From: Cupriavidus oxalaticus
GTDB lineage: Bacteria > Pseudomonadota > Gammaproteobacteria > Burkholderiales > Burkholderiaceae
Length of the DNA: 64,000 nt
NCBI RefSeq assembly: GCF_016894385.1
Contig: NZ_CP069812.1
Location: forward strand, 1,116,001-1,180,000
Direction: 5' to 3'
Made by a program: the position numbers and the translations under genes. Each line of letters begins with the position of its first letter. The stretch's first letter is position 1. This document shows positions 1 to 64,000 of this stretch, in pieces. A model generated the notes under the pieces. The model ran no database searches and was not told where the DNA came from. It was given only the letters and a program-made list of their open reading frames with translations.

Positions 1-1369
1 ATTCCTTGCCGACCGCCTCGAAGGCTTCCTGGAACTCGGCAAAGCGCTCGGCGCGCACGGTCAGGCCGGCCGCCATGGCATGGCCGCCGAACTTGACCAT
101 CATGCCGGGGCAGCGCTTGGACACCAGGTCGAGCGCATCGCGCAGGTGGAAGCCCGGGATCGAGCGGCCCGAGCCCTTGATGGTGGCTTCATCGCCGGGC
201 GCGAAGGTGATGGTGGGGCGGTGGTACTTGTCCTTGAGCCGCGACGCGACGATGCCGATCACGCCCTGGTGCCAGGTGTCGTTGAACACGCTGACGGTAA
301 AGCGCGCCGACGGGTCCGGGCCGGCAAGACCGGCCATGGGCTGCTCCAGGATCTGCAGGGCCTCCTGCTGCATGCCGGCCTCGATATCGCGCCGCTCGCG
401 GTTCATGCTGTCGAGTTCCTGCGCGATTTCCCAGGCGCGGTTGGCATCGTCGGTCAGCAGGCATTCAATGCCCAGCGACATGTCCGCCAGCCGGCCGGCC
501 GCGTTCAGCCGAGGCCCCAGCCCGAAGCCGAGGTCGAAGGTATTGGCGCGCGAAGCCTCCCGTCCCGCGGCGCGGAACAGCGCCGCCACGCCCGGCTGCA
601 TGCGTCCCGCGCGCATCCGGCGCAGGCCCTGCGCCACCAGGATGCGGTTGTTGGTGTCGAGCTTGACCACGTCGGCGACGGTGCCCAGCGCCACCAGGTC
701 GAGCAGGGTCTGCAGCGGCGGCTGTGTGGCCTGGGTGTAGACGCCGCGCCGGCGCAGCTCGGCGCGCAGCGCCAGCAGCACGTAGAACATCACGCCCACG
801 CCCGCCAGGTTCTTGCTCGGGAATTCGCAGCCCGGCTGGTTCGGGTTGACGATTACCGCCGCGTCCGGCAGTTCGGCGCCCGGCAGGTGATGGTCGGTCA
901 CCACCACGTCGATCCCCAGCGCATTGGCCGCGGCCACGCCGTCGACGCTGGCGATGCCGTTGTCGACCGTGACGATCACGTCCGGCTGCTGCCTGGCCGC
1001 CAGCGCCACGATTTCCGGCGTCAGGCCGTAGCCGTACTCGAAGCGGTTCGGCACGATGTACTCGACCCGCGCGCCCAGCATGCGCAGCCCGCGCACGCCG
1101 ACCGCGCAGGCGGTGGCGCCGTCGCAGTCATAGTCGGCGACGATCAGCAGGCGCTTGCCGGCGGCGATGGCGTCGGCGAGGTAGGCGGCGGCATGGCCGA
1201 TGCCTTTCATGGCGCCCGGTGGCACCAGTTCAGGCAGGTCGGTCGCCAGCTCGGCGGTGCGGGCCACGCCGCGCGCGGCCAGGATGCGGGCCAGCGTGGG
1301 ATGCAGGCCGGCGGCGGCCAGCGTGGTGACGTGTTCGGGGGAAAAGGTGCGGATGGCGATCCGGGTCAT
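1..1369 (-). CDS. recJ: RecJ single-strand-specific 5'-3' exonuclease (C-terminus off window)
   Basis: Single-stranded-DNA 5'-3' exonuclease of recombination and mismatch repair, a cytoplasmic DHH-family phosphoesterase. Reading the minus strand from the ATG at 1367-1369 gives an open frame to the window edge, about 456 codons of an expected 560-580. The DHH signatures are visible: DYDCDG at about residues 79-84 and DHH at about 159-161, both in contexts typical of the metal-binding core. The C-terminal DHHA1/OB part is reached but not finished. It is transcribed away from lolC; a separate minus-strand gene (COG4255-like) lies 66 bp upstream and may share its transcript. Identity is strong; only the missing C-terminus is unknown. 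Confidence 0.96.
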   Translation of the reverse strand, partial: MTRIAIRTFSPEHVTTLAAAGLHPTLARILAARGVARTAELATDLPELVPPGAMKGIGHAAAYLADAIAAGKRLLIVADYDCDGATACAVGVRGLRMLGARVEYIVPNRFEYGYGLTPEIVALAARQQPDVIVTVDNGIASVDGVAAANALGIDVVVTDHHLPGAELPDAAVIVNPNQPGCEFPSKNLAGVGVMFYVLLALRAELRRRGVYTQATQPPLQTLLDLVALGTVADVVKLDTNNRILVAQGLRRMRAGRMQPGVAALFRAAGREASRANTFDLGFGLGPRLNAAGRLADMSLGIECLLTDDANRAWEIAQELDSMNRERRDIEAGMQQEALQILEQPMAGLAGPDPSARFTVSVFNDTWHQGVIGIVASRLKDKYHRPTITFAPGDEATIKGSGRSIPGFHLRDALDLVSKRCPGMMVKFGGHAMAAGLTVRAERFAEFQEAFEAVGKE

Positions 1370-1435
1370 GGCAGGGCGGTCTTGTTCTTGCGTGGGGGGC
1401 GACGTTGGGTAACGTTGGGTGACGTAAGGCGACGT

Positions 1436-2542
1436 TCAGGCGGCGAAGGCGAGATCGGACAGCAGGGCGCGCCAGTCGCCGCGCTGGCCCATGCCGCGCC
1501 AGAACTTGCGCAGGTCGGCACGGGTCACGGTGAACTCGGCAAAATGGTTCTCGCCGCCCAGCACCAGCGTCACGGCGTCGATGCCGCCTGCGGCCAGCGC
1601 CTCCAGCGCCGGCGCGAACCAGTCGGCATCGAGCGCATGCATGCGCTCGATCCACAGGCCCCAGTCCTCCGTGATATGGGCTTCGGCGGCAAGTTCCAGC
1701 ATCGCCAGCACCGATCCCCCGGGCGCCGCCACGCCGGCCAGTCCCGCCGGCACCGGCAGCACGCGGCTGCCGGCGGCCAGCGCCAGCCCGGCCAGGAACG
1801 GGTCGTCGCTCAGTACCGTGTCGGCCAGGCGCGGCACGGCCTGCAGCGCGCCGCCGCCATACAGCCAGACCGAGTTCACCGGCAGCTCGCCGCGCGCCTC
1901 GCGGGCCTGGTTGACCGGGTGGTCGAACCAGGTCATCTGGATCTCGTTCTGTACCCGGCGCCAGTCGCGCGCACGCTCGCCGGCCTGCATCCAGATATCG
2001 ATGTTGCGCCCGGCCGCGCGCAGCGGCGTGGTGGCTTCCAGCGGGCCGAACACGGCTTCGGGCAGGTACCAGCGCGACGGGCACGGCGTCTGCAGCGCGA
2101 TGCCGGACTCCCGCAGCAGCGGATCGATGGCGGCGTGCAGCGCCGCCGCCTCATCCTGACGGATGCCGAGGTGCGCCGGCGGCATCAGCACCAGGTGGTC
2201 GCGCGCCGCGTGGATGTGCACCGGCTGCAGGCAGGCCCAGGCCTGGCCGTCCGGGGCCGGGGCGGTTGCGCCGCTGTCCGCCAGCCGCATATAAGGCGCC
2301 GACGGCACCCGGCCGGTGTCCAGTCCCGTCTTGCCGGCCAGCCAGCGTTCCTGCGGCAGGCTGCGCAGGAACGGGTCGTCATGCCGCTCGCGCGGGCCGG
2401 GCGTGGCCCGCGTCAGCAACTTTCCGAGCGCGGGCAGCTCCAACTGCCGCAGCAGCGCGCCGGGAATGACGTCGTCGCGGCCGTCGTCGCCGGCGCCCGG
2501 CGGGACGGAAAAGGGCACAATCAGGGTCAGGTGCGTCATCAT
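1436..2542 (-). CDS. conserved COG4255-like protein (phosphoglycerate-mutase-like / RpfE-type annotation)
   Basis: 368-residue cytoplasmic protein read from the ATG at 2540-2542; a second ATG follows immediately. It opens with a short hydrophobic beta strand (MTHLTLIVPF), and the C-terminal half is a well-ordered alpha/beta fold rich in conserved-looking segments (WLYGGGALQ, ITEDWGLWIERM, LVLGGENHFAEF). From memory this matches a betaproteobacterial/Xanthomonas family annotated as COG4255 or 'RpfE-type', distantly related to cofactor-independent phosphoglycerate mutase. I cannot name a reaction. It precedes recJ on the same strand with a 66-bp gap and is divergent from lolC, a gene order I recall from Ralstonia-like genomes. 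A much longer minus-strand open frame upstream of this start lies opposite lolC and is a shadow. Confidence 0.8.
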   Translation of the reverse strand: MMTHLTLIVPFSVPPGAGDDGRDDVIPGALLRQLELPALGKLLTRATPGPRERHDDPFLRSLPQERWLAGKTGLDTGRVPSAPYMRLADSGATAPAPDGQAWACLQPVHIHAARDHLVLMPPAHLGIRQDEAAALHAAIDPLLRESGIALQTPCPSRWYLPEAVFGPLEATTPLRAAGRNIDIWMQAGERARDWRRVQNEIQMTWFDHPVNQAREARGELPVNSVWLYGGGALQAVPRLADTVLSDDPFLAGLALAAGSRVLPVPAGLAGVAAPGGSVLAMLELAAEAHITEDWGLWIERMHALDADWFAPALEALAAGGIDAVTLVLGGENHFAEFTVTRADLRKFWRGMGQRGDWRALLSDLAFAA

Positions 2543-2689
2543 GGTGGCGAGATTGTAAACTTCCGGCTGGCCGATGCCAGTCCCGCGCCGCTCCCGAGCC
2601 CCGCGGACGGCGCCCGCCACGGCTCGCATGAGTGCCGCCGGCGCCCCTTGCAAGGGCGGCGGCGATTTCCCGAAACAACAGGAATCCTC

Positions 2690-4673
<1,984 letters not shown>

Positions 4674-4694
4674 GGCAAGCCGCGGCACTCCACC

Positions 4695-5546
4695 ATGTGG
4701 ATCGACACCCACTGCCATCTCGACGCGCGTGAATTCGACGCTGACCGGCGCCAGGTCGCCGACGCGGCCGAGGCCGCCGGCGTACGCGGCATCGTGGTGC
4801 CGGCGGTGGCGGTGTGGAATTTCGAGGCGGTGCGCACGCTGGCGCACGAGGACGCGCGCTGTGTCTATGCGCTCGGCATCCATCCGCTCTGTTCGGCCGG
4901 TACCGGGCAGGCCGATATCGATGCGCTGCGGCGCGAGGTGGCGGCCAGCATGGGCGATCCGCGTTTCGTCGGCATCGGCGAGATCGGGCTCGATTTCTTT
5001 GTCGCCGGTCTCGATAGCCATCACCAGGCCTGGCTCTATGCCGAACAGCTGAAGATCGCGCGCGAATTCGACCTGCCGGTGCTGCTGCATGTGCGCAAGT
5101 CGCAGGACCAGGTCGGCGCGCAGTTGCGCAAGCTGGGCGTGAAGCGCGGCATCGCCCATGCGTTCAACGGCAGCCATGAGCAGGCGCGGCGCTTTGTCGA
5201 GCAGGGCCTCAAGCTCGGCTTCGGCGGCAACCTGACCTTCAGCCGCGCGCGCCAGATCCGCCGGCTGGCTACGGACATGCCGCTGGAGGCGCTGGTGCTG
5301 GAAACCGACGCTCCCGATATCGCACCCGCGTGGCTTGCCGATGACCAGTTCGGCGAGCAGCACAAGGTGCGCAACACCCCCGCCGAAGTCGCCGGCGTGG
5401 CGCGCGTGCTGGGCGAGCTGCGCGGCATCGATGCCGCGGCGCTGGCGCAGGCAACCTGGCGCAATGCGGTCGAGGCACTGCCGCGGCTGGCTGCGTTCGC
5501 CGGGACCATGGCGCCGGCCGGACACACAACTTCCACGACTTCCTGA
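4695..5546 (+). CDS. TatD-family metal-dependent hydrolase (YjjV-like DNase)
   Basis: Metal-dependent TIM-barrel hydrolase of the TatD family; characterised members are 3'-5' DNases or deoxyribonucleases acting on nicked or damaged DNA. 283 residues from the ATG at 4695. The first metal ligands appear at once (DTHCHLD, residues 4-10). The family motifs IGEIGLDF, LPVLLHVRK, IAHAFNGS and LETDAPD follow, so all four ligand blocks are present. It follows lolD by 21 bp on the same strand and may be cotranscribed. Among paralogues the short C-terminus and early DTHCHLDAREFDADR resemble YjjV more than TatD or YcfH; the exact substrate cannot be read from the sequence. Confidence 0.92.
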   Translation: MWIDTHCHLDAREFDADRRQVADAAEAAGVRGIVVPAVAVWNFEAVRTLAHEDARCVYALGIHPLCSAGTGQADIDALRREVAASMGDPRFVGIGEIGLDFFVAGLDSHHQAWLYAEQLKIAREFDLPVLLHVRKSQDQVGAQLRKLGVKRGIAHAFNGSHEQARRFVEQGLKLGFGGNLTFSRARQIRRLATDMPLEALVLETDAPDIAPAWLADDQFGEQHKVRNTPAEVAGVARVLGELRGIDAAALAQATWRNAVEALPRLAAFAGTMAPAGHTTSTTS

Positions 5547-5617
5547 CAGGCTGACAAGCTTTTCGCCGCGTCGCGCGGTTACAACTCTGGCTGTGTGCAA
5601 TCAGCCGGGGAGGTGCC

Positions 5618-8053
5618 GTGCGCGTGGTCGTGTTGGCGTTCGTCGCGGGATGCTGGGTGCTGCAGCAGCAGGCAACGCTGCCGCGGCAGGACGTCGTGCG
5701 CATGGCCGCTGCCGGCCTGGCGCTGGCGGGCATCGCGATGCTGCTGCGTGGCAGGGCCCTGCGTGCCGCATGGCGCGGACTGGTGCTGGCCGCCGTGGCC
5801 GCGGTGGCCGTTGGCGCCGCGTTCTGCTGGGCGGCATGGCGCGCCGATATGCGCTTGCGGGAGTGGTTGCCTGCATCGCTCGAATCGCGCGATTTCGACG
5901 TGCAGGGTGTGGTTTCCGGATTGCCGTCGGAATCAGCGGGCGGCGTCCGCTTTGCCTTCACCGTCGGGAAGACCGTACCGGATGGGCCGGACGAACCATG
6001 GTTGTTGCCCGGCCGGCTGCTTCTCCACTGGCGCGACGCGCCGCCTGACCTGTACCCCGGCCAGCGCTACACCCTGACCATACGCCTGCGGCGCCCGCGC
6101 GGACTGGCCAATCCCTTCGGCTTCGACTATGCCTATTGGCTGCTGGCGCAGGGTTATGGCGCGACGGGTTACGTACGACGCGCGCATGGTCCGCCCCAGG
6201 ATGCAACGCGGGAACGGCTCGCATGGCGCATCGAAGCGTGGCGCGCGGCAGTGCGCGATCACCTGCGCGCGGCGTTGCCGGCTGATGCGCGCTATGGCCC
6301 GGTGCTGATTGCGCTGGTGATCGGCGACCAACGCGGCATCGATACGGAAGACTGGCAGTTGTTCCGGCGTACCGGCATCAGCCACCTGGTCAGCATTTCA
6401 GGCTTGCATATCACCATGATCGCTGGCATGGCGGGGTCGTTCGCCGGCCTGCTGTGGCGGCATTCGTTCGGGCTGGGGCGCAGGCTGCGCCGGCCGCTGC
6501 CCCTGTGGCTGCCGGCCAGGCACGCGGCCCTGGTGACGGCGGTAGCCGGTGCGATGACATACGGACTGCTGGCCGGGATGCAGGTGCCCGCGTTGCGCAC
6601 GGTGGCGATGCTATGCGTGGCCGCGCTGGCGGTATGGAGTGGGCGCGCACCGCCGGCGTCGGTGGTGCTGGCCTGCGCGGCACTGGCGGCATTGCTGCTG
6701 GATCCGTGGGCGGTGATGTCGCCGGGCTTCTGGCTGTCTTTTGGCGCGGTGGCGGTGATTTTCTACGCTGCCCGGTCCGGGCATGGCGCGCCGGAAACTC
6801 GCTGGCAACGCATGTGTGCCACGCTTGCCGCCGCGGCGCGCACGCAATGGGCGGTGACAGCCGGGCTGGTGCCGCTGACGCTGTTGCTGTTCCAGCAGGT
6901 GTCGGTGGTGTCGCCGCTCGCCAATGCGATCGCGATCCCGGTGGTCAGCCTGCTGGTGACGCCGCTGTCGCTGGCCGCCGCTGCCGTGCCGGCGACGCTG
7001 GCCGCGCCGGTGCTGGCCGTCGCGCATCAGGCCATGGTGTGGCTGGCCGCTTTGCTGGGCTGGCTTTCCAGTCTGCCGTGGGCCATGTGGGAGGCGCCGG
7101 TATCGGGGCCGTTGCCGTTGCTGCTCGCCTTGCTCGGGATCGCGCTGTTGCTGGCGCCGCCCGCCGGTGCCGCGGTGCGCCTGCATGGCGGCCTGCTGGT
7201 GTTGCCGCTCGTATTGGCGCGCGGCCCGCCGGTGGCGCATGGCGAGTTCCGTGCGGTGATGCTCGACGTGGGGCAGGGGACCGCTGTGCTGGTGCAGACG
7301 CGTGCGCATGCGTTGCTGTACGACACGGGCCCTGCCTATGCATCGGGCGGCAGCGCGGGTGCGCAAGTGGTGGTGCCGGTGCTGCGCGGCCTGGGCCTCG
7401 GCCGGCTCGACCAGCTGATGGTGAGCCATGAAGACGCGGACCATGCCGGTGGCGTGGCGGACGTGTCGGCGGCGGTGGCCGTGGCGGCGCGCAGTACCGG
7501 CGCGCCGCCGGACCATGCCTTGCTTGGGCCGCCAGCATCCGGCTGGGCGCCCTGCGCGGCCGGGCAGCAATGGGACTGGGACGGCGTGCGTTTCACGGTG
7601 CTGCATCCGCTGCCATCGCAGTCGCAACAGGCGGCGATCGCCAGCAACGCCCGTAGCTGCGTGCTGAGCGTGGCGACCGCGCGGCATCGCCTGTTGCTGA
7701 CCGGCGATATCGGCGTGGCCGAAGAGCGCGCGCTGATCGACCGGCTGTCGCCCGATGCGCTGCATGCCGACGTGATGGTGGTGGCGCACCATGGCAGCGG
7801 CACGTCTTCCGGTGTCGCGTGGCTGGAAGCGGTGCGGCCCGGGGCCGCGGTATTCCAGCTGGGCTATGCCAACCGCTACCGCCATCCGCGCGCCGACGTG
7901 TGGGAGCGTTATGGGCGCGCCGGCATTGCCCGCTACCGCAGCGACGAAACCGGCGCGGTGACCATGGCCACCGCGCCGGCGGGTTATACGCTGTCGGTGT
8001 TCCGGCAGGCTGAGCCGCGCTACTGGCGCGACCGGCCGGATGCGCCGCGCTAG
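5618..8053 (+). CDS. comEC: ComEC/Rec2 DNA-internalisation channel protein
   Basis: Inner-membrane channel thought to carry transforming single-stranded DNA into the cytoplasm. 811 residues from a GTG start at 5618 with GGGGAGG upstream. Domains in order: hydrophobic N-terminus and DUF4131-like OB region (to about 220), the competence domain with many membrane helices (about 230-530), then a metallo-beta-lactamase-like domain that starts near residue 547 (MLDVGQGTAVL) and carries HEDADH near residue 604 and AHHGSG further on. Length is normal for gammaproteobacterial and betaproteobacterial ComEC. Its last 4 bp overlap the end of the convergent hexR. No other competence gene is visible in the window, so natural competence is not demonstrated. 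Confidence 0.94.
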   Translation: MRVVVLAFVAGCWVLQQQATLPRQDVVRMAAAGLALAGIAMLLRGRALRAAWRGLVLAAVAAVAVGAAFCWAAWRADMRLREWLPASLESRDFDVQGVVSGLPSESAGGVRFAFTVGKTVPDGPDEPWLLPGRLLLHWRDAPPDLYPGQRYTLTIRLRRPRGLANPFGFDYAYWLLAQGYGATGYVRRAHGPPQDATRERLAWRIEAWRAAVRDHLRAALPADARYGPVLIALVIGDQRGIDTEDWQLFRRTGISHLVSISGLHITMIAGMAGSFAGLLWRHSFGLGRRLRRPLPLWLPARHAALVTAVAGAMTYGLLAGMQVPALRTVAMLCVAALAVWSGRAPPASVVLACAALAALLLDPWAVMSPGFWLSFGAVAVIFYAARSGHGAPETRWQRMCATLAAAARTQWAVTAGLVPLTLLLFQQVSVVSPLANAIAIPVVSLLVTPLSLAAAAVPATLAAPVLAVAHQAMVWLAALLGWLSSLPWAMWEAPVSGPLPLLLALLGIALLLAPPAGAAVRLHGGLLVLPLVLARGPPVAHGEFRAVMLDVGQGTAVLVQTRAHALLYDTGPAYASGGSAGAQVVVPVLRGLGLGRLDQLMVSHEDADHAGGVADVSAAVAVAARSTGAPPDHALLGPPASGWAPCAAGQQWDWDGVRFTVLHPLPSQSQQAAIASNARSCVLSVATARHRLLLTGDIGVAEERALIDRLSPDALHADVMVVAHHGSGTSSGVAWLEAVRPGAAVFQLGYANRYRHPRADVWERYGRAGIARYRSDETGAVTMATAPAGYTLSVFRQAEPRYWRDRPDAPR

Positions 8054-9000
8054 CCAGGCTTGCGGCGTCGCGTGCGGGTGGCCGCCGGGGCCGGCTTCAC
8101 GTCCCCGGCATCCGGCTGGGCCGTGGCGCGGCCTCGGGCCGGCGGCAGCGTGCGTGCCGGTTCGGCGCCCGCGATGCGGCGTTCGCGCAGGTGGGCCTTG
8201 GCGCGCTGCAGGCCGGCGGCGACCGATTCCGCGCGCTCCAGCGCCACCCCTGCGGCCAGCACGTCGCCAAGCACAAGGTGACTGATGCGGGAGGTCATCG
8301 GCGTATAGACCTCGCTGTCTTCCTCGACGTCGGAAAACACGCAGACGTCGGCCAGCCTGGCCAGCGGCGAGCCGCTGTGGGTGATCGCCAGCACGCTGGC
8401 GCCGCTGCTGCGCGCCAGCGTGGCGGCGGTCAGCATGTCCCAGGTGCGGCCGCTGTTGGACACCAGCACCGCCACGTCGCCGGCGCCGAGCAGTGCGGCG
8501 GACATGCTGAAGACATGCGGGTCGGAGTAGGCGACGGTCGGCATGCCGAGGCGGAAGAACTTGTGCTGGATGTCGAGCGCGACGATGCCGGAATTGCCGC
8601 AGCCGTAGAACTCGATGCGGCGCGCGCGCGCCAGCAGGTGGATGCCGTGTTCGATCTGGTCGGCCGACAGCGCGTTGCGCACGCTCATCAGCGTGGCGAT
8701 GGTGCGGTCGAACACCTTGCCGGCGATGTCGGCGGGTCGGTCGTGGGCCTCCACGTCCTGGTGCACGAAGGGCATGCCGCCGCCGACGTTCTGCGCGAAC
8801 TGCAGCTTGAATTCGCGGAAGCCGTCGTAGCCCAGCGCGGCGCAGAAGCGTGCGATGGTGGGCTGCGACACGCCTGCGCGCTCGGCCAGTTCGGGCATCG
8901 ACAGGCGGATCACGGCGGCGCCGTGCTCGGCGACGTAGTCCGCCAGTCGGCGTTCGGAGGGGCGGAGCGTGTCGTAGACGGCAAGGATTCGGTCGCGCAT
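8050..9000 (-). CDS. hexR: HexR-like transcriptional regulator (RpiR family)
   Basis: DNA-binding repressor of central carbon genes whose ligand in characterised homologues is 2-keto-3-deoxy-6-phosphogluconate. 316 residues from the ATG at 8998-9000. The N-terminal helix-turn-helix lies around residues 30-60 (MPELAERAGVSQPTIARFC), and a sugar-isomerase (SIS) domain follows around 115-260 with GCGNSGIVA and SNSGRTWDM. A roughly 45-residue C-terminal tail rich in Pro, Ala and Arg extends beyond the family core and looks disordered. It is divergent from edd, and two matching palindromes lie between them, which fits autoregulation and control of edd. Confidence 0.93.
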   Translation of the reverse strand: MRDRILAVYDTLRPSERRLADYVAEHGAAVIRLSMPELAERAGVSQPTIARFCAALGYDGFREFKLQFAQNVGGGMPFVHQDVEAHDRPADIAGKVFDRTIATLMSVRNALSADQIEHGIHLLARARRIEFYGCGNSGIVALDIQHKFFRLGMPTVAYSDPHVFSMSAALLGAGDVAVLVSNSGRTWDMLTAATLARSSGASVLAITHSGSPLARLADVCVFSDVEEDSEVYTPMTSRISHLVLGDVLAAGVALERAESVAAGLQRAKAHLRERRIAGAEPARTLPPARGRATAQPDAGDVKPAPAATRTRRRKPG

Positions 9001-9037
9001 GGCGGCGGGCGGATATCAGGTTGTTCGGGATCTCTAA

Positions 9038-9052
9038 TGTAGAGATTCTACA
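9038..9052. promoter_or_regulatory. putative HexR operator, hexR-proximal
   Basis: A 15-bp interrupted palindrome TGTAGA-GAT-TCTACA lies 38 bp upstream of the hexR start. Its outer arms agree with the TGTAR...YTACA ends described for HexR sites in gammaproteobacteria. Its pairing with an almost identical second site 137 bp away is the best evidence. Expected role: autoregulation. Confidence 0.75.
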
Positions 9053-9188
9053 TCCGTTGACGCGGCATCGTGCCCGAAATCGTGCTTGCCTGGCTGTCAG
9101 GGTTTGCCCGTGATGTGGGAAAGCGAGCAAGATTGAGCGCCATTGTGATGCATGATCCAGTCGACGGCGGCATTGCAATCGGTAATAA

Positions 9189-9203
9189 TGTAGAAAATCT
9201 ACA
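9189..9203. promoter_or_regulatory. putative HexR operator, edd-proximal
   Basis: TGTAGA-AAA-TCTACA, with the same arms as the hexR-proximal site, starts 66 bp upstream of the edd ATG. It overlaps an A/T-rich TAATAAT stretch at 9183-9189 that could be a -10 element, so a bound repressor would block edd transcription. Confidence 0.78.
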
Positions 9204-9254
9204 TGCGATCGCGCCGTTTTGGTGCTACGCCCCGACAAAAGGAACGTCTCCGCC

Positions 9255-11150
9255 ATGCCCATTGCCGTCCATGCCGAGCTGTTGGCCGTCACCGAACGCA
9301 TCGTTGCCCGCAGCCGCGCCAGCCGTGCCGCCTACCTTGCACGCTGCGAGCGTGCGCAAGCCGAGCTGGGACCGCTGCGGGGCATGTCCTGCGCCAACCT
9401 GGCGCACGGCTTCGCCGCACTGCCAGCCAACGACAAGCTGAAGCTGCGCGTCGACCATGCGCCCAATCTCGGCATCGTCACCGCGTACAACGACATGCTG
9501 TCGGCCCACCAGCCGTATGAGCGCTATCCCGGCGTGATCCGCGAAGCCGCGCGCGCGGTGGGGGCCGTGGCGCAGGTGGCGGGCGGCGTGCCGGCGATGT
9601 GCGATGGCATCACGCAGGGCAATCCCGGCATGGAGCTATCCCTGTTCTCGCGCGATGCGATTGCCATGGGCACGGCGATCGCGTTGTCGCACAACACCTT
9701 CGATGCGGCGCTGATGCTGGGCGTGTGCGACAAGATCGTGCCGGGCCTGCTGATGGGCGCGCTGCAGTTCGGCCACCTGCCGGTGGTGTTTGTGCCGGCG
9801 GGCCCGATGGCCACCGGCCTGTCCAACAAGGAGAAGGCGCGCGTGCGCCAGCTTTACGCCACCGGCCAGGTCGGCCGCGATGCGCTGCTCGAGGCCGAAT
9901 GCCAGGCCTACCACGGCGCCGGCACCTGCACCTTCTACGGCACCGCCAACAGCAACCAGTTCCTGATGGAAATCATGGGCCTGCACCTGCCCGGCGCGGC
10001 CTTCGTCCACCCGGACAGCGGCCTGCGCGACGCGCTGACGGCCGCCGCCGCGCAGCGCGCGATCGCGCTGAGCGCGCGCGGCAGCGAATACCTGCCGCTG
10101 GCGCGCATCGTCGACGAGCGCGCCGTGGCCAACGCCATGGTCGGCCTGCTGGCGACGGGCGGCTCCACCAACCACACCATCCACCTGGTGGCGATGGCGC
10201 GCGCCGCCGGCATCATCATCGACTGGGACGACTTCGACCAGCTGTCGCGCATCACGCCGCTGCTCGCGCGGGTGTATCCGAACGGCTCCGCCGACGTGAA
10301 CCACTTCCATGCGGCCGGCGGCGCCGGGCTGATCATCCGCGAGCTGCTGCAGGCCGGGCTGCTGCATGAGGACGTGCAGACCGTCGCGGGCCCGGGCCTG
10401 GCGCGCTACACGCAGGAGCCGGTGATGCGCGATGGCGTGCTGCAATGGCGTAACGGGGCGACGGCAAGCGGCGACGCCCAGGTCGTTGCCAGCGCCGCGG
10501 CGCCGTTCTCGCCCGAAGGCGGGCTGCGGCTGATGCAGGGCAACCTGGGCCGCGGTGTGATCAAGGTCTCGGCCGTGGCGGCCGAGCACCGCGTGGTCGA
10601 GGCGCCGGTGCGCGTCTTCGATGCCCAGGAAGCGCTGCAGGCGGCGTTCGACGCCGGCGAACTGAATGGCGACCTGGTCGCCGTGGTCCGCTTCCAGGGG
10701 CCGAACGCCAACGGCATGCCCGAGCTGCATCGCCTGACGCCGGTGCTGGGCGCGCTGCAGGACGCCGGCCACAAGGTGGCGCTGGTGACCGACGGCCGCA
10801 TGTCGGGCGCGTCGGGCAAGGTGCCCGCGGTGATCCACGTCGGCCCGGAAGCACTGGCCGGCGGCGCGCTGGCCCGCGTGCGCGACGGCGACCGCATCCG
10901 CGTCGACGCGGTGGCAGGCGTGCTGCAATGGCTGGGCGACGAGGGCGAGTTCGCGGCGCGCGCGCCGGCGGTGGCCCCGGCCGACGATTTTGCCCGGTTC
11001 AGCCTCGGGCGCGGCCTGTTCGGCGCGTTCCGGCGCCATGCGCGCATCGCGGAAGAGGGGGGCAGCGCACTCGACCTGTCCGAAGCGGATGCCGGCGCCG
11101 CGCCAGTCGCATCCGCCGCCGCCGTGGCGGCGCAAACCGTCGCACAATAG
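9255..11150 (+). CDS. edd: 6-phosphogluconate dehydratase
   Basis: Entner-Doudoroff dehydratase that converts 6-phosphogluconate to 2-keto-3-deoxy-6-phosphogluconate; a cytoplasmic iron-sulfur enzyme of the IlvD/Edd family. 631 residues from the ATG at 9255, preceded by GGAACG; an earlier GTG in frame (9219) would add residues the family lacks. Family landmarks are visible: the first cysteine block near [10 protein letters not shown], the second near [11 protein letters not shown], the third in [13 protein letters not shown], and the C-terminal [20 protein letters not shown] roughly 35-residue Ala-rich tail ends the protein. It is followed by gntK after 54 bp. No eda or zwf is adjacent, so the aldolase must be elsewhere. 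Confidence 0.96.
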
Positions 11151-11204
11151 CCTTACGCACCTGCCTCACGACAGCAAGACGATACCAAGACCGACGGAGC
11201 AGAC

Positions 11205-11690
11205 ATGATCTATATCCTGATGGGCGTTTCCGGCAGCGGCAAGACCACGGTCGGCCAGTTGCTGGCACAGCGCCTGGGCTGCGGCTTCCATGACGCGGAC
11301 GAGTTCCACAGCGAGGCCAACAAGGCCAAGATGCACGCGGGCATCCCGCTGAGCGACGAAGACCGCTGGCCCTGGCTGGCGGCGATGCGCGCCGCCATCG
11401 ACGCAGCGCGCGCCGAAGGCCGGACCCACGTGTTCACCTGCTCGGCCCTGCGCCAGGCGTACCGCGACCGGCTCACGCCGCCCGACGGCGGCGTGACCTT
11501 CGTCCACATGAAGGGCGATGCCGCACTGATCGCCGGGCGCCTGTCCGCCCGCACCGACCACTTCTTCAATCCCGAGCTGCTGCAGAGCCAGTTCGATACG
11601 CTGGAAGCGCCGCGCGACGCGCTGGTGCTCGATATCCGCCAGTCGCCAGAAGTCCTGGTGGACACCATCCTGCAGGCTTCCGCTCGCTGA
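11205..11690 (+). CDS. gntK: gluconokinase (GntK family)
   Basis: ATP-dependent kinase producing 6-phosphogluconate from gluconate, the substrate of the preceding edd product. 161 residues, the usual length for the shikimate-kinase-like gluconokinase family. It starts at the ATG at 11205 with a GGAG-containing leader. The P-loop GVSGSGKTT (residues 7-15), the substrate block GFHDADEFHSEANKAKMHAGIPLSDEDRW in pieces (DADEFH, GIPLSDEDR) and the CSALRQAYRD motif identify the family. It is coupled in order to edd and ends in a strong terminator, so hexR-controlled edd-gntK forms one gluconate-dissimilation unit. Confidence 0.95.
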   Translation: MIYILMGVSGSGKTTVGQLLAQRLGCGFHDADEFHSEANKAKMHAGIPLSDEDRWPWLAAMRAAIDAARAEGRTHVFTCSALRQAYRDRLTPPDGGVTFVHMKGDAALIAGRLSARTDHFFNPELLQSQFDTLEAPRDALVLDIRQSPEVLVDTILQASAR

Positions 11691-11725
11691 ACCTTCCGCC
11701 CGCGATCGACCGCGCCATCGCATGA

Positions 11726-11755
11726 CGGCCGCCAGCCACGCTGGCGGCCGTTTTT
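11726..11755 (+). terminator. rho-independent terminator after gntK
   Basis: A perfect 10-bp stem CGGCCGCCAG / CTGGCGGCCG with a 5-base loop is followed by five T. It closes the edd-gntK unit 35 bp after the gntK stop. Confidence 0.9.
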
Positions 11756-12002
11756 GCGTGCGCTGGCAGACATCTTGCTAGCTCACTTTCCGTGCCGGCC
11801 GCGATCCGCCAGCTTGCGGCTTTCGCCGGTACAGGTATGCTGAAAGGGCCAGTGACTCGACAGCATCGCCGCGCCAATGCCATCGGAGACCATCCCGAAC
11901 AACGCGCGGCGGGCTTGTGGCAGGACAGCCAGGTCAAACCAGGGCGGCCGGATGCGGGGCAGTGGCAGCACCCGACGCCCACTACATGGAGGAACGGCCA
12001 TC
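11756..12002. other. leader region of the Anbu cluster
   Basis: About 250 bp without a credible gene between the gntK terminator and the ATP-grasp gene. A TATGCT hexamer at about 11837 could be a -10 element but no convincing -35 is seen. A good ribosome binding site, GGAGG, lies at the 3' end about 12 bases before the ATG at 12003. Confidence 0.4.
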
Positions 12003-13478
12003 ATGGCGGGGCGGTTTTTCGACGAGATGCTGGACTGGCGCGCCGACGGGGCGCCCACGGTCATCCAGGCAGGGCAGGCATTGCCCGACGGGGCGGTACG
12101 CCCGCATTACCGGCATTTCGCTGACTGGCTGGCGCGGCAGTCCGGCAGCACCATGGACAACAAGCGAGCCGAGGCGGACCTGATCTTCCGGCGCGTGGGC
12201 ATTACCTTTGCCGTCTATGGCGACAAGGACGAGGCCAACAGCGGCACCGAGCGCACCATCCCCTTCGACGTGATCCCGCGCATTTTCCCGGCCAGCGAAT
12301 GGGCGCTGCTGGAAAAAGGCCTGCGCCAGCGCGTGGCCGCGCTGAACCGGTTCATCCACGACATCTACCACGGCCAGGACATCATCCGCGCCGGCGTGAT
12401 CCCGCCCGACCAGATCTACAACAACGCCCAGTACCGGCCGGAGATGCTTGGCGTCAACGTACCGCACGACATCTATGCGCACGTCGCCGGCATCGACGTG
12501 GTGCGTGCCGGCGAGGGCGAGTTCTACGTGCTGGAAGACAACCTGCGCGTGCCCTCCGGCGTGTCGTACATGCTCGAGAACCGCAAGATGATGATGCGGC
12601 TGTTCCCGGACCTGTTCGCGCGCAACCGCGTTGCGCCGGTGGCGCACTATCCGGACCTGCTGCTCGACATGCTGCGCGGCGTGTCGCCGCAGGCGATCGC
12701 CGATCCCACGGTGGTGGTGCTGACCCCGGGCATGTACAACTCGGCGTACTTCGAGCACGCCTTCCTGGCGCAGCAGATGGGCGTTGAACTGGTCGAAGGC
12801 AGCGATCTGTTCGTCGAGGACGACCACCTGTTCATGCGTACCACGCAGGGGCCGCAGCGCATCGACGTGATCTACCGGCGCGTCGACGACGACTTCCTCG
12901 ACCCGCTGGTGTTCCGGCACGATTCCGCGCTGGGCGCGGCCGGGCTGCTGTCGGTCTACCGTGCCGGCAACGTGACCATCTGCAATGCGATCGGCACCGG
13001 CGTGGCGGACGACAAGTCGATCTATCCGTACGTGCCCGACATGATCCGCTTCTACCTCGGCGAGGAGGTCATCCTCAATAATGTACCCACGTACATGTGC
13101 CGGCGTCCCGACGACCTGCAGTACGTGCTCGAGCATATGGACGAACTGGTGGTCAAGGAAACCCACGGCGCGGGCGGCTACGGCATGCTGGTGGGACCGG
13201 CCGCGACGCGCGCCGAGATCGATGCCTTCCGCGAGGTGGTCAAGTCCAGGCCCGAGCAGTACATCGCGCAGCCGACGCTGGCGCTGTCGACCTGCCCGAC
13301 CTATGTGGAGTCGGGCATCGCCCCGCGCCATATCGACCTGCGCCCGTTCGTGCTGTCGGGCAAGGAGGTGCGCATGGTGCCCGGCGGGCTGACGCGCGTG
13401 GCGCTGCGCGAGGGCTCGCTGGTGGTCAATTCCTCGCAAGGAGGCGGCACCAAGGACACCTGGGTGCTGGAACGATGA
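12003..13478 (+). CDS. circularly permuted ATP-grasp protein (COG2308), Anbu cluster
   Basis: 491-residue member of the circularly permuted ATP-grasp type 2 family (COG2308), predicted to form amide or peptide bonds using ATP. The start at 12003 has GGAGGAAC upstream. Visible family blocks: FRRVGITFAVYGD near 58, ERTIPFDVIPRI near 83, VLEDNLRVPSGVSYMLENRKMM near 178-200, DVIYRRVDDDFLDPL near 288, KETHGAGGYGMLVGP near 385 and the end SSQGGGTKDTWVLER. It begins a same-strand series ATP-grasp, alpha-E, transglutaminase-like, Anbu. This known gene neighbourhood has been proposed to make and degrade an unknown peptide or peptide tag. The real substrate is not established. Confidence 0.93.
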   Translation: MAGRFFDEMLDWRADGAPTVIQAGQALPDGAVRPHYRHFADWLARQSGSTMDNKRAEADLIFRRVGITFAVYGDKDEANSGTERTIPFDVIPRIFPASEWALLEKGLRQRVAALNRFIHDIYHGQDIIRAGVIPPDQIYNNAQYRPEMLGVNVPHDIYAHVAGIDVVRAGEGEFYVLEDNLRVPSGVSYMLENRKMMMRLFPDLFARNRVAPVAHYPDLLLDMLRGVSPQAIADPTVVVLTPGMYNSAYFEHAFLAQQMGVELVEGSDLFVEDDHLFMRTTQGPQRIDVIYRRVDDDFLDPLVFRHDSALGAAGLLSVYRAGNVTICNAIGTGVADDKSIYPYVPDMIRFYLGEEVILNNVPTYMCRRPDDLQYVLEHMDELVVKETHGAGGYGMLVGPAATRAEIDAFREVVKSRPEQYIAQPTLALSTCPTYVESGIAPRHIDLRPFVLSGKEVRMVPGGLTRVALREGSLVVNSSQGGGTKDTWVLER

Positions 13479-13545
13479 CGACGACACCCCATCACGCAAT
13501 CAACACCGGCAACAACCCCGCCGCCGCCATGCGAGGAGAGCCCAC

Positions 13546-14499
13546 ATGCTGAGCCGTACCGCCGACCACCTGTTCTGGATGGCCCGCTACACCGAGCGCG
13601 CGGAAAACACCGCGCGCATGCTCGACGTCAACTACCAGACCTCGCTGCTGCCGCAATCGGCCGAGGTGGCCGAGCAGGGCTGGTGGGCCATGCTGGATAT
13701 CTCCGAGCTGACGCAGGCCTTCGACCACAAGTACGGCTTGCTGTCGCGCGACGACGTGATCGATTTCATGGTGCGCGACATGACCAATGTGTCGTCGATC
13801 ATGAGTTGCCTGCGCGCGGCCCGCGAGAACGCGCGCGCGGTGCGCGGCTCGCTGACCACCGAAGTCTGGGAAACCGTCAACACCACCTGGCTCGACGTGC
13901 AGCGCATGATCGCCGACGGCGTGCTCAGGGAAGACCCGTCGCGATTTTTTGAATGGGTCAAGTTCCGCTCGCACCTGGCGCGCGGCGTGCAGTTCGGCAC
14001 CATGCTCAAGGACGATGCCTTCCACTTCATGCGGCTGGGCACCTTCCTGGAGCGCGCCGACAATACCGCGCGAATCCTCGACGTCAAGTTCCAGGCCTCG
14101 GGCAGCGACGACAGCAATCCCAACCGCGAGCAGAACGATTTCTACCACTGGGCCGCGGTGCTGCGCTCGGTGTCCGGCTTCGAGGTCTACCGCAAGGTCT
14201 ATCGCGCGGTGGTCACGCCGCAGCGCGTGGCCGAACTGCTGGTGCTGCGCCCCGACATGCCGCGCTCGCTGGTGTCGAGCATGGACGAGGTGGTGACGAT
14301 CCTGGCCATGGTGCGCAACCAGCAGTCGGCGGAGACCGAGCGGCAGGCTGGTAAACTCCACGCCGACCTGAAGTACGCGCGCATCGACGATATCTTTGCC
14401 GTCGGCCTGCACGCGTACCTGACCAGCTTTCTGGAGCGCATCGGCGATCTCGGCAACGGCATCAGCCGGGACTTCCTGGTGCCGCTGCAGGCGGCCTGA
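13546..14499 (+). CDS. alpha-E domain protein (COG2307), Anbu cluster
   Basis: 317-residue all-alpha protein of the alpha-E family (COG2307), named for its helical content and conserved glutamates. It begins MLSRTADHLFWMARYTERAENTARML, the diagnostic N-terminus, and repeats the same kind of motif near residue 170 (LGTFLERADNTARILDVKF). It starts at the ATG at 13546 behind GAGGAGAGCC. It sits between the ATP-grasp and transglutaminase-like genes; in many bacteria the ATP-grasp and alpha-E domains are fused, so the two products probably act as one complex. No enzymatic function is known for the domain, and it may serve as a partner or tRNA/peptide-binding module. That last point is inference only. 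Confidence 0.93.
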   Translation: MLSRTADHLFWMARYTERAENTARMLDVNYQTSLLPQSAEVAEQGWWAMLDISELTQAFDHKYGLLSRDDVIDFMVRDMTNVSSIMSCLRAARENARAVRGSLTTEVWETVNTTWLDVQRMIADGVLREDPSRFFEWVKFRSHLARGVQFGTMLKDDAFHFMRLGTFLERADNTARILDVKFQASGSDDSNPNREQNDFYHWAAVLRSVSGFEVYRKVYRAVVTPQRVAELLVLRPDMPRSLVSSMDEVVTILAMVRNQQSAETERQAGKLHADLKYARIDDIFAVGLHAYLTSFLERIGDLGNGISRDFLVPLQAA

Positions 14500-14552
14500 C
14501 ATGGGCACGCCGGCGGCCATGTGCTGTGGCCGCCGCGTCGTGCCCTGATACC

Positions 14553-15398
14553 GTGAAATACAAGATCCATCACCATACCGTCTACCGCTATGCCGAGCCC
14601 GTGCGCCGCAGCGTGCACGAGCTGCGGCTCGAGCCGCGCTCGGGCCCGCTGCAGACCGTGCACAGCTGGCGGCTGAGCACGCCGGGCAACCCGTCGGCGG
14701 CGCGCGATGGCTTCGGCAACATCGTGCACAACTTCACCGTGGCGGGCCCGGCGGACACCATCGCCATCGAAGCCAGCGGCGAAGTGGAAGTGCTGCCGCC
14801 ACACGGCGACCTTGACCGCGATGGGCACCATGCTTTCTGCGATGCGCCGCCGCCAGGCGAATCGCGGGTGTCGCCGCTGTACTTCCTTGGCAGCACGCCG
14901 CTGACCACGGCGCCGCCCGAGATGCAGGCCTTTGCCGCGCCGTTCCTGGCCTCGGGCCACGAGATCCCCGCGCTGCTGGCGCTGGCGCAGGCCATCGGCG
15001 AGCGCGTACGCTACAAGCCCAACACCACCGACGTCGGCACCTCCGCCGCCGAGGCCTTCAGCCTGGGTAGTGGCGTTTGCCAGGACCAGGCGCAAGTGAT
15101 GGTGGCCGCGTGCCGGGCCCTGGGTATCCCTGCGCGCTATGTGAGTGGATACTTCTATGATGCGGTGGCCACCGATCTGGCCAGCCATGCATGGGCAGAC
15201 GTCTGCCTGGATCCCGAGCGCGAGATCTGGTGCAGCCTCGATATCACCCACGGCTGCGTGACCGACGAGCGCCACGTGCGCCTTGCGGTGGGGCGTGATT
15301 ACCAATCCGCTGCACCGGTCCGGGGCATCCTGAAGGGGGGCGCCGGCGAGACGCTTGAAGTCAATGTCAGCATCACGCCACTTCCGGACCAGGGCTGA
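14553..15398 (+). CDS. transglutaminase-like cysteine protease (COG1305), Anbu cluster
   Basis: 281-residue protein of the transglutaminase-like superfamily, with an N-terminal beta-rich domain followed by a cysteine-protease fold. The GTG at 14553 is preferred because family members start with a Lys-Tyr-x-Ile-x-His beta strand; an in-frame GTG at 14526 would add nine residues. The catalytic triad is visible: Cys in GSGVCQDQA near residue 176, His in ASHAWADV near 211, and Asp in CSLDITHG near 228. It follows the alpha-E gene by about 50 bp and precedes Anbu. In the cluster it is expected to cut or transfer an amide bond; the substrate is unknown. Confidence 0.9.
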   Translation: MKYKIHHHTVYRYAEPVRRSVHELRLEPRSGPLQTVHSWRLSTPGNPSAARDGFGNIVHNFTVAGPADTIAIEASGEVEVLPPHGDLDRDGHHAFCDAPPPGESRVSPLYFLGSTPLTTAPPEMQAFAAPFLASGHEIPALLALAQAIGERVRYKPNTTDVGTSAAEAFSLGSGVCQDQAQVMVAACRALGIPARYVSGYFYDAVATDLASHAWADVCLDPEREIWCSLDITHGCVTDERHVRLAVGRDYQSAAPVRGILKGGAGETLEVNVSITPLPDQG

Positions 15399-15541
15399 GA
15401 CACTGGCTCGCGCGGAGATGCGAGTTAGGTGCGGCACTCCATATCGGCACATCAAGGCGGCAGCGGCGCTAGAATCCCGGTTACTGCAGGCCTCCGGCCC
15501 GGCCACTCCCGGCCGCCCGGCAAGAACACCACAACAAGACC

Positions 15542-16363
15542 ATGACGTATTGTGTAGCCATGCGGCTCGACGCCGGCCTGGTATTCCTGTCCGACTCCCG
15601 CACCAACGCCGGCGTGGACGCCATCTCGACGGCACGCAAGATGACGGTGTTCGAAGAACCCGGCGACCGCGTCATGGTGCTGATGACCGCGGGCAATCTC
15701 GCCATCAGCCAGTCGGTGCGGCAGATCCTGGCCGAGAACCATGACGACAAGCGCTCGCTGTGGAATGCGCGCGACATGTTCGAGGCCGCCTCCATCGTCG
15801 GCGACGCGGTGCGCCAGGTGCACAAGCGCGACGCGCACGCGCTGCGCGATGCCGGCATCGAATTCAATGTCAGCCTGATCTTCGGCGGCCAGGTCCGGGG
15901 CGAGCGGGTGCGGCTGTTCAACATCTATGCTGCCGGCAACTTCGTCGAAGCCACCCCGGAAAACTGTTATTTCCAGATCGGCGAGGCCAAGTACGGCAAG
16001 CCCATCATCGACCGCGTCGTGCATCCTTCGTTGCCGCTGGCCGAGGGGGCAAAATGCGCGCTGATCTCGATGGATTCGACGCTGAAGTCGAATATTTCGG
16101 TGGGTTTGCCGCTGGACCTGCTGGTCTACGAGGCGGATTCGCTGCGCGTGACACGTTTCGTCAACATCGATGAACGCAACGCCTATTTCCGCATGATCCG
16201 CGATACCTGGGGCCACCGGCTGCGGCAGGTGTTCGGCGAAATCCACAATCCCGAATGGGATCCGGCCCAGCAGGCCGATTTCCCGCTCGCACGCAGTGGC
16301 GAGGGCGACTGCTGGGGGCAGCCCGTGCGCGCCAGGCGCAATCCCTCCCGCACCCAGGAATGA
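15542..16363 (+). CDS. Anbu proteasome-type protease (COG3484)
   Basis: 273-residue N-terminal-nucleophile hydrolase of the Anbu family ('ancestral beta subunit'), related to HslV and 20S proteasome beta subunits. After removal of Met the protein begins Thr-Tyr-Cys-Val, placing the nucleophile at Thr1. Asp17 lies in FLSDSRT, and Lys32 by simple counting corresponds to the conserved Lys33. Further family blocks are VMVLMTAGNLAISQSVR and FNVSLIFGGQV. Solved homologues form open helical or lock-washer oligomers, and none has a proven natural substrate. There is no ATPase partner such as HslU beside it. The C-terminus is about 20-25 residues longer than I expect for the family. Its stop overlaps a possible start of the next gene. 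Confidence 0.94.
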   Translation: MTYCVAMRLDAGLVFLSDSRTNAGVDAISTARKMTVFEEPGDRVMVLMTAGNLAISQSVRQILAENHDDKRSLWNARDMFEAASIVGDAVRQVHKRDAHALRDAGIEFNVSLIFGGQVRGERVRLFNIYAAGNFVEATPENCYFQIGEAKYGKPIIDRVVHPSLPLAEGAKCALISMDSTLKSNISVGLPLDLLVYEADSLRVTRFVNIDERNAYFRMIRDTWGHRLRQVFGEIHNPEWDPAQQADFPLARSGEGDCWGQPVRARRNPSRTQE

Positions 16364-16377
16364 GGGGCGGGGCGGCG

Positions 16378-17181
16378 ATGCGCGAGATCATCCATTTTTC
16401 GCATGCCAACGGCTTTCCGGTCACGACGTACCGCAAGCTGTTCGGCGAACTGGACGGCGAATTCGAATTCCGCGCCGTGGACCGTTACGGCCACCGGCCC
16501 CAGTTTCCGGTCACGCGCGGGTGGCCACACCTGGTGGAAGAACTGCTCGAGGAAGTGGGGCGCCAGTACCGCGAGCCGGTCTGGCTGGTGGGCCATTCGC
16601 TGGGCGGCTTCCTGTCGATGATGGCGGCGCTGCGCCGGCCCGAATGGGTGCGCGGCGTGGTGATGCTGGATTCGCCGATCATTGACGGCTGGCGCGCCTC
16701 GCTGCTGAAGACGGCGCAGGTGCTCGGCATCGACGAAAAGCCCGGTCCGGCGGCGGTGACGAAGAACCGGCGCACGCACTGGCCCGATGCCGAGGCCGTG
16801 TGGCAGCACTTCCGCGGCAAGCCGAATTTTGCCGTGTGGGACCAGGAGGTGCTGCGCGACTATGCGCTCCACGGCACCGAGCCGACCGGCAAGGACAACG
16901 AGCGGCGCCTGCGCTTCGACCGCGAGGTCGAGTACTGGATCTACCGCACGCTGCCGACCAGCCTGGGACGCAAGCTCAGGCGGGGCGCGCCGGTGCCGGT
17001 CGGCTTCGTCGCCGGCACGCGCTCGCGCGAGGTGCGCCAATGCGGCCTCGCGGCGACCCGCAAGCTGGTGGGCGAAAACCTGCGCTTTATCGAGGGCGGC
17101 CATTTGTACCCGATGGAGCGGCCGCAGGAAACGGCGCAACTGGTGCGCGACCTGATCGGAGCGATGCGCGGCGGGCGCTGA
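16378..17181 (+). CDS. alpha/beta-hydrolase fold protein next to Anbu
   Basis: 267-residue alpha/beta hydrolase of unknown substrate. It begins MREIIHFSHANGFPVTTYRKLF, and the nucleophile elbow GHSLGGF places Ser near residue 74; the acid is probably in LDSPIID or a later strand, and the His is in EGGHLYPMERP near the C-terminus. The ATG at 16378 has a GGGGCGG leader. An in-frame ATG at 16360 overlaps the Anbu stop (ATGA) and is an alternative that would couple translation. Its position as the last gene of the Anbu series suggests an operon, but this hydrolase is not a universal member of that neighbourhood. Confidence 0.85.
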   Translation: MREIIHFSHANGFPVTTYRKLFGELDGEFEFRAVDRYGHRPQFPVTRGWPHLVEELLEEVGRQYREPVWLVGHSLGGFLSMMAALRRPEWVRGVVMLDSPIIDGWRASLLKTAQVLGIDEKPGPAAVTKNRRTHWPDAEAVWQHFRGKPNFAVWDQEVLRDYALHGTEPTGKDNERRLRFDREVEYWIYRTLPTSLGRKLRRGAPVPVGFVAGTRSREVRQCGLAATRKLVGENLRFIEGGHLYPMERPQETAQLVRDLIGAMRGGR

Positions 17182-17332
17182 ACAGGCGCTGAACAGGCGC
17201 TGAGCGGGCATGCGGCGCATGCGCCGCAGCGCTGCCGCCGGACGCTGGAATGCCCCGGCAAGCCACGCGCGCACCGGCGCTGGCGGGCGGCGTTGTCACA
17301 ATTTCCGGGTCGGCGGAGATCGGGCTCTCATG

Positions 17333-19017
<1,685 letters not shown>

Positions 19018-19044
19018 AGCCAGGCGGCAAGAGAGGAGTCTGTC

Positions 19045-19914
19045 ATGAAACTCTGTGGATTCGAGGCCGGCCTCGACAAGCCGTTCTTCCTGATCGCCGG
19101 TCCGTGCGTGATCGAGTCCGAGCAGATGGCGCTGGATACCGCCGGCGAGCTCAAGGCCATCACCGCTGAACTGGGCATTCCGTTCATCTACAAGTCGTCG
19201 TTCGACAAGGCCAACCGTTCTTCCGGCAAGTCGTTCCGCGGCCTGGGGCTGGAGAAGGGCCTGGAGATCCTGGCGACCGTCAAGCGCGAGGTCGGCGTGC
19301 CGGTGCTGACCGACATCCACGAGATCGACGAGATCAAGCCCGTCGCCGCCGTGGTGGACGTGCTGCAGACCCCGGCGTTCCTGTGCCGCCAGACCGATTT
19401 CATCCGTGCCTGCGCCCAGAGCGGCAAGCCGGTGAACATCAAGAAGGGCCAGTTCCTGGCGCCGCACGACATGAAGAACGTGATCGACAAGGCCCGCGAT
19501 GCCGCGCGCGACGCCGGCCTGCCCGACGACGTCTTCATGGCCTGCGAACGCGGTGTCTCGTTCGGCTACAACAATCTCGTGTCCGACATGCGCTCGCTGG
19601 CGATCATGCGCGAGACCGGCGCCCCGGTGGTGTTCGACGCCACCCACTCGGTGCAGCTGCCCGGCGGGCAGGGCACCAGCTCGGGCGGCCAGCGCGAGTT
19701 CGTGCCGGTGCTGTCGCGCGCGGCGGTCGCCACCGGCGTGGCCGGCCTGTTCATGGAGACGCATCCGGACCCGAGCAAGGCCATGTCCGACGGCCCCAAC
19801 GCGGTGCCGCTGTCGCGCATGAAGGAACTGCTGTCGGTCCTCAAGGACCTCGACACGCTGGTCAAGCGCGCCGGCTTCCTGGAAGACAACTTCGGCTGGC
19901 CGGCCTGCGCCTGA
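19045..19914 (+). CDS. kdsA: 3-deoxy-D-manno-octulosonate 8-phosphate synthase
   Basis: Condenses phosphoenolpyruvate and arabinose 5-phosphate for the Kdo core of lipopolysaccharide. 289 residues, ATG at 19045 with AGAGGAG upstream. The typical blocks are AGPCVIES near the N-terminus, [40 protein letters not shown] and [11 protein letters not shown]. The N-x-Cys metal-site region reads AGPCVIE, and the DAPS metal-binding Cys is seen in the same family position, so metal dependence cannot be settled by eye. It follows pyrG and is followed by a large hairpin. Confidence 0.97.
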
Positions 19915-19923
19915 GCCTGGCCA

Positions 19924-19958
19924 GGTTTGTCGCCGCTGCATGCCAGCGGTGACAAACC
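19924..19958 (+). terminator. 15-bp hairpin after kdsA
   Basis: A near-perfect stem (GGTTTGTCGCCGCTG with CAGCGGTGACAAACC, one G-T pair) and a 5-base loop sit 10 bp after the kdsA stop and 38 bp before the next start. No T run follows, so it may be a rho-dependent pause site, an mRNA stabiliser or a processing site rather than a standard terminator. Confidence 0.5.
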
Positions 19959-19995
19959 ATATCGAAAGACAATACAAAAAATCGGGAGATTCTCC

Positions 19996-20289
19996 ATGGC
20001 CGCGGGCTATATCATCGCCTACGTCGACGTGACCGACCCCCAGCAGTACGAGGAATACAAAGTGCTGTCGAGCCAGGCCATGCAGATCCATGGCGCCGAG
20101 GTGCTGGTGCGCGGCGGCAAGACCGAGCCGCTGGAGGGCGAGTGGGCGCCGACCCGTGTCGTGGTGCTGAAATTCCCCAGCTATGAAGCCGCCAGGTCGT
20201 TCCACGACGGCGAAGCCTATCGCGCCGCCCGCAAGGCGCGCGAGCATGCGGCAAAGATGAACATGATCGTGGTGGAAGGCGCTGCCTGA
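19996..20289 (+). CDS. DUF1330 family protein
   Basis: 97-residue ferredoxin-like alpha/beta protein of the DUF1330 family. It begins MAAGYIIAYVDVTDPQQYEEY, and the family core continues with GAEVLVRGGKTEPLEGEW, VLKFPSYEAARSF and a final charged helix with the strand MNMIVVEGA. The ATG at 19996 has GGGAGATTCTCC upstream. Function is unknown; members are often dimeric alpha/beta-barrel proteins like monooxygenase accessory proteins. It lies between kdsA and eno on the same strand. Confidence 0.9.
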   Translation: MAAGYIIAYVDVTDPQQYEEYKVLSSQAMQIHGAEVLVRGGKTEPLEGEWAPTRVVVLKFPSYEAARSFHDGEAYRAARKAREHAAKMNMIVVEGAA

Positions 20290-20308
20290 GGGTTGTCGGG
20301 CAGTTTGA

Positions 20309-21667
<1,359 letters not shown>

Positions 21668-21678
21668 CACCTGTGGTT

Positions 21679-21764
21679 GTCGTCCCCGCGAAGGCGGGGA
21701 CCCAGTGTCTTCATCCCCGAAGGGGACGTGAAAGACGCTGGATTCCCGCCTTCGCGGGAATGAC
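21679..21764. repeat. REP-like inverted repeat downstream of eno
   Basis: Two arms of about 33 bp (21679-21711 and 21731-21764) are inverted copies with about 80% identity. Each arm contains its own hairpin (CCCGCGAAGGCGGG and CCCGCCTTCGCGGG), and the centre holds TCCCC-GAA-GGGGA. This looks like the dispersed intergenic REP/BIME-like elements of betaproteobacteria with a TTCCCGCxxxCGCGGGAATGAC core, and it may also act as the eno transcript end. Confidence 0.8.
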
Positions 21765-21897
21765 GTGTGGCGATAGAAAAGGCGGTGGCACGGATAACAT
21801 CCGGCCACCGCTGTTTTTGTATCGAAATCTGCCTGGCAATTGCCTTCCGGGCCGACTTCGCAGATCATTGTGCGGAATTTCTCGTCCGCAACCTTTC

Positions 21898-22239
21898 ATG
21901 CGTTTGATTTCGCTGCTGTTGTTCGTGCTGCTGCTTGCGATCCAGTATCCGCTCTGGCTGGGCAAGGGTGGCTGGCTGCGCGTCTGGGACCTGAACCGCC
22001 AGCTGACCGAGCAAGGATCCCGCAACCAGACGCTCAAGCTGCGCAACGCCAAGCTGGAAGGGGAAGTTGCCGACCTGCAGGACGGCACCGGCGCGATCGA
22101 GGAACGTGCCCGCTATGAGCTGGGCATGGTGAGGGAAGGCGAGGTGTTCGTGCAGTTCGTGGCGCCGGCACCGAAGGTCAGCGCCACGCCGCCGCTGCCG
22201 CCGCCGGCGAATTCCGTCGCCGGGCGCGGCGGGCACTGA
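21898..22239 (+). CDS. ftsB: cell division protein FtsB
   Basis: Bitopic divisome protein that forms the FtsQLB complex. 113 residues from the ATG at 21898. One membrane helix spans about residues 2-22 ([20 protein letters not shown]), followed by a coiled coil rich in Leu, Arg and Asn ([22 protein letters not shown]) and the conserved [18 protein letters not shown] block typical of FtsB. The tail is Pro/Ala rich. Its location next to eno is the usual one in proteobacteria, where it was once called YgbQ. Confidence 0.95.
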
Positions 22240-22275
22240 TCAACGTTCTGATTCCTGCCGACGGCACCGTGGCCG

Positions 22276-22707
22276 TCACCACCAGTACGGATAGCCGCCC
22301 CAATAGCCGGGCATTCCCACGCTGACGCCGCCACCCCAGTGGCCGCCACCCCATCCTCCGTAGAACAGGTTCCAGCTCGTGTTGGGATAGGCATACGCCG
22401 CACGCGCATAGGCCTCGGCCTGTTGCTGCCGCGCGATGGCGTCGGCCTGTTCGCGCAGTACCTCCTGGTTCAGGGCATCGAGCTTTTGCCGCGCTTCGGG
22501 CGTCAGCCGGGCCGGTGGCATGGCGTTCGGCGCGAGCCGCGCCGTCGGGGGCGAGCCGTTGGCGTCGCGCGGGATCTCCGCGCAGCCGGCGGCCATTAGC
22601 AGGCCGCCGGCCGCAGCGAATGCAATAGCGCCACGCAGCCGGCCGCGCGTGGCGGCGGCGGTCGTGGCGCTGGATTCGGGTAAGGGGGTAAAGGCTTCGG
22701 CGGACAT
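22276..22707 (-). CDS. small Gly/Trp/Tyr-rich putative lipoprotein
   Basis: 143 residues, start ATG at 22705-22707. A long N-region precedes a hydrophobic stretch and a lipobox LMAAGC near residues 37-42, so lipidation at Cys42 is likely; the unusually long N-region leaves open a later start. The mature part is Pro/Ala rich, then has a helical Gln/Ala/Arg segment (LDALNQEVLREQADAIARQQQ in parts), and ends in a Gly-Trp-Tyr-rich tail (WNLFYGGWGG, PGYWGGYPYWW). No domain is recognised. It is convergent with ftsB. Confidence 0.72.
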   Translation of the reverse strand: MSAEAFTPLPESSATTAAATRGRLRGAIAFAAAGGLLMAAGCAEIPRDANGSPPTARLAPNAMPPARLTPEARQKLDALNQEVLREQADAIARQQQAEAYARAAYAYPNTSWNLFYGGWGGGHWGGGVSVGMPGYWGGYPYWW

Positions 22708-22821
22708 GGCGGTTCTCAGGCTCGCGGGTACAGCGATCGTACAGCCGTTGGACAGGGCGGCGCGCCGGATGTTTCCGTTACGCCGCTCTGTCCGTGCCGT
22801 GCCCGGAGCCTGGATAGCGCC

Positions 22822-23829
22822 TCAGTGGTGCTGATGCGCGCCCGCCCCGGCGCCGGTGGCAATATGCGTGGCCGAGAACAGCTGGGCGCAGTCGACCGGG
22901 TCGAACTCATAGCGCTGGCCGCAGAAATCGCAATGGATCTCCACGTTGCCGCGCTCGGCGATGATGCCCTCGATCTCTTCACGCCCCAGCGACTGCAGCA
23001 TGCCGGCCACTTTGGGCCGCGAGCACGAGCAATGGAAATGCGGCGTCATCGGCTCAAACACGCGCAGGCCGGCGTCCTGCAGGTCTTCCCAGAACAGGCG
23101 GCGCAGCAGCGTCTCGGGCGACTCGGCCAGCAGTTCCTCGGCCTTGAGCGTGGTGCCCAGCTGCACCGCGCGGTCCCAGGTATCCAGGTCCTGCGCCTTG
23201 GCATGGCTGGCCAGCGGTGCGCCGGTCTCGCCCACGTCGGCGGTGCCGCCGTAGGAGGGCAGCTTCTGCAGCAGCATGCCGGCGGCGACGCGGTCGTCGG
23301 CGGCCAGCCACAGGCGCGTGTCGAGCTGCTCGGAGGCCTTCATGTAGTGCTCCAGCACCGCGCTGATCGACGGCAGCGGGCCGTGCTCGTCCGCCAGCGG
23401 CACGATGCCCTGGTACGGCTGCTGGCCCGGCAGCTTGTCCTTCGGGTCGAGCGTGATGGCAAAGCGGCCGTGGCCGTGCGCATGGACCAGCTCGGCCAGC
23501 GTGGCGTCGTCGGCAATCTCCGCGCCCTCGGCCAGCTTGGCGGTGGCGCGCATCGACAGGTCGGACAGGCATTCCACCACCAGCATCCGCACCGGGCCGT
23601 CGCCGTGCAGCTGCATCACCAGCGCGCCGTTGAACTTCAGGTTGGCCGACAGCAGTGCCGCGGCGGCCATCATTTCGCCCAGCAGCCGGCGCACCGGCGT
23701 GGGGTAGCTGTGGCGGCCCAGCACTTCCTGCCAGGTGGCTTCCATGCGCACCAGTTCGCCGCGCACGGGGGCGGCGTCGAACAGGAACTTCTGCAGGGTG
23801 TCGGGGGTGGTGGGGGTAGTCTGGGTCAC
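22822..23829 (-). CDS. hslO: redox-regulated chaperone Hsp33
   Basis: Cytoplasmic holdase activated by oxidation and unfolding. 335 residues, a little longer than the E. coli protein. The C-terminal zinc switch is intact: Cys-Ser-Cys, then 30 residues, then Cys-Asp-Phe-Cys near residues 275-310. The N-terminal domain shows RGELVRMEATWQEVL and the GDGPVRMLVVEC block. A His-containing tail (THIATGAGAGAHQHH) ends it. It lies 48 bp downstream of the gamma-carbonic-anhydrase-like gene on the same strand, so cotranscription is likely. Confidence 0.96.
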   Translation of the reverse strand: MTQTTPTTPDTLQKFLFDAAPVRGELVRMEATWQEVLGRHSYPTPVRRLLGEMMAAAALLSANLKFNGALVMQLHGDGPVRMLVVECLSDLSMRATAKLAEGAEIADDATLAELVHAHGHGRFAITLDPKDKLPGQQPYQGIVPLADEHGPLPSISAVLEHYMKASEQLDTRLWLAADDRVAAGMLLQKLPSYGGTADVGETGAPLASHAKAQDLDTWDRAVQLGTTLKAEELLAESPETLLRRLFWEDLQDAGLRVFEPMTPHFHCSCSRPKVAGMLQSLGREEIEGIIAERGNVEIHCDFCGQRYEFDPVDCAQLFSATHIATGAGAGAHQHH

Positions 23830-23877
23830 GTTGTCTGTCGAGTAATGCGATGGATGCCGCCGCGGCGCCGGCCGGGT

Positions 23878-24402
23878 TCAGCCGATCCGCTTGAGCTGTT
23901 GCTTGTACATGGCCTGCCGCGAGGCGTAGGTTTCGGCGTTGCGGTACAGGTTGGCGACGTCCTCGTCGGTCAGCTGCCGCACCACCTTGGCCGGCGCGCC
24001 CAGGATCAGCGAGCGGTCCGGGAAGACCTTGCCCTCGGTGACCACGGCGCCGGCGCCGACCAGGCATTCCTTGCCGATCACGGCACGGTTCAGCACCACG
24101 GCCTGGATGCCGATCAGCGAGCCTTCGCCGACGGTGCAGCCGTGCAGCATGGCCTGGTGGCCAATCGAGACCTTGTCGCCCAGGGTCAGCGGGCAGCCCG
24201 GGTCGGTGTGCAGCACCGAGCCCTCCTGGATATTGGTGTCATGCCCCACCACGATCGGCTCGTTGTCGCCGCGGATCACGACACCGGGCCAGGCGCTGGC
24301 GCGGGACTTGAGGGTCACGTTACCGATGACGGTGGCTTCCGGGGCCACGTAGGCTTCGCTGTCGATATTGGGCTTGACGTCGCCGAGCTGGTAAAGCGCC
24401 AT
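23878..24402 (-). CDS. gamma-carbonic-anhydrase-like hexapeptide protein (YrdA family)
   Basis: 174-residue left-handed beta-helix protein. The hexapeptide pattern runs from IDSEAYVAPEATVIGNV to about residue 135, and a C-terminal helix follows (VANLYRNAETYASRQ). The three zinc His of gamma-carbonic anhydrases are visible in VLHTDPG and IGHQAMLHG. Homologues such as YrdA and PaaY bind zinc, but activity differs among members, so 'carbonic anhydrase' should be taken as a family label. Start ATG 24400-24402 with AGGAGA upstream. It is divergent from the DUF455 gene. Confidence 0.93.
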   Translation of the reverse strand: MALYQLGDVKPNIDSEAYVAPEATVIGNVTLKSRASAWPGVVIRGDNEPIVVGHDTNIQEGSVLHTDPGCPLTLGDKVSIGHQAMLHGCTVGEGSLIGIQAVVLNRAVIGKECLVGAGAVVTEGKVFPDRSLILGAPAKVVRQLTDEDVANLYRNAETYASRQAMYKQQLKRIG

Positions 24403-24549
24403 GAGGTCTCCTGCACGAAAGGCTTGTGTTGAAATGGGGGTTGCCGCCGGACTTTAAAGAGTCAGCGGGTCTGTGGGGAACTGCATGGCCAGGCACGCGG
24501 GTGGGTGCCGGCGAGGCCCTACAATGGCGGCAGTCCGGATTTTACGCCC

Positions 24550-25404
24550 ATGCCAGAAAAAACACCCGCCACCGCTTTGCCTGATCCGTCACTTTCGCCG
24601 CGCCATCGCGCGCTGGTGGTGCTGTGCATGACCGATCCGCGCGAAAAGGCCGGCGCCGCGCGGGCGTTGTACCGCGATGCCATGGCGCTGTCCGATGGAG
24701 CGCTGCGTGCGGACGAGGCGATCGATGCCGACGGGGGCCATATCATCCCGGGACGTCCGGAGCGGCCGGTGCTGGTAGCGCCGCAGAGCGTCGAACGGCG
24801 CCGCTCGCTACATACGGCTGCCGGGCGCGCGGCGATGATCCACGCGCTGTGCCATATCGAATTCAACGCCATCAACCTCGCGCTGGATGCGGTGTGGCGC
24901 TTTGCCGGCATGCCGCCGGCCTACTACCGCGACTGGCTGCGCGTGGCGGATGAGGAAGCGCTGCACTTCACGCTGCTGGCCGACCATCTGGGCACGCTGG
25001 GTGCGGCCTACGGCGATTTTCCCGCGCACAACAGCCTGTGGGAGATGACCGGCAAGACTGCTGGCGACGTGCTGGCGCGCATGGCGCTGGTGCCGCGCAC
25101 GCTGGAAGCGCGCGGGCTCGATGCCTCGCCGCCGGTGCGCGCCAGGCTGGCCGGCGCCGGGGATCATGCCGCCGCGGCGATCATCGACATCATCCTGCGC
25201 GACGAGGTTGGGCATGTTGCGATCGGCAACCACTGGTACCGCTGGCTGTGCGCGCAGCGCAAGCTGGAGCCGGTGGCTACCTATGCGCAACTGGCCGAGC
25301 AATACCGCGCGCCGAAGCTGCGCGGGCCGTTCAACCTCGAGGCACGGCGCGCGGCCGGGTTTGATGAGGATGAACTGGCCTGGCTGGAGGCGTCGGCCGG
25401 CTAG
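24550..25404 (+). CDS. DUF455 ferritin-like protein
   Basis: 284-residue helical protein of the DUF455 family, which belongs to the ferritin-like superfamily with MiaE-type di-iron proteins. Candidate metal ligands occur in HALCHIEFNAINLALDA (Glu and His), VADEEALHFTLLADHL and LRDEVGHVAIGNHWY, that is, the E-x(n)-ExxH repeat expected for a di-iron four-helix bundle. The ATG at 24550 follows a TACAAT hexamer by some 20 bases. Its stop shares the palindrome CTAG with the stop of the convergent acyl-CoA synthetase. Substrate unknown. Confidence 0.9.
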   Translation: MPEKTPATALPDPSLSPRHRALVVLCMTDPREKAGAARALYRDAMALSDGALRADEAIDADGGHIIPGRPERPVLVAPQSVERRRSLHTAAGRAAMIHALCHIEFNAINLALDAVWRFAGMPPAYYRDWLRVADEEALHFTLLADHLGTLGAAYGDFPAHNSLWEMTGKTAGDVLARMALVPRTLEARGLDASPPVRARLAGAGDHAAAAIIDIILRDEVGHVAIGNHWYRWLCAQRKLEPVATYAQLAEQYRAPKLRGPFNLEARRAAGFDEDELAWLEASAG

Positions 25405-27140
25405 GCCAACTGCCGGCGCTGCGCCGCCCGCTCTTCCTCCAGCAAGCGCAACACCCGCCGCTGGATCTTCCCGGTGGTCGTCATCGGCAGCTGGTCGATA
25501 AACTCGATCGCCTTCGGATACTCGTACGGTGCCAGCTGCCCGCGCACATGCGCCTGCAATTCCGCCACCAGCGCCGCGTCGCCGTCGAACGAGCGCGCCA
25601 CCGCCGGCGTCAGCACCACGAAGGCCTTGACCACCGCGCCGCGCTCGGGATCGGGCGAGGGCACCACCGCGCAGTTGGACACCGCGGGATGCTTGAGCAG
25701 GCAGTTCTCGATCTCGCTCGGCCCGATGCGGTAGCCCGAGGACTTGAACACGTCGTCGGCACGGCCCTGGTACCACAGGTAGCCGTCGGCATCGATGCGC
25801 GCGAGATCGCCGGTGCGGCACCAGCGCAGGCCGTCGCGCTCGACGTACTTGCCCGCGGTCGCCGCCTCGTTCTTCCAGTAGCCGAGGAAGAACACCGGGT
25901 CCGGATGCCCGGCGCTATCGGTGGCGCAGACCGCGACCTCGCCGTCCTCGCCCGGTGCGCAGGGGCGGCCTTCATCGTCGATCACCTGCACGCGATGGCC
26001 GGGGTAGGGGCGGCCCATCGAGCCGGGCCGCGCCGGCCAGCCCAGGCGCTCGCCGTCGTTCTGCGCGGTGCAGTTGCCGACGATGTAGTTGATCTCGGTC
26101 TGGCCGAACATCTCGTTGACGATCACGCCGAGGGCATCGCGGCACCAGCCGAACACGGTCTCGCCAACCGCTTCACCGGCGCTCATCAAGGCGCGCAGCC
26201 TGATGTCATAACGCTGCCGCGGTTCGGGGCAGGCTTTCATCATCTGCTTGAGCGCGGTCGGGAACAGGAAGGTGTTGGTGACGGCGTAGCGCTCGAGCAG
26301 TTCGAAGGCACGCTCGGCGGAGAAACGGCCCTGGTAGCCGACGATGGGCTTGCCAAAATACAGCGCCGGCATCAGCGCATCCCACAGCCCGCCGGTCCAG
26401 GCCCAGTCGGCCGGGCTCCAGAACACGTCGTCGTCCTGCGGATACCAGTTCTGCGAGCAGACAAAGCCGGTCAGGTTGCCGATCAGCGCGCGGTGCGGGA
26501 TCAGCGCGCCCTTGGGCGGGCCGGTGGTGCCGCTGGTGTAGATCAGCACGGCAGCCTCGCCGGCTTTGGTCTCTTCGGCAGTGAAGCTGGGCAGTTGCGC
26601 GGCCAGCAGCACGTCCCAGTCGTGGTCGCCGCGTCCGTGCGCATCGCCGGCGGCGATCACGGTGGCCAGCGCCGGGCATTCCGGGCGCGCCGCGAGCACG
26701 TTGTCGATCGAGGTTTCGTCGGCAATCGCCACGCAGGCTCCGCTGTGTGCGATGCGGTAGGCCAGCGCCTCCGGCCCGAACAGCATCGACAGCGGCATCG
26801 CGATCGCGCCCAGCTGGTAGATCGCCATGTGGGCGATCACGGTCTCGATCCGCTGCGGCATCACGATCGCCACCCGGTCGCCGCGCGCCACGCCCAGGTC
26901 GCGCAGCGCCGCCGAGAGCCGGTTGGCCTCGGCCTGGATGTGGGCGAAGGTATGCGCGTTGCGGCGGCCGTCCTCGTGCTCGGTATAGACGGCGATGCGG
27001 TCCATGGTTGCCGGGTCCCGCGCCCAGCGGCCGCAGCAGGCTTCGGCAATGTTGAAGTCCGGGGGGATTTCCCAGCGGAAGGATTCGTACAGCGCGCGGT
27101 AGTCGTCGCGCCGGCTTGCCGGCAAGGCAGCTGCGGCCAT
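25401..27140 (-). CDS. AMP-dependent acyl-CoA synthetase (medium-chain-like)
   Basis: 579-residue adenylate-forming enzyme that should activate a carboxylic acid to its CoA thioester. Core motifs: A3 LIYTSGTTGPPKGA near 170, A5 MFGQTEINYIVGN near 315, A7 WCRTGDLARIDADGYLWYQGR, A8 SGYRIGPSEIE and the catalytic-Lys motif TTTGKIQRR near the C-terminus. The ANL layout and WxPADWAWTGGL segment resemble ACSM/acetate-like synthetases. Start ATG 27138-27140, with a GGAGACC leader; a further upstream start would run into the divergent promoter. It is divergent from an alpha/beta hydrolase across a TetR-like palindrome, suggesting joint control in fatty or aromatic acid use. Confidence 0.92.
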   Translation of the reverse strand: MAAAALPASRRDDYRALYESFRWEIPPDFNIAEACCGRWARDPATMDRIAVYTEHEDGRRNAHTFAHIQAEANRLSAALRDLGVARGDRVAIVMPQRIETVIAHMAIYQLGAIAMPLSMLFGPEALAYRIAHSGACVAIADETSIDNVLAARPECPALATVIAAGDAHGRGDHDWDVLLAAQLPSFTAEETKAGEAAVLIYTSGTTGPPKGALIPHRALIGNLTGFVCSQNWYPQDDDVFWSPADWAWTGGLWDALMPALYFGKPIVGYQGRFSAERAFELLERYAVTNTFLFPTALKQMMKACPEPRQRYDIRLRALMSAGEAVGETVFGWCRDALGVIVNEMFGQTEINYIVGNCTAQNDGERLGWPARPGSMGRPYPGHRVQVIDDEGRPCAPGEDGEVAVCATDSAGHPDPVFFLGYWKNEAATAGKYVERDGLRWCRTGDLARIDADGYLWYQGRADDVFKSSGYRIGPSEIENCLLKHPAVSNCAVVPSPDPERGAVVKAFVVLTPAVARSFDGDAALVAELQAHVRGQLAPYEYPKAIEFIDQLPMTTTGKIQRRVLRLLEEERAAQRRQLA

Positions 27141-27203
27141 CCAAGGTCTCCTGAAGGTCTTCGGTCCGCCGAGACGCGCCCTGCCGCAAACCGCCGCGGC
27201 CGC

Positions 27204-27231
27204 TATAATGCGCACAAGCGAACGATCGTTC
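27204..27231 (+). promoter_or_regulatory. promoter -10 with overlapping TetR-like operator
   Basis: TATAAT at 27204-27209 is followed by a perfect 12-bp palindrome GAACGATCGTTC at 27220-27231, around the expected transcription start of the hydrolase gene and upstream of the divergent acyl-CoA synthetase. Such GAACG-x-CGTTC palindromes are typical of TetR-family repressors, including those of acyl-CoA metabolism. No tetR gene is adjacent. Confidence 0.65.
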
Positions 27232-27291
27232 TATTTTGTCGAGGCTTCCGCCCGCCCCGCGGCAGGAAGACCCGACGCAAGGGTGGAGACA

Positions 27292-28185
27292 ATGACAATC
27301 AAGGAAACCTCGCGGTCTGAATTTATCACGTTGCGCGGGCTGCGCTACCACGTGCGCCACTGGGGCACGCCCGGCGCGCGCAAGCTGTTCATGCTGCATG
27401 GCTGGATGGACGTGGCCGCCTCGTTCCAGTTCCTGGTCGACCACCTGCGCGGCGACTGGCACGTGATCGCACCCGACTGGCGCGGCTTTGGCGAGACCGA
27501 CTGGCCCTCGCGCTATCCCGGCACGCAGTCGTACTGGTTCCCCGACTACGTCGCCGACCTGGAGGCGCTGCTCGACCACTACCAGCCGGAAGGGCAGGTC
27601 GACCTGGTCGGCCACAGCATGGGCGCCAACGTGATCTGCCTGTATGCCGGCATCCGCCCCGAACGCGTGCGCCGCGTGGTGGACCTGGAAGGCTTCGGCA
27701 TGACGGCGACACGGCCGGCGCATGCCCCCAGGCGCTACGCGCGGTGGCTTGACGAGCTGCGCATTGGCGGTGAGCTGAGGACCTACGACAGCGTCGACGG
27801 CGTGGCCGCGCGCCTGCAGAAGACCAACCCGCGCCTGCCGGACGACCGCGCCGCGTTCCTGGCCGCGCACTGGTCGCGCCGGAATGCCGACGGCCGCTGG
27901 GAAATCCTGGGCGACCCGGCGCACAAGCTGGTCAATCCGATGCTGTACCGGCTCGATGAAGTGATGGCGATCTGGGAACAGGTCACAGCGCCGGTGTTGC
28001 ATGTGGAAGCGCGTAATTCGGAGACGCTGCGCAATATCGCCCACAAGCAGAGCATCGACGAATTCAAGGAGCGCTTCCGCGCGTTCCGCGATTTCCGTGA
28101 AGCGGTGATCGACGATGCCGGCCACATGCTGCATCACGACCAGCCGGCCGCGGTGGCGGAACTGGTCGAGGCGTTCTGTCGTTAA
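27292..28185 (+). CDS. alpha/beta hydrolase
   Basis: 297-residue alpha/beta-hydrolase. The oxyanion HGWMD lies near residue 40, the nucleophile elbow is GHSMGAN (Ser near 108), the acid is probably Asp in the strand before LHVEARNSE, and the catalytic His is in DAGHMLHHDQP near 275. Start ATG 27292 with GGTGGAGACA upstream; an in-frame ATG at 27208 lies inside the operator region. Size and cap region resemble epoxide hydrolase or haloalkane dehalogenase-like esterases, but no substrate can be named. It faces the acyl-CoA synthetase and ends 14 bp from the convergent FNR stop. Confidence 0.88.
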   Translation: MTIKETSRSEFITLRGLRYHVRHWGTPGARKLFMLHGWMDVAASFQFLVDHLRGDWHVIAPDWRGFGETDWPSRYPGTQSYWFPDYVADLEALLDHYQPEGQVDLVGHSMGANVICLYAGIRPERVRRVVDLEGFGMTATRPAHAPRRYARWLDELRIGGELRTYDSVDGVAARLQKTNPRLPDDRAAFLAAHWSRRNADGRWEILGDPAHKLVNPMLYRLDEVMAIWEQVTAPVLHVEARNSETLRNIAHKQSIDEFKERFRAFRDFREAVIDDAGHMLHHDQPAAVAELVEAFCR

Positions 28186-28199
28186 GCCGGTGAGCGCGC

Positions 28200-29279
28200 T
28201 CAGGCGTGCGTGAGCTTTTCCTTCAGCGCGGCGTTGTTGCTGGTGTGCACATGCACCAGCGCCTTCTCCGGGAAGGCGTAGTGATATGCCTTGCGCAGCG
28301 CCAGCGCGGCTTCATGGAAGCCTGACAGGATCAGCTTCTGCTTGTTGGGGTAGAAGGCGATATCGCCCGCGGCAAAGATGCCGCGGCGCGAGCTTTCATA
28401 TGTGGTGGTGTCGACCAGGATGCGGCCGGCGCGCATGTCCATGTCCCATTGCGCGATCGGGCCGGGTTCGGACACCAGGCCGTACAGCGCCACCAGCTCG
28501 TCGGCGGGCAGCATCTGGCTGCCGTCGCGGGTGCGCACTTCCACTTCGGCCAGTGCCTCGCCGTCGGTGCGCAGGGCGCCCAGCATGCCGACCACGAAAT
28601 CCATCTCGCCGGCCGCCACCGCGGCGCGCATCTCGGCTACGGTGCCATCGGCGGCGCGGAAGCCCTCGCGCCGGTGCAGCAGCGTCACGCGCGCAGCCAC
28701 CTTGCGCAGCGCCAGCGCCCAGTCCAGCGCCGAATCGCCGCCGCCGGCGACGATCACCCGCTTGCCGGCAAAGCGCGAGACATCGCGCACGGCGTAGTGC
28801 ACGTGGCGGTCCTCCAGCGCTGCGGCTTCCGGCAGCGCCACGCGCTGCGGCGCGAACGCGCCCGCGCCGGAGCAGACCAGCACCGCCGCGACATCGAAGC
28901 GCTTGCCGCCATCGGTGGTGACCAGCATGCGCGGGTGCGCCGGTTGGCCGTCCTGCGCTGGCGCGCCGGGCATTTCGGACACGCTTTCGGCGCGCTGGCC
29001 GAAATGCATCGGGAAGGCGAACGGCTCGCATTGCTCCAGCAGCCGGTCCACCAGTTCCTGCGCCAGGCAGCCGGGCACGGCCGGGATGTCGTAGATCGGC
29101 TTCTCGGGATACAGCTCGGTGCACTGGCCGCCGGCGCGGTCGAGCACGTCGATCAGTTCACATTTGAGGCCGAGCACGCCGGCCTGGAAGGCGGCGAACA
29201 GCCCGACCGGACCGGCGCCCACGATCAGGACGTCAGTGGTGGCGACGGCGGGCGTGGCGGTGGTGGTGTCGATAGACAT
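28200..29279 (-). CDS. ferredoxin/flavodoxin-NADP+ reductase, thioredoxin-reductase type
   Basis: 359-residue FAD- and NADPH-binding oxidoreductase of the type 2 (thioredoxin-reductase-like) FNR family. The FAD motif VGAGPVGLFAAFQAG is near residue 20, the GGQCTELYPEKPIYDIPA block is diagnostic of this FNR type, and the NADPH motif GGGDSALDWAL is near 165. The redox CxxC of thioredoxin reductase is missing, as expected. The C-terminal GDIAFYPNKQKLILSGFHEAALA block is intact. Start ATG 29277-29279. It probably passes electrons between NADPH and ferredoxin. Confidence 0.93.
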   Translation of the reverse strand: MSIDTTTATPAVATTDVLIVGAGPVGLFAAFQAGVLGLKCELIDVLDRAGGQCTELYPEKPIYDIPAVPGCLAQELVDRLLEQCEPFAFPMHFGQRAESVSEMPGAPAQDGQPAHPRMLVTTDGGKRFDVAAVLVCSGAGAFAPQRVALPEAAALEDRHVHYAVRDVSRFAGKRVIVAGGGDSALDWALALRKVAARVTLLHRREGFRAADGTVAEMRAAVAAGEMDFVVGMLGALRTDGEALAEVEVRTRDGSQMLPADELVALYGLVSEPGPIAQWDMDMRAGRILVDTTTYESSRRGIFAAGDIAFYPNKQKLILSGFHEAALALRKAYHYAFPEKALVHVHTSNNAALKEKLTHA

Positions 29280-29460
29280 GGTGGGCAAGGCGGGCACGGA
29301 CGGCCCGCGGAAGAGGGTGCAAAGCCCGACTATACCCCGCACCAGCCCGTTTCCCGGCGACGCCAGCGTTGCCGGCAGGGCTTTGCCATGGGCGCCAGAC
29401 CACCTCCGGCACGCCGCGGGCGCCACGCAGGCGAAGGGCGACCGGAGTAGAATGAGCCCC

Positions 29461-30306
29461 ATGCAAAACGCCCACGCCATCAACGCCGACCTGCACTGCC
29501 ATTCCACCGTGTCCGACGGCACGCTGTCGCCTCGCGCGATAGCGGAAATCGCGCGCGATGCGGGCGTCCAGTACTGGGCACTGACCGACCACGACGAGGT
29601 CGGCGGGCAGGCCGCGGCGCGCGCCGCGGCCGAGGAATTCGGCATGCGCTATGTGCCGGGCGTGGAGATCTCGGTGACCTGGGCCGGGCAGACCGTGCAT
29701 ATCGTCGGCCTGCAAATCGACCCGTTCTGTCCCGAGCTGATCGATGGCCTGACCGACACCCGTACCGGACGTGCCCGGCGTGCGCGCGACATCGGCGACG
29801 CGCTGGCCAGGGTCGGCATCGAGGGCGCCTACGCAGGCGCGCTGAAATACGTGGGCAATCCCGATCTGATCTCGCGCACCCATTTCGCGCGCTGGCTGGT
29901 TGACCAGGGCCGGTGCGCAACCATCGGCGATGTGTTCAGCGAATACCTGTCGGAAGGCCGGCCCGGCTATGTCGGCCATCGCTGGGCCAGTCTGTCCGAA
30001 GCCGTGGGCTGGATCCGCACCGCCGGCGGCATCGCCGTGCTGGCGCACCCTGGCCGCTACCACTACACCGACACCCAGCACGATGCCCTGTTCGACGAGT
30101 TCAAGTCGCTCGGCGGTGGCGCCGTCGAAGTCGTGACCGGCAGCCACACGCCGGACCAGTACCGCCGCTATGCCGAGGTGGCGCGCCACTATGGGCTGCT
30201 GGCCTCGCGCGGCTCGGATTTCCACGGGCCCGGCGAAGGCCGGGTCGAGCTCGGCACGCTGCCGCCGCTGCCGTCCACGGTCACGCCGGTCTGGCACGAC
30301 TGGTAA
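29461..30306 (+). CDS. PHP-domain phosphoesterase (YciV/RNase AM-like)
   Basis: 281-residue PHP-domain enzyme. Characterised close homologues are 3',5'-nucleotide bisphosphatases or the 5'-3' exoribonuclease RNase AM, which matures rRNA 5' ends. Metal ligands are visible: DLHCHSTVSDGT near residue 9, LTDHDE near 42, GVEIS near 67, HPGRYH near 190 and SDFHGPG near 255. The ATG at 29461 is chosen with GGAG about 13 bases upstream; an ATG at 29452 in frame is an alternative. It is followed by the YrdC-like gene after 40 bp. Confidence 0.92.
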   Translation: MQNAHAINADLHCHSTVSDGTLSPRAIAEIARDAGVQYWALTDHDEVGGQAAARAAAEEFGMRYVPGVEISVTWAGQTVHIVGLQIDPFCPELIDGLTDTRTGRARRARDIGDALARVGIEGAYAGALKYVGNPDLISRTHFARWLVDQGRCATIGDVFSEYLSEGRPGYVGHRWASLSEAVGWIRTAGGIAVLAHPGRYHYTDTQHDALFDEFKSLGGGAVEVVTGSHTPDQYRRYAEVARHYGLLASRGSDFHGPGEGRVELGTLPPLPSTVTPVWHDW

Positions 30307-30346
30307 CCCGCCAGCCAAACGAAAAGCCAAACCAAAGGCGCCCTGC

Positions 30347-30970
30347 ATGTCCCAGTACTTCGAGATCCATCCGCTCAACCCGCAGTCGCGCCTGATCAAG
30401 CAGGCCGCGCAGATCCTGCAGAAGGGCGGACTGATCGCGCTGCCGACCGATTCCAGCTACGCGCTCGCCTGCCAGCTCGACGACAAGCACGCGGTCGAGC
30501 GCCTGCGCCGGCTGCGCGGCATCGACGATCGCCACCACCTGACCCTGATGTGCCGCGATCTGTCCGAGCTGGGCAACTTTGCCCGCGTCGACAACCGCCA
30601 GTACCGCTGGATCAAGGGCGCCACGCCGGGGCCATACGTCTTTATCCTGGAAGCCACCAAGGAAGTGCCGCGGCGCCTGTCGCACCCGGCGCGCAAGACC
30701 ATCGGCATGCGCGTGCCCGACCACGCCATCCCGCTGGCGCTGCTGGGCGAAACCGGCGAGCCGCTGATCACGGCCACGCTGCAGATGCCCGGCGACGACG
30801 AGCCGCTCAACGACCCGGCAGAAATCCGCGTCCGGCTGGAAAAACAGCTCGACCTGGTGGTCTGCGGCGGCCCGGCGCCGGCGCAGCCGACCACGGTGAT
30901 CGACCTCACCGGCGGCGAGCCCGAGCTGGTGCGCGCCGGCCGCGGCGACATCTCGCGCTTCGGGCTCTGA
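30347..30970 (+). CDS. Sua5/YciO/YrdC-family protein (YciO-like)
   Basis: 207-residue YrdC-fold protein. The KxR-ST-type nucleotide pocket region reads KGGLIALPTDSSYALAC near residues 27-44, with RLRGIDDRHHLTLMCRDLSELG after it. It lacks the C-terminal Sua5 domain. The ordering beside the PHP gene (trpH-yciO in E. coli) indicates the YciO branch rather than TsaC. YciO has YrdC-like folding but its contribution to t6A formation is weak or uncertain. Start ATG 30347. Confidence 0.9.
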   Translation: MSQYFEIHPLNPQSRLIKQAAQILQKGGLIALPTDSSYALACQLDDKHAVERLRRLRGIDDRHHLTLMCRDLSELGNFARVDNRQYRWIKGATPGPYVFILEATKEVPRRLSHPARKTIGMRVPDHAIPLALLGETGEPLITATLQMPGDDEPLNDPAEIRVRLEKQLDLVVCGGPAPAQPTTVIDLTGGEPELVRAGRGDISRFGL

Positions 30971-31067
30971 GTTCGGGCGCTGAACGTGAGCTGCTGAACC
31001 CGCGCTGCGCCGCCAGCGGTGCGCCGCCGTGCGCCTGGCAAGCCGGCGGCCCGTTACAATAGCCGTC

Positions 31068-31733
31068 ATGGATTCCTCTCTTATCCAGACCTTCGCGGTC
31101 TATGCCCTGCCGGTGCTGCTCGCCATCACGCTGCACGAGGCGTCGCACGGTTATGTGGCCAAAGTGTTTGGCGACAACACGGCCTATTCGCTCGGGCGGG
31201 TCAGCCTGAACCCGATCCGCCATATCGATCCGATCGGCACCGTGGCGGTGCCGCTGCTGCTCTACATCATGACCAGCGGCCAGTTCGTGTTTGGCTACGC
31301 CAAGCCGGTGCCGGTGGTGTTCGAGCGCCTGCGCAACCCGCGCTGGCATGGCATGTGGGTGGCACTGGCGGGCCCGGCCAGCAATGTGGTGCAGGCCTTC
31401 GCCTGGGTGCTGCTGGCGATCGGCCTGACCTGGGGCGGGGTGCGTGAGCCCTTCTTTGGCGAAATGGCGCTGGCGGGCGTGCGCGTCAACCTGGTGGTGG
31501 CCGCCTTCAACCTGTTCCCGGTGCCGCCGCTGGACGGCGGCCGCGTGCTGACCGCGCTGCTGCCGCAGGGCGTGGCGCGCGCAGTGTCGCGTATCGAGCC
31601 CTACGGGATTTTCGTGGTGCTGGCGCTGGTCGCCGCGGGGGTGATCACCTCCATCTGGATGACGCCGGTGGTCAATGTGCTGATGTCGCTGATCGAGCTG
31701 ATGCTGCGCCCGATCGTGATCCTGCTGCACTGA
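31068..31733 (+). CDS. site-2 protease (M50) membrane metalloprotease
   Basis: 221-residue polytopic membrane protein of the M50 group. The zinc motif HEASH lies near residues 21-25 inside the first membrane helix, and the third ligand is in NLFPVPPLDGGRVL near residue 160. About five hydrophobic segments are apparent; there are no PDZ or CBS domains, so it is a minimal group member. A TACAAT hexamer lies 13 bp before the ATG at 31068, so a separate promoter with a very short leader is possible. Substrate unknown. Confidence 0.92.
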   Translation: MDSSLIQTFAVYALPVLLAITLHEASHGYVAKVFGDNTAYSLGRVSLNPIRHIDPIGTVAVPLLLYIMTSGQFVFGYAKPVPVVFERLRNPRWHGMWVALAGPASNVVQAFAWVLLAIGLTWGGVREPFFGEMALAGVRVNLVVAAFNLFPVPPLDGGRVLTALLPQGVARAVSRIEPYGIFVVLALVAAGVITSIWMTPVVNVLMSLIELMLRPIVILLH

Positions 31734-31745
31734 CGGGGGGGCGCC

Positions 31746-32336
31746 ATGATCGACGTCCAAGCCGCGCCGCATGCCGGCCTGTCCGCACCGTCCGCGTGGG
31801 TCGCCCGCTGGGCGCACCTGCTGCGCCCCGGCGCCCGCGTGCTCGACCTGGCCTGCGGCAGCGGCCGCCATGCCGCCTGGCTGGCCGCGCGCGGCCATGC
31901 GGTGCTGGCCGTTGACCGCGATGCCGCCGCCATTGCCGGGCTGCCGTCCGGCGTGACCGGCTGCGTGGCCGACCTGGAGCAGGGTACCTGGCCGCTGGCC
32001 GGCGAGGCGCCGTTCGACGCCATCGTCGTCACCAACTACCTGCACCGGCCGCTGTGGCCGCACCTGGCTGCAGCGCTGGCGCCGGGTGGCGTGTGGCTGT
32101 ACGAGACCTTTGCGGCAGGCAACGAGACCGTCGGCAAGCCCTCGCGGCCCGATTTTCTGCTGCGTCCCGGGGAATTGCTCGAAGTGGCGCGCACGCACGG
32201 CCTGCGTGTCATCGCTTATGAAGACGGCGTGCAGGAAGTGCCGAAAACGGCCTTCGTGCAGCGTCTGTGTGCGGTGCGCGAGGCCGCCGCCGCGCCGGAT
32301 GCGGCCACCCCGGCACGCTACCGCCTGGACCCCTGA
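31746..32336 (+). CDS. class I SAM-dependent methyltransferase
   Basis: 196-residue Rossmann-fold methyltransferase. The SAM motif [16 protein letters not shown] lies near residue 36, the acidic residue after strand 2 is in VLAVDRD, and motif '[13 protein letters not shown]' follows. Substrate not evident; similar small enzymes are annotated as tellurite-resistance TehB-like or generic. It starts 12 bp after the M50 protease stop, behind GGGGGGGC. It precedes dapA after about 150 bp. Confidence 0.87.
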
Positions 32337-32484
32337 AAGTGCATGTGCGCTGTCGGCGAGAATGCCGCTGCACACGTTGAAACAGTTGGTATCAACCCCG
32401 AGCCAACCAGCTTCCCGCCGGCGGTCGAAGCCGCCTGCGGTTCCGGTACAATCCCGTTATTCGCATCCCGAATTCCTTAACGTT

Positions 32485-33369
<885 letters not shown>

Positions 33370-33417
33370 TTTACCGCGGCGTCTTGCTGTCGCTCCCTCA
33401 ACTAGGATTGCGTGTCA

Positions 33418-34656
33418 ATGAAATCGAAGCTTAACCGCCGCGGCGCGACGCAAGTCCGCCGCGCCGCCCTGGTTGTGCCTGTGCTGGCCGCGGGCGTGAT
33501 CACCGGCTGCAGCAGCATCAATGAAGCGATGCAGCCCGACAAGATCGACTACAAGTCGTCGGCGTCGAAGCGCACGCCCACGCTGGACATTCCGCCGGAC
33601 CTGACCAAGCTGGAAGGCGACCGCCGCTACTCGGTGCCCGATGCCAACGGCACCTCGACGCTGTCGACCTACAGCCAGGCGGCCAAGGTACGCGAGCAAT
33701 CCCCGACCGAGAACGTACTGCCCTCGGCGCAGGGCATCCGCATGGAGCGCGACGGCAACACGCGCTGGCTGGTGATCAGCAACGGCATGCGCGGCGACCA
33801 GCTGTGGCAGCAACTGCGCGGCTTCTGGCAGGAAAGCGGTTTCCTGCTGGTGCAGGACTCGCCCGAGACCGGCATCATGGAAACCGACTGGGCCGAGAAC
33901 CGCGCCAAGATCCCGCAGGACATCATCCGCAATACCATCGGCAAGGTGTTCGACGGCCTGTACTCGACCTCCGAGCGCGACAAGTTCCGCACCCGCGTCG
34001 AGCGCGCGCAGAACGGCACGCTGGAAGTGTTCATCAGCCACCGCGGCGCGCAGGAGCAACTGACCGGTATCGACAAGTCCAGCACCGTGTGGACTCCGCG
34101 TCCGGCCGATCCCGAGCTGGAAGCCGAATTCCTGTCGCGCCTGGCGCAACGACTGGGCGTGCAGAAGGAGCAGGCCGACCGCATGGCCAAGAGCCCGGCG
34201 CCGGCTGGCAGTGACGCGGCGACGGCTGACGCGGCGGCTGGCGCAGCGGGTGCCACGGGTGCCACGGGTGCGGTAGCCGGCGGTGCTGCCCAGAAGTCCT
34301 ACCTGGCCCAGGTCAATGGCGCCCCCGCGCTGCAGCTGCCGGAGCCGTTCGACCGCGCGTGGCGCTCGGTCGGCCTGTCGCTGGATCGCGTCAACTTCAC
34401 CATCGAAGACCGCGACCGTGCCCAGGGCCTGTACTACGTGCGCTACGTCGATCCGCGCACCAACGTCGACAACCGTGGCTTCTTCTCCAAGCTGTTCACC
34501 AAGCCGGACGATCCCAAGACCGCCAAGAAGTACCGCGTGGCGCTCAAGGGCACCGGCAGCGGCACGCTGGTGACGGTGCTCAACGATGCCGGCCAGCCGG
34601 AGAACGGCGAAATCGGCAAGCGCATCCTGTCGCTGCTCGACGAGCAACTGCACTGA
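33418..34656 (+). CDS. bamC: outer-membrane assembly lipoprotein BamC
   Basis: Lipoprotein of the BAM complex that folds outer-membrane beta-barrel proteins. 412 residues from the ATG at 33418 with AGGAT upstream. The signal peptide ends in the lipobox GVITGC near residues 27-32. The mature protein has the unstructured N-terminal region (YKSSASKRTPTLDIPPDLTKLEGDRRY), then two helix-grip domains separated by an Ala/Gly/Thr-rich linker around residues 260-295 that is encoded by short GCCACGGGT repeats. Position after dapA is typical. Confidence 0.93.
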   Translation: MKSKLNRRGATQVRRAALVVPVLAAGVITGCSSINEAMQPDKIDYKSSASKRTPTLDIPPDLTKLEGDRRYSVPDANGTSTLSTYSQAAKVREQSPTENVLPSAQGIRMERDGNTRWLVISNGMRGDQLWQQLRGFWQESGFLLVQDSPETGIMETDWAENRAKIPQDIIRNTIGKVFDGLYSTSERDKFRTRVERAQNGTLEVFISHRGAQEQLTGIDKSSTVWTPRPADPELEAEFLSRLAQRLGVQKEQADRMAKSPAPAGSDAATADAAAGAAGATGATGAVAGGAAQKSYLAQVNGAPALQLPEPFDRAWRSVGLSLDRVNFTIEDRDRAQGLYYVRYVDPRTNVDNRGFFSKLFTKPDDPKTAKKYRVALKGTGSGTLVTVLNDAGQPENGEIGKRILSLLDEQLH

Positions 34657-34728
34657 GCCGGCGGTGACCGGTTCAACCACCGGCCGTCCTGGCCGGCCTG
34701 CCAACTGCACGGCGGGGAGGGCGCGGCC

Positions 34729-35517
34729 ATGATGCGCTTCGCCTTCCTCGGCAGCGGCAGCGAGGGCAACTCGCTGCTGATCGAATCCCGCGAAGACACC
34801 ACCACCACGCGCGTGCTGCTCGACTGCGGCTTCGGCATCCGCGAGACCGCGCGTCGCCTGGAGCGGCTTGGCGTCACGCCGGACCAGCTCGACGCCGTGC
34901 TGGTCACGCACGAGCATGGCGACCATGTCGGCTCGGCCTACGCCTTTGCGGCCCGGCACCGGCTGGCGGTCTACACCAGCCACGGCACGTGGCTGGCGAC
35001 CTCGCACATGCGCGGCGCCGACCTCGCCGATGTGCGCGTCTGCGGTGCCGACCACGCTTTTGCCATCGGCGGCATCCAGGTGATGCCGTACACGGTTCCG
35101 CACGACGCGCGCGAGCCGCTGCAGTTCGTGCTCTCCGATGGGCAGTCGCGTCTGGGCGTGCTGACCGACGCCGGCATGGAAACGCCCTATGTGACAGCGC
35201 GTCTGTCAGGTGTGGATGCGCTGGTGCTGGAGTGCAATCACGACCGCGAGTTGCTGCGCAACTCGGTCTACCCGGCGTCGCTGAAGCGGCGGATTGGCGG
35301 TGACTTCGGCCATTTGGCCAATGAGGTGGCGGCGAGCATTTTGGGGCAGGTCGCGCATGCCGGCCTGAACCGCGTCGTGGCGGCGCACCTCAGCAAGCAG
35401 AACAACACGCGGGAGCTGGCCACGGGCGCGCTGGCGGCGGCGCTGGGCGCGTTGCCTTCGGAAGTGCTGGTGGCCGATCAGGAAATGGGGCTGGACTGGC
35501 AAGCGGTGCGAGCCTGA
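34729..35517 (+). CDS. metallo-beta-lactamase-fold hydrolase (YycJ-like)
   Basis: 262-residue MBL hydrolase. The metal motif THEHGDH lies near residue 59, the earlier strand begins MMRFAFLGSGSEGNSLLIES, and later ligands are in LTDAGMETPY and LECNHDREL. This N-terminus is characteristic of the YycJ/WalJ branch, which acts in DNA mismatch repair or cell-wall signalling in Firmicutes; its betaproteobacterial role is not known. Two adjacent ATGs (34729, 34732) are possible starts. It ends before a strong terminator. Confidence 0.9.
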   Translation: MMRFAFLGSGSEGNSLLIESREDTTTTRVLLDCGFGIRETARRLERLGVTPDQLDAVLVTHEHGDHVGSAYAFAARHRLAVYTSHGTWLATSHMRGADLADVRVCGADHAFAIGGIQVMPYTVPHDAREPLQFVLSDGQSRLGVLTDAGMETPYVTARLSGVDALVLECNHDRELLRNSVYPASLKRRIGGDFGHLANEVAASILGQVAHAGLNRVVAAHLSKQNNTRELATGALAAALGALPSEVLVADQEMGLDWQAVRA

Positions 35518-35550
35518 ACCGGGTGCGCGACGCGCCTTGCGGCGACCAAT

Positions 35551-35580
35551 AAAAAAACCGGCCCCAGGGCCGGTTTTTTT
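35551..35580. terminator. bidirectional rho-independent terminator
   Basis: ACCGGCCC-CAG-GGCCGGT flanked by seven A on the left and seven T on the right, so it can stop transcription from the MBL gene (+) and the lipoprotein gene (-). Confidence 0.92.
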
Positions 35581-35595
35581 GTCGGGCGAAGCCGA

Positions 35596-35847
35596 TTACT
35601 GCTTGGCAGCCGGAGCCGAAGCGTCAGCAGCCGGGGCTTCAGCAGCGGGAGCCGAAGCGTCAGCAGCGGCAGCAGCCGGGGCTTCTGCAGCGGGAGCCGA
35701 AGCTTCAGCGGCGGGAGCTTCTGCAGCCGGAGCGGTGGCAGCCGGAGCAGCCGTGTCAGCGGCCGGAGCAGCCGGTTCTTCCTTCTTGCCGCAAGCGGCG
35801 AGAGCAACAGCGGCCAGCAGCGATGCGATCAGGAGAGACTTCTTCAT
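35596..35847 (-). CDS. Ala/Pro/Glu-rich low-complexity lipoprotein
   Basis: 83 residues, ATG at 35845-35847 with AAAGGACGAAC upstream. The signal peptide MKKSLLIASLLAAVALAAC ends in the lipobox LAAC (Cys19). The mature part after CGKKEEP consists almost wholly of Ala, Pro, Ser, Glu and Asp arranged as repeated SAPAAEAPA-like units. It is probably a flexible lipoprotein anchored in a membrane. The repeated DNA makes the repeat number likely to vary among strains. An 18-bp perfect palindrome lies 42 bp upstream. Confidence 0.85.
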   Translation of the reverse strand: MKKSLLIASLLAAVALAACGKKEEPAAPAADTAAPAATAPAAEAPAAEASAPAAEAPAAAAADASAPAAEAPAADASAPAAKQ

Positions 35848-35888
35848 TGTTCGTCCTTTAACTTGTAATAACGAAAAACAGGCGATGA

Positions 35889-35906
35889 ATAATTACCGGT
35901 AATTAT
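35889..35906. promoter_or_regulatory. 18-bp perfect palindrome upstream of the lipoprotein gene
   Basis: ATAATTACCGGTAATTAT is self-complementary over all 18 bases and A/T rich within a GC-rich chromosome. It lies 42 bp upstream of the minus-strand lipoprotein start, where an operator or a promoter would be expected. Confidence 0.6.
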
Positions 35907-36047
35907 CGCTCTTGAACTGCAAAAATAGAGGCCCTCCCGGGTGCCGACATATACAGTGGTCCACAGTACTAGCCAGCCGACGATTATATCCGCGTTTTCC
36001 CGGCTTGTGTAGCATCGAAAATTACTGAATTGCAATGTTACGCATTA

Positions 36048-37253
36048 TTACAGGCGTGGTCCCAATTGTAGCCATCCCTCCTGCGTCCAGTGATGAAAAG
36101 TCTCCATCAGGTCAGGCAGGCTGGCGCATACCGCAACCTCATCGCCGCTAAGGTGGCGATTATCGGCCAGTTTTTTCAACCAGGGCATCAGTTCGGCCGG
36201 GGGCTCGTAGGCTTCCCCATTGAGGAAGAAATTGTGCCGGTCGTAAAGTGCAATCGAGGCAGACGCAAGAACGACGCCATGCTGGGCCGCAAGTTTCTCA
36301 TAACGGCGCTGCGGCAGGTCGGATATCTCCGCGAATTCGACCCCGGGCTTCGGTTCTGACAGATGAGAGCCAAGAAATTCCGACACCATCTGCGAATTCC
36401 ATTGCAGTGCCTTGAGCCGCTCGGCTACTGCCTTGGCCATGCCGGCGGGCAGTTGCGCGGGCTTCGTCGCCGCACGTTCGCCGGCGTCGGCGTAACGCCC
36501 GCTGAGGTCTTCGTTGTCCTCCACCGTCTCGGAAAGCCACGCCAGGAAATGACCCGCCAGTTCACGGTAGGCCGGGGCACGGAAGCCGATCGAGCAGGTC
36601 ATGCATTCGCCTTCGGCCACGCCGTCGTGGGCGTATTGCGGCGGCAGGTACAGCATGTCGCCCGGCTCCAGCACCCATTCCTCCTCGGCGCTGAAATCGG
36701 CGAGGATCTTCAGCGGCATGTCGGGGACCAGTTCCAGGCTGGTCTGCGACGAGATGCGCCAGCGACGCCGGCCCGAGACTTGCAGCAGGAACACGTCGTA
36801 GGAATCGAAGTGCGGGCCGACGCCGCCGCCGTCGGACGCGTAGCTGATCATCAGGTCGTCCAGGCGCGCGTCGGGCACGAAGCGGAAGCGTCCCATCAGC
36901 TCGGCCGCCGCGGCATCGTGCAGGTTCACGCCCTGCACCAGCAAAGTCCACTGGCGGGCCTTGACGGCAGGCAGGTTTTCGCGCGCAAATGGACCATGTT
37001 CGAGCTTCCAGCGATTGCGGAAGTGCGTCACCAGGCGCGATTCGACTTCGTCGCGATCGGCAAGGTCGAAAAGCGCATCGCGCGACACAGGCGGCACGAT
37101 TCCGGGTACCGCCTGTCGAATCAGCAGTGGCTTGCGGTGCCAGACATCCCGCATGAATGCAGCCGGCGTCATGCCACCAAGCAGGTCGAGCGGAGTGTCT
37201 GGATCGACGGGGCCAGGGGGCAGGGCCTGCGCGTATAATGCGGAATCGTTCAT
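36048..37253 (-). CDS. JmjC/cupin-type ribosomal oxygenase (YcfD/RoxA-like)
   Basis: 401-residue cupin_4/JmjC protein. Characterised homologues are iron(II)/2-oxoglutarate hydroxylases that modify an arginine of ribosomal protein uL16. The HxD metal motif is in GPHFDSYD near residue 148, and the distal His is in PPQYAHDGVAEG near 210. A C-terminal winged-helix-like region follows. Length is close to E. coli YcfD (373). It is divergent from slyD with 11 bp between the starts, so the two 5' ends overlap. Ribosomal substrate is from family knowledge, not visible here. Confidence 0.9.
   Translation of the reverse strand: MNDSALYAQALPPGPVDPDTPLDLLGGMTPAAFMRDVWHRKPLLIRQAVPGIVPPVSRDALFDLADRDEVESRLVTHFRNRWKLEHGPFARENLPAVKARQWTLLVQGVNLHDAAAAELMGRFRFVPDARLDDLMISYASDGGGVGPHFDSYDVFLLQVSGRRRWRISSQTSLELVPDMPLKILADFSAEEEWVLEPGDMLYLPPQYAHDGVAEGECMTCSIGFRAPAYRELAGHFLAWLSETVEDNEDLSGRYADAGERAATKPAQLPAGMAKAVAERLKALQWNSQMVSEFLGSHLSEPKPGVEFAEISDLPQRRYEKLAAQHGVVLASASIALYDRHNFFLNGEAYEPPAELMPWLKKLADNRHLSGDEVAVCASLPDLMETFHHWTQEGWLQLGPRL
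37234..37239 (+). promoter_or_regulatory. -10 element for slyD
   Basis: TATAAT 25 bp before the slyD TTG start and inside the 5' end of the divergent oxygenase gene. No consensus -35 is evident at the usual spacing. Confidence 0.45.
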
Positions 37254-37264
37254 GGAGTCAAGAA

Positions 37265-37798
37265 TTGAAAATCGCTAAGAACACGGTAGTGTCCGTGATG
37301 TACAAGCTGTCGGACGCGCAAGGCAATCTGATTGAGGAGTCAGATGAAGCCATGGTCTATTTGCACGGCGGGTATGATGGCACGTTCCCCAAGATCGAGG
37401 AAGCGCTCGACGGCCATGACACCGGCTTCGAGACCCAGCTGCAGCTTGAACCCGAAGATGCCTTTGGCGACTACGATGCCGAGCTGGTCAAGGTCGAGCC
37501 GCGCGACCGCTTTCCCGAGCCGCTGGAAGTCGGCATGCAGTTCGAAGGCATGCCCGAGGACGGCGATGAAGAAGACTCCGTCATCTACACCGTGACCGAC
37601 GTTGCCGAAGACAAGGTGGTGCTGGACGGCAACCACCCGCTGGCCGGCATGGCGCTGCGCTTCTGGCTGAAGGTCTCCGAGGTGCGCGAGGCTACCGCCG
37701 AGGAAATCGAGCACGGCCACGCCCATGGCGCCTCGGGCATCGAGGTGGTGGACGAGGACGAAGACGAGGGCGACGATACCCCGCGCACGCTGCACTGA
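37265..37798 (+). CDS. slyD: FKBP-type peptidyl-prolyl isomerase SlyD
   Basis: Proline isomerase and chaperone of the SlyD type. 177 residues from a TTG start at 37265, chosen because GGAG lies upstream and the protein begins with the family strand KIAKNTVVSVMYKL. FKBP half-domains flank an insert-in-flap chaperone domain (LEPEDAFGDYDAELV near 60), and the YLHGGYDGTFPKIEEALDG block is diagnostic. The metal-binding C-terminus is poor in His (EHGHAHG) and ends in an acidic Asp/Glu run instead. Terminated by a hairpin 28 bp downstream. Confidence 0.93.
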   Translation: MKIAKNTVVSVMYKLSDAQGNLIEESDEAMVYLHGGYDGTFPKIEEALDGHDTGFETQLQLEPEDAFGDYDAELVKVEPRDRFPEPLEVGMQFEGMPEDGDEEDSVIYTVTDVAEDKVVLDGNHPLAGMALRFWLKVSEVREATAEEIEHGHAHGASGIEVVDEDEDEGDDTPRTLH

Positions 37799-37826
37799 TC
37801 GCGCGCCCTCCGTGGCCCATGAAGGA

Positions 37827-37848
37827 AGCCGGCTTAGCCGGCTTTTTT
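37827..37848. terminator. rho-independent terminator after slyD
   Basis: AGCCGGC-TTA-GCCGGCT with a run of six T. It lies between slyD and the convergent metallophosphoesterase. Confidence 0.88.
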
Positions 37849-37883
37849 CATGGGCGCGGACATCGCGGCTCCAGGCGCGCGGC

Positions 37884-38918
37884 TCAGGGCGTGGCCGGCG
37901 CATCCCTGAGCGATGCCGAGAACGGCGCCGCCGCGTTCGGCGTGATCACCAGCTCGGTCCATTGGGCCGCCGTGTTGATCGGCAGCGAAACCCGCGTGAA
38001 ATTCTGCAGCACCTTGCCGGCGCTGTCGCGTAGCGGCTTGTCGATGCCGAAGCCGCTCTCGCCCGCATGCACCAGCAGCACCTGGCCGGGAAAGCGCGCG
38101 CTCAGGTCGCGCAGCTGGCGCTTGAACTCCAGGTAGCCGTCGCGCGTGCGGTGGCGCATGAAACCGTCCAGCAGCGTCGGGCGGCCCTTCTTCTCCCAGC
38201 CGTTGGCGAAGTGCGGGTCGGCATGGGCCACCACGACGATGCCGTTCATGCCGCGCTGCCGCGCCAGCGAGAACGCGCGCGCCAGCCACTGGCGGTTGGC
38301 CTCGCGCCGGTCCTCGAACTCGCTGTTGCGCCCGCCCTCGTTGCGGTAGTGGTTGTTGTCGCCCGGCACGTTCAGGCCGACGATCAGGATGTCGCCCAGC
38401 GTGAGGCGGACGTTCTCGCGAAAGGTGCGGAACAGGGCCTGGTCGGACTGCCGCACCACCGGCCGCGGACGCTGGCCCAGCGTGGCGTCCTCGGAGAAGA
38501 ACAGCTCGCGCAGGCGGTTCAGCCGCTCGACCGAGTCGAACTTGCCGTTGACCGGGAGCCGGCATTCGGCCCAGTCTGTTTCGCCCGGCACGTAGAGCAG
38601 CGGCAACGGCGACTGGGCGAGCAGCTGCTGGCGGCTCGCCAGGATGGTGTCGCTGCAGGATTCGGTATCGCCCTTGATGCCGCCGGCGTGGATCACCAGG
38701 TCGAGCTTGCGTTCGGCAAAGCTGTCGAGCAGTGCGGCGGCGTTGGCTTCGGCGGCAGGCCATTGCGGCAGGTCGGCGATCAGCGCGACGCGCATCACCT
38801 TCGGTTTGGGCGCGGCCTTGCCCCCGCGGCCGGCGGGTGCCGGCCATGCGGTGCTGGCCGCGCACAGCAGCAAGGCCGCGGCGAGGATGCGGCCGGCATG
38901 CCGGCGCCTGGCGTTCAT
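37884..38918 (-). CDS. exported metallophosphoesterase-like protein
   Basis: 344 residues with a Sec signal peptide ([24 protein letters not shown]; cleavage around residue 27). The calcineurin-like fold is suggested by [43 protein letters not shown] and VHAGES, which replace the usual GDxxD, GNHE and GHxH blocks with degenerate versions. The metal site may therefore be altered or inactive. It overlaps the mutS end by 4 bp and so is probably cotranscribed from mutS. Function unknown. Confidence 0.82.
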
Positions 38919-41632
38919 GCCGTGCCGACCGCCTCGCCTGCAAGCGCCTTGAGCCGGTACAGCGCATCGAGCGCGGCACGCGGCGTCAGGCTGTCCGGAT
39001 CCAGGTCGGCCAGCGTGTCGATCAGCGCGGCATGCTCCGGTGCAAGGTCGGCCGGCTGCGGTGTGGCGGCTGCATAGCCGTCGCCCCCCTCGTACCCATC
39101 GCCTTCGTCGTCATCGGTGTCCGGCAGCGTCGGCGCGGCGAACAGGTCGAGCTGCGGCGTCGGCGTGGCATCGGCCGATTGCTGCTCCAGCCATGCCAGG
39201 TGCTTGCGCGCGGCGCGGATCACCGGCTGCGGCACGCCGGCCAGCTGCGCCACCTGCAGGCCATAGCTCTGGCTGGCGGGACCATCCTGCACCGCATGCA
39301 GGAACACGATGCCGTCGCCATGCTCCACCGCGGACAGGTGCACGTTGGCGGCCTGCGGGAATTCCTGCGGCAACTGCGTCAGCTCGAAATAGTGCGTCGC
39401 GAACAGCGTATGGCTGCGGTTGTGCGACAGCAGGTGGCGCGCGATCGCCCACGCCAGCGCGAGCCCGTCGAAGGTGGACGTGCCGCGGCCGATCTCGTCC
39501 ATCAGCACCAGCGAAGACGGCGTGGCATGGTGCAGGATGCCGGCGGCTTCGGTCATTTCCACCATGAAGGTGGAGCGCCCGCCGGCCAGGTCGTCGGCCG
39601 CGCCGATGCGGGTAAAGATGCGGTCGATCGGGCCGATCACGGCGCGCCGCGCTGGCACGTAGGCGCCCACGCAGGCCAGCAGCACGATCAGCGCGGTCTG
39701 GCGCATGAAGGTCGACTTGCCGCCCATGTTGGGACCGGTGATCAGCAGCAGCTTGCGCGCTTCGTTGAGCTGGCAGTCGTTGGCGATAAACGCCACCGAT
39801 TCCGCTGCCAGCTGGCCTTCCACGACCGGGTGGCGGCCCTGCACGATGTCGACCACGTTCTCGCGCACGCGCTCGGGCGCGGACCAGTCCAGCGTCTGCG
39901 CGCGCTCGGCCAGCGCCGCCAGCACATCGAGGCGCGCCAGCGCGCCGGCCACGCGCTGCAGCTCGCCGATATGCGGCAGCAGCGCCTGCAGCAGGCCGTC
40001 GTACAGCTGCTTCTCGCGCGCCAGCGCGCGGTCCTGCGCCGACAGCGCCTTGTCCTCGAACGCCTTCAGCTCGGGCGTGATATAGCGCTCGGCATTCTTC
40101 AGTGTCTGGCGGCGGCGGTAGTCGTCGGGCACCTTGTCGGCCTGGCCATTGGTGACCTCGATATAGAAGCCATGCACGCGGTTGAATTCGACGCGCAGGT
40201 TGGCGATGCCGGTGCGCGTGCGTTCGCGTGCTTCCAGGTCGATCAGGAACTGGCCGCAGTTCTCGGAGATATCGCGCAGCTCGTCCAGCTGGGCGTCGTA
40301 GCCGCGCGCAATCACGCCGCCGTCGCGCACCACGGAGGCGGGTTCTTCGGCGACCGCGCGCACCAGCAGGTCCAGGGGCGCCTGCGGTACGGCCAGGTCC
40401 TGCAGCGTCTGCGCCAGCAGCTCGCTGTCCTGTTCGTCGCGGATGCAGCCCTGCACGTCGGGCAGCGCGCGCAGCGTATCGCGCAGCGAGGACAGGTCGC
40501 GCGGGCGCGCGCTCAGCAGCGCCAGGCGCGAGGTGATGCGCTCGACGTCGGCCAGCCGGCGCAGCGCGCCGCGCAGCGTATCGGTGCCCTGGTCGATCAG
40601 CGCGCCGATGGCCTGCTGCCGCGCCTGCGGCACGGCCGGGTCGCGCAGCGGATGGTGCAGCCAGTGCCGCAGCGCGCGGCTGCCCATCGTGGTGCAGCAG
40701 GTATCCAGCAGCGAGAACAGCGTCGGCGACTCGCCGCCGCGCAGCGTCTCGGTCAGCTCCAGGTTGCGGCGCGTGGCCGAATCCAGGCCAATGTATTCCG
40801 ACTCGCGTTCGACCTTCAGGCCCTGCACATGGCGCAGCGACTGGCCCTGCGTGGTGGCGGCGTAGTTCAGCAGCGCGCCGGCGGCGCCGATTGCCGCGCC
40901 CAGACCGGCACAGCCAAACGGATCGAGGCTGGCCACGCCCAGCTGCTCGCGCAGCCGGCGCGAGCCGGCATCCTGGTCGAAATGCCATTCGGGCAGGCGC
41001 GTGCGCGCGCAGGCCAGCGCCGGCAGGTCGATGCCGTCGGCATAGAGCAGTTCGGCCGGGCGGATGCGCTCCAGCTCGCGGCCCAGCTGCGCCACCTCGC
41101 ACTCCAGCAGGCGCAGCTCGCCGCTGGCCAGGTTCAGCCACGCAAGGCCGGTCTTGCTGACGCCGCGGCGCGTCGTCTGCTGGTGCACCGCCATCAGGAA
41201 GGTGTCGACCTTGTCCGGCAGCAGCGCCGCGTCGGTCAGCGTGCCCGGCGTGACGATGCGCACCACCTTGCGCTCTACCGGTCCCTTGCTGGTGGCGGGA
41301 TCGCCGATCTGCTCGCAGATCGCCACCGACTCGCCCAGCTTCACCAGCCGGGCCAGGTACTGGTCCGCCGAATGGAAGGGAATGCCGGCCATCCGGATCG
41401 GCACGCCATTCGAGGCGCCACGCGCGGTCAGCGTGATGTCGAGCAGGCGCGCGGCCTTCTCGGCGTCGTCGTGGAACAGCTCGTAGAAGTCACCCATGCG
41501 ATAGAACAGCAGGGTGTCGGGGTGGTCTGCCTTGATGCGCAAATATTGCTGCATCATGGGAGTGTGGCGGCTGCCTGCGGCGTCTGCCTGTGCCTGTTCA
41601 GGGTCGGTTTTCTTCTGCAATCCCATTGCCAT
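38915..41632 (-). CDS. mutS: DNA mismatch repair protein MutS
   Basis: Mismatch recognition ATPase. 905 residues, start ATG 41630-41632. The mismatch-contacting Phe-x-Glu is in [12 protein letters not shown] near residue 48, the P-loop is [13 protein letters not shown] near 640, Walker [17 protein letters not shown] near 720 and ATHYFELT near 755. The N-terminus has about 25 residues before the usual HTPMMQQYL start. The C-terminal tail contains an acidic, Gly/Tyr-rich segment ([13 protein letters not shown]) before the dimer/tetramer domain. Confidence 0.97.
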
Positions 41633-41842
41633 TTAGCCTGTCTGGCGGTGGGCCTGCGTTGTGCGGCCCGATCCGCTCGGAGCGCCGCCTTGCGTGTTGC
41701 GGAAAAGCGCCCCCGCGGGGGCGGCCGGGCGCTGGTCCGGCGGCCTGTGGCCGCGGCACGAAGGGGCGTTTTCGAATATGGGCGATATGGTACAGCACGG
41801 TGCCGCCGCCGACGTGCTGCAGACGGGTGTGCCGGCCCCGGA

Positions 41843-42277
41843 TCAGCGGAACACCAGCACCGGGATGTCGGTATGGGTCAGCACTTTCTGCGTTTCGCTG
41901 CCCAGCAGCAGCCCGCTGAGTCCCTTGCGGCCGTGCGAGGCCATGAAGATGACGTCGCAGCCCAGTTCTCCGGCGGCATGGATGATGCCCTGGTACGGCA
42001 CCGAAGCGCTGGAGACGTGGCCGGTACATGGCACCCCCGCGAGCGCTGCCGCGGCCTCGACCTTGGCGAGCTCCTGGCGCGCCTCGGCTTCCACGCGCTG
42101 CTGGTACACCTCGCGCTTTTCGTGCGAGCTGTCGCTGGACAGCGCATACGGATAGCTCTCCACGCACATATACGGCGTGAGCCGTGCCGCCGCGGTGCGG
42201 GCAAACTGGATGGCCGCGGAAACGGCCTTGTGCGAAAGGTCCGAGCCGTCGACGGGGAGCAGGATGTGCTTGAACAT
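41843..42277 (-). CDS. universal stress protein, UspA family
   Basis: 144-residue UspA-fold protein. It begins MFKHILLPVDGSDLSHKAV and has the ATP-binding G-x2-G-x9-G-S/T motif as GRKGLSGLLLGSETQKVL near residue 118. Members bind ATP and respond to starvation. A second gene for poly-P metabolism (ppk2) lies immediately upstream, suggesting a shared stress context. It is separated from mutS by a 210-bp gap that includes a GCCCCCGCGGGGGC hairpin. Confidence 0.93.
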   Translation of the reverse strand: MFKHILLPVDGSDLSHKAVSAAIQFARTAAARLTPYMCVESYPYALSSDSSHEKREVYQQRVEAEARQELAKVEAAAALAGVPCTGHVSSASVPYQGIIHAAGELGCDVIFMASHGRKGLSGLLLGSETQKVLTHTDIPVLVFR

Positions 42278-42341
42278 GGGGTCCTTTTCTGGTGAGTAAG
42301 GCGAAAGGGGGCAGGCGGCGTCCTGCGTTGCCGCACGGGAG

Positions 42342-43463
42342 TCAGTTGGCCAGCGCGCGCCCGACGATCAGCGGATCGGCTTGGCCGATCGCAGTGGTGT
42401 CCCGGTTGGCATAGGGGAAGCGCGACAGGATGTAGCGCAGCGCATTGAGCCGCGCGCGCTTCTTGCAATCCGAGCGGATCACCGTCCACGGCGCGTCGGC
42501 GGTATCGGTATGCGCGAACATCGCCTCCTTGGCGCGGGTGTACTCCTCCCATTTGTCGAGCGAAGCAATGTCGACCGGGCTGAGCTTCCATTGCTTGAGC
42601 GGATGGATCTCGCGTTCGCGGAAGCGGCGGCGCTGCTCTTTCTGGCTGACCGAGAACCAGAACTTGAACAGGTGGATGCCGCTGCGCACCAGGTGGCGCT
42701 CGAACTCCGGGGCCTGCTGCAGGAAGTCCTGGTACTCACGCGCGGAGCAGAAGCCCATCACGTGTTCGACGCCGGCGCGGTTGTACCAGGAGCGGTCGAA
42801 CAGCACGATTTCACCGGCGGCCGGCAGGTGCTGCACGTAGCGCTGGAAATACCACTGTCCGCGTTCGGATTCCGTCGGTTTTTCAAGTGCCACCACCCGG
42901 GCGCCGCGCGGGTTCATGTGTTCCATGAAGCGTTTGATGGTGCCGCCCTTGCCGGCGGCATCGCGGCCTTCGAACAGGATCACCACGCGCTGCCCGGTCT
43001 CGCGTACCCAGGCCTGGAACTTGAGCAGCTCGACCTGCAGGCGGTATTTCTGCTTTTCGTAATTGCGGCGCGACATCAGGTTCTGGTAAGGGTAGGCGCC
43101 GTCGCGCCAGCCGGCCGCAAGTTCATCGTCGGGCTGCCGCCGGCGGCCTGCCTGCCAGGCACCGGGATCGCCTTCCAGGATCAGGCTGCGCAACTGCGCG
43201 GCCTCATCGGGCGCCAGGCCGTCGAGCAGCGTGCGCATGGCGTCGAGCATGCTGGCACCATGCCCGGCGTGGCTGGCGAGGATGTCCTGCATGCTGCTGG
43301 CGGCTACCTGCACGGCGGCATCGACGGCGCCGCTGATTTCATTGCGTTCGGCCGACAGGGCCGTGTTGGTCGGCAGCACATCGCCGCGCGCGGCAGGGCG
43401 GGGCTGCGAAGTGACGTGGGTATGGACGTGAGCATGGGGGGCAGGCGTGTCGCGATCGGTCAT
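42342..43463 (-). CDS. ppk2: polyphosphate kinase 2
   Basis: 373-residue PPK2 class I enzyme that phosphorylates nucleoside diphosphates or monophosphates with polyphosphate. Walker A EGRDAAGKGGTIKRF is near 170, EKPTESERGQWYFQRY follows, Walker B region FDRSWYNRAGVEHVMGFC is near 225, and the lid has RRRFREREIHPLKQWK. The N-terminal 100 residues are a helical extension without clear family. Start ATG 43461-43463. Cupriavidus relatives carry several PPK2 paralogues, so nucleotide preference cannot be assigned. Confidence 0.93.
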   Translation of the reverse strand: MTDRDTPAPHAHVHTHVTSQPRPAARGDVLPTNTALSAERNEISGAVDAAVQVAASSMQDILASHAGHGASMLDAMRTLLDGLAPDEAAQLRSLILEGDPGAWQAGRRRQPDDELAAGWRDGAYPYQNLMSRRNYEKQKYRLQVELLKFQAWVRETGQRVVILFEGRDAAGKGGTIKRFMEHMNPRGARVVALEKPTESERGQWYFQRYVQHLPAAGEIVLFDRSWYNRAGVEHVMGFCSAREYQDFLQQAPEFERHLVRSGIHLFKFWFSVSQKEQRRRFREREIHPLKQWKLSPVDIASLDKWEEYTRAKEAMFAHTDTADAPWTVIRSDCKKRARLNALRYILSRFPYANRDTTAIGQADPLIVGRALAN

Positions 43464-43478
43464 GTGCAGTCCTTTCGT

Positions 43479-43694
43479 TCAGGCCACACGCTGGCGCAGG
43501 ATCTGGTAGAGCTGGTCCTTGATCTGCAGCTTCTCCTTTTTCAGCCGCTCGATCTCGAAGCCCGACGCCGGCACCAGGCCGGACTCCATGTTGTGGATCT
43601 CCTGGTCCAGCGCATTGTGGCGATGGAACAGGCGGGCGAAGCGGGTGTCCTGCGTCTTCAGGAGCGAGATCTGGTCGCGGTATTCGGGAAACAT
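43479..43694 (-). CDS. DUF465/YdcH-like small coiled-coil protein
   Basis: 71 residues, start ATG 43692-43694 (MFPEYRDQISLLKTQDTRFARLF). The YdcH-like pattern is a short helix, the HNALDQEIHNME segment, then a Lys/Glu-rich amphipathic helix (FEIERLKKEKLQIKDQLYQIL). Function unknown; these proteins form small helical hairpins. It lies 15 bp upstream of ppk2 and is probably cotranscribed. Confidence 0.85.
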   Translation of the reverse strand: MFPEYRDQISLLKTQDTRFARLFHRHNALDQEIHNMESGLVPASGFEIERLKKEKLQIKDQLYQILRQRVA

Positions 43695-43856
43695 GCGGGC
43701 TCTCCTCGGCTTGATCCGCGCACACGGGGCGTGGCGCATGGATTCATTCTGGGGAGGGCAGGGAGGCGCGACATTGACGGGGATCATGGTCGGCCGGGGC
43801 GGCGGGAAATATGCGAATAGTCTGTGCGCGCCGGCAAGCGCCGCGGCCGGAAAGCA

Positions 43857-43895
43857 AAACGCCCGCCGGGGTGAAGTTCACCGCGGCGGGCGTTT
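43857..43895 (-). terminator. terminator of suhB
   Basis: A long stem with arms AAACGCCCGCCG / CGGCGGGCGTTT and an inner GGTGAA-G-TTCACC hairpin lies 37 bp after the minus-strand suhB stop. Its A run at 43856-43859 becomes the T run on the minus strand. Confidence 0.88.
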
Positions 43896-43932
43896 GTGTC
43901 GCGGGCGATGGCCATCAGGCCATGCCGCGGAC

Positions 43933-44754
43933 TCAGGCAGTGGCCGGCTTGGCGTTGTCGAGCGAGTACGGCGACAGCAGGCGCACCATCTGGGCAAAGG
44001 CCTTGGGGTTGCCCGCCAGCACTTCGCCTTGCTCCATCTGGCGCGGCTCGCCGTTGTAGTTGCCGACCAGGCCGCCCGACTCGGTGATCAGCAGCATGCC
44101 GGCGGCCATGTCCCACGGCTTCAGGCCGCGCTCGAAGAAGCCGTCCAGGCGGCCGCAGGCGACATAGGCCAGGTCCAGCGCGGCGGCGCCCGGGCGGCGC
44201 AGGCCGGCGCAGCTGCGCGTCATCAGCGAGAAGACCTCGAGGTATTCATCCACGCCTTCCAGGTCGCGGAACGGGAAGCCGGTGCCGATCAGGCAGTCGG
44301 CCAGCTTGTCGCGGCGGGTCACGCGGATGCGGCGGTTGTTCAGGAAGGCGCCGGCGCCCTTGCTGGCGGTGAACAGCTCGTCGCGGGTCGGGTCGTAGAC
44401 CACGGCCTGCACCGGCGTGCCGCGGTGCAGCTGGGCGATCGAGACCGCGTACTGCGGGAAGCCGTGGATGAAGTTGGTGGTGCCGTCGAGCGGGTCGATG
44501 ACCCAGGTGTATTCGTGGGCGTCTTCGCCTTCGGCCCAGGACTGGCCGGACTCTTCCGCTAGAATGGCGTGTTCCGGGTAGGCGGTGCGGATGATCTCGA
44601 TGATCGCGGCTTCGGCGGCGCGGTCGACCTCGGTAACGAAATCGTTGTGTTGCTTGCGCGAGACGCGCACCAGATCGACGTCGAGCGACGCGCGGTTGAT
44701 GATGGATCCCGCCTTGCGGGCCGCCTTGATGGCGATATTGAGCATCGGATGCAT
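43933..44754 (-). CDS. suhB: inositol-phosphate phosphatase SuhB family
   Basis: 273-residue inositol monophosphatase-family protein. The metal motif EESG is near residue 67, the DPLDGTTNF core near 90, and [10 protein letters not shown] near 218. Start ATG 44752-44754 has GGAGAG upstream; another ATG at 44775 is less well placed. In E. coli SuhB also assists rRNA antitermination. It is divergent from trmJ. Confidence 0.94.
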
Positions 44755-44945
44755 GAATCTCTCCAGGCCGGCCATGAAGATGCGGCGGGGCGCCACGGCA
44801 CCGCGCGCCCGCTCATGGGCAGCTGACAACACAACGGATTGTAGAAGAACGCAGGGCGTCGCCGGTCCGGTACTGGATGTGCCGCGAAAGTCTCGCGGGC
44901 ACGCCCCGACCTGGCGCCGCGCCAGAGAAGAACCCCGAATTGTAT

Positions 44946-45794
44946 ATGAACCCGGCAAATGATACGAGCCGCCCCGCGGGCGGGCCTGATGCGCCACACC
45001 CGGCCGGTGCAGGGCCCGATGCCTTCGGCCGCGTGCGCTTCGTGCTGGTCGAGACCAGCCACCCGGGCAACGTCGGCTCGGTCGCGCGGGCGATCAAGAC
45101 CATGGGCTTCGGCAGCCTGGTGCTGGTCTCGCCGCGCGAGCCTGACGTGCTTCGGCATGCCGATGCCATCGCCATGGCCAGCGGGGCCGACGATGTGCTG
45201 GCCGGCGCCGTCATCGTCGACCAGATCGACGCGGCCCTGGCCGGCGCGGCGCTGACCGTGGCCATGACAGCGCGCCAGCGCGAGTTCGGGCCGCCCCGGC
45301 TGCTGCCGCGCGCCGCGGCCGCGCGCGCCTGCCGGACGCTGGCCGGCAGTGGCGACATCGCCTTTGTCTTTGGCAACGAGCGCTATGGGCTGCCCAACGA
45401 AGTGGTCGAGCGCTGCGCGGCAGTCACGCATATCCCCGCCAACCCCGCCTATACCTCGCTCAACCTGGCACAGGCCGTGCAACTGATCGCGTACGAGATG
45501 CGGATGGCGCTGCTCGATGCAGTCCCCGCCGCCGCTGCGGCGGCGGACGCGGGCGCCAATATCGGCTATGCTGGTGAGCCGGCGACAGCAGAGCAGGTCG
45601 AGGCCATGTTCGGGCACCTGCAGTCAGGCCTGGAGGCGATCGGCTTTCTCGATCCCGCCAACCCGCGCAAGCTGATGTCGCGGCTGCGCCGGCTGCTGGC
45701 CCGCAGCGGGCTGGAGCGCGAGGAAGTCAACATCCTGCGCGGCATCGCCAAGCATATGCTGGTGGCGCGGGGCCAGCCGGACCGCAAGGCGTAA
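44946..45794 (+). CDS. trmJ: tRNA (cytidine/uridine-2'-O-)-methyltransferase TrmJ
   Basis: SPOUT-class methyltransferase that modifies residue 32 of tRNAs. 282 residues, ATG at 44946. The N-terminal SpoU core shows [26 protein letters not shown] near 27, the trefoil-knot [15 protein letters not shown] near 145 and [15 protein letters not shown] near 172. The C-terminal helical extension has [33 protein letters not shown] in pieces, typical of TrmJ. The first 25 residues are low-complexity. It is followed by cysE. Confidence 0.94.
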
Positions 45795-46103
45795 CTGGAG
45801 AGAAGCACAGTGGCAGCAACCCGCAGCATTCCGAGGCTGGACGACGCAGGCGTACGTGGCAAGCGCGCACGCTGTCGGCCCGTCGCGGCGGGTTGGCGCG
45901 CGCCGGGGCGATGTTGATCGCCGCACTGCCGCTGCAAGATCCCTGACGGATCCGGGGCCAATGGCCGGCGCCAGAACGCCGGCCGCAAATCCCTTACACT
46001 CCCTGATCCCGTCCCCACCGGCCACCGACCTCGCCGGCGACCCTGCCCCAGGTGCAAGCCTTGCGTGGCGCGGCGCACGGCGCGGCAACACGACACGACC
46101 AAG
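45795..46103. other. trmJ-cysE intergenic region
   Basis: About 309 bp without a convincing gene. The only structure I see is a perfect 8-bp hairpin GGCCGGCG-CCAGAA-CGCCGGCC at 45963-45984, without a T run, and a TACACT hexamer soon after it (about 45995) that might be a -10 element for cysE. Confidence 0.4.
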
Positions 46104-46847
46104 ATGTTCTCTCGCCTTAAGGAAGATATCGACACGATCATGCTGCGCGATCCCGCCGCGCGCAGCCGCCTGGAAGTCCTGACCTGCTATCCCGGCCTGC
46201 ATGCCGTGGTGTTCCACCGCTTTGCGCACGCGTGCTGGAACGGCGGCTTCCATTGGCTGGGGCGCTGGATCTCGCACTGGTCGCGCTTCCTGACCGGCAT
46301 CGAGATCCATCCGGCGGTGAAGCTGGGGCGCAGGGTGTTTATCGACCACGGCATGGGCGTGGTGATCGGCGAGACCGCCGAGATCGGCGACGACTGCACC
46401 ATCTACCAGGGCGTGACGCTGGGCGGCACCTCGCTGTACAAGGGCCAGAAGCGGCATCCGACGCTGGGCGCGAACGTGGTGGTGAGCGCGGGCGCCAAGG
46501 TGCTGGGCGGTTTCCTGGTGGGCGACGGCGCGCGCGTGGGCTCGAACGCCGTGGTGCTCAAGCCGGTGCCGCCCGGCGCGACCGCGGTGGGCGTGCCGGC
46601 GCGCATCATCCTGCCCGATGCGCCGGCGGCGCAGCAGGGCGCCAGGCAGGAGTTCTCGGCCTACGGCATCACGCCCAATGCGGACGACCCGGTGTCGCTG
46701 GCGCTCAAGAGCCTGATCGACAATGCCGCGCGCCAGCATGAGCGCATCGAGGCCGTGCTGGCCGCGCTGGACCGGCTGGGCGAGCATCTGGAGAACACGC
46801 CGAACGACCGCTTCGATGCGAGCGAGTTGCGCAAGCTGATGAAGTAG
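46104..46847 (+). CDS. cysE: serine O-acetyltransferase
   Basis: Makes O-acetylserine for cysteine synthesis. 247 residues from the ATG at 46104. Helical N-domain, then a left-handed beta helix with [44 protein letters not shown] in sections, including the catalytic DHG and His of the family. The beta helix ends with [12 protein letters not shown] further 60-residue Ala-rich/helical tail (from about 185) is longer than in compact SATs such as the E. coli C-terminus. Confidence 0.95.
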
Positions 46848-46856
46848 AGAAAGAAG

Positions 46857-46883
46857 GCGGCCGCAAATGGCCGCTTTTCTTTT
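46857..46883. terminator. terminator between cysE and lpxH
   Basis: GCGGCC-GCAAAT-GGCCGC followed by TTTTCTTTT. It serves the plus-strand cysE and lies just before the convergent lpxH stop. Confidence 0.85.
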
Positions 46884-46891
46884 GCGTGATC

Positions 46892-47689
46892 TCAGTCGGT
46901 CTGCGGCAGCAGGCTGAAACCGCCGCCGTCGAGCTGCAGCACGGCGGCGCGCGGATGGCGGCCGTCCAGGTCCCAGTCGGTCAGCACCCAGCGCACGCCC
47001 GCAGCGTGTTCGTGGCGCGCCGGGCGATGGGTGTGGCCATGCACCATCAGCCGGGCGCCGGCCATGCCGAAGAGTTCGGCCGCGGCAGCGGGCGCCACGT
47101 CGCCATAGACCACCGGTACGCCGTTGCCCTCGGCGGCCTGCCGCGCGCGGTTGCCTTCGCTGTCCGCGCGCAGCTTGCGTGCGATCGATAGCCGCGTACG
47201 CAGCGGCAGTGCCAGGAACAGCCGCTGCACCCAACCCTTGCGGGTCCAGCGGCGGAAACGGTTGTAGCGCTCGTCGTCGATGCACAGCATGTCGCCGTGG
47301 CTGAGCACCACGCGCTGGCCGGCGCAATCGATCACCGTGGGGTCGGGCAGCAGCTTCGCGCCCGCGGCGGCGGCAAAGCGCTCGCCAAGCAGGAAGTCGC
47401 GGTTGCCGTGCATCAGGTAGACGGCAACGCCGCGTGCGGCCAGCGCGCGCAGGGCGCCGGCCACGCGTTGTGCGAACGGCGAGTCGGTTTCCTCGTCGCC
47501 GATCCAGAATTCAAAGAAATCGCCCAGGATAAACAGCGTGCGCGCGCCGTGCGCGGCGCGCTCGAGCGTGCGCTCGAACGCCGCCAGCGTGCGTGGCATG
47601 CCGGGCGTGAGATGGAGGTCTGAAATGAACCACGCCGGCGCCTGTACCGCGAAGGGACCGGCCACCGGCGTGCGGGGGATTGCGGTCAT
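46892..47689 (-). CDS. lpxH: UDP-2,3-diacylglucosamine diphosphatase LpxH
   Basis: Lipid A pathway hydrolase making lipid X from UDP-2,3-diacylglucosamine at the inner membrane. 265 residues, start ATG 47687-47689. The metallophosphoesterase blocks are all present: FISDLHL near 20, GDFFEFWIGDEE near 55, HGNRDF near 93, SHGD near 128 and HGHTH near 215. It has an N-terminal extension of about 15 residues. Confidence 0.95.
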   Translation of the reverse strand: MTAIPRTPVAGPFAVQAPAWFISDLHLTPGMPRTLAAFERTLERAAHGARTLFILGDFFEFWIGDEETDSPFAQRVAGALRALAARGVAVYLMHGNRDFLLGERFAAAAGAKLLPDPTVIDCAGQRVVLSHGDMLCIDDERYNRFRRWTRKGWVQRLFLALPLRTRLSIARKLRADSEGNRARQAAEGNGVPVVYGDVAPAAAAELFGMAGARLMVHGHTHRPARHEHAAGVRWVLTDWDLDGRHPRAAVLQLDGGGFSLLPQTD

Positions 47690-47788
47690 GCGCGGGGTCG
47701 GGAAGCAGGTGCCGGCAGGGCCGGGCGCGCGTAACCGCAATCAGGGTGCATGGCTTGCTCGACGCCTGGTCGACGATTTAGTCGACGA

Positions 47789-48289
47789 TTACTCGACGAC
47801 GGTGGCCTTCTCGATCACCACGTCTTCCAGCGGCACGTCCTGGTGGAAGCCCGAGCTGCCAGTGCGCACGCCCTTGATCTGGTCGACCACGTCGGTGCCC
47901 TCCACGACCTTGCCGAACACGGCGTAGCCGAAGCCCTGCGGCGTCGGCGAGGTGAAGTTCAGGAAGTCGTTGTCGACCACGTTGATGAAGAACTGTGCGG
48001 TGGCCGAGTGGGGCGCATTGGTGCGTGCCATGGCCACGGTGTAGCGGTCGTTCTTCAGGCCGTTGCCGGCTTCGTTCTCGATCGGCGCGTCGGTGCCCTT
48101 TTGCTTCATGCCGGGCTCGAAGCCGCCACCCTGGATCATGAAGTTCTTGATCACGCGGTGGAAGATGGTGTTGTCATAGTGGCCCTTGCGGACGTACGAC
48201 AGGAAGTTCTCGACCGATTTCGGTGCCTTCTCGGCGTCGAGTTCGATGGTGATGACACCCTGGTTGGTTTGGAGCTGGACCTTGGTCAT
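47789..48289 (-). CDS. ppiB: cytosolic cyclophilin PpiB
   Basis: Peptidyl-prolyl isomerase of the cyclophilin family without a signal peptide. 166 residues. Visible: [18 protein letters not shown] near residue 43, [18 protein letters not shown] near 87, [11 protein letters not shown] near 120. It sits 20 bp downstream of the exported paralogue and is about 55% alike by eye, so the pair arose by duplication. The upstream gap towards lpxH contains repeated GTCGACGATT. Confidence 0.95.
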
Positions 48290-48309
48290 GGTTTCCTCTG
48301 TACGGTGTG

Positions 48310-48894
48310 TTATTTGACGACAGTGGCCGACTCGATCACGATCGGCGAGGCCGGCACATTGCGCATGGGGCCGTAGGCCGTGGTCGGCACGCCCTTGATC
48401 TTGTCGATCGTGTCCATGCCTTCCACCACCTTGCCGAAGACTGCGTAGCCGTTGCCGTCCGGCTGCGGGTAGTCGAGATTCGGATTATCCACCACATTGA
48501 CGAAGAACTGCGCGGTGGCCGAATCGGGGTTGCTGGTGCGCGCCATGGCGAGCGTGCCGGCCTTGTTCTTCAGGCCGCCGCGGGCTTCCAGCGGGATCGG
48601 CGCGCGCGTGGGCTTTTCCTTCATGTCGCGGTCGAAGCCGCCGCCCTGCACCATGAAGCCGTTGATCACGCGGTGGAAGATGGTGCCGCTATAGAAGCCG
48701 CTCTTCACGTATTCCAGGAAGTTGGCCACGGTCTTGGGCGCCACGTCCGGGTACAGCTCGACCGTGAAATTGCCGGCGCTGGTGACGAACTGGACGCGCT
48801 CGGCGGCCTTCTGCTGCGCCAGCGCGCTGAACGACGACAACGCGAGTGCGCCTGCGGTCAGTGCGGCCAGGGCGATGCGACGGGAACGGATCAT
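48310..48894 (-). CDS. ppiA: periplasmic cyclophilin PpiA
   Basis: Exported cyclophilin. 194 residues from the ATG at 48892-48894, beginning with a Sec signal peptide ([27 protein letters not shown]; cleavage near residue 27). Core motifs parallel Ppi[17 protein letters not shown] and [18 protein letters not shown]. Role is proline isomerisation in the periplasm. A longer in-frame start (48939) would place non-signal residues first and is rejected. Confidence 0.94.
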
Positions 48895-48966
48895 GGATGG
48901 AACTCCGGTGAGTCGGGATGCAAACGGCCCGGACGCCATTGCGCCCGGACCTTCTTGGCAGGGGCG

Positions 48967-49731
48967 TCAGTTGGCTGCCGGGGCGCTGGCCGGGGCCGGG
49001 CGCTGTGCCGGAGCCGGCTTGCGGGTGCCGGCCGGCGCGGCAGTTGTCCCGGTCGTGCCTGTCGCCGCCGGCGTGCCGGTGGCCGCGTCCGGGCGCAGCT
49101 GGCGCAACCCGGTGCTGGCGCGGGTGTCGGCCGGATTGCGGCGCAGTGCCTCGGCATAGGCCTGCTCGGCCAGGCGGCGGTAGACGTCGCCCAGGTTGGT
49201 GTAGGCGATGGCAAAGGCCGGCTTGACCTCGGTGGCCAGCAGCAGTTCGGCCTCGGCGCGCTTCAGGTCGCCGCGCTTGGCGTAGAGCAGCGCCAGGTTG
49301 TTATGGGGCTCGGGCAATTCGGGGAAGTCCGCCGCCATTTCCGTGAAGGCCTGGATGGCGGCGTCCTCGCGCCCGGACTGCGCCAGCGCCCAGGCGCGCT
49401 GGAAGCGGGCCTGCGCGTTGCGCGGATTGGCCGCGATCACGCGGTCGAAACCCTTGATGGCTTCGTCATAGCGGCGCGCATTGGCGGCCTGCTGGGCCTC
49501 GCTCATGCCGGGGTCGGTCGAGCGGATGCCGTCCACCGGCGAGGTGGGCGCGGGCAGCGACAGCGGTCCGTGCTGGGCCTGCGCGGGGCCGGCCAGCGCG
49601 GCGGCAAGCGCCAGGACGGCCGCGGCGGCCAGTGCCTGACGCAAGTGGAGCGGGCGGAGCGGGCGTGCAGGCGCGGCGATCGACGCGTCGGCGGACGCGG
49701 CTGGGGACGAGGAGGGCAGCAGCAGGCTCAT
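48967..49731 (-). CDS. exported TPR protein
   Basis: 254 residues, start ATG 49729-49731. A rather long N-region precedes a hydrophobic segment ALAAAAVLALAAALAGPAQAQ (residues about 33-53), a likely signal peptide. Four or so tetratricopeptide-like helical pairs follow (ARRYDEAIKGFDRVIAANPRNAQARFQRAWAL, DLKRAEAELLLATEVKP, AIAYTNLGDVYRRLAEQAYAEALRRNP). The tail is Thr/Ala/Pro-rich. Periplasmic scaffold role is inferred; no partner is known. It is divergent from cysS. Confidence 0.86.
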   Translation of the reverse strand: MSLLLPSSSPAASADASIAAPARPLRPLHLRQALAAAAVLALAAALAGPAQAQHGPLSLPAPTSPVDGIRSTDPGMSEAQQAANARRYDEAIKGFDRVIAANPRNAQARFQRAWALAQSGREDAAIQAFTEMAADFPELPEPHNNLALLYAKRGDLKRAEAELLLATEVKPAFAIAYTNLGDVYRRLAEQAYAEALRRNPADTRASTGLRQLRPDAATGTPAATGTTGTTAAPAGTRKPAPAQRPAPASAPAAN

Positions 49732-49936
49732 TGAAGACGGGTCCGTTATACTCGGCGGCATTCTAGCAAAGCGGCACGGCCGGCACTAAAGCCATGGCCC
49801 GGGCAAGCGCTGGCAAGCGCTGGCGGCCGCGGCAAGTTCCCCAGGCGCGCGGCCTACCGGCACATCGCCTTCCGGTAAGATATGGGGCGCGGCGGAATTG
49901 CGCCAGTGCCGCCCCCCTGACCATTCACTTCGTTTC

Positions 49937-51325
49937 ATGCAGCCTCTGAACATCTACAACACGCTCGCGCGTGAGAAGCAGCCATTCGTGCCCATCGAAC
50001 CCGGCAAGGTCCGCATGTATGTCTGCGGCATGACGGTGTACGACTACTGCCACGTCGGCCACGCGCGCGTGATGGTGGTGTTCGACATGGTGCATCGCTG
50101 GCTGCGTGCCGCCGGCTACGAGGTGACATATGTGCAGAACATCACGGATATCGACGACAAGATCATCCGCCGCGCCGCCGAGAACGGCGAGACCATCGGC
50201 GCGCTGACCACGCGCTTCATCCAGTACATGCATGAGGATGCCGCCGCACTGGGCGTGATCCGTCCCGACCACGAGCCGCGCGCGACCGACTACGTGCCGC
50301 AGATGCTCGACATGATCGGCAAGCTGGAGGCGAAGGGGCTGGCCTACCAGGCCAGCGATGGCGACGTGAACTACTCGGTGCGCAAGTTCGACGGCTATGG
50401 CAAGTTGTCCGGCAAGTCGCTGGAAGACCTGCGCGCGGGCGAGCGCGTCAGTGCCAACGATGCCAAGCAGGACCCGCTCGACTTCGTGCTGTGGAAGTCC
50501 GCCAAGGCCAGCGAGCCGCCCGAGACCAAGTGGCAGTCGAAGTGGGGCAGCGGCCGCCCGGGCTGGCACATTGAATGCTCTGCCATGAGCTGCGCGCTGC
50601 TGGGCGAGCATTTCGACATCCATGGCGGCGGGGCGGATTTGCAGTTCCCGCACCATGAGAACGAGATCGCGCAATCGGAAGGCGCCAGCGGCAAGCCGTT
50701 CGTCAACATGTGGATGCACAACGGTTTCGTGCGCATCAACGACGAAAAAATGTCCAAGTCGCTCGGCAATTTCTTCACGATCCGCGAAGTGCTGAAGGCG
50801 TACGACGCCGAAGTCGTGCGCTTCTTCATCCTGCGCGCGCACTACCGCAGCCCGCTGAACTACAGCGACGCGCACCTGGACGACGCGCGCCATGCGCTGA
50901 CGCGCCTGTACACCGCGCTGAAGGACACGCAGCCCGGCGGCTGCGCGGTCGACTGGGACGAGCCGCACGCCAGGCGCTTCGCTGAAGCCATGGGCGATGA
51001 CTTCAACACGCCGATCGCGATGTCGGTGCTGTTCGACCTGGCCAGCGAGATCAACCGCACCGGCTCGACCGCCGCCGCGCGCCAACTCAAGGCGCTGGCC
51101 GGCACGCTGGGGCTGCTCGAGCGGGATCCGCATACCTTCCTGCAGGGCGGCAAGTCCGAGGATGGTCCCAGTGCGGAGGAAATCGAAGCCAGCATCGCTG
51201 CGCGCAAGGCGGCCAAGGCCGAGCGCAACTTCGCCGAAGCCGACCGCATCCGCGCCGAACTGCTTGCCGCCGGCATCGTGCTGGAAGACAAGCCGGGCGG
51301 TGCGACCGAGTGGAGGCGTGCTTGA
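49937..51325 (+). CDS. cysS: cysteinyl-tRNA synthetase
   Basis: Charges tRNA-Cys. 462 residues, start ATG 49937. Class I signatures: zinc/active-site Cys in YVCGMTVYD, the HIGH motif as HVGHAR near 36, IECSAMS near 215, [11 protein letters not shown] near 240 and KMSKS near 272. The DALR/anticodon part is complete. The stop overlaps the start of the following glycosylase gene. Confidence 0.97.
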
Positions 51326-52161
51326 ACGCTGCCGCGCGCAAGCCTGCCAACGCCGCCGTGCCGGCAGCAGCCGGCCGGTCGAAGGCGTCCGGCCCGCGTC
51401 CGGGCAAGGCGGGCGCCAGCGAGGCGCCGCTACCGGAAGGCGCGGCTGCGGGCAAGGCGGCGGCCAAGGCCACGCGCAACGCCAAGGCGGTATTGCCCGA
51501 GGCCGACGCGGTACCGCTGCCGGTCGAGACCGTCATCGACGCGGTCCGTCCCGCTTACTGGGACGAGGCCTGCGCCGACCTGATGAAGCGCGACCGCATC
51601 CTGCGCAAGATGATCCCGACCTACGGCCCGGCGCACCTGGTGTCGCGCGGCGATCCGTTCGTCACGCTGGCGCGCGCCGTGGTGGGCCAGCAGATCTCGG
51701 TCAAGGCGGCACAGTCGGTGTGGGAGCGCCTGCACGCGGCCTGTCCCAAGCTGACGCCGGCGCAGTTCCTGCGCGCGGGCACCGAGAAGCTGGCCGGCTG
51801 CGGATTGTCCAAGCGCAAGGCCGAGTACATGATCGACCTGGCCGATCACTTCAAGGCGGGCAGGGTGCACGTGGCCGAATGGGCGCAGATGGACGACGAA
51901 GCGGTGATCGCGGAGCTGACGCAGATCCGCGGCATCGGCCGCTGGACCGCCGAGATGTTCCTGATGTTCAACCTGATGCGGCCCAACGTGCTGCCGCTCG
52001 ACGACATCGGCCTGATCAATGCGATTTCCGCCAACTATTTCAGTGGCGAGCCGGTCACGCGCAGCGAGGCGCGCGAGGTGGCGGCCAACTGGGAGCCGTG
52101 GCGGACGGTGGCAACCTGGTATATGTGGCGTAGTCTGGACCCGTTGCCTGTGACGTACTAG
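51322..52161 (+). CDS. HhH-GPD DNA glycosylase (AlkA-like 3-methyladenine glycosylase)
   Basis: Base-excision glycosylase of the HhH-GPD superfamily. 279 residues from a TTG at 51322 that overlaps the cysS TGA; GGAGG lies 5 bp upstream inside cysS. An in-frame GTG at 51310 is an alternative. The first 60 residues are Ala/Lys-rich low complexity, unlike most family members. The folded part has [17 protein letters not shown] near 105, the Hh[16 protein letters not shown] near 200 and the catalytic Asp in [11 protein letters not shown] near 222. No FeS cysteines follow. Confidence 0.9.
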
Positions 52162-52276
52162 GCATCGGGACAACAAAAATCAGAAGCAGGTGCATCGCAC
52201 GCTATCTGGCAGGCGCTAAGATAGCGGCCAATTTCCGGTAGAATGCGCCCCTTCACAGACAGGTACGTGTGATTTT

Positions 52277-53248
52277 ATGAAAACCACCTTCCTGGATTTT
52301 GAGCAGCCCATTGCCGAGCTCGAGGCAAAGATCGAAGAACTGCGCTTCGTGCAGGACGATTCGGCTGTCGATATTTCCGAAGAGATTTCGCGGCTGGCCG
52401 GCAAGAGCCAGCAGCTGACCAAAGACATCTACGCCAACCTGACCCCGTGGCAGGTTGCGCAAATCGCCCGCCATCCCCAGCGCCCCTATACGCTGGACTA
52501 CGTGCGCGAGATCTTCACCGATTTCCACGAACTGCACGGCGACCGCACCTTTGCCGACGACCTGTCGATCGTCGGCGGCCTGGCGCGCTTCAACGGCCAG
52601 GCGTGCATGGTGATCGGCCACCAGAAGGGCCGTGACACGAAAGAGCGCGCCCTGCGCAATTTCGGCATGCCCAAGCCCGAGGGCTACCGCAAGGCCAAGC
52701 GGCTGATGGAACTGGCCGACAAGTTCGGCCTGCCGATCTTCACCTTCGTCGACACCCCGGGCGCATTCCCCGGCATCGACGCGGAAGAGCGCGGCCAGTC
52801 GGAAGCCATCGGCCACAACCTGTACGTGATGGCCGGCCTGAAGGTGCCCCTGATCGCCACCATCATCGGTGAAGGCGGTTCGGGCGGCGCGCTGGCGATC
52901 GCCGTCGGCGATGTGGTGCAGATGCTGCAGTTCGCCACCTACGCGGTGATCTCGCCGGAAGGCTGCGCCTCGATCCTGTGGAAGACCGCCGAGAAGGCGC
53001 CGGAAGCCGCCGAGGCGCTGGGCCTGACCGCGCACCGCCTGAAGGCGCTCGGCCTGATCGACAAGATCGTCAACGAGCCGCTCGGTGGCGCGCATCGCGA
53101 TCACAAGGCCATGGCGGCGCTGCTCAAGCGCACGCTGGCCGAGTCGCTGCGCCAGTTCCAGGGCATCAGCGTGAAGGAGCTGCAGGCGCGCCGCTACGAG
53201 CGCCTGCTGGCCTATGGCAAGTTCAAGGAAACCGGCGCCCCGGAATGA
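52277..53248 (+). CDS. accA: acetyl-CoA carboxylase carboxyltransferase alpha subunit
   Basis: Alpha subunit of the carboxyltransferase making malonyl-CoA with AccD. 323 residues, standard length. Visible: N-terminal [87 protein letters not shown] and [18 protein letters not shown] hexamer at 52239-52244 is a likely -10 element. The end overlaps tilS by 35 bp. Confidence 0.97.
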
Positions 53249-54653
53249 TCCGTCCGCCCGGCTGACCGACAAGGTCGCACAGGCCCTGCAGGGCGGTGCG
53301 GCCTTTGTTGTTTCTGGGGACGGCGCGCCGGTGATCGCGGTGGCGCTGTCGGGCGGGCGCGATTCGGTCGCGCTGCTGCATGCCGCGTGCGCCGCCACGC
53401 AGGGCACGGCGGCGCGCGTGGTGGCGCTGCATGTGCATCACGGCCTGCAGGATGCCGCCGACGACTGGGACCGCTTCTGCGAGGCGTTGTGCGCGCAGTG
53501 GCAGGTCGGCTATTTCGTGCGCCGGGTCGCGGTGCGGCAGGCGGCGGGCGAGGGCGTGGAAGCCGCCGCGCGCCGCGCGCGCTATGCCGCGCTGGCGGCG
53601 ATGTGCGCCGACAGCGGGGCGCGCCTGCTGCTGTTCGCGCATCACCAGGACGACCAGGTCGAGACCGTGCTGCTGCGGCTGTTTCGCGGCGCCGGGGTGG
53701 CTGGCATGGCCGGCATGCCGGCAATGCGGCCGCTCGATGCGCACGGCGGCGTGATGCTGCTGCGGCCGTGGCTGGCCGTGGGCCGCGATGAGATCGATGC
53801 CTACTGCGGCGCCAATGCGCTGCGCTGGATCGATGATCCCTCCAATGCCGACGCGCGCTATGCCCGCAACGCCCTGCGCGCGCACCTGCCGGCGCTGGTA
53901 TCGGCCTTTCCCGCGCTGCACGCCAACGTGGTCCAGGCCGCGGCGCATTTCGCGCAGGCCGGCGACCTGATCGACCAGCTGGCCGCCGCCGCGATGGCGC
54001 AGCTGGCGCATCCGGGCCGCGATGCCGATACGCTGGCCGAACTCGACCTTGCTGGTTTGCGCGCGCTGCCGGCGGCGCAGGCCGATGCGGTGCTGCGGCT
54101 GTGGCTGCGCGACCTCGGCGCGCGCGCGCCATCGACCGCGCGGCTTGCGGCGATGCGCGCGCAACTGGTCGCACACGAGGGCGGCGAGCCTGCCATCGCC
54201 CACGACGGCCTGGTTCTGCGCCGCTTCCGCGACCGCGTGCTGGCCTGCACGCCGCCGCCTGCGCAACCTCCCCAAGCCGTATCGCTGGACTGGCGCGGCG
54301 AGGACCGCATCGTCGTGCCCGCATGGCGCGGCGAGCTGCGCTTCTACCGCGACGACAGCTTCGGCGTGCCGGAAGCCGTGCTGCGCCAGCCGCTGCGGCT
54401 GGCGCCGCGTGCCGGCGGCGAACGGCTGGTGCTGCGTCCCGGCGGCCCGGCGCGGGCGCTCAAGCAAGCCTGCCAGGAAGCTGGCATCCCCGCCTGGCGC
54501 CGGGCGTGGCTGCCGCTGCTGTGGGCGGGCGACACCCTCGTGCTTGCCGCCGGCCTCGGCATGCACCGCCGCTGGCCGGCGGAGGCGGCGGCACCGCGCT
54601 GGCGCGTCGAATGGCATGCGCAGCCCCCGCAAGTGCCGGGCGCGCCGCGCTGA
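53214..54653 (+). CDS. tilS: tRNA(Ile)-lysidine synthase
   Basis: Makes lysidine at the wobble base of tRNA-Ile(CAU). The PP-loop ATPase motif [12 protein letters not shown] lies near residue 44, [11 protein letters not shown] and [17 protein letters not shown] follow, and the TilS C-terminal domain runs from about 390 ([24 protein letters not shown]). 479 residues from the ATG at 53214, inside the last 35 bp of accA. Although that overlap is long, no better ATG occurs before the conserved PP-loop. Confidence 0.94.
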
Positions 54654-54787
54654 GCGCCCTGTCCGCGGGAGCGGCAAGCCGCGTTGATCACATCGGGAAA
54701 GCCCGCAAAGCTCGGCTTCGCCTTGCCTGATAAGCCTTGTTCGTGTATTTTCAAGGGCTTTGCACAATCGCTGGCGTCGACAAGAAG

Positions 54788-56038
54788 ATGGCTCTCATCG
54801 TTCACAAATACGGCGGCACTTCGATGGGTTCCACGGAACGCATCAAGAATGTCGCCAAGCGCGTTGCCAAGTGGCACCGCGCCGGTCACCGCGTAGTCGT
54901 GGTGCCTTCGGCCATGTCGGGCGAGACCAATCGCCTGCTGGGACTCGCCAAGGAAATTTCGCCGCAGCCGAATCCGCGTGAACTGGACATGCTCGCCTCC
55001 ACCGGCGAACAGGCCAGCGTGGCACTGCTGGCAATCGCCCTGCACGGCGAGAACATCGACGCGGTCAGCTACACCGGCTGGCAAGTGCCGGTGAAGACCG
55101 ACTCGTCGTACACCAAGGCGCGTATCGAATCGATCGACGACGAGCGCATCCTCGGCGACCTCGACGCCGGCCGCGTGGTTGTGATCACTGGCTTCCAGGG
55201 CATCGACGACGACGGCAACATCACCACGCTGGGCCGCGGCGGCTCGGACACCTCGGCCGTGGCCATTGCCGCCGCGATCGAAGCCGACGAGTGCCTGATC
55301 TACACCGACGTCGACGGCGTGTACACCACCGACCCGCGCGTGGTCGAGGACGCCCGCCGCCTGGACCAGATCACCTTCGAGGAAATGCTGGAAATGGCCA
55401 GCCTCGGCTCCAAGGTGCTGCAGATCCGCTCGGTGGAGTTCGCCGGCAAGTACCGCGTGAAGACCCGCGTGCTGTCGTCGCTGACCGACCCGCTTATGCC
55501 GCTCGAGCAGGAAATGCACTCGGGCACGCTGATCACTTTTGAGGAAGAGTCTGAAATGGAAGCAGCCGTCATCTCCGGCATCGCCTTTGCCCGTGACGAG
55601 GCCAAGATCACCGTTCTGGGCGTGCCGGACAAGCCGGGCATCGCCTACCAGATCCTGGGTCCGATCGCCGACGCCAACATCGACGTCGACATGATCATCC
55701 AGAACCAGTCCGTCGACGGCAAGACCGACTTCACCTTCACCGTGCCGCGCGCCGACTACCAGCGTGCGCTGGCGATCCTGGACGACGGCGTGAAGACCCA
55801 TATCGGCGCCGGCAGCGTGTCGGGTGACCCGAAGGTGTCGAAGGTGTCGGTGGTGGGCGTTGGCATGCGCTCGCACGTGGGCATCGCCAGCAAGATGTTC
55901 CGCACGCTGTCGGAAGAGGGCATCAACATCCAGATGATCTCCACCTCGGAAATCAAGATCTCGGTGCTGATCGACGAGAAGTACATGGAACTGGCCGTGC
56001 GCGCCCTGCACAAGGCCTTCGAACTGGAACAGGCGTGA
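54788..56038 (+). CDS. lysC: aspartate kinase
   Basis: Phosphorylates aspartate at the head of the lysine, threonine and methionine pathway. 416 residues from the ATG at 54788. The kinase core shows [33 protein letters not shown] and [16 protein letters not shown]; two C-terminal ACT domains start near 265 and 345 ([18 protein letters not shown] and [19 protein letters not shown]), so feedback control by lysine and/or threonine is expected. Length and order resemble the homo-oligomeric or alpha/beta kinases of Pseudomonas and Corynebacterium. Confidence 0.96.
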
Positions 56039-56098
56039 TCCGTTCGTAAGCATTTTCTGGCGGCGCCGCAGATTTTGTGTTGAGTCATCGATTTTTCA

Positions 56099-56127
56099 TT
56101 GACCAACCCGCGCGGCGTCGCTAGAAT
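56099..56127 (+). promoter_or_regulatory. promoter of tRNA-Ser
   Basis: TTGACC at 56099-56104 and TAGAAT at 56122-56127 are separated by exactly 17 bp. The expected start lies about 35 bp before the mature tRNA. Confidence 0.82.
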
Positions 56128-56168
56128 ACGCGCTTCGTTGTGTGGCTCCCTCACACAACGCAAGTTTG

Positions 56169-56262
56169 GGAGACGTGGCCGAGAGGTCGAAGGCACTCCC
56201 CTGCTAAGGGAGCATCCGGGCCAAAACCTGGATCGAGGGTTCGAATCCCTCCGTCTCCGCCA
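56169..56262 (+). tRNA. tRNA-Ser(GCU)
   Basis: 94 nt including an encoded CCA end. The acceptor stem pairs GGAGACG with CGTCTCC, the anticodon stem CTCCC/GGGAG holds the loop CTGCTAA with anticodon GCU at 56203-56205, a long class II variable arm follows (CATCCGGG...CCTGGATCG) and the T arm reads AGGGTTCGAATCCCT. GCU reads AGC/AGU serine codons. This gene is a common integration target; an integrase remnant lies just downstream. Confidence 0.97.
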
Positions 56263-56281
56263 CTACATCTGTATTGGCGGC

Positions 56282-56314
56282 AAACCCCGGAAGATCGCGG
56301 TCTTCCGGGGTTTT
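56282..56314 (+). terminator. terminator of tRNA-Ser
   Basis: CCCCGGAAGA (56285-56294) and TCTTCCGGGG (56301-56310) form a 10-bp stem with a 6-base loop, extended by AAA/TTT, followed by TTTTGTTTTTT. Confidence 0.9.
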
Positions 56315-56386
56315 GTTTTTTGGGGCTGGGGTTCAGGCGGTACACTATGCCGCGCAGGTGTTACACCGGTACCTGTGAGAACCCGA

Positions 56387-56790
56387 ATGGCAACGAACAT
56401 CCAGCTTCGCGGCACCGTCTACGACTTCCGCCGCAAATTCCCCTAGACCTTATCGAGCAGCACAGCGGCACGCGCGAGATTATCCGCAGCTTGGGCACAA
56501 AGAATCGGGCCGAGGCAGAGCGCCTTGCGGACGAGTACGCAGAGAAAGTAGTCGAGGAAGAAGCGGACAGGCTCAGCGTGTTATCGCATCGTAGAGCGCC
56601 GCAGAGTGGAGGTAGGGCACGGCCCCATCCCACCGCCATTCGTGCCGCTGCGGAGCCGCTAAGGGCCGCGGGCCAGTCAGCCAAGGCAATCAAGCCTGCG
56701 ATATCAAGCCAGACGCTCGAATCCATCATCCCACTTTGGCAGCGAGATAAGCAGCCCACGGCAAGGACGGTTGATGCTGTTATCCCGTGA
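56387..56790 (+). pseudogene. phage-type tyrosine integrase, frameshifted and truncated
   Basis: Starts with ATG at 56387: MATNIQLRGTVYDFRRKFP, then a stop at about 56444. The same protein continues in another frame after the C run: DLIEQHSGTREIIRSLGTKNRAEAERLADEYAEKVVEEE, up to the stop at 56790. Together this is the N-terminal SAM-like/arm-binding part of a phage integrase ('xLRG-YxFRRxxP ... SLGT...EAerlA' pattern). A single C lost from the CCCC run would explain the shift. The catalytic domain (R-H-R-Y) is absent, so it is inactive. Its place 125 bp after tRNA-Ser(GCU), on the same strand, points to an old integrative element that used the tRNA 3' end as attB. Confidence 0.82.
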
Positions 56791-57008
56791 GGAAGGCGAC
56801 GACCGGCAGGCAGGTCAAGAAGTCCGGCATCTCCGGCTTTGCTGACCAGCGCGGGCATGCATTTCAGCCATGCCCGCGTCCAATTAAGGGGTGACCGTGT
56901 CCGGAGACACGGGGGGCAAATCCATATGGTAAGGTTGAGGAATGAGTTTGTGGACTTCAGTTGGTGATGCATGGACCGCACTATATCGTGCTGGCAGAGT
57001 GATGCAGC
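56791..57008. other. integrase-distal debris with two hairpins
   Basis: About 218 bp. A 10-bp stem CGCGGGCATG/CATGCCCGCG lies at 56850-56878, and a second palindrome CCGTGTC-CGGA-GACACGG follows near 56895-56912. Neither has a T run. They may be ends of a lost mobile element, but no terminal repeat partner is found in the window. Confidence 0.4.
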
Positions 57009-57440
57009 GTGAGTGATGCGAAGCAGGAAACGCAGCGCGCGCTGCGGACTGAGAGAGTTTCAATCAGCCGGGCTCTGCGCCTGAGCGTGCCGCCAGAGGC
57101 CAGGCCTGCGCCGGTCAACCGGAAAGACTGGCTGCGGCAGAGGAAGGAGCAATTGCAGGCCGCCCGTGCTGCTGCCAAGCAACGGCGCGATCTGCTAAGA
57201 GCCGAAATCATGTCGGCAGTGCAAGATGTTGCCCGAGAGGAACGCACTGCTGCGCGGCTGGAAGTTGAACGCCTGAAGGCGGAAACCAAGACCGCGCGGA
57301 CCTACGCGCGGGAGGACGCACGCGCCGCCGCCAAGTTCGAGCGCGGCCAGCCAACCCGCTCGGCGTCCAAGCGAAAGACGCTGGCTAATGAGAAACGCAA
57401 GCTGGTCTCTTACGCTGATCTGTTGCGGATGCGTGGGTGA
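57009..57440 (+). CDS. hypothetical charged coiled-coil protein
   Basis: 143 residues from a GTG at 57009 (MSDAKQETQRALRTERVS). Not recognised. The sequence is very rich in Arg, Ala, Lys, Glu and Gln with almost no hydrophobic core, and residues about 45-105 look like a continuous helix or coiled coil. It ends KRKLVSYADLLRMRG. Such composition is seen in KfrA-like or plasmid/phage accessory proteins, but that is only a resemblance. No clear ribosome binding site is seen. It lies in the tRNA-linked accessory zone, alone. Confidence 0.5.
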   Translation: MSDAKQETQRALRTERVSISRALRLSVPPEARPAPVNRKDWLRQRKEQLQAARAAAKQRRDLLRAEIMSAVQDVAREERTAARLEVERLKAETKTARTYAREDARAAAKFERGQPTRSASKRKTLANEKRKLVSYADLLRMRG

Positions 57441-57892
57441 TCTGGCGAAAGGTCGATAGGGCCGACTACGTTCGATTTCGTGGAAAGCGGGGTTGATCTG
57501 GTGATCCGATTCGACGGGTTGCCGGCGGTCGACCTGCATTCGCTACCGACCCCACCACAGTTATTCGCGCACAGTTCTCCGACCGGCCAAAGTCCGGCCG
57601 TCACAGCCATTCGAGCGGGATGGCGGGAAGACTAAAGTCCCCCAGCCCTGCCGGCGATCATGCCTGCTCGGCCTGCCTCCGTTCGTCAGGACGCTCGAAC
57701 GACAATCCCGCCTCCACCAGGATCCGCGTCGTGCTCTGCAGAGGAAGGGCCGAACTCGCAGGCTGGCGTTCTAAATCCCACTCTGGTGCCAAGGGGGCGA
57801 TCTCTGCGAATGTTTTTTGACAAAGCAGAACCCAGCGCCTAGCATGAATAACTAGTCAACTAGTTGTCTGGACGGAGTGACGTGACGGGAAT
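57441..57892. other. noncoding stretch and promoter of the flavoprotein operon
   Basis: About 450 bp with no credible gene; open frames here are short and lack family patterns. It contains ACCGGCC-AAAGT-CCGGCC-like dyads near 57582-57598 and ends with the 20-bp motif at 57850-57869, just before the flavoprotein start. Confidence 0.45.
57850..57869 (+). promoter_or_regulatory. motif A: putative GntR operator upstream of flavoprotein operon
   Basis: AACTAGTCAACTAGTTGTCT, containing the dyad AACTAG...CTAGTT and a repeated ACTAGT. It lies 24 bp upstream of the flavoprotein ATG, and 16 of 20 bases recur upstream of the second Bug gene at 63366-63385. Confidence 0.65.
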
Positions 57893-59644
57893 ATGTCATG
57901 TGCGCGACTGCCCATAAAAACTACCATGCCCCCCAGCCCCAACCGATTGGTTGAAACCGACGTGGTCGTAATCGGCGGCGGTTCAGCCGGTGCTCATGCC
58001 GCGCTTCAAGCCCAGGCCGACGGCTTGCGGGTTCTGATGATTGTTAAAGGTTTTCTTGGCCGAAGCGGTGCCTCGATCTTTGCGGGCAACCTCCAGCTTA
58101 CCGAAACGCGCGACCCGGAAGCGACCGAACGCTTCATTCAAATCCGCTGCCGCTATGGCAGTAGCTATCTCAGCGACCAGGACTATCTGCGCCGAGTCAG
58201 CCAGTTTACCGAGCGCACCTTCTTTCCAGACATGGAGAAGCGTGGACTTTATATCCGTCGCCACGATGATGGTCAGCTAGTGACGAGTGGCGACCGCAAG
58301 GCTGGCAACGTCTGGGCACCGAACCAGGGATTTTCGGGCACGTTCATTATGGAATTACTGCGCAAGGATGTGCTCGTGCGCGGCATCCCGTTGCTGCAGG
58401 AAACCATGGTTACCTCGTTGCTGACCCACGAGGGACGGATCGCTGGTGTGATTGCCTATGACATCGTGCGTGGAGAGTGGGTCGTGGTCAGAGCCAAAGC
58501 GGTGATCGTGGCCACTGGACCGAGCAATTATTTGTCGACGCGCGCTACCGGAACGCGCGAGCAGTGTGCCAATGGCCTGGCCATGGCGTGGCGCGCGGGG
58601 GCAGAACTGCAGGACATCGAGATGCAGTGGTTCCATGCGTCGGACATTGCGGCACCCAGGTCATGGATGCGGCTCCATATCTATCCGAATCCAATGCCCA
58701 ACACGGACAAGACAGTCCGGCTCTATGGCAGCGATCGTGAGATGTTCTTTCACCAGGGTATGTATCCGAAGGCAAAGCAGCCGTATTACCTTCAGTTGCG
58801 CAATCTGTATCACCAGGTGCGTCGCGGCAATGCGAACTGGACCGGGGGCTACTACGGCGGCTACACGCATATTGAGCCGGAGATTATGCAGCGCTACAGC
58901 TATCAGGCGCAGTTTTTCCGGCAGCTAGACATCGATATCAACGAACAGCTCGTAGAACTGGGCGTTACCTGGCATATGACGTTCGGGGGCATTCGGACGA
59001 ACGCCGCAACCATGGAGACCAGCGTTGATGGACTTTACGCGGCGGGCGGTGTTGGCAGTCATGGTGTGGGTTCGATCACCTTTGTTGGTTACGACGGCAC
59101 AGTGGCAGCGCAACTTGCTGGTGACCGTGCACGCAAAATGGAATTGCTGCCGCTCGATGGTGAGCAGGTGGCGCGTGAAGCCGCGCGCGTAGAGTCAAAA
59201 CGCGTAATGCGTCCGCAAGATGGTTATCTGCCTCAACAGGTGAAGACGCGCATCCGTGCGGTGATGGCCGATCGCATGGGCTATGTGAAGACAGAGGCCA
59301 GCATGCAGGCCGCCTTGGCCGAACTGGACGAAATCCGTCAGACCATGGTGCCGCGCATGGGACTGTCTACTATCACCGGCCATTGGAATTACGACCTGGT
59401 CGATGCACTGGACGTCGAGGACATGCTCGAGATCTGTGCGATCACGATCAAGGCTTCGATGGCACGTAAGGAGAGCCGTGGTTACTTCTTCCGCGAGGAC
59501 TATCCGATGATCGACAACGGGAACTGGCTGGTTCACTCGGTGTTAAGCCGTGAAGGCGATGACACGCGCATCAACCACGTGTCGGCAAGACAGACGTATG
59601 GACCTGACGAGGCCGTCGAGGATTTCCTGACAGCAGACTATTGA
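57893..59644 (+). CDS. FAD-dependent fumarate reductase/succinate dehydrogenase-like flavoprotein
   Basis: 583 residues from the ATG at 57893 with ACGGGA upstream; an ATG at 57926 is an alternative. The dinucleotide motif DVVVIGGGSAGAHAALQA covers residues 23-40 (GGGSAG 28-33), NLQL/SGASIFAGN follows, and the C-terminal FAD block is THMTFGGIRTN-like then LYAAGGVGSHGVGS. The FRD/SDH/AprA superfamily is clear. The usual substrate motif 'QFHPT' is MQWFHASDI here, and the AGE motif is AAGGVGSHG, so the substrate probably differs from fumarate or succinate. It precedes matching FeS and CCG subunit genes, so it is the catalytic subunit of a three-part enzyme. Confidence 0.9.
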   Translation: MSCARLPIKTTMPPSPNRLVETDVVVIGGGSAGAHAALQAQADGLRVLMIVKGFLGRSGASIFAGNLQLTETRDPEATERFIQIRCRYGSSYLSDQDYLRRVSQFTERTFFPDMEKRGLYIRRHDDGQLVTSGDRKAGNVWAPNQGFSGTFIMELLRKDVLVRGIPLLQETMVTSLLTHEGRIAGVIAYDIVRGEWVVVRAKAVIVATGPSNYLSTRATGTREQCANGLAMAWRAGAELQDIEMQWFHASDIAAPRSWMRLHIYPNPMPNTDKTVRLYGSDREMFFHQGMYPKAKQPYYLQLRNLYHQVRRGNANWTGGYYGGYTHIEPEIMQRYSYQAQFFRQLDIDINEQLVELGVTWHMTFGGIRTNAATMETSVDGLYAAGGVGSHGVGSITFVGYDGTVAAQLAGDRARKMELLPLDGEQVAREAARVESKRVMRPQDGYLPQQVKTRIRAVMADRMGYVKTEASMQAALAELDEIRQTMVPRMGLSTITGHWNYDLVDALDVEDMLEICAITIKASMARKESRGYFFREDYPMIDNGNWLVHSVLSREGDDTRINHVSARQTYGPDEAVEDFLTADY

Positions 59645-59653
59645 GGAGACACG

Positions 59654-60604
59654 ATGCCAGTCGCCCCTGCCGTAGTGCGCGCGCGGATATTCCGGTTCGA
59701 TCCGGAAACGGACCAAGGCCCTCGCTATGACACGATCGAAATTCCGTACCAGCCGCATATGCGTGTGCTTGATGTACTTGATCAGGCCGTGGACAGCTGC
59801 GGACTAGGCGTCGGCTATCGCTATTTTTGCGGCATAAAGCGGTGCGGAATGTGTGGGGTATCGGTCAATGGAAAGCCGGTTCTCGCATGTTGGGAGGCAG
59901 CGAGTGCCGAGATGACCATCGAGCCGCTTCCCAAATTACCGGTGATCCGTGACCTTGCAGTCGATCGTACCATCTTCGAAGGCGCGACTGTCGGGCTGCA
60001 TCCGGTGCTTGAGCGACATGAACCGTACGAGGGGTTTCCGGAGCCACTTACGCATGTGGAGATGCATGACGCATTCAAGTTAATGAATTGCATTGAATGC
60101 TACGTTTGCTCAACATCGTGCCCTGCGGTGCCGGACCAAGGTCCACACGAGTTCAAAGGTCGAGATTTTGTTGGTCCAGGCACGTTGGTACAAATCGCCA
60201 AGGCCGCGCTACATCCGCGCGATGGACGGGACCGCAGTGGTGAACTGGAGTTGGCCAGCCTGGATAACTGCATGTCGTGCGGCCGCTGTGAGGAGGTGTG
60301 CCCGAACAGCATTCCAATACTTAGCGGGGCTATCGCGCCATTGAGAGCCCGGGCGACAAAAGGACCCCGGGGCCTGGCACGTCTGCCGATGGAATTCTCA
60401 GAGAACGTGCGCGCCAATGGCAACGTCAATAGTGCTGCACTCTTTCTGCGTACGCGCGGTTGGCTGCGCACATTGGCCTCGGCGCCGATGCTGATCCGTA
60501 TGTTCTTTCATCGAAAGACCAGGCTGTTTCCGCGCTTCAGTGCGGAGGCACGGCGCAGTATCGACGCAGTGTTTTCGATCACGTCATCCGGAGAACGCAA
60601 GTGA
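59654..60604 (+). CDS. iron-sulfur subunit, 2Fe-2S plus two 4Fe-4S clusters
   Basis: 316 residues from the ATG at 59654 (GAGGAGACACG upstream). Like SdhB/FrdB in layout: N-terminal plant-type ferredoxin with Cys59, 64, 67 and 79 (CGIKRCGMCG...CW), then a C-terminal double cluster domain with Cys146/149/152/156 (CIECYVCSTSCP) and Cys206/209/212/216 (CMSCGRCEEVCP). Normal SdhB has a 3Fe-4S cluster; here both late sets look like full 4Fe-4S ligands. It should carry electrons from the flavoprotein to the CCG protein. The gap to the flavoprotein is 9 bp. Confidence 0.92.
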   Translation: MPVAPAVVRARIFRFDPETDQGPRYDTIEIPYQPHMRVLDVLDQAVDSCGLGVGYRYFCGIKRCGMCGVSVNGKPVLACWEAASAEMTIEPLPKLPVIRDLAVDRTIFEGATVGLHPVLERHEPYEGFPEPLTHVEMHDAFKLMNCIECYVCSTSCPAVPDQGPHEFKGRDFVGPGTLVQIAKAALHPRDGRDRSGELELASLDNCMSCGRCEEVCPNSIPILSGAIAPLRARATKGPRGLARLPMEFSENVRANGNVNSAALFLRTRGWLRTLASAPMLIRMFFHRKTRLFPRFSAEARRSIDAVFSITSSGERK

Positions 60605-61467
60605 TGCGCTTTGCCTACTATCCCGGGTGCTCGGCCAAGGCCAGCACACGCGAGCTCGACCGGGCAGCTCATTGGCTGGCTGAAGCGCTCCGCATCGAAT
60701 TGGTAGAGCTGGTTGACGCCGGTTGCTGCGGCTCCTGTGAAATCAAGAACCTTGATCCAGAGCGGCATTTGCTACTCAACGCGCGGATCTTGTCGCTGGC
60801 GGCAACACAGAATCTAGAAATCCTGACGGTTTGCGACACCTGTCAGGCCAACTTGCTGCAAACCAGTCGGCTGATGCGAGGCGATGTCGGTGCGAGCGTT
60901 CGCATTGTGCGCAAGCTTGAGGGAGTTGGCGTTCGCTATCCTCATACGCCAATTACAAGGCATTTCCTCACGATCATGATGGAGGAGTTCGGTATCGAAC
61001 GGCTTCGCGGGCTCGTAACACGATCGCTACAGGGCGTACGGGTGGCACCGTTTGCGTGTTGCCACGCGTTTCGTGGTCCGGGAGCTTCTCCGGGTGCGAG
61101 GGGATACCTTGACGATGCGGTGCGCATCACAGGCGCCGAGGTTGTGCCGGTACGGCTAGATAGCGATTGCTGCGGCTTTCACGTCCTGATGTCCAATGAG
61201 GCGCTGTCAGCCAAGGCATCAGGAAAATTTCTGTCACGCTGTGTGGATATGGGGGCCGACTGCGTGGTTACCAGCAGTCCTCTTTGCCACACCGCGCTTG
61301 ACATGTTTCAGCGCAAAGCAGAAGCGGTAACTGGCCGTCGCCTCGATGTGCCGGTGCTTCATGTAGAGCAGCTGCTGGGTTTGGCAATGGGAGCGTCGCC
61401 CAAGACCATCGGGCTTGATCGACACCTCGTCTCGGCGCGCGGCCTGTTGGATCGGCTGACCGTCTGA
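60604..61467 (+). CDS. CCG-domain protein, HdrB/SdhE-like
   Basis: 287 residues from the ATG at 60604 that overlaps the FeS-subunit stop by one base; a GTG lies just before it. Two Cys-rich CCG domains: Cys9, Cys41-Cys42 (AGCCGSC), Cys77-x2-Cys80 (CDTC) and then Cys152-Cys153 (ACCHAF) and Cys189-Cys190 (SDCCGFH). Such domains hold the noncubane 4Fe-4S clusters of heterodisulfide reductase HdrB and the quinone- or thiol-linked SdhE/TfrB. Here it would couple the flavoprotein to quinone or a thiol. No membrane helix is present. Confidence 0.9.
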   Translation: MRFAYYPGCSAKASTRELDRAAHWLAEALRIELVELVDAGCCGSCEIKNLDPERHLLLNARILSLAATQNLEILTVCDTCQANLLQTSRLMRGDVGASVRIVRKLEGVGVRYPHTPITRHFLTIMMEEFGIERLRGLVTRSLQGVRVAPFACCHAFRGPGASPGARGYLDDAVRITGAEVVPVRLDSDCCGFHVLMSNEALSAKASGKFLSRCVDMGADCVVTSSPLCHTALDMFQRKAEAVTGRRLDVPVLHVEQLLGLAMGASPKTIGLDRHLVSARGLLDRLTV

Positions 61468-61502
61468 TTTAGATCCTCAACTCACGCGCGGAGGAAACTA
61501 CC

Positions 61503-62515
61503 GTGAAGACCTGGAATTCTGCATTGGCTCGCTGCGCCTGCCTGATGGCGATGCTGGCGATTTTCGGCGTGTTGGCGGTAGTAAGGCCAGCGTTCGCGCA
61601 AGCGCAATCGGCTTCGAACTGGCCTTCTCGGCCGATTCGGCTTGTGGTCAGCTGGCCACCGGGTGGAGGCGCGGATATCGTGGCCCGCATGTTGGCGAAA
61701 CATTTCGAGGCAAACCTCAGGCAGCCGATCGTGATAGACAATCGTGCCGGCGGTGGAGGCACGGTAGGGGCGCTTACTGTCGTCCATGCAGACCCAGACG
61801 GCTATACGCTGCTGTTCGCATCCGATGCGGAGTTGACCATCGCGCCAGTCGTCAACGCAGCAGCCAACTACAACCCCGCAAAGGACCTGGCGCCAATCTC
61901 GTTGGTGAGTAGTGGTCCGTTCATGCTTGTCGCAAATCCGAAGTTTCCGCCTAACACGTTGCAGGAGCTTATCGCCTATGCGAAGACCAACCCCGGGAAA
62001 GTCAACTATGGCTCATTCGGACCTGGGACAAACGGCCATATGCTGGGCGAGCAATTGAAGGCGATAGCGCATATCGATACGATCCATGTAGCCTACAAGG
62101 GTAGTGCACCAGCGATGGTGGATTTGATTGGCGGGGAAATTCAGTATGCTTTTTTTTGCCGATGGCCGCACTTGACATGGTCAAGGCGGGAAAGATCAAG
62201 TCGATCGCTGTGTTAGCGCCGGAGCGCTTGGCGAACGCAGGCACTATTCCAACCAGTGCGGAAGCGGGCTTGCCTGCACTAGTGGGAGGGACACGCTTCG
62301 GGATCCTGGCACCGGCGAAAACCCCTCGCTACGTCATTGATCGTATGCACGAGGCCGTGAAGACGACCCTGGCCTCGCCAGAGGTCAAGGCGTCATTGGC
62401 GCAGCTCTATACATTGCCAATCGGTAGCTCGCCGGATGAGTTTACAAAGTTCATCACGACAGAGACCGGCAAGTGGCGAAAACTGGCTGCGGATATCGGG
62501 ATGCGAGCGGAATAG
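61503..62515 (+). pseudogene. Bug-type solute receptor (TTT family), frameshifted at T8
   Basis: Starts with ATG 61503 and a signal peptide (MKTWNSALARCACLMAMLAIF...RPAFAQ). The Bug fold signature NWPSRPIRLVVSWPPGGGADIVARML and the later NYGSFGPGTNGHMLGEQLK and HVAYKGSAPAMVDLIGGEIQYAF are intact. At 62150-62157 eight T shift the frame and produce a stop at 62216. The family reading continues in the next frame as PMAALDMVKAGKIKSIAVLAPERLAN to the stop at 62515. One additional T would restore a single protein of about 338 residues. It may be a pseudogene, a sequencing error, or a slippery site; the gene otherwise looks well conserved. Confidence 0.85.
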
Positions 62516-62538
62516 GGGACCTGCCGGGCGACGCATGC

Positions 62539-63258
62539 CTATGCCACCGCAGCAGCTCGGCTCCGAAACGCGGCGGCGAAGTCGGCCGCGTTTCCAATGT
62601 GCTCGCGCATCCGCAGTTCCGCCAGGTCGGGATCGCGCTTTTCGAGTGCATCCAGGATGCGCTCCAGTTCGCCTACCGCATCCTTCATACGCAAAGGCGG
62701 GGAGGGCGTCATCTTCTTGAGCCACCGGAGCTTGTCCAGTAGATTGAGCAGACTGTCTGTCATGAGCCCATTGCCCGCGGTTCGGTAAATGGTCGAGTGA
62801 AACAGTGAGTCCAACTCATTGAAATCGTCGAACGCGTCTGCTTCGAAATCGGCGTCACTATGCGGCATGAATCGACGAAACGCGACTCTCAGCTTGCGCA
62901 GCGTGTCTTCAGTCATCCGCGTCGCTGCCTGTCGAGTCACGTACGTCTCTAACAGAAGACGGTATTCGAAAATCTCGTGGATCTCTTGTTCGGTCAGCGA
63001 GCGCACATAGGTTCCACTTTGCGGGCTCACGGCGATCCAGCCATCGTTCTTAAGCTGAGCGAAGGCGGTGCGGATCGGCGAGCGACCGCAGCCTAGTTCG
63101 TCCGCGAGGCGGGCTTCGGAGAGCTTCTCGCCAGGCGGGTAGTGCAGGCTGATGATGCGCTGCTTGATTTCGTTGTAGACGAGGGCAGCCACTGCGGAAC
63201 TTTCCGGGACCTTCAACTCGTTGCCGATCTTCACCTGCTTCTCCCCGTTGGCAAGCAT
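62539..63258 (-). CDS. GntR/FCD transcriptional regulator
   Basis: 239 residues, start ATG 63256-63258. Winged helix around residues 20-90 (VYNEIKQRIISLHYPPGEKLSEARLADELGCGRSPIRTAFAQL), then an FCD effector domain with a probable metal site (DFNELDSLFHSTI and later REHI). FCD regulators usually respond to small organic acids. It is convergent with the flavoprotein operon and divergent from a Bug gene. Motif half-sites near its own start and similar sites in front of both neighbouring transcription units suggest it regulates them and itself. Confidence 0.92.
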   Translation of the reverse strand: MLANGEKQVKIGNELKVPESSAVAALVYNEIKQRIISLHYPPGEKLSEARLADELGCGRSPIRTAFAQLKNDGWIAVSPQSGTYVRSLTEQEIHEIFEYRLLLETYVTRQAATRMTEDTLRKLRVAFRRFMPHSDADFEADAFDDFNELDSLFHSTIYRTAGNGLMTDSLLNLLDKLRWLKKMTPSPPLRMKDAVGELERILDALEKRDPDLAELRMREHIGNAADFAAAFRSRAAAVA

Positions 63259-63280
63259 TTAGCTTTGCACTGAAATTGTA

Positions 63281-63295
63281 TCAATGTAGTTGTCC
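63281..63295 (+). promoter_or_regulatory. motif C: partial copy of the operator near gntR
   Basis: TCAATGTAGTTGTCC resembles the 3' half of motifs A and B (TCAACTAGTTGTCT). It is 22 bp upstream of the minus-strand regulator start, consistent with weak autoregulation. Confidence 0.4.
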
Positions 63296-63365
63296 AGTTT
63301 GGCGCATACGCCATTTCCGATGCTGGAATTTTGTGCTTTATGTGCACTGTTGGTGCTAGTAATCA

Positions 63366-63385
63366 TTCTAGTTGACTAGTTGTCT
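63366..63385 (+). promoter_or_regulatory. motif B: putative GntR operator upstream of second Bug gene
   Basis: TTCTAGTTGACTAGTTGTCT matches motif A (57850-57869) at 16 of 20 positions, with CTAGT...ACTAGTTGTCT common to both. It is 46 bp upstream of the Bug ATG and in the intergenic region shared with gntR. Confidence 0.65.
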
Positions 63386-63430
63386 AATTGATCTAGCATG
63401 GGTATCGCCCCCACAACGAGGAGAACCCTC

Positions 63431-64000
63431 ATGTCCTTCCTTCGCCCCCTCCGCGGGCTGGCATTGGTCGCCAGCCTTCTCGCTTCTGTCGCCCATGCTC
63501 AATACCCCGACAAGCCGATTCGTTTCATCGTTCCGTTCCCGCCGGGTGGCGCCGTTGACGTTCTTGGACGCGTCTCGGCCAAGATGATCAGCGATTCAAC
63601 GCACCGGCCTGTTGTCGTCGACAACGTTGCTGGCGCTGGCGGGGCCATCGGCTCCAAGATGGCGGCACAGGCAAGTCCCGATGGCTACACGCTGTTGATG
63701 GGATCCACGAGTTCATTGTCGATCAATCCGATCTACCAGAAAGTCGGCTACGACCCGGTAAAAGACTTCACACCTATCGCCTTGGTGGCATCCGTTCCGC
63801 ATGTGCTCGTCGTGGATCCCGCGTTGCCTGTGAAGACCCTGCAGGAGTTCATTGCCTATGCCAAAGCCCGCTCCGGCAAACTCAACTTCGCGTCGTCGGG
63901 TCCCGGCACGCCTCATCATGTAGCGGGCGAAATGTTCAACCAGATGGCAGGGGTGAATTTGGTCCACGTGCCGTACAAGGGTACGGGACCCGGGCTTATC
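63431..64000 (+). CDS. Bug-type solute receptor (TTT family), cut by window end
   Basis: Starts ATG 63431 after a GAGGAGAACC leader. Signal peptide to about residue 23 (MSFLRPLRGLALVASLLASVAHA), then the Bug signature QYPDKPIRFIVPFPPGGAVDVLGRV, GAGGAIGSKMAAQASPDGYTLLMG and HVPYKGTGPG. 190 residues are visible of roughly 325. These periplasmic proteins bind carboxylates for tripartite tricarboxylate transporters, but many in this group of bacteria are orphans without a TctAB pair. It is divergent from gntR and preceded by motif B, so its ligand is likely the acid sensed by that regulator. Confidence 0.93.
   Translation, partial: MSFLRPLRGLALVASLLASVAHAQYPDKPIRFIVPFPPGGAVDVLGRVSAKMISDSTHRPVVVDNVAGAGGAIGSKMAAQASPDGYTLLMGSTSSLSINPIYQKVGYDPVKDFTPIALVASVPHVLVVDPALPVKTLQEFIAYAKARSGKLNFASSGPGTPHHVAGEMFNQMAGVNLVHVPYKGTGPGLI

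Follow-up and report, generated by a model that had tools for sequence, protein, structure and literature searches.

What might an ATP-grasp ligase, an alpha-E protein, a transglutaminase-like enzyme and the proteasome-like hydrolase Anbu accomplish together, and under which conditions? The question arises from a window of 64,000 nucleotides of Cupriavidus oxalaticus (contig NZ_CP069812.1), the whole stretch of DNA analysed here. An earlier note, made from the sequence alone, had placed these four genes in this order on one strand between 12003 and 16363, and the open reading frames, all on the forward strand, and their Pfam families bear this out (Table 1).

Table 1. Features of the Anbu locus, in window coordinates
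Feature	Position	Strand	Remarks
terminator-like hairpin	11725-11755	+	by eye; behind upstream gluconokinase-like gene
sigma-54 (-24/-12) promoter-like site TGGCAGACATCTTGCT	11764-11779	+	239 nt upstream of ATP-grasp ATG
ATP-grasp ligase, circularly permuted type 2 (COG2308)	12003-13478	+	491 aa; active-type residues kept
alpha-E (COG2307, formerly DUF403)	13546-14499	+	317 aa; internal duplication, all-helical model
transglutaminase-like cysteine enzyme	14553-15398	+	281 aa; Cys-His-Asp kept
Anbu, proteasome-like Ntn-hydrolase	15542-16363	+	273 aa; Thr1/Asp17/Lys32
alpha/beta hydrolase	16378-17181	+	Pfam + PDB matches; starts 14 nt past Anbu stop

An intact member of a known gene family

The family assignments of the four proteins stand on Pfam matches and on homology to solved structures. 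The ATP-grasp protein matches PF14403 (E 1.9e-168) and also PF04174, alpha-E matches PF04168 (E 7.7e-100), and the transglutaminase-like protein matches both PF08379 (E 2.8e-24) and PF01841 (E 1.7e-21). Anbu scores 21.7 bits against PF00227, slightly below the Pfam cut-off of 22.4, and aligns from residue 1 or 2 to residues 234-240 with five distinct solved Anbu sequences (5loy, 5nyw, 5nyj, 5nyf, 5lox; E 2.8e-90 to 3.2e-63). The first possible start of the ATP-grasp gene in the ORF list is 11877, and the ATG at 12003 was used; the listed start of the transglutaminase gene (14526) is the first GTG past a stop, and the GTG at 14553 was chosen by eye.

The catalytic residues reported in the earlier note are present and, in the fetched stretches (window row counted), strongly conserved. 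In Anbu (mature numbering) Thr1 is kept in 60, Asp17 in 61 and Lys32 in 61 of 61 rows, and in the transglutaminase-like protein (281-aa numbering) Cys176 is kept in 74, His212 in 76 and Asp230 in 76 of 76. The Anbu of one stretch (L137) carries serine instead of Thr1. The ATP-grasp blocks are intact as well: Asp165, Glu178-Asp179-Asn180-x-Arg182, Lys385 and the glycine loop are retained, residues that serve metal and ATP binding in ATP-grasp enzymes, and residues 26-490 align with PDB 3n6x (E 3.3e-214), a Methylobacillus flagellatus protein that its depositors, by name only, call a putative glutathionylspermidine synthase. Glu178 and Asn180 occur in 70 of 80 ATP-grasp proteins, namely in all 70 unfused and none of the 10 fused ones.

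A model of a fused ATP-grasp relative (pTM 0.82) also has 3n6x as its top structural match (E 1.9e-24), followed by glutathione synthetases, Cp1B, YgiC and glutathionylspermidine synthetase; several of these relatives join small molecules. The two halves of alpha-E align with each other (98% probability, E 1.3e-12) and repeat an ER motif (E17-R18 and E169-R170), and the confident, all-helical, duplicated model gave no significant match to the PDB with Foldseek.

The order and strand of the four genes are kept in 58/60 loci of Cupriavidus, Ralstonia and their allies and in 36/61 Anbu-bearing stretches across Pseudomonadota (window counted), so the arrangement is not due to chance. The alpha/beta hydrolase is matched in 44/60 related loci, within 600 nt downstream of Anbu in 42 of them and farther away in L024; it is missing in 14 loci with room for it, and two further stretches are too short. 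It also adjoins Anbu in three stretches with no ATP-grasp match (L130, L131 and L142), and it is possibly the fifth gene of the Anbu-cluster transcript in this genus. The hairpin upstream has 12-nt arms (11725-11736 and 11740-11751) followed by four T, and is absent from the output of a consensus terminator scanner.

Judged by its sequence, the cluster is an intact copy of the already known Anbu gene family. The Anbu operons of Yersinia bercovieri and Pseudomonas, as described in the available passages of PMC6376114 and PMC5666114, share its gene order, catalytic residues and Anbu sequence, whereas here an alpha/beta hydrolase follows Anbu, the flanks are the gluconokinase-like gene and pyrG, and a predicted sigma-54 site has been mapped. 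HslV and BPH are proteasome-like Ntn-hydrolases like Anbu, and the same genome encodes one BPH as well as a further PF00227 protein that is presumably HslV; Anbu differs in sitting with ligase genes. An open, split-ring assembly is described for Anbu relatives (PMC8665760, in part). A 20S proteasome- or HslV-type machine would be expected to have an AAA+ partner, whereas Pfam found no AAA+ unfoldase among the four cluster genes and the three neighbours examined.

A sigma-54-like site and possible nitrogen control

The strongest lead on function, which is new here and was not in the earlier note, is sigma-54 and nitrogen control. A conserved sigma-54-type site, with the GG at -24 and GC at -12 of the sigma-54 consensus, is predicted upstream of the lead gene. 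The pattern TGGC[AT]N3AT[CT]TTGCT was found in 50/60 related loci, 38 times in intergenic DNA and 12 times inside comEC, where conservation may reflect constraint on the protein; a looser pattern matched 62 times over both strands of all 60 loci (0.026 per kb). The best sigma-54 score within 400 nt upstream falls on the same site in Cupriavidus loci, 122-255 nt from the ATG, and the Ralstonia sites, for which that search was too short, are recovered by the pattern. Around the 38 intergenic sites none of 105 flanking positions reaches at least 90% identity (median 47%, highest 87%), and position 7, which the pattern leaves free, is 92% identical. Of the ten related loci that lack the Cupriavidus-type site, two (L015 and L050) show no ATP-grasp match in the stretch and eight (L049, L051-L057) do carry the ATP-grasp gene.

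Across Pseudomonadota, a score of at least 26 was found upstream of 16/70 ATP-grasp genes versus 6/261 other genes (Fisher p 9e-8), with 1.2 expected for ATP-grasp by shuffling; starts were corrected for the core genes, and the longest ORF was used for fused, large-transglutaminase and other genes. The same score was reached by Anbu in 1/61, alpha-E in 0/70, the small transglutaminase in 0/62, the large transglutaminase in 2/14 and fused ATP-grasp in 0/13 cases, and 54/70 lead genes have no site at this strict score. The genome encodes rpoN. No NtrC-like dyad was conserved beside the site in 40 dereplicated loci, and the NtrC consensus pattern, with at most one mismatch, matched in 27/49 loci, a number that may not exceed chance. 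The upstream DNA suggests that the cluster is switched on under nitrogen shortage.

Published expression data on relatives point the same way, with a conflict over rpoN. In nitrogen-limited Burkholderia cenocepacia, mutation of ntrC lowered the expression of genes I35_5080-83 (DUF404/407, DUF403 and two transglutaminase-like proteins) by log2 values of 8.2, 9.4, 9.4 and 6.0, and the four are listed among the common NtrC/sigma-54 targets (PMC5491218, passages). That cluster is under nitrogen control and shares the ATP-grasp, alpha-E and transglutaminase-like genes with ours, but its fourth listed gene encodes a large transglutaminase-like protein where Anbu stands here. In Pseudomonas putida, passages of PMC7801951 give an 11 to 15 fold rise of PP_2686-2688 in the wild type under nitrogen limitation (RNA-Seq), whereas the rpoN mutant still induces them (PP_2686 14.2, PP_2687 16.0, PP_2688 19.6 fold); for PP_2685, which encodes Anbu, the wild type showed a change of just 1.12 fold, and two other studies cited there found it induced. 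COG3484 falls within a predicted sigma-54 regulon (excerpts of PMC12316311), and marine metagenome networks link the domains of this cluster with those of urea metabolism (excerpts of PMC3597751). The family is also mentioned for Sinorhizobium, Azospirillum and Bifidobacterium; passages of PMC5748707 and PMC4676750 gave nothing relevant, and the presumed C. necator tags H16_A1180-1185 had no literature match. A DUF403 hit in phage JC1 was dropped because it matched only the first digits of a different DUF number.

Partners, substrate and competing explanations

The earlier note had proposed that the ligase and alpha-E form a peptide bond that the two proteases trim or remove, which is essentially the peptide-ligation idea published by Iyer et al. 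(2009), to which passages of PMC6376114, PMC5666114 and PMC3597751 refer; our data are compatible with it. Its simple form is disfavoured because the Anbu proteins assayed had no peptidase activity and the Anbu operon proteins showed no specific interactions with each other (both from passages of PMC6376114), and because there are Anbu genomes without the ligase and alpha-E genomes without Anbu. Alpha-E accompanies Anbu in 113/115 genomes. In G094 and G248, which belong to a single genus, no match to alpha-E, PF14403 or PF08379 turned up, and Anbu is present with intact residues. Conversely, 58/171 alpha-E genomes have no Anbu match, which makes Anbu an optional part.

A substrate gene was sought near the cluster by clustering ORFs of at least 60 aa from 80 fetched stretches and 20 kb of the window, examining the first 50 residues of sequences in clusters present in at least four loci, and by comparing 3383 ORFs of 22-110 aa that lie no more than 3 kb from a core gene. 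Neither search found one; the short-ORF clusters joined two loci at most (the eight displayed link L196 and L198), a negative that is only modest because BLAST is weak on such short ORFs. Several large neighbour clusters were set aside because, by position and sequence, they look like core genes read antisense or in another frame; a dehydrogenase-like cluster (10 loci) and an ABC-ATPase-like cluster (10/81 stretches, window included) are presumed to be common paralogues.

These results bear on what the ligase joins. That it adds a peptide tag to proteins, with Anbu removing the tag or degrading the tagged protein in the manner of ubiquitin or Pup, is the published hypothesis (summarised in passages of PMC6376114), and Anbu's kinship with the proteasome and the near-constant company of alpha-E agree with it; we nevertheless consider it unlikely, given that no small conserved protein gene was found near the clusters, that the window's cluster has no AAA+ gene, that G094 and G248 hold Anbu without the ligase, that 58 alpha-E genomes do without Anbu, and that several structural relatives of the ligase join small molecules. 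That the ligase makes a small metabolite resembling a di- or tripeptide, to be stored, exported or used as a signal, and that the hydrolases only tailor it, is somewhat easier to entertain, if still doubtful: the predicted fold is glutathione-synthetase-like, the modelled relative matches Cp1B, the ligase of the fungal E-64 pathway (PMC12568646, in part), and nitrogen control is strong in the published relatives, but no transporter gene looks cluster-specific, the ABC-ATPase group being a presumed paralogue, and nitrogen-starved cells might be expected to spare amino nitrogen. The available graspetide passages do not treat the ATP-grasp family of the Anbu cluster.

Anbu might also act alone, as a starvation protease or amidohydrolase that shares only its regulation with the ligase genes. 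Eleven of 61 Anbu stretches encode an Anbu with intact Thr1, Asp17 and Lys32 and neither ATP-grasp nor alpha-E, and for two of these the search for the partner families in the rest of the genome also came up empty. The genomes behind the remaining nine do encode alpha-E elsewhere, and with the overall co-occurrence of the two proteins this leaves the idea very unlikely.

A proposed nitrogen-starvation amide module

We give about an even chance to the reading that the cluster, an intact copy of the Anbu operon already known, is a nitrogen-starvation module that ligates and hydrolyses amides. Under nitrogen shortage the promoter at 11764-11779 would be activated by a sigma-54 enhancer-binding protein, probably NtrC, to give one transcript that covers the four genes and perhaps the hydrolase gene as a fifth; the site rests on its conservation, and its putative activity and activator are carried over from other species. 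The ATP-grasp enzyme, resembling glutathione and glutathionylspermidine synthetases, would form the acyl phosphate of a carboxylate and couple it to an amine, a step for which the residues are seen here and for which an Anbu-operon relative offers a parallel in its release of phosphate from ATP (passages of PMC6376114). Beside it, alpha-E would probably position or bind an anionic substrate through its conserved Arg and Glu, as that conservation and natural fusions suggest. The transglutaminase-like enzyme, and Anbu where present, may then cleave this amide or others by hydrolysis, or transfer them, and so recycle nitrogen; ligase and alpha-E would be the core and Anbu an add-on. In a bolder version, which we think improbable, alpha-E represents a new helical fold with an internal duplication, its conserved Arg and Glu supply the second active site of an amide ligase made of two parts, and together with the transglutaminase-like enzyme and Anbu it runs a make-and-break cycle of amides by which many Proteobacteria bank or recycle nitrogen when starved.

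For the family, a placement in nitrogen starvation would say in which condition the product of the Anbu operon should be sought, and the predicted promoter is mapped in a genus that includes the laboratory strain C. necator H16. Anbu itself appears to be an optional accessory of a broader ligase module, not its centre.

The gene set and its catalytic residues

The earlier note had placed genes for an ATP-grasp protein (COG2308, the lead gene), an alpha-E protein (COG2307), a transglutaminase-like protein and Anbu (COG3484) in order on one strand, which the ORF listing of the window bears out. The residues it had described as intact, Thr1, Asp17 and Lys32 of Anbu and the transglutaminase triad, are present and near invariant across our conservation sample (80 hand-picked stretches plus the window). 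Pfam assigned CP_ATPgrasp_2/CP_ATPgrasp_1 to the lead product, Alpha-E to the second and Bact_transglu_N plus Transglut_core to the third, with Anbu scoring slightly below the Proteasome family cut-off; no NCBIfam family matched any of the four proteins at E 0.001. In PDB sequence searches, Anbu matched solved Anbu structures (E 2.8e-90 to 3.2e-63), the ATP-grasp protein aligned with 3n6x across residues 26-490 and the transglutaminase core matched 3isr (E 2.3e-10); a single-sequence search with alpha-E gave no PDB match. In the genome (6.69 Mb, two contigs), alpha-E, PF14403, PF08379 and the Anbu protein have a single match each; among named Anbu genes the nearest are those of Cupriavidus (99%). 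Three PF00227 proteins were found, one of them presumably HslV and another BPH (5ovu match, E 1.5e-106), the third being Anbu.

Glu178, Asn180 and Lys385 are kept in all 70 unfused ATP-grasp proteins, whereas fused ATP-grasp/alpha-E proteins have lost Glu178 and Asn180 in 10/10 and Lys385 in 9/10, so both active-type and inactive-type ATP-grasp exist, a division also made in the PF04168 description; the window holds the active type only. One Anbu (L137:9060-9791) has Ser in place of Thr1. With all its parts intact, the cluster is an ordinary example of a known, unsolved gene set, and the mechanism offered in the earlier note (ligation by ATP-grasp and alpha-E, trimming or removal by the two proteases) is the same as a published, still hypothetical proposal.

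Distribution and gene neighbourhood

Alpha-E occurs in 171 of 299 Pseudomonadota genomes and Anbu in 115 of the same set; 113 of the Anbu genomes also carry alpha-E (two genome lists compared by eye), and 58 genomes with alpha-E lack an Anbu match. The two Anbu genomes without alpha-E (G094 and G248, one genus) yielded neither PF14403 nor PF08379 when searched, and their Anbu retains Thr1, Asp17 and Lys32. Anbu is thus an optional component of a module centred on the ligase. Anbu was held by 61 of 81 stretches examined, with the four genes ordered on one strand in 36, ATP-grasp and alpha-E arranged otherwise in 14 and neither present in 11, counts that are not frequencies because the stretches were picked for diversity and odd arrangements.

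The ordered four genes are present in 58 of 60 close relatives (59 loci plus the window). The stretch from Cupriavidus sp. UYMMa02A (L015) holds Anbu and the hydrolase but no ATP-grasp match; an alpha-E of the strain (P0002) lies on a 24,947-base contig, which points to rearrangement or assembly error. Ralstonia and relatives have comEC immediately ahead of the cluster; between the two, the window carries rpiR-like, edd-like (named by eye) and gluconokinase-like genes.

ORF clustering across the 81 stretches tied no further gene to the module, with two exceptions: a second cluster type (a large transglutaminase protein of ~1100 aa, a fused ATP-grasp/alpha-E and a further transglutaminase), and a zinc-ribbon protein near ATP-grasp/alpha-E genes in five stretches (L125, L127, L128, L190, L191), whose Peptidase_Mx assignment comes from a Pfam run on the L190 copy alone. 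Among the 60 close relatives, 44 have an alpha/beta hydrolase downstream of Anbu (within 600 nt in 42 of these) and 14 with sufficient sequence are without it, two stretches being too short; farther afield it follows Anbu in 3 of 60 Anbu stretches (L130, L131, L142), none with an ATP-grasp match.

A sigma-54-like site upstream of the lead gene

Sigma-54-like matches in the window and PF00227 proteins of the genome
Feature	Sequence	Position	Strand	Basis
Sigma-54 promoter-like site	TGGCAGACATCTTGCT	11764-11779	+	consensus score, p 0.005 vs 200 shuffles
Other sigma-54-like match	TGGCAATGGGATTGCA	41616-41631	-	window pattern search
HslV (presumed)		G000:C2:144606-145121		PF00227
BPH		G000:C2:1335979-1336524		PF00227; 5ovu match
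Anbu		G000:C2:1131548-1132090		PF00227

Flagged by scoring against the sigma-54 consensus, the promoter-like site lies 239 nt upstream of the ATP-grasp ATG, downstream of a terminator-like hairpin that was read by eye and not reported by a consensus scanner. TGGCAN6TTGCW has 2 matches in the 64-kb window against 0.29 expected, and rpoN was found in the genome. Across wider lineages, a score of at least 26 was reached upstream of 16/70 lead ATP-grasp genes (1.2 expected from shuffles), 1/61 Anbu, 0/70 alpha-E, 0/62 small and 2/14 large transglutaminase, 0/13 fused ATP-grasp and 6/261 other genes; the Fisher p value of 9e-8 against the other genes is approximate, since the loci are unequally related and the starts of the 'other' genes uncorrected.

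A near match to the site is present in 50 of 60 related loci, the exceptions being L015 and L050, whose stretches have no ATP-grasp match, and L049 and L051-L057, which have one. Agreement at the consensus positions is imposed by the search pattern itself. Intergenic copies occur in 38 loci; constraint on them is argued by their presence in all of these loci at varying distances (122-255 nt from the ATG), by diverged flanks (0/105 positions at >=90% identity, median 47%) and by the rarity of a looser pattern (0.026 matches per kb, these sites included). In 12 others (L036-L046 and L060; Ralstonia and relatives, Protistobacter) a near-identical 16-mer lies within the 3' part of comEC, where it codes for ADILL and precedes the ATP-grasp gene by 429-436 nt (11 loci) or 300 nt (L060); L040 has an in-frame stop upstream of it. 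Constraint on the ComEC protein could explain these 12 sites but not the 38 intergenic ones. A promoter that formerly lay within comEC seems to have been retained after that gene moved away. No NtrC-type dyad is conserved beside the site in the loci compared.

Probable nitrogen control of the module

In Burkholderia cenocepacia, I35_5080-5083, whose annotations are DUF404/407 and DUF403 for two of the proteins and transglutaminase-like for the other two, are listed as common NtrC/sigma-54 targets, with log2 changes of -8.2, -9.4, -9.4 and -6.0 in an ntrC mutant, where glnA changed by -4.8 (PMC5491218). Under nitrogen limitation PP_2686-2688 of P. putida rose 12.6, 11.0 and 14.7 fold in the wild type and still 14.2, 16.0 and 19.6 fold in an rpoN mutant, a result at odds with a strict need for sigma-54. 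The urea transporter genes tabulated alongside follow the same pattern, and both groups are placed under NtrB/NtrC by the authors (PMC7801951). PP_2685 (Anbu) changed 1.12 fold in that wild type, and the same paper cites two others in which it was induced. COG3484 falls within a predicted sigma-54 regulon (PMC12316311), and domains of the module are tied to urea metabolism in marine metagenome networks (PMC3597751). Nitrogen control of the module is therefore already documented for other species; the literature searched gave no description of the sigma-54 site of the Cupriavidus cluster. Our analysis adds a specific candidate promoter and an Anbu that is optional in a ligase-centred module, and the gene set of the window most likely belongs to the nitrogen-starvation response.
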